Of a stretch of 9,653 nucleotides of DNA, positions 1 to 9,653 are shown one piece after another. Numbering within the stretch: position 1 is the stretch's first letter; each line of letters begins with the position of its first letter. The position numbers and the translations under genes were made by a program. A model generated the notes under the pieces. It saw only the letters and a program-made list of their open reading frames with translations, made no database searches and had not been told where the DNA came from. The stretch comes from a bacterium (GTDB lineage Bacteria; SZUA-182; DTGQ01), in assembly GCA_040755755.1 (NCBI GenBank), contig JBFLZW010000003.1, positions 1 to 9,653 of the forward strand, given 5' to 3'.

Positions 1-6
1 TGGCAT
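1..6 (-). CDS. Start of an unidentified gene leaving the window at the left edge
   Basis: Only the first two codons (Met-Pro) are present. The start is supported by a strong ribosome binding site: the minus strand reads AAAGGAG about 8 nt before ATG at 6-4. It lies 100 bp beyond the stop of the TPR lipoprotein gene and on the same strand, so it could be the next gene of the same cluster. The product cannot be told from two residues. Confidence 0.55.
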
Positions 7-31
7 GATAATCACTCCTTTCAGACCTTTT

Positions 32-55
32 TTGATACCTCTTCTCTGGTACCAA
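32..55 (-). other. Hairpin between the TPR gene and the next gene
   Basis: Eight-base arms TTGATACC (32-39) and GGTACCAA (48-55) pair with one G-T mismatch/wobble around an 8-nt loop. On the minus strand the hairpin sits after the TPR stop codon and just before the ribosome binding site of the next gene. No T-run follows it in that direction, so an intrinsic terminator is not well supported. It could be an mRNA processing or stability structure. Confidence 0.3.
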
Positions 56-106
56 GGATATTTTACCATGTCCGAACCTCTTTTTGTTTTCTATGTGGTC
101 GCGTAT

Positions 107-3070
107 TTATGGCGACCTGTACTTAGTTATTTTCCCCAACAACTCTTGAGCGTCTTTTTTCTCAGGGAATTCTTTTTGATTCGATAGTGCCTTATTTAAT
201 TCAACTGTGGCCTTTGCATTTTCTCCCTGGCGGAATAAGGCCAAGGCCAAATGAAACCTTATGGATGGATTTTCTTTATCCAGAGTAGCAGCTTGATTGA
301 ACCTATCTACAGCCTGATTGAATTTCCCCATTTTAAAATATACCCAGCCAATGGTGTCAATAACGGCTGGATTACCAGGATTCAGTTTGTCCGATTTCTG
401 TGCAAGTTCGAGAGATTGATCCAGGTTTTGTTCTCGGTCAGCATAGAACCAGGCGAGATCATTAAGAGCTCTGGCATTATTAGGGTCTAATAGAATAGAC
501 TTCTTATAAAAATCCTCCGCCTTTCCATAGTCTTTTTTATCTACGTAAGTACTCGCCAAAAAGAGGCTTACATAACTGTTCTTAGGATCTATTTTATTAA
601 GGATATATTGATATTGATCTATCGCCTGATCAGGTTTATTTTGTCGATTATAAGCAGTTCCAAGGTTTACCCTCAAATTTAAAGAATCAGGTAGTTTCTT
701 GATGCCCTTTTCCAGAGTATTGCAAGCCAATTCAGCCTGGCCTGATGACTGATAAACCGAGTAAAGCCTTAAGTATGTCTTTTCAAGATCGGGATTAGGA
801 TCTGTATCTATAGCCTTATTAAGGTAATCGATAGCCTCCTTGGTATTCCCCATCCTTAAGGATAATGTAGCCAGATCATTCAAAACAGCAGCACCGCTGA
901 CCTGTTTTTCAGAAATAATATCATCCAGTTTGGCTTTGGCCTTATCATGTTCCTTGTTAAGATTATAAGCATGGATCAAGAGCTCCCGGGCAGCAATGCT
1001 CTTTGGATTAGCCTTGGCTATCTTTTCAAATTCCGCAACAGCCAGGCCATACTCCTTATTCTTTAAATATGCTGAACCAAGAATGGTACCTGCCAGGTTT
1101 GAGTCCGGCATTACAGAGCTAACCTTCTTGGCCAGTTCGATGATCGACTTGACATCACCTTGTTCGGAGTAAACTTGAGCCAGCCGGGCAAAGGCGCTCT
1201 GATGTTTCGGATCTATGGAGAGAGCTTCCTGAAGCCTGTTGATTTCTTCCTTTTTATCTCCCGTTTTGGCATAAATTTCTGCCAGTCCCATAATTGCTTT
1301 AATATTCCTGGGATACTGTTTTAATATCCCTTGATATCTTTCAATAGCTTTGGCAGGTCCCCTTTCAAGGAGATCCAATTTGGCAAGATTGAATTGGGCT
1401 GTAAGGAATTTGGGATCTTCCGACAGAGACTTGTTCAAGCTCTCTCTGGCCTTATCGAAACGGCCCTGCTTAAGATATGACAAGCCAATAATATTATAAA
1501 ATAACCCACCCTGCTTGGGATTGGACTTCAGGGCATCAGAACAAATGTTGATTGCCTTATCCGGTGCATTCTGGTCTAAATAGGCCAGGGCCAGAGGAAC
1601 ATAGAGCTTCAGATTTTGGGGATTGATCGCGATTGCTGATTCGTAAATCTTGGTAACATCATCTTTCTGTTCACCCTTTTTCCGAAGAGCAGCCAGGTTC
1701 TGATGGGTCATGGTAAAATTGGGGTCCAGTTGCAGAGCCAATTGAAACTCATCTATTCCCTTATCCATCTTCTCGCTGCTGATATAGGCAATTCCCAGAA
1801 TATTGTGCAGATACGGATTATCAGGACTCAGATCGAGAGCCTTTTCTGCCTCGTTGATGGCAAACTCATATCGGTTAAGCTCGAGATTTATAGTGGCAAG
1901 CATTGTATGGGCGCCAATATGTTTGGGATCCAATTCGATCGCCTTCTGCAGTGCGCTGATACTCTGGTTCTTATTATTGACCTGATAATGGGCCAGACCA
2001 AGGAGATAATAGGAATTTACTCCCCCCGGATTTATCTGTACGGCTTTTTCAAGGTCTTCTATGGCTTCTCTGTATTGAGCTTTGACAAAATAAGCTCCAC
2101 CTCTCATATGATACCCGAAAGGCATCTTGGGGAACTTTTCAATAATCAGGCTTCCCTGTTTAATAGCTTCATCAAATTTCTTCTGCTGATTAAAGATGTC
2201 TCCTAGGGCAGCCATAGCCTCAAGCGAAGAAGGGTCTATCTTTAAAGTCTGCCGATACTGGTTTTCTGCTTCCTGGTACTCCTTCAACAGGTAGTAGTAC
2301 CGCCCCAAAGCCAGATATGGCCTGATATCCTTGGGTGATTTATCTCTGGCCATTTCAAAGGTCTTTTTGGCATCGACATAGTTTTTCATCTCCATGTACA
2401 GACCGCCCAGATTGATTAACACATGGATATTATCGGGATCCAATTTCAGGGAATTATCAAAATGTGAGTTGGCCAGGTTAAAATTCTTCATTGCAATATA
2501 GATTTGACCAAGCAAATTATGTATTTGGGACCCTTTTACTTCTGTTATCCCCTCAACCTGCTCTTTTCCCTTATTGAGCTCCAGGGCGGTCTTTGCTTCT
2601 TTCAATGCATTATCGAACTTCTTTTCAGCCAGATAGATAGAAGCTGATAAAAAATGAGCTTTGCTGTTACCAGGATCTTTGTCAATGACTTGCTTCAACT
2701 CCTGCATGGCATTATCCAATTTACCCGTAAGGAAATACGTTTCCCCCAGTTGAAGCCGGATAGAATAGTCACTCGGATCCATATCGAGTGCGCACTTGAA
2801 TTCAATAGTCGCAGCGTTGTAGTTCTTCTGTTCAAAAAATTTTACTCCCTCGGTCACATGTTCCTGCTTTGTCTTTCTACAGCCGCCAAGTGCAGGGATT
2901 AAGGCAAATAACCAGCATACTGTAGAAATAAGGAGCAATTTTTTAACTTTTATTGCTATACTACTGCCGGTATTGTTATGTTTATGGATGTTGCTGTATT
3001 TATAATTATATTTTTTTAATAATATTTTATAATCTTCCGTAAATTCAGCAATAAGATTTAACCATAGCAT
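107..3070 (-). CDS. Very long TPR-repeat lipoprotein, PEP-CTERM system PrsT type
   Basis: Encodes 987 residues from ATG at 3070, chosen because AGGAAAGG lies 9 nt upstream; a TTG two codons earlier (3076) is also possible. A hydrophobic segment at about residues 45-63 ends in a lipobox (LGGC, Cys about 64), so the protein should be an exported, lipid-anchored periplasmic or outer-membrane protein. The remainder is an almost unbroken run of roughly 25 tetratricopeptide repeats, with recurring A..L..A..LDP and G..Y...G..D.A patterns, forming a protein-binding superhelix. The length, lipobox and dense TPRs match the PEP-CTERM-associated TPR lipoprotein family (PrsT), found with exosortase-linked polysaccharide loci; the PEP-CTERM protein next door agrees. 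The exact partner is unknown. Oddity: 44 mostly polar and basic residues precede the signal hydrophobic stretch. TPR lipoprotein is secure; the PrsT assignment is by resemblance. Confidence 0.85.
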   Translation of the reverse strand: MLWLNLIAEFTEDYKILLKKYNYKYSNIHKHNNTGSSIAIKVKKLLLISTVCWLFALIPALGGCRKTKQEHVTEGVKFFEQKNYNAATIEFKCALDMDPSDYSIRLQLGETYFLTGKLDNAMQELKQVIDKDPGNSKAHFLSASIYLAEKKFDNALKEAKTALELNKGKEQVEGITEVKGSQIHNLLGQIYIAMKNFNLANSHFDNSLKLDPDNIHVLINLGGLYMEMKNYVDAKKTFEMARDKSPKDIRPYLALGRYYYLLKEYQEAENQYRQTLKIDPSSLEAMAALGDIFNQQKKFDEAIKQGSLIIEKFPKMPFGYHMRGGAYFVKAQYREAIEDLEKAVQINPGGVNSYYLLGLAHYQVNNKNQSISALQKAIELDPKHIGAHTMLATINLELNRYEFAINEAEKALDLSPDNPYLHNILGIAYISSEKMDKGIDEFQLALQLDPNFTMTHQNLAALRKKGEQKDDVTKIYESAIAINPQNLKLYVPLALAYLDQNAPDKAINICSDALKSNPKQGGLFYNIIGLSYLKQGRFDKARESLNKSLSEDPKFLTAQFNLAKLDLLERGPAKAIERYQGILKQYPRNIKAIMGLAEIYAKTGDKKEEINRLQEALSIDPKHQSAFARLAQVYSEQGDVKSIIELAKKVSSVMPDSNLAGTILGSAYLKNKEYGLAVAEFEKIAKANPKSIAARELLIHAYNLNKEHDKAKAKLDDIISEKQVSGAAVLNDLATLSLRMGNTKEAIDYLNKAIDTDPNPDLEKTYLRLYSVYQSSGQAELACNTLEKGIKKLPDSLNLRVNLGTAYNRQNKPDQAIDQYQYILNKIDPKNSYVSLFLASTYVDKKDYGKAEDFYKKSILLDPNNARALNDLAWFYADREQNLDQSLELAQKSDKLNPGNPAVIDTIGWVYFKMGKFNQAVDRFNQAATLDKENPSIRFHLALALFRQGENAKATVELNKALSNQKEFPEKKDAQELLGKITKYRSP

Positions 3071-3101
3071 AATCAATTACCTTTCCTTATTTTGTAAATT
3101 T

Positions 3102-3129
3102 ATTATATACCCCTTATCGTTTTATACAA
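3102..3129 (-). promoter_or_regulatory. Candidate sigma-70 promoter for the TPR lipoprotein gene
   Basis: On the minus strand a TTGTAT -35 box (3129-3124) is separated by 16 bp from a perfect TATAAT -10 box (3107-3102). Transcription would start near 3095, giving a leader of about 25 nt that contains the ribosome binding site at about 3080-3087. The -10 and the position are good and the -35 is 4 of 6. No sigma-54 (-24/-12) site was seen here, although such promoters are described for some PEP-CTERM genes. Confidence 0.45.
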
Positions 3130-3337
3130 ACACAAGATCTTAATTTTACGGCTCAAGTGGATCATATTCGGTAAGGGAGGTCAAGACCTTTCATTAGTTG
3201 CTGGATATTGGATCATAACGAAAGAAGTAAACGGGGGGTTATATACAATTGCCCCCTTCTGGATGGAGAACTCAGCCAGAGAGAGGGCTTTAAAAAAAAG
3301 AATAAAGAAATATACTGTAGATTATTTTCCCTACAAC

Positions 3338-3369
3338 TGTCGCTCTTTATATATTATATAACAGCGACA
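3338..3369. repeat. 32-bp near-perfect palindrome
   Basis: Outer arms TGTCGCT (3338-3344) and AGCGACA (3363-3369) are perfectly complementary. Inner arms TTATATA (3347-3353) and TATATAA (3355-3361) are also perfect around a single T. Two unpaired bases lie on one side and one on the other. It could extrude as a cruciform, or form a hairpin in RNA from either strand. It overlaps the end of the leader-like repeat at 3340-3440. Confidence 0.7.
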
Positions 3370-3440
3370 CCGAAACGGGACGATCCCAAGAAGATGGCTC
3401 TATTTATTCTTTAACTTCATGACAGTCTCTTTCTGTTGTT
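3340..3440 (-). repeat. Leader-like repeat, copy B (orphan)
   Basis: About 100 bp resembling 5445-5537 in the same orientation, roughly three quarters identical by eye with small gaps. Shared exact blocks occur in the same order: TCGCTCT, GACACCG, ACTTCATGA, GTCTCTTT and GTTGTT. Copy A is the leader just before the intact PEP-CTERM gene. Copy B lies downstream of the truncated paralogue, with no PEP gene after it. It may mark where a third PEP gene copy once stood, or it may be a regulatory element shared with the TPR gene about 270 bp further on. Confidence 0.6.
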
Positions 3441-3467
3441 CTAAAAGTAGAGGTTTATTTACCTCCA
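3441..3467 (-). terminator. Candidate intrinsic terminator after the PEP paralogue pair
   Basis: On the minus strand TGGAGGT pairs with ACCTCTA (7 bp, one G-U) across a 6-nt AT loop, followed after one base by TTTT. It is 64-90 nt beyond the stop codon at 3531 and in the right orientation to end a transcript carrying both PEP paralogues. The stem is short and the T-run modest. Confidence 0.42.
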
Positions 3468-3494
3468 TATACCCCACCTACAATAGTATGGTAT

Positions 3495-3530
3495 CTAAAC
3501 AAGAGAAAGTGAAAGAAGTAACAATGATGG
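3495..3530 (-). pseudogene. Decayed PEP-CTERM sorting tail behind an amber codon
   Basis: Reading in frame past the TAG stop (3533-3531) gives PSLLLLSLSLV and then a second TAG (3497-3495). The intact neighbour has VPEPSTLLLLG at the same place. Aligned codons are CCA-GAG-CCA-TCA in the intact gene and CCA-TAG-CCA-TCA here, so the stop replaces exactly the Glu codon of the PEP motif by one base change (G to T). The following Leu-rich codons are the remains of the transmembrane part. The second stop shows the tail is no longer maintained. Confidence 0.75.
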
Positions 3531-4391
3531 CTATGGTATCGGTATAACTGGTTCTGCTTCAATGACTATCGAAATAATATCAGATTGAACAGTATAGGCA
3601 TAGGCTTTGGCGCTGCTTTGCACATCCGTTGGCACAGTTGCTCTTACAATTTGAGCTAACTTTACATAAAAGTAATCACCTGTTTTAAAAGTAGTATTAT
3701 CTGTCTTAATACCGAGTGAACCTGGCAGTCCAAGGGATTCTTCCAATGTCCGCCTTCTCGTGCGATCGTTTATCCCGTCAGTGGTTAACGTATTAGAATA
3801 TGAAAAACTTATGACTGGGGCTGCTGTCGGATCCTTATATATCTCAAAGGCAAAATCTACTCGTGCCGTCCCTGATAAAAGGCCGGGCATATAACCAGTT
3901 AACCCCCCACTATTTAATATCCCAGAAAGTACAGCCTCTGCTGTTAATTCTACATTTATGCCGTAGTCCTCACCAGGGTCTGGGTTTAACCTATATCTGA
4001 TCATATCACCTGAATTCACTCCACTTCTCACTATGGCATAGGTCTCATAAGCGATGCCTTCATCTCCGGATGCACTTTGGGCCGTTGAATGAAGAATGAA
4101 TCTAACATGATTATCATTGTTTAATGGATTGTCAATCTTATCTCCACTTGCTTGTCCATATCCGTAAGCGCTAGTGCCTGCAAAAATGGCATCATCAGTG
4201 CTTACCCCTCGTGAAGCTTCCCAACCACTTGCAGACCACTTATAAGTTCCTTTGAATGTTGTGCCTGTCTCAGCATAAATTTCACCTGATATATAATCAA
4301 TCTGAATTGCCCATCCCAGTCGAGCACCCGAAAAGAATACAATAGAAGATACAAATATAATAAAGACTATCCATAATACTCTTTTATCCAT
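3531..4391 (-). CDS. Secreted paralogue of the PEP-CTERM protein, sorting tail lost
   Basis: 286 residues from ATG at 4391, chosen for the GAGGGGG ribosome binding site 8 nt upstream and the signal peptide that then starts properly (residues 1-28, Lys-Arg, hydrophobic core, cleavage after GWA). An in-frame ATG nine codons earlier (4418) is less likely. The mature protein is Gly/Ser/Thr-rich, apparently without Cys, with beta-strand-like alternation. It closely matches the product of 4475-5410 along its whole length, about two thirds identical by eye. It ends ...PVIPIP, where the paralogue continues VPEPST, because the Glu codon of the motif is TAG. The product should be exported but neither processed by exosortase nor membrane-held. 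It lies 83 bp downstream of its paralogue with no terminator between, so they are probably co-transcribed. Function unknown. Confidence 0.8.
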   Translation of the reverse strand: MDKRVLWIVFIIFVSSIVFFSGARLGWAIQIDYISGEIYAETGTTFKGTYKWSASGWEASRGVSTDDAIFAGTSAYGYGQASGDKIDNPLNNDNHVRFILHSTAQSASGDEGIAYETYAIVRSGVNSGDMIRYRLNPDPGEDYGINVELTAEAVLSGILNSGGLTGYMPGLLSGTARVDFAFEIYKDPTAAPVISFSYSNTLTTDGINDRTRRRTLEESLGLPGSLGIKTDNTTFKTGDYFYVKLAQIVRATVPTDVQSSAKAYAYTVQSDIISIVIEAEPVIPIP

Positions 4392-4438
4392 AATAATTAC
4401 CCCCTCAATATTCCCCATAGATAAAAAGCCGACCCTGT

Positions 4439-4450
4439 TTTTACCATGTC
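4439..4450 (-). repeat. 12-bp sequence shared with 61-72
   Basis: TTTTACCATGTC on the plus strand (GACATGGTAAAA on the minus) occurs here and at 61-72. In both places it lies between two minus-strand genes, about 48-66 nt before the start codon of the downstream gene. It could be a shared regulatory word or chance. Confidence 0.35.
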
Positions 4451-4474
4451 GAATTCACGTTAATTATTCTGATC

Positions 4475-5410
4475 TCATTTCGAGAGTGAGCCGATTTTCA
4501 AAGTAATAACACCAAAAATTCCAACGAGAGTGATACCTAAAAGAAGCAAGGTTGATGGCTCTGGTACTGGTGTAGTAGTAGGGTCTGCATGAATAGCTAT
4601 CGAAGTCGATTGAACAGCATAGGCACTGGCGCTGCTTTGGTAATCCCCTGACACAGATGCTCTGGCAATTTGAGCGAAATATACATAGATGGAATCACCT
4701 ATGTTAAAGGTAGTATTGTCTACCTTGGTACCGAGTAAACCTGGCAGTCCAACGGATTCTGTCAATGTCGGTCTCCCAGTTGTATTGTTTCTCCCGTCAG
4801 AGGTTAATGTATTATAATGCGAAAAACTCATGACTGCGTCTTCTGACGGGTCCGCATATATTTCAAAAGTAAAATCTATTTCTGCTGTCCCTGATAAAAG
4901 TCCAGGCATATAACCAGCCAACCCCCCGCTATTTATTGTCCCTGAGAGCACAGCCTCTGCTGTTAATTCCACACCCATGCCGTAATCCTCACCAGGACCG
5001 GGAGTTAACACAAATTTAAGCATATCGCCTGGATTCACTCCACTTCTCACTATGGCATAGGTCTCATAAGCGATGCCTTCATCTCCGGCTGCACTTTGGG
5101 CCGTTGAATGAAGAATGAATCTGGCGTGGTTGTCATTATTTAATGGACCATTGATCTTATATCCACTTGCCTGTCCATATCCGTAAGCGCTAGTGCCTGC
5201 AAAAATGGCATCATCAGTGCTAACTCCTCCTGAAGCCTCCCAACCAGTTGCAGACTTCACATAGTTTCCATTGAATGTTGTACCTGTCTCAGCATAAATC
5301 ACACCTGATACATACTCGATCTGTATTGCCCAACTCAGTCGAGCACCCCCCAAAATTAGAATAATGCATAAAAATACAGCGTTTCTTATCCACAATATCC
5401 TTTTATTCAT
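4475..5410 (-). CDS. PEP-CTERM sorting-domain secreted protein
   Basis: 311 residues from ATG at 5410, chosen for AAAGGAGT about 8 nt upstream; an ATG 17 codons earlier (5461) would place a polar stretch before the signal peptide. The signal peptide covers residues 1-28 (MNKRILW, hydrophobic core, SWA). The C-terminus has the three parts of a PEP-CTERM signal: VPEPST, a hydrophobic helix of about 20 residues, and a tail ending LKIGSLSK. The tail is weakly basic compared with the usual Arg cluster. Such signals are recognised by exosortase, typically in exopolysaccharide-producing Gram-negatives, and the protein is then released into or anchored in the matrix. The 250-residue mature domain is not one I recognise; it is Gly/Ser/Thr-rich and probably beta-sandwich-like. 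It precedes its truncated paralogue and follows leader copy A. Confidence 0.85.
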   Translation of the reverse strand: MNKRILWIRNAVFLCIILILGGARLSWAIQIEYVSGVIYAETGTTFNGNYVKSATGWEASGGVSTDDAIFAGTSAYGYGQASGYKINGPLNNDNHARFILHSTAQSAAGDEGIAYETYAIVRSGVNPGDMLKFVLTPGPGEDYGMGVELTAEAVLSGTINSGGLAGYMPGLLSGTAEIDFTFEIYADPSEDAVMSFSHYNTLTSDGRNNTTGRPTLTESVGLPGLLGTKVDNTTFNIGDSIYVYFAQIARASVSGDYQSSASAYAVQSTSIAIHADPTTTPVPEPSTLLLLGITLVGIFGVITLKIGSLSK

Positions 5411-5444
5411 GTATCTTACTCCTTTCACTAAGCTATTATCTGTT

Positions 5445-5537
5445 TCGCTCTCATACAGCATGACACCGGAATGGAGAATTCCCGAAGAAAGATGACTGTA
5501 TTTTTCGACTTCATGAGCGTCTCTTTATTTCGTTGTT
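5445..5537 (-). repeat. Leader-like repeat, copy A, ahead of the PEP-CTERM gene
   Basis: Matches 3340-3440 with conserved blocks in the same order. On the minus strand it forms the untranslated leader or promoter-proximal region of the PEP-CTERM gene, ending 34 nt before the start codon. Both copies contain a small hairpin at the same place, with different bases: GGAAT...ATTCC here, GGGA...TCCC in copy B. This hints that RNA pairing is what is kept. A 29-codon frame starting at 5514 is not conserved in copy B. Confidence 0.55.
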
Positions 5538-5888
5538 TATAACGATGGTGTCTAATAAATGAGAGCGACCTGTTTTAATAAATTGACAATATTAACTTAA
5601 CTATAGAGACTTTCTTTTCCTTGCTACCTAACGTTTTTCATAAACCTATCCCGCCTGCTTAGAGATAAGGAACTATTTTTAAGGAATGAGGTGGGGAAAA
5701 TATTACCTTCTGGTTATGTAAGGTCAACATTCCTCTCTTCCTTATGGTAGCTCGGCATGGCGAAAGGCTGAACGATTACTATGATTCTAATTACCTTTTT
5801 TTAAGATTAATGCATTTTAAATGCCATTTCCTAATTACCTGATATTTAAGGCTATTAACCATTCTCAAACCTAAATTATCTAAGAATA

Positions 5889-5905
5889 TGTAGCCTTTGG
5901 CTACA
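5889..5905. repeat. 7-bp perfect hairpin
   Basis: TGTAGCC (5889-5895) and GGCTACA (5899-5905) are perfectly complementary around TTT. On the plus strand it is followed at a distance by CATTTTAT, giving only weak terminator character. Confidence 0.6.
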
Positions 5906-5969
5906 GGTTCATTTTATATAGGTAACCTACAGTAACTTAATAAGTTTTATTAATATATAGGGTACAAAG

Positions 5970-5986
5970 TGTAGTAACTTACTACA
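5970..5986. repeat. 17-bp perfect dyad
   Basis: TGTAGTAA (5970-5977) and TTACTACA (5979-5986) are perfect complements around one C. The one-base centre fits a DNA site for a dimeric protein better than an RNA hairpin. It lies about 45 bp before the transposase fragment and could be a transposon-end remnant or an operator. Confidence 0.55.
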
Positions 5987-6031
5987 ATTTTAACCCATCC
6001 TCATATTACCTGTAAGACTTTCAAGCACCCC

Positions 6032-6223
6032 ATGAAACTGCTGGTTATTGGCTTCATTTCTTACCGTGAAGTGGAAGGGGGGCCAGCAAAAGCGCAGAGA
6101 ATACAAAGAATACAATGTAAAGATGAGAACTATGGAAACAAAGAGCTTGATCTTGATGAGACGGATATCAATATAGATCTGGCACGTATCCATGCCCGAT
6201 CTCCCAAAGGGCAATGCTATTAA
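6032..6223 (+). pseudogene. Fragment of an IS630-family transposase
   Basis: A 63-codon frame whose last third, around LDLDETDINIDLARIHARSP then KGQ, resembles the IS630/Tc1-like transposase block 'DE-T/S-G-x-N...R-x-(Y/H)-A-R-S-P-K-G-Q', which contains the first catalytic Asp. The usual Gly after DET is Asp here. Full-length IS630 transposases are about 330-350 residues; neither the N-terminal helix-turn-helix part nor the later catalytic Asp and Glu segments are seen. A stop follows immediately after KGQCY, so this is a dead remnant. It is the only plus-strand coding signal with family resemblance in the window and borders the truncated beta-helix gene. Recognition rests on one short motif. 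Confidence 0.5.
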
Positions 6224-6415
6224 GCCTCAAACCGCTATAACATTCTCCTGGAAGTCGTACTAACATTAAGGATCTTTGTGAGATTGTGATTCTCAGGCTG
6301 TTATCGAACAGGTGCGATGGATTCGACTCAGGAACTATCGTGCCTGCATTTTACATACTGAACGGAAAATGAAACAGTTAGGGAATCACCTTGTACTGAA
6401 ACGAGCATTGCAGGG
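6224..6415. other. Unassigned stretch between the transposase remnant and the beta-helix gene
   Basis: No start-to-stop gene with a ribosome binding site. The plus strand has an open frame of 46 codons ending at 6419 (6282-6419), rich in Arg, Leu and Lys, with no family resemblance. The minus strand has no continuation of the beta-helix repeats in any frame. It may be further decayed transposon DNA. Confidence 0.4.
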
Positions 6416-7720
6416 TTAAAAATCTCCTGGTGAGTTTTCCCGAAAGAGGCAATCCGTGATAGTTGGAGACGAATTGTCGAGATAAATTCCACCGCCGGAG
6501 TCAGCTGAATTTCTTTCAATAGTACATTTAGTTACGACCAAGTCATTTGAAGATGAGCAGTAAATCCCTCCCCCCATCGATGAAGCCGAATTACCATGAA
6601 TAAGGGTGTTGGTTATACTTGAAGAAGAGTCAAGGCAGTAAATTCCACCACCATCATACCCAGCAGAATTCTCAGTGATGTTGCAGTCACTGACTGGCGA
6701 TGAGGAAAGCACAAGCAAAATCCCACCGCCATCATACAGCGTCGAGTTTTTACTAATGGTACAGCTGGTGATGGCTGATGACGAAAACCCGCAATAAACT
6801 CCACCAGCGACCCAGGTAGACGAATTTTCACTGATATTGCAATTCTTAATAGCTGCTGAGGAACCCATGCAACAAATACCACCACCATATTTAGCTGAAT
6901 TTCCAGTGATAGTACAGTTGGTAATAACCGGAGAAGAGGTGCAATAAATTCCACCGCCCATACTACCTTTACCGTTTTGCACAGTAATTCCACTGAGAAT
7001 CGAATCGCTTTCTTCATCAGTATTGAAAGTAATAACAACTCCGCTCCCCCCTCCATCAATTATCGTCGCAGCAACTACATCCGGGTTATTCGGATCCGCA
7101 CTCTTCACGGTAATGGCCTTGCCTTTAAAATTAATCTTTTCATGATAAATCCCTTCGTGAATAATTATCACATCACCATCATGGGCAGCCTCGATTGCTG
7201 CCTGAATGCTCTGTCCAGGGTATATATGGACTTCGATACATATATTCTTAATATTAAAATTGTCATCGTTACAATCATCAGCATTATCCACATATCCTAA
7301 TGGGCAAGAGCCAGTTTGTGTGCACTCTTGTATAGCAATATCAGGATTCCCATAGCCATCTTTATCATTATCTTGGTAGCAGATTCGACATATCAATTCA
7401 TCTGAGGGTTCACTTTCGAGGTCCACGTTATCATAAGCAGTGATCCAACAAACATACGTTTCTCCAGAGTCCAATTCTTGAATCGTATAACTGGTGGTAT
7501 CACGGTTAACTTTAATGCACTCAGGGTAACTGCTGGAAGAGTCTACCTTATAATAAATACAATATCCAGCAAGATCATCGTCTTCGCTATTGGCATCCCA
7601 GGCAAGTGGAATACTCCGTGGACATATATCACTCAATGCCCTGCTTGGATTCAAAAGGCAAAAATATAAAATTCCTGCCAGCATAATTTTCCCAAGAAAT
7701 CTTGTGCCATTTATATTCAT
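6416..7720 (-). CDS. Secreted FN3 / MopE-motif / parallel beta-helix protein
   Basis: 434 residues from ATG at 7720, with GGGGGA 5 nt upstream. Signal peptide about residues 1-30. Residues 37-108 look like a fibronectin type III domain (PLAWDAN, TSYTI..LDSGETYVCWITAYD). Residues 114-158 form a MopE-type putative metal-binding motif (YQDNDKDGYG ... GYVDNADDCNDD), Asp-rich and Ca-binding-like. Residues 165-232 are the usual N-terminal part of right-handed beta-helix proteins (AIEAAHDGDVIIIHEGIY). From residue 255 come seven beta-helix turns beginning GGGIYC or similar and containing I..C.I..NSA; the first is 24 residues and the next six exactly 26. The protein stops at the last residue of unit seven, with no cap, sorting signal or anchor. 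It may be an adhesin, matrix protein or carbohydrate-active protein; no catalytic residues could be identified. Possibly 3'-truncated by transposon-related rearrangement. Confidence 0.85.
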   Translation of the reverse strand: MNINGTRFLGKIMLAGILYFCLLNPSRALSDICPRSIPLAWDANSEDDDLAGYCIYYKVDSSSSYPECIKVNRDTTSYTIQELDSGETYVCWITAYDNVDLESEPSDELICRICYQDNDKDGYGNPDIAIQECTQTGSCPLGYVDNADDCNDDNFNIKNICIEVHIYPGQSIQAAIEAAHDGDVIIIHEGIYHEKINFKGKAITVKSADPNNPDVVAATIIDGGGSGVVITFNTDEESDSILSGITVQNGKGSMGGGIYCTSSPVITNCTITGNSAKYGGGICCMGSSAAIKNCNISENSSTWVAGGVYCGFSSSAITSCTISKNSTLYDGGGILLVLSSSPVSDCNITENSAGYDGGGIYCLDSSSSITNTLIHGNSASSMGGGIYCSSSNDLVVTKCTIERNSADSGGGIYLDNSSPTITDCLFRENSPGDF

Positions 7721-8338
7721 GACTATCCCCCATTTTTTTATTATTCCTTAAAGTTGGTTGTCTGAAATAGAGCTCACCTAATAATAGTGAAAGAACTTAC
7801 CCAATCTTAAAAATCAGGTAGCTACTCAGACTGTTAGTCTGTTAGTCTAAAAGCCTTTCTTGAGGTCGGAACGCATTGTCTTTTCCTAACAACCTAAATG
7901 CCTACAGTCTATCTATCTGAGTAGTTACAAAATCAGAAGATAATTACTCACAAGAGCAAAGATTAACAATCGGATTATTTGATCTTGATAATTACCAGCA
8001 TTCCTCTTTTTATTGATGTCGGATTATAGCTGATAGCAGCAAGCTCGACAGTTTCAGTTATTCATCCTATAAGTATTTCGGCATTTATAATATAAGAGGG
8101 TGGAGGGAAATGCTGCTCTCAGTACACATCAAGATACATACGTGGCAAGATAGTGCAATTGAGTTTTAGGCCGGATGGTACTTGCGAGGTATGTGCATTA
8201 TAAATCCAACTGAGTCAATCCTTCGCGCAGTGGATATGACCGTAAACAGCCACAGTATACAATTACTTCTCATCGAAGAATACCTATGGTCATTACGGCT
8301 TTTCAACTCTATAAATATGTTCAGGAAAAATTTATCTA
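7721..8338. other. Intergenic region between wecB and the beta-helix gene
   Basis: No supported gene; frames on both strands lack ribosome binding sites or overlap wecB antisense. It holds the palindromic element at 7818-7928. Elsewhere there are only short inverted repeats, such as AGCAGCA/TGCTGCT at 8035-8041 and 8111-8117. Its length argues that wecB and the beta-helix gene are separate transcription units. No clear promoter was found for the beta-helix gene. Confidence 0.5.
7818..7928. repeat. 111-bp palindromic element with 13-bp terminal inverted repeats (MITE/REP-like)
   Basis: End arms GTAGCTACTCAGA (7818-7830) and TCTGAGTAGTTAC (7916-7928) are complementary at 12 of 13 positions; the odd pair is a G-U wobble in plus-strand RNA. 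Just inside, AGACTGT (7828-7834) and ACAGTCT (7904-7910) are also complementary, so the stem can continue past a small bulge. The left part also has a tandem 8-bp repeat (TGTTAGTC twice, 7833-7848) and a compact alternative hairpin CAGACT/AGTCTG (7827-7841). It has no coding capacity. This form fits a miniature non-autonomous transposable element or a REP-type repeat. Confidence 0.55.
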
Positions 8339-9445
8339 TCATAAGCCAGCCCATCTTTCAACAACGGCAGCAATACGCTCACTCGCCTTACCATCCCAGA
8401 GTGGAGGAACCGAGCCTTTTTTACCTTTCCCGGATAAGATTCCATCCACCTCCTCTTTAAGTCGGGTCATGTTCTGTCCAACCAGCACATTCGTGCCAAT
8501 GGTGGTAGTAATCGGACGCTCAGTATTCTCTCTCACTGTCAGACAGGGTATACCAAGGAAGGTTGTCTCCTCCTGGATACCCCCTGAGTCAGTAATAACT
8601 ATCCGTGCCTGCTGCTGCAGTGCCAAAAACTGTAAGTAGCCAACCGGCTCAATCAGTTTGAGGCGTGAGCTGTCAATAGTAATGCCCAAACTTTGCAGCC
8701 TGTGCTGAGTGCGGGGATGAATTGGAAAAATCACCAAAAGGGACTGGCTAATCTCCTGAAGGGTCTTCATGATGCTGGCCAGCATATTGGGGTCATCTAC
8801 ATTTGAAGGCCGATGCAGGGTGACGAGAGCATAGGATCCGGGGTGACAAAAATATCCATTTATGGCAAATTCCTTCAGCACTACTTCATGGTCCGCTTTG
8901 GGCAAAAGCCTCAGCAAGGTATCAATCATGACGTTGCCTACAAGATGAACCTTTCCACTGGGGATTCCCTCCCTTTTCAGGTTCTCATTTCCATCCTCTG
9001 ATGGAGTGAAGAGAATATCCGCCATCTGGTCGGTCAGTAACCGGTTGATCTCTTCAGGCATAGTACGGTCAAAGGAGCGCAAGCCTGCCTCGACATGTCC
9101 GATGGCCACACCAAGTTTGGTACATACAAGAGCCGCGGCCACCGTGGAGTTGACATCGCCATAGACCAGCACTATATCAGGCTTTTTCTCTACCACTACC
9201 GGCTCGAAGCGAATCATGATCTGGGCTGTCTGCTGTGCGTGAGTCCCTGAGCCAACTCCAAGGTTAATGTCAGCTCTGGGGATTCCTAACTGATAAAAGA
9301 AAATATCTGACATATTGACATCATAATGCTGTCCTGTATGAACAACAGTCTGGCGGATGCCACTTCGCTGTCCCAAGGCAGCAATGACTGGCGCTGCCTT
9401 CATAAAATTGGGCCGGGCACCTACTATATGAAGAACATGCATCAT
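8339..9445 (-). CDS. wecB: UDP-N-acetylglucosamine 2-epimerase (non-hydrolysing)
   Basis: 368 residues, a normal full length. It interconverts UDP-GlcNAc and UDP-ManNAc in the cytoplasm, feeding ManNAc or ManNAcA into surface polysaccharides. The family pattern is present throughout: GARPNFMKAAPV at 9-20 (Arg11, Lys16), GDVNST at 96-101 (Asp97), GHVEAGLRS at 116-124 (Glu119), MPEEINR at 129-135, TLHRPSNVDD with His211-Arg212, DSGGIQEE at 286-293, and RENTERP before the C-terminal GTNVLVG. The start at 9445 is preceded by AAGGAG 11 nt upstream; a second ATG follows directly. It appears richer in GC than the neighbours, which may reflect transfer or just conservation. It lies about 90 bp from the putative IS end and 618 bp from the next gene, so it is probably transcribed alone in this interval. 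Confidence 0.95.
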   Translation of the reverse strand: MMHVLHIVGARPNFMKAAPVIAALGQRSGIRQTVVHTGQHYDVNMSDIFFYQLGIPRADINLGVGSGTHAQQTAQIMIRFEPVVVEKKPDIVLVYGDVNSTVAAALVCTKLGVAIGHVEAGLRSFDRTMPEEINRLLTDQMADILFTPSEDGNENLKREGIPSGKVHLVGNVMIDTLLRLLPKADHEVVLKEFAINGYFCHPGSYALVTLHRPSNVDDPNMLASIMKTLQEISQSLLVIFPIHPRTQHRLQSLGITIDSSRLKLIEPVGYLQFLALQQQARIVITDSGGIQEETTFLGIPCLTVRENTERPITTTIGTNVLVGQNMTRLKEEVDGILSGKGKKGSVPPLWDGKASERIAAVVERWAGL

Positions 9446-9533
9446 AGAATACGATACTCCTTAATTAGAAAAGTATTCAGACAAATCACTCGCCAAGCAG
9501 AAGTTGATAACACCTGATATGGTCAACTGGTAA

Positions 9534-9653
9534 TGTCAATCGAAAATTCCCCCACCGTGACAGCCGAAAATTCCCCCACCCCCAAATTATAAATTTATAA
9601 AATAGTTAACAAGTGAAATTAGTTGTTGAGATTGTGAATAGGGTGGAAACCTC
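9534..9653 (+). mobile_element. Putative terminus of an IS21-family insertion sequence
   Basis: The 16-bp core CGAAAATTCCCCCACC occurs at 9541-9556 and again at 9565-9580, a 24-bp period. Each is preceded by a related TGTCA / TGACA word (9534 and 9558). Repeated subterminal copies of the terminal sequence, an outer TG and a C-rich run are typical of IS21-family ends, where IstA binds several sites. A perfect 14-bp palindrome, TTATAAATTTATAA, follows at 9587-9600. No istA coding sequence is yet visible, so the element body, if real, lies to the right of the window. Identification is from pattern memory. Confidence 0.5.
9541..9580 (+). repeat. Two direct copies of a 16-bp G/C-run repeat
   Basis: Exact copies at 9541-9556 and 9565-9580, with similar flanks so that 20 of 23 bases match between 9534-9556 and 9558-9580. 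Interpreted as transposase-binding repeats at an IS end. Confidence 0.9.

Follow-up and report, generated by a model that had tools for sequence, protein, structure and literature searches.

The analysed window, a whole contig of 9,653 nt in a draft genome of 88 contigs, carries two genes, A and B, which we read as tandem paralogues for exported PEP-CTERM proteins lying upstream of a prsT-like gene. Gene B has lost its tail, to all appearances through a degenerate IS1595-type MITE together with an amber codon, and may still be exported as a soluble protein; we put the probability of this whole account at about 0.7. A sequence-only reading of the same DNA had attributed the loss of the sorting signal to one base change. 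At least two lesions are involved, and the larger of them is the element (3518-3338), which begins about four codons past the amber. In the mechanism that we propose, a G-to-T change would have turned the motif Glu codon of B into TAG, and the MITE would have taken the place of B's membrane helix and basic end and added a further in-frame TAG.

The paralogues and their sorting system

The two genes, two segments of gene B and two neighbouring features were mapped as follows.

4475..5410, minus strand: gene A, encoding an intact PEP-CTERM protein of 311 aa that starts MNKRILW
3531..4391, minus strand: gene B, encoding the paralogue without a tail, 286 aa if counted from the likely start MDKRVLW (4391)
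4308..4391, minus strand: signal-peptide-like N-terminus kept in B, MDKRVLWIVFIIFVSSIVFFSGARLGWA, read from the sequence and matching MNKRILWIRNAVFLCIILILGGARLSWA of A
3495..3530, minus strand: post-amber remnant of B, with PSLL belonging to the native tail and the following LLSLSLV plus the second TAG (3497-3495) to the left end of the element
107..3076, minus strand: prsT-like gene for a TPR lipoprotein of the PEP-CTERM/XrtA system (TIGR02917, 527.7 bits, cutoff 312.2), downstream of B in the same direction
5811..5826, minus strand: candidate sigma-54 (-24/-12) site TGGCATTTAAAATGCA, about 400 nt upstream of A, a consensus match only

The C-terminal tail of gene A, PEPSTLLLLGITLVGIFGVITLKIGSLSK (4564-4478), carries the motif codons CCA-GAG-CCA-TCA, with the Glu codon GAG at 4561-4559. 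The same tail, written out as VPEPSTLLLLGITLVGIFGVITLKIGSLSK, passes the cutoffs of both PF07589 (23.9 bits, cutoff 20.7) and TIGR02595 (18.7 bits, cutoff 16). It ends in LKIGSLSK, with two Lys only; other tails in the genome end in RKKS, KKRVRRG and the like. A basic start, a hydrophobic core and an SWA-IQ site can be recognised by eye at the N-terminus. The best-scoring named family for A was that of the PepA flocculation PEP-CTERM protein (NF033554; PMC9850573), but the 24.9 bits obtained, which may come mostly from the tail, fall far under the cutoff of 80, and B does not match this family.

The A and B proteins are 69% identical over 293 aa. Gene B, which has 295 codons if counted from its first ATG (4418), ends in EAEPVIPIP-TAG, with the amber codon (3533-3531) in place of the Glu of the PEP motif. 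Its motif codons read CCA-TAG-CCA-TCA, and since 11 of 12 letters match at CCANAGCCATCA, B must once have carried the motif. The sequence-only reading had these letters and coordinates right in both genes, and it had correctly read the 11 codons PSLLLLSLSLV followed by a second TAG (3530-3495) as well as a secreted domain open for 286 codons, which holds when the count begins at MDKRVLW. It had also singled out the amber as falling exactly on the Glu. The position is correct but unremarkable: in A's tail a single change would suffice to create a stop at any of ten codons, GAG being the only such codon within Pro-Glu-Pro. Neither in Pfam nor in the library that includes TIGR02595 did any family match B even at E ≤ 10.

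Relatives of A and B were sought in nine genomes of the phylum and in 386 wider genomes, genomic contigs and viral contigs, and beyond weak matches centred on the tail none appeared outside this locus. An AlphaFold2 model built from the two sequences was unusable (pLDDT 38), the solved structures gave no credible match, and no Rfam RNA family was found within the window.

A protein without the tail that is exported by Sec arrives in the periplasm. As B has a signal-peptide-like start and nothing for an exosortase to recognise, it should, if translated, be released there in soluble form. The earlier proposal of a switch from exosortase substrate to freely secreted protein holds in so far as the exosortase tag is lost and the exported domain is open, but "freely" is too strong for a product led by Sec to the periplasm.

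The sorting system itself is present, since three Exosortase_EpsH matches over the cutoff and several further PEP-CTERM tails were found in the genome, which also encodes PrsK- and PrsR-like proteins. This set, together with PrsT, resembles the PEP-CTERM/exosortase EpsH/XrtA system (TIGR02595/PF07589 with PrsT/PrsK/PrsR; Haft 2006, PMC1569441), to which A conforms by its signal-peptide-like N-terminus, PEP motif and hydrophobic tail; B, in contrast, has lost the Glu and with it the PEP motif, has neither membrane helix nor basic end, and does not qualify as a PEP-CTERM protein. Under the published model (PMC1569441, PMC12188702), A would leave the cytoplasm through Sec, stay anchored in the inner membrane by its tail and undergo processing by the exosortase, the outer-membrane route of PEP-CTERM proteins being itself unclear (PMC12188702). 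Two prsT-like genes occur in the genome (window 107-3076; G000 C10:85164-87884), each with one or more PEP-CTERM genes just upstream in the same direction.

The sigma-54-like site upstream of A would fit Prs control of an A-B transcript. Sites of the form TGGCATnnnnnWTGCA were also seen at L031:9110-9125 and L032:8409-8424 and in L006, L007 and L010. Several PEP-CTERM genes of this small phylum, in which PrsT, PrsK- and PrsR-like genes occur as well, have this sigma-54-type site upstream of them or nearby; the 2006 description confined the motif to Proteobacteria (PMC1569441). Elsewhere in the window, the product of 6416-7720 is probably exported; it has polymorphic-outer-membrane-type repeats and a fibronectin type III domain, may form a beta-helix and gives no PEP-CTERM match. 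At its end (9541-9653) the contig carries repeated CGAAAATTCCCCCACC-like sequence, which may mark the terminus of a further insertion sequence.

A degenerate MITE at the 3' end of gene B

Two copies of one element family flank the paralogues.

5445..5568, minus strand: U, well-preserved MITE copy of 124 nt, in the 5' leader of gene A
3338..3518, minus strand: U', a degenerate copy of an IS1595-type MITE, at the 3' end of B, with its core at 3442-3363 and its right inverted repeat near 3338-3367

The left end of U, TCGCTCTCATTTATTAGACACC, recurs without a difference in copies on other contigs, and with its paired terminal inverted repeats, several copies and no transposase U has the properties of a MITE. 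Inverted-repeat pairs of the TCGCTCTCATTTATTAGACACC type bound elements of 399 nt (C13:70243-70641) and 180 nt (C71:688-867) in this genome (G000), in which family copies also lie at the ends of C21, C27, C55 and C64; several draft contigs stop about 90-165 nt into a copy, which makes the family a probable cause of breaks in the assembly. In the same-genus genome G001, with copies on C20, C24, C26, C84 and C122, paired ends of this type bound elements of 91-122 nt, and one end is immediately followed by a gene whose product has the zinc ribbon of IS1595 transposases (PF12760, 30.2 bits, cutoff 25.4). Because of this adjacency, U-type elements are best read as IS1595-type MITEs, and the family is spread across the genus. 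U and U' share with IS1595-family ISs and MITEs their short length and paired TCGCTCTCATTTATTAG-type inverted repeats; they differ in carrying no transposase, in target-site duplications that are imperfect or unrecognisable and, for U', in degeneracy. The right end of U (5445-5461) supplies a spurious in-frame ATG, and automatic calling consequently starts the open reading frame of A at 5461, 17 codons before its likely start. The repeat around A and B had also been considered as a shared promoter and as a leader left behind by a third, lost copy of the gene, and both candidates were dropped after the inverted repeats and the copies in other contigs were found.

The core of U' matched an HMM of U and three G001 copies with E = 6.4e-11. 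Its left end matched that of the G001:C84 copy at 23/34, the best ungapped match in the window and a score reached by none of 1620 null genomic regions of like composition. When a TIR profile was built from sequences outside the window, each of the four ends of U and U' was among the top 5 sites of the window, the recognisable right end of U' ranking third. As its core and its two ends all resemble the family, U' can be identified as an IS1595-type MITE. About 35 extra nt lie between its left end and its core, the left end was not joined to the core in one HMM match, and a weaker left-end-like stretch beside the core is conceivable. A target-site duplication was sought as a direct repeat in the flanks of U' and was not found; it may have eroded in an old copy, and we therefore infer the insertion itself. 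The cores of U and U' differ by about 0.17 substitutions per site (range 0.09-0.28), a value too imprecise to date the insertion.

The left end of U' overlaps the last readable codons of B and carries the second TAG. Had the tag been removed by a single recent base change, the DNA beyond the stop should still be about as close to A's tail as the two domains are to each other (81% nucleotide identity). It is not: the stretch 3515-3486 shows no resemblance to A's tail (null fraction 0.53-0.71), whereas it does resemble the left end of U (null fraction 0.005-0.007). Aligning both genes, as had been suggested, bore out the match at the motif, but similarity in the tail ends about four codons after the amber, and a continuation of A's tail beyond U' was looked for and not found. 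Since the element begins at this very point and includes the second TAG, the helix and basic end would have been replaced by it, the amber being a separate lesion. The element may have destroyed the tail before or after the amber arose, as either order fits, and the present 3' end would fit both an insertion with later loss and a recombination at the element.

This arrangement also bears on two simpler explanations of the stop in B. The assembly is a draft, in which a sequencing or assembly error can be imagined; one mistake, however, cannot produce a second TAG and complete divergence of the tail, and we regard an error as very improbable. It is less credible again, to the point of being negligible, that TAG is read as an amino acid, through pyrrolysine or a recoded stop, to give B a full-length tail. 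Readthrough of both TAGs does stay open as far as IPYYCRWGIWR before a TAA, but the DNA at and beyond the second TAG is element and not tail. TAG is moreover an ordinary stop codon in this genome, as in L006 and L011, where it follows the tails of PEP-CTERM genes, and the pyrrolysine or recoding reading was rejected with a best pyrrolysyl-tRNA synthetase score in the genome of 25.9 bits against a cutoff of 178.

A partial parallel to U' is offered by the enterobacterial RU repeats inside genes (Delihas 2007, PMC2759123), in which a small mobile repeat likewise enters a reading frame and contributes codons. The RU repeats are a separately described family, and U' instead removes a sorting signal. 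Our literature search found no account of PEP-CTERM genes hit by MITEs.

Selection on gene B and its present state

The domains of A and B are about 81% identical at the nucleotide level, with a pairwise dN of 0.18, dS of 0.33 and dN/dS of 0.55 (95% 0.38-0.79), a ratio that would suit two moderately constrained copies as well as a constrained A paired with a drifting B. The domain of B contains no internal stop, the indels inside the alignment are in frame and no frameshift separates the copies. Under neutrality from the duplication onwards, the domain of B should have gathered 3.4-5.0 stops, and 0 are seen (probability 0.005-0.03), a count that cannot date the end of B's protection. The absence of domain stops, together with the in-frame indels, makes it probable that B enjoyed protection over a large part of its history.

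Whether B is protected at present is a different matter. That it is a young pseudogene, its stop marking early decay and its open domain a leftover, is a serious possibility at somewhat less than even odds, and one compatible with the MITE account. The pairwise dN/dS is raised, as for a constrained A and a drifting B, two lesions lie at the 3' end of B, and our search yielded no relatives that could show conservation. The missing stops and the lack of a frameshift between the copies argue against it, albeit that decay of recent onset still fits the stop count. Early decay, given as the alternative in the sequence-only reading, is thus weakened but keeps some probability: the tail has fully diverged while the domain retains its identity and its open frame.

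We consider it rather unlikely that B has instead been kept as a functional soluble partner, so that a sorted A and an unsorted B form a pair in one operon. The 286-codon frame is open and its signal-peptide-like N-terminus retained, only 83 nt separate A's stop from B's likely start, and no internal stop has appeared despite the dS of 0.33. No orthologues were found, however, nor any sign of selection for the tail loss itself, and recent decay would give an identical pattern. A fuller version, in which a mobile element made one of two co-transcribed exosortase substrates soluble, this form has since been kept and both forms are made together under PrsR/sigma-54 control, is more doubtful still.

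We conclude that B is a new example of already known processes, an ordinary kind of gene damage that leaves an exported domain readable and maybe still working. It also illustrates that a stop codon spotted by eye can conceal a bigger adjoining lesion. A decaying B would be an ordinary pseudogene of little consequence; if B is expressed, A and B would constitute a natural experiment on the PEP-CTERM tail, with one domain at one locus present with and without the sorting signal.
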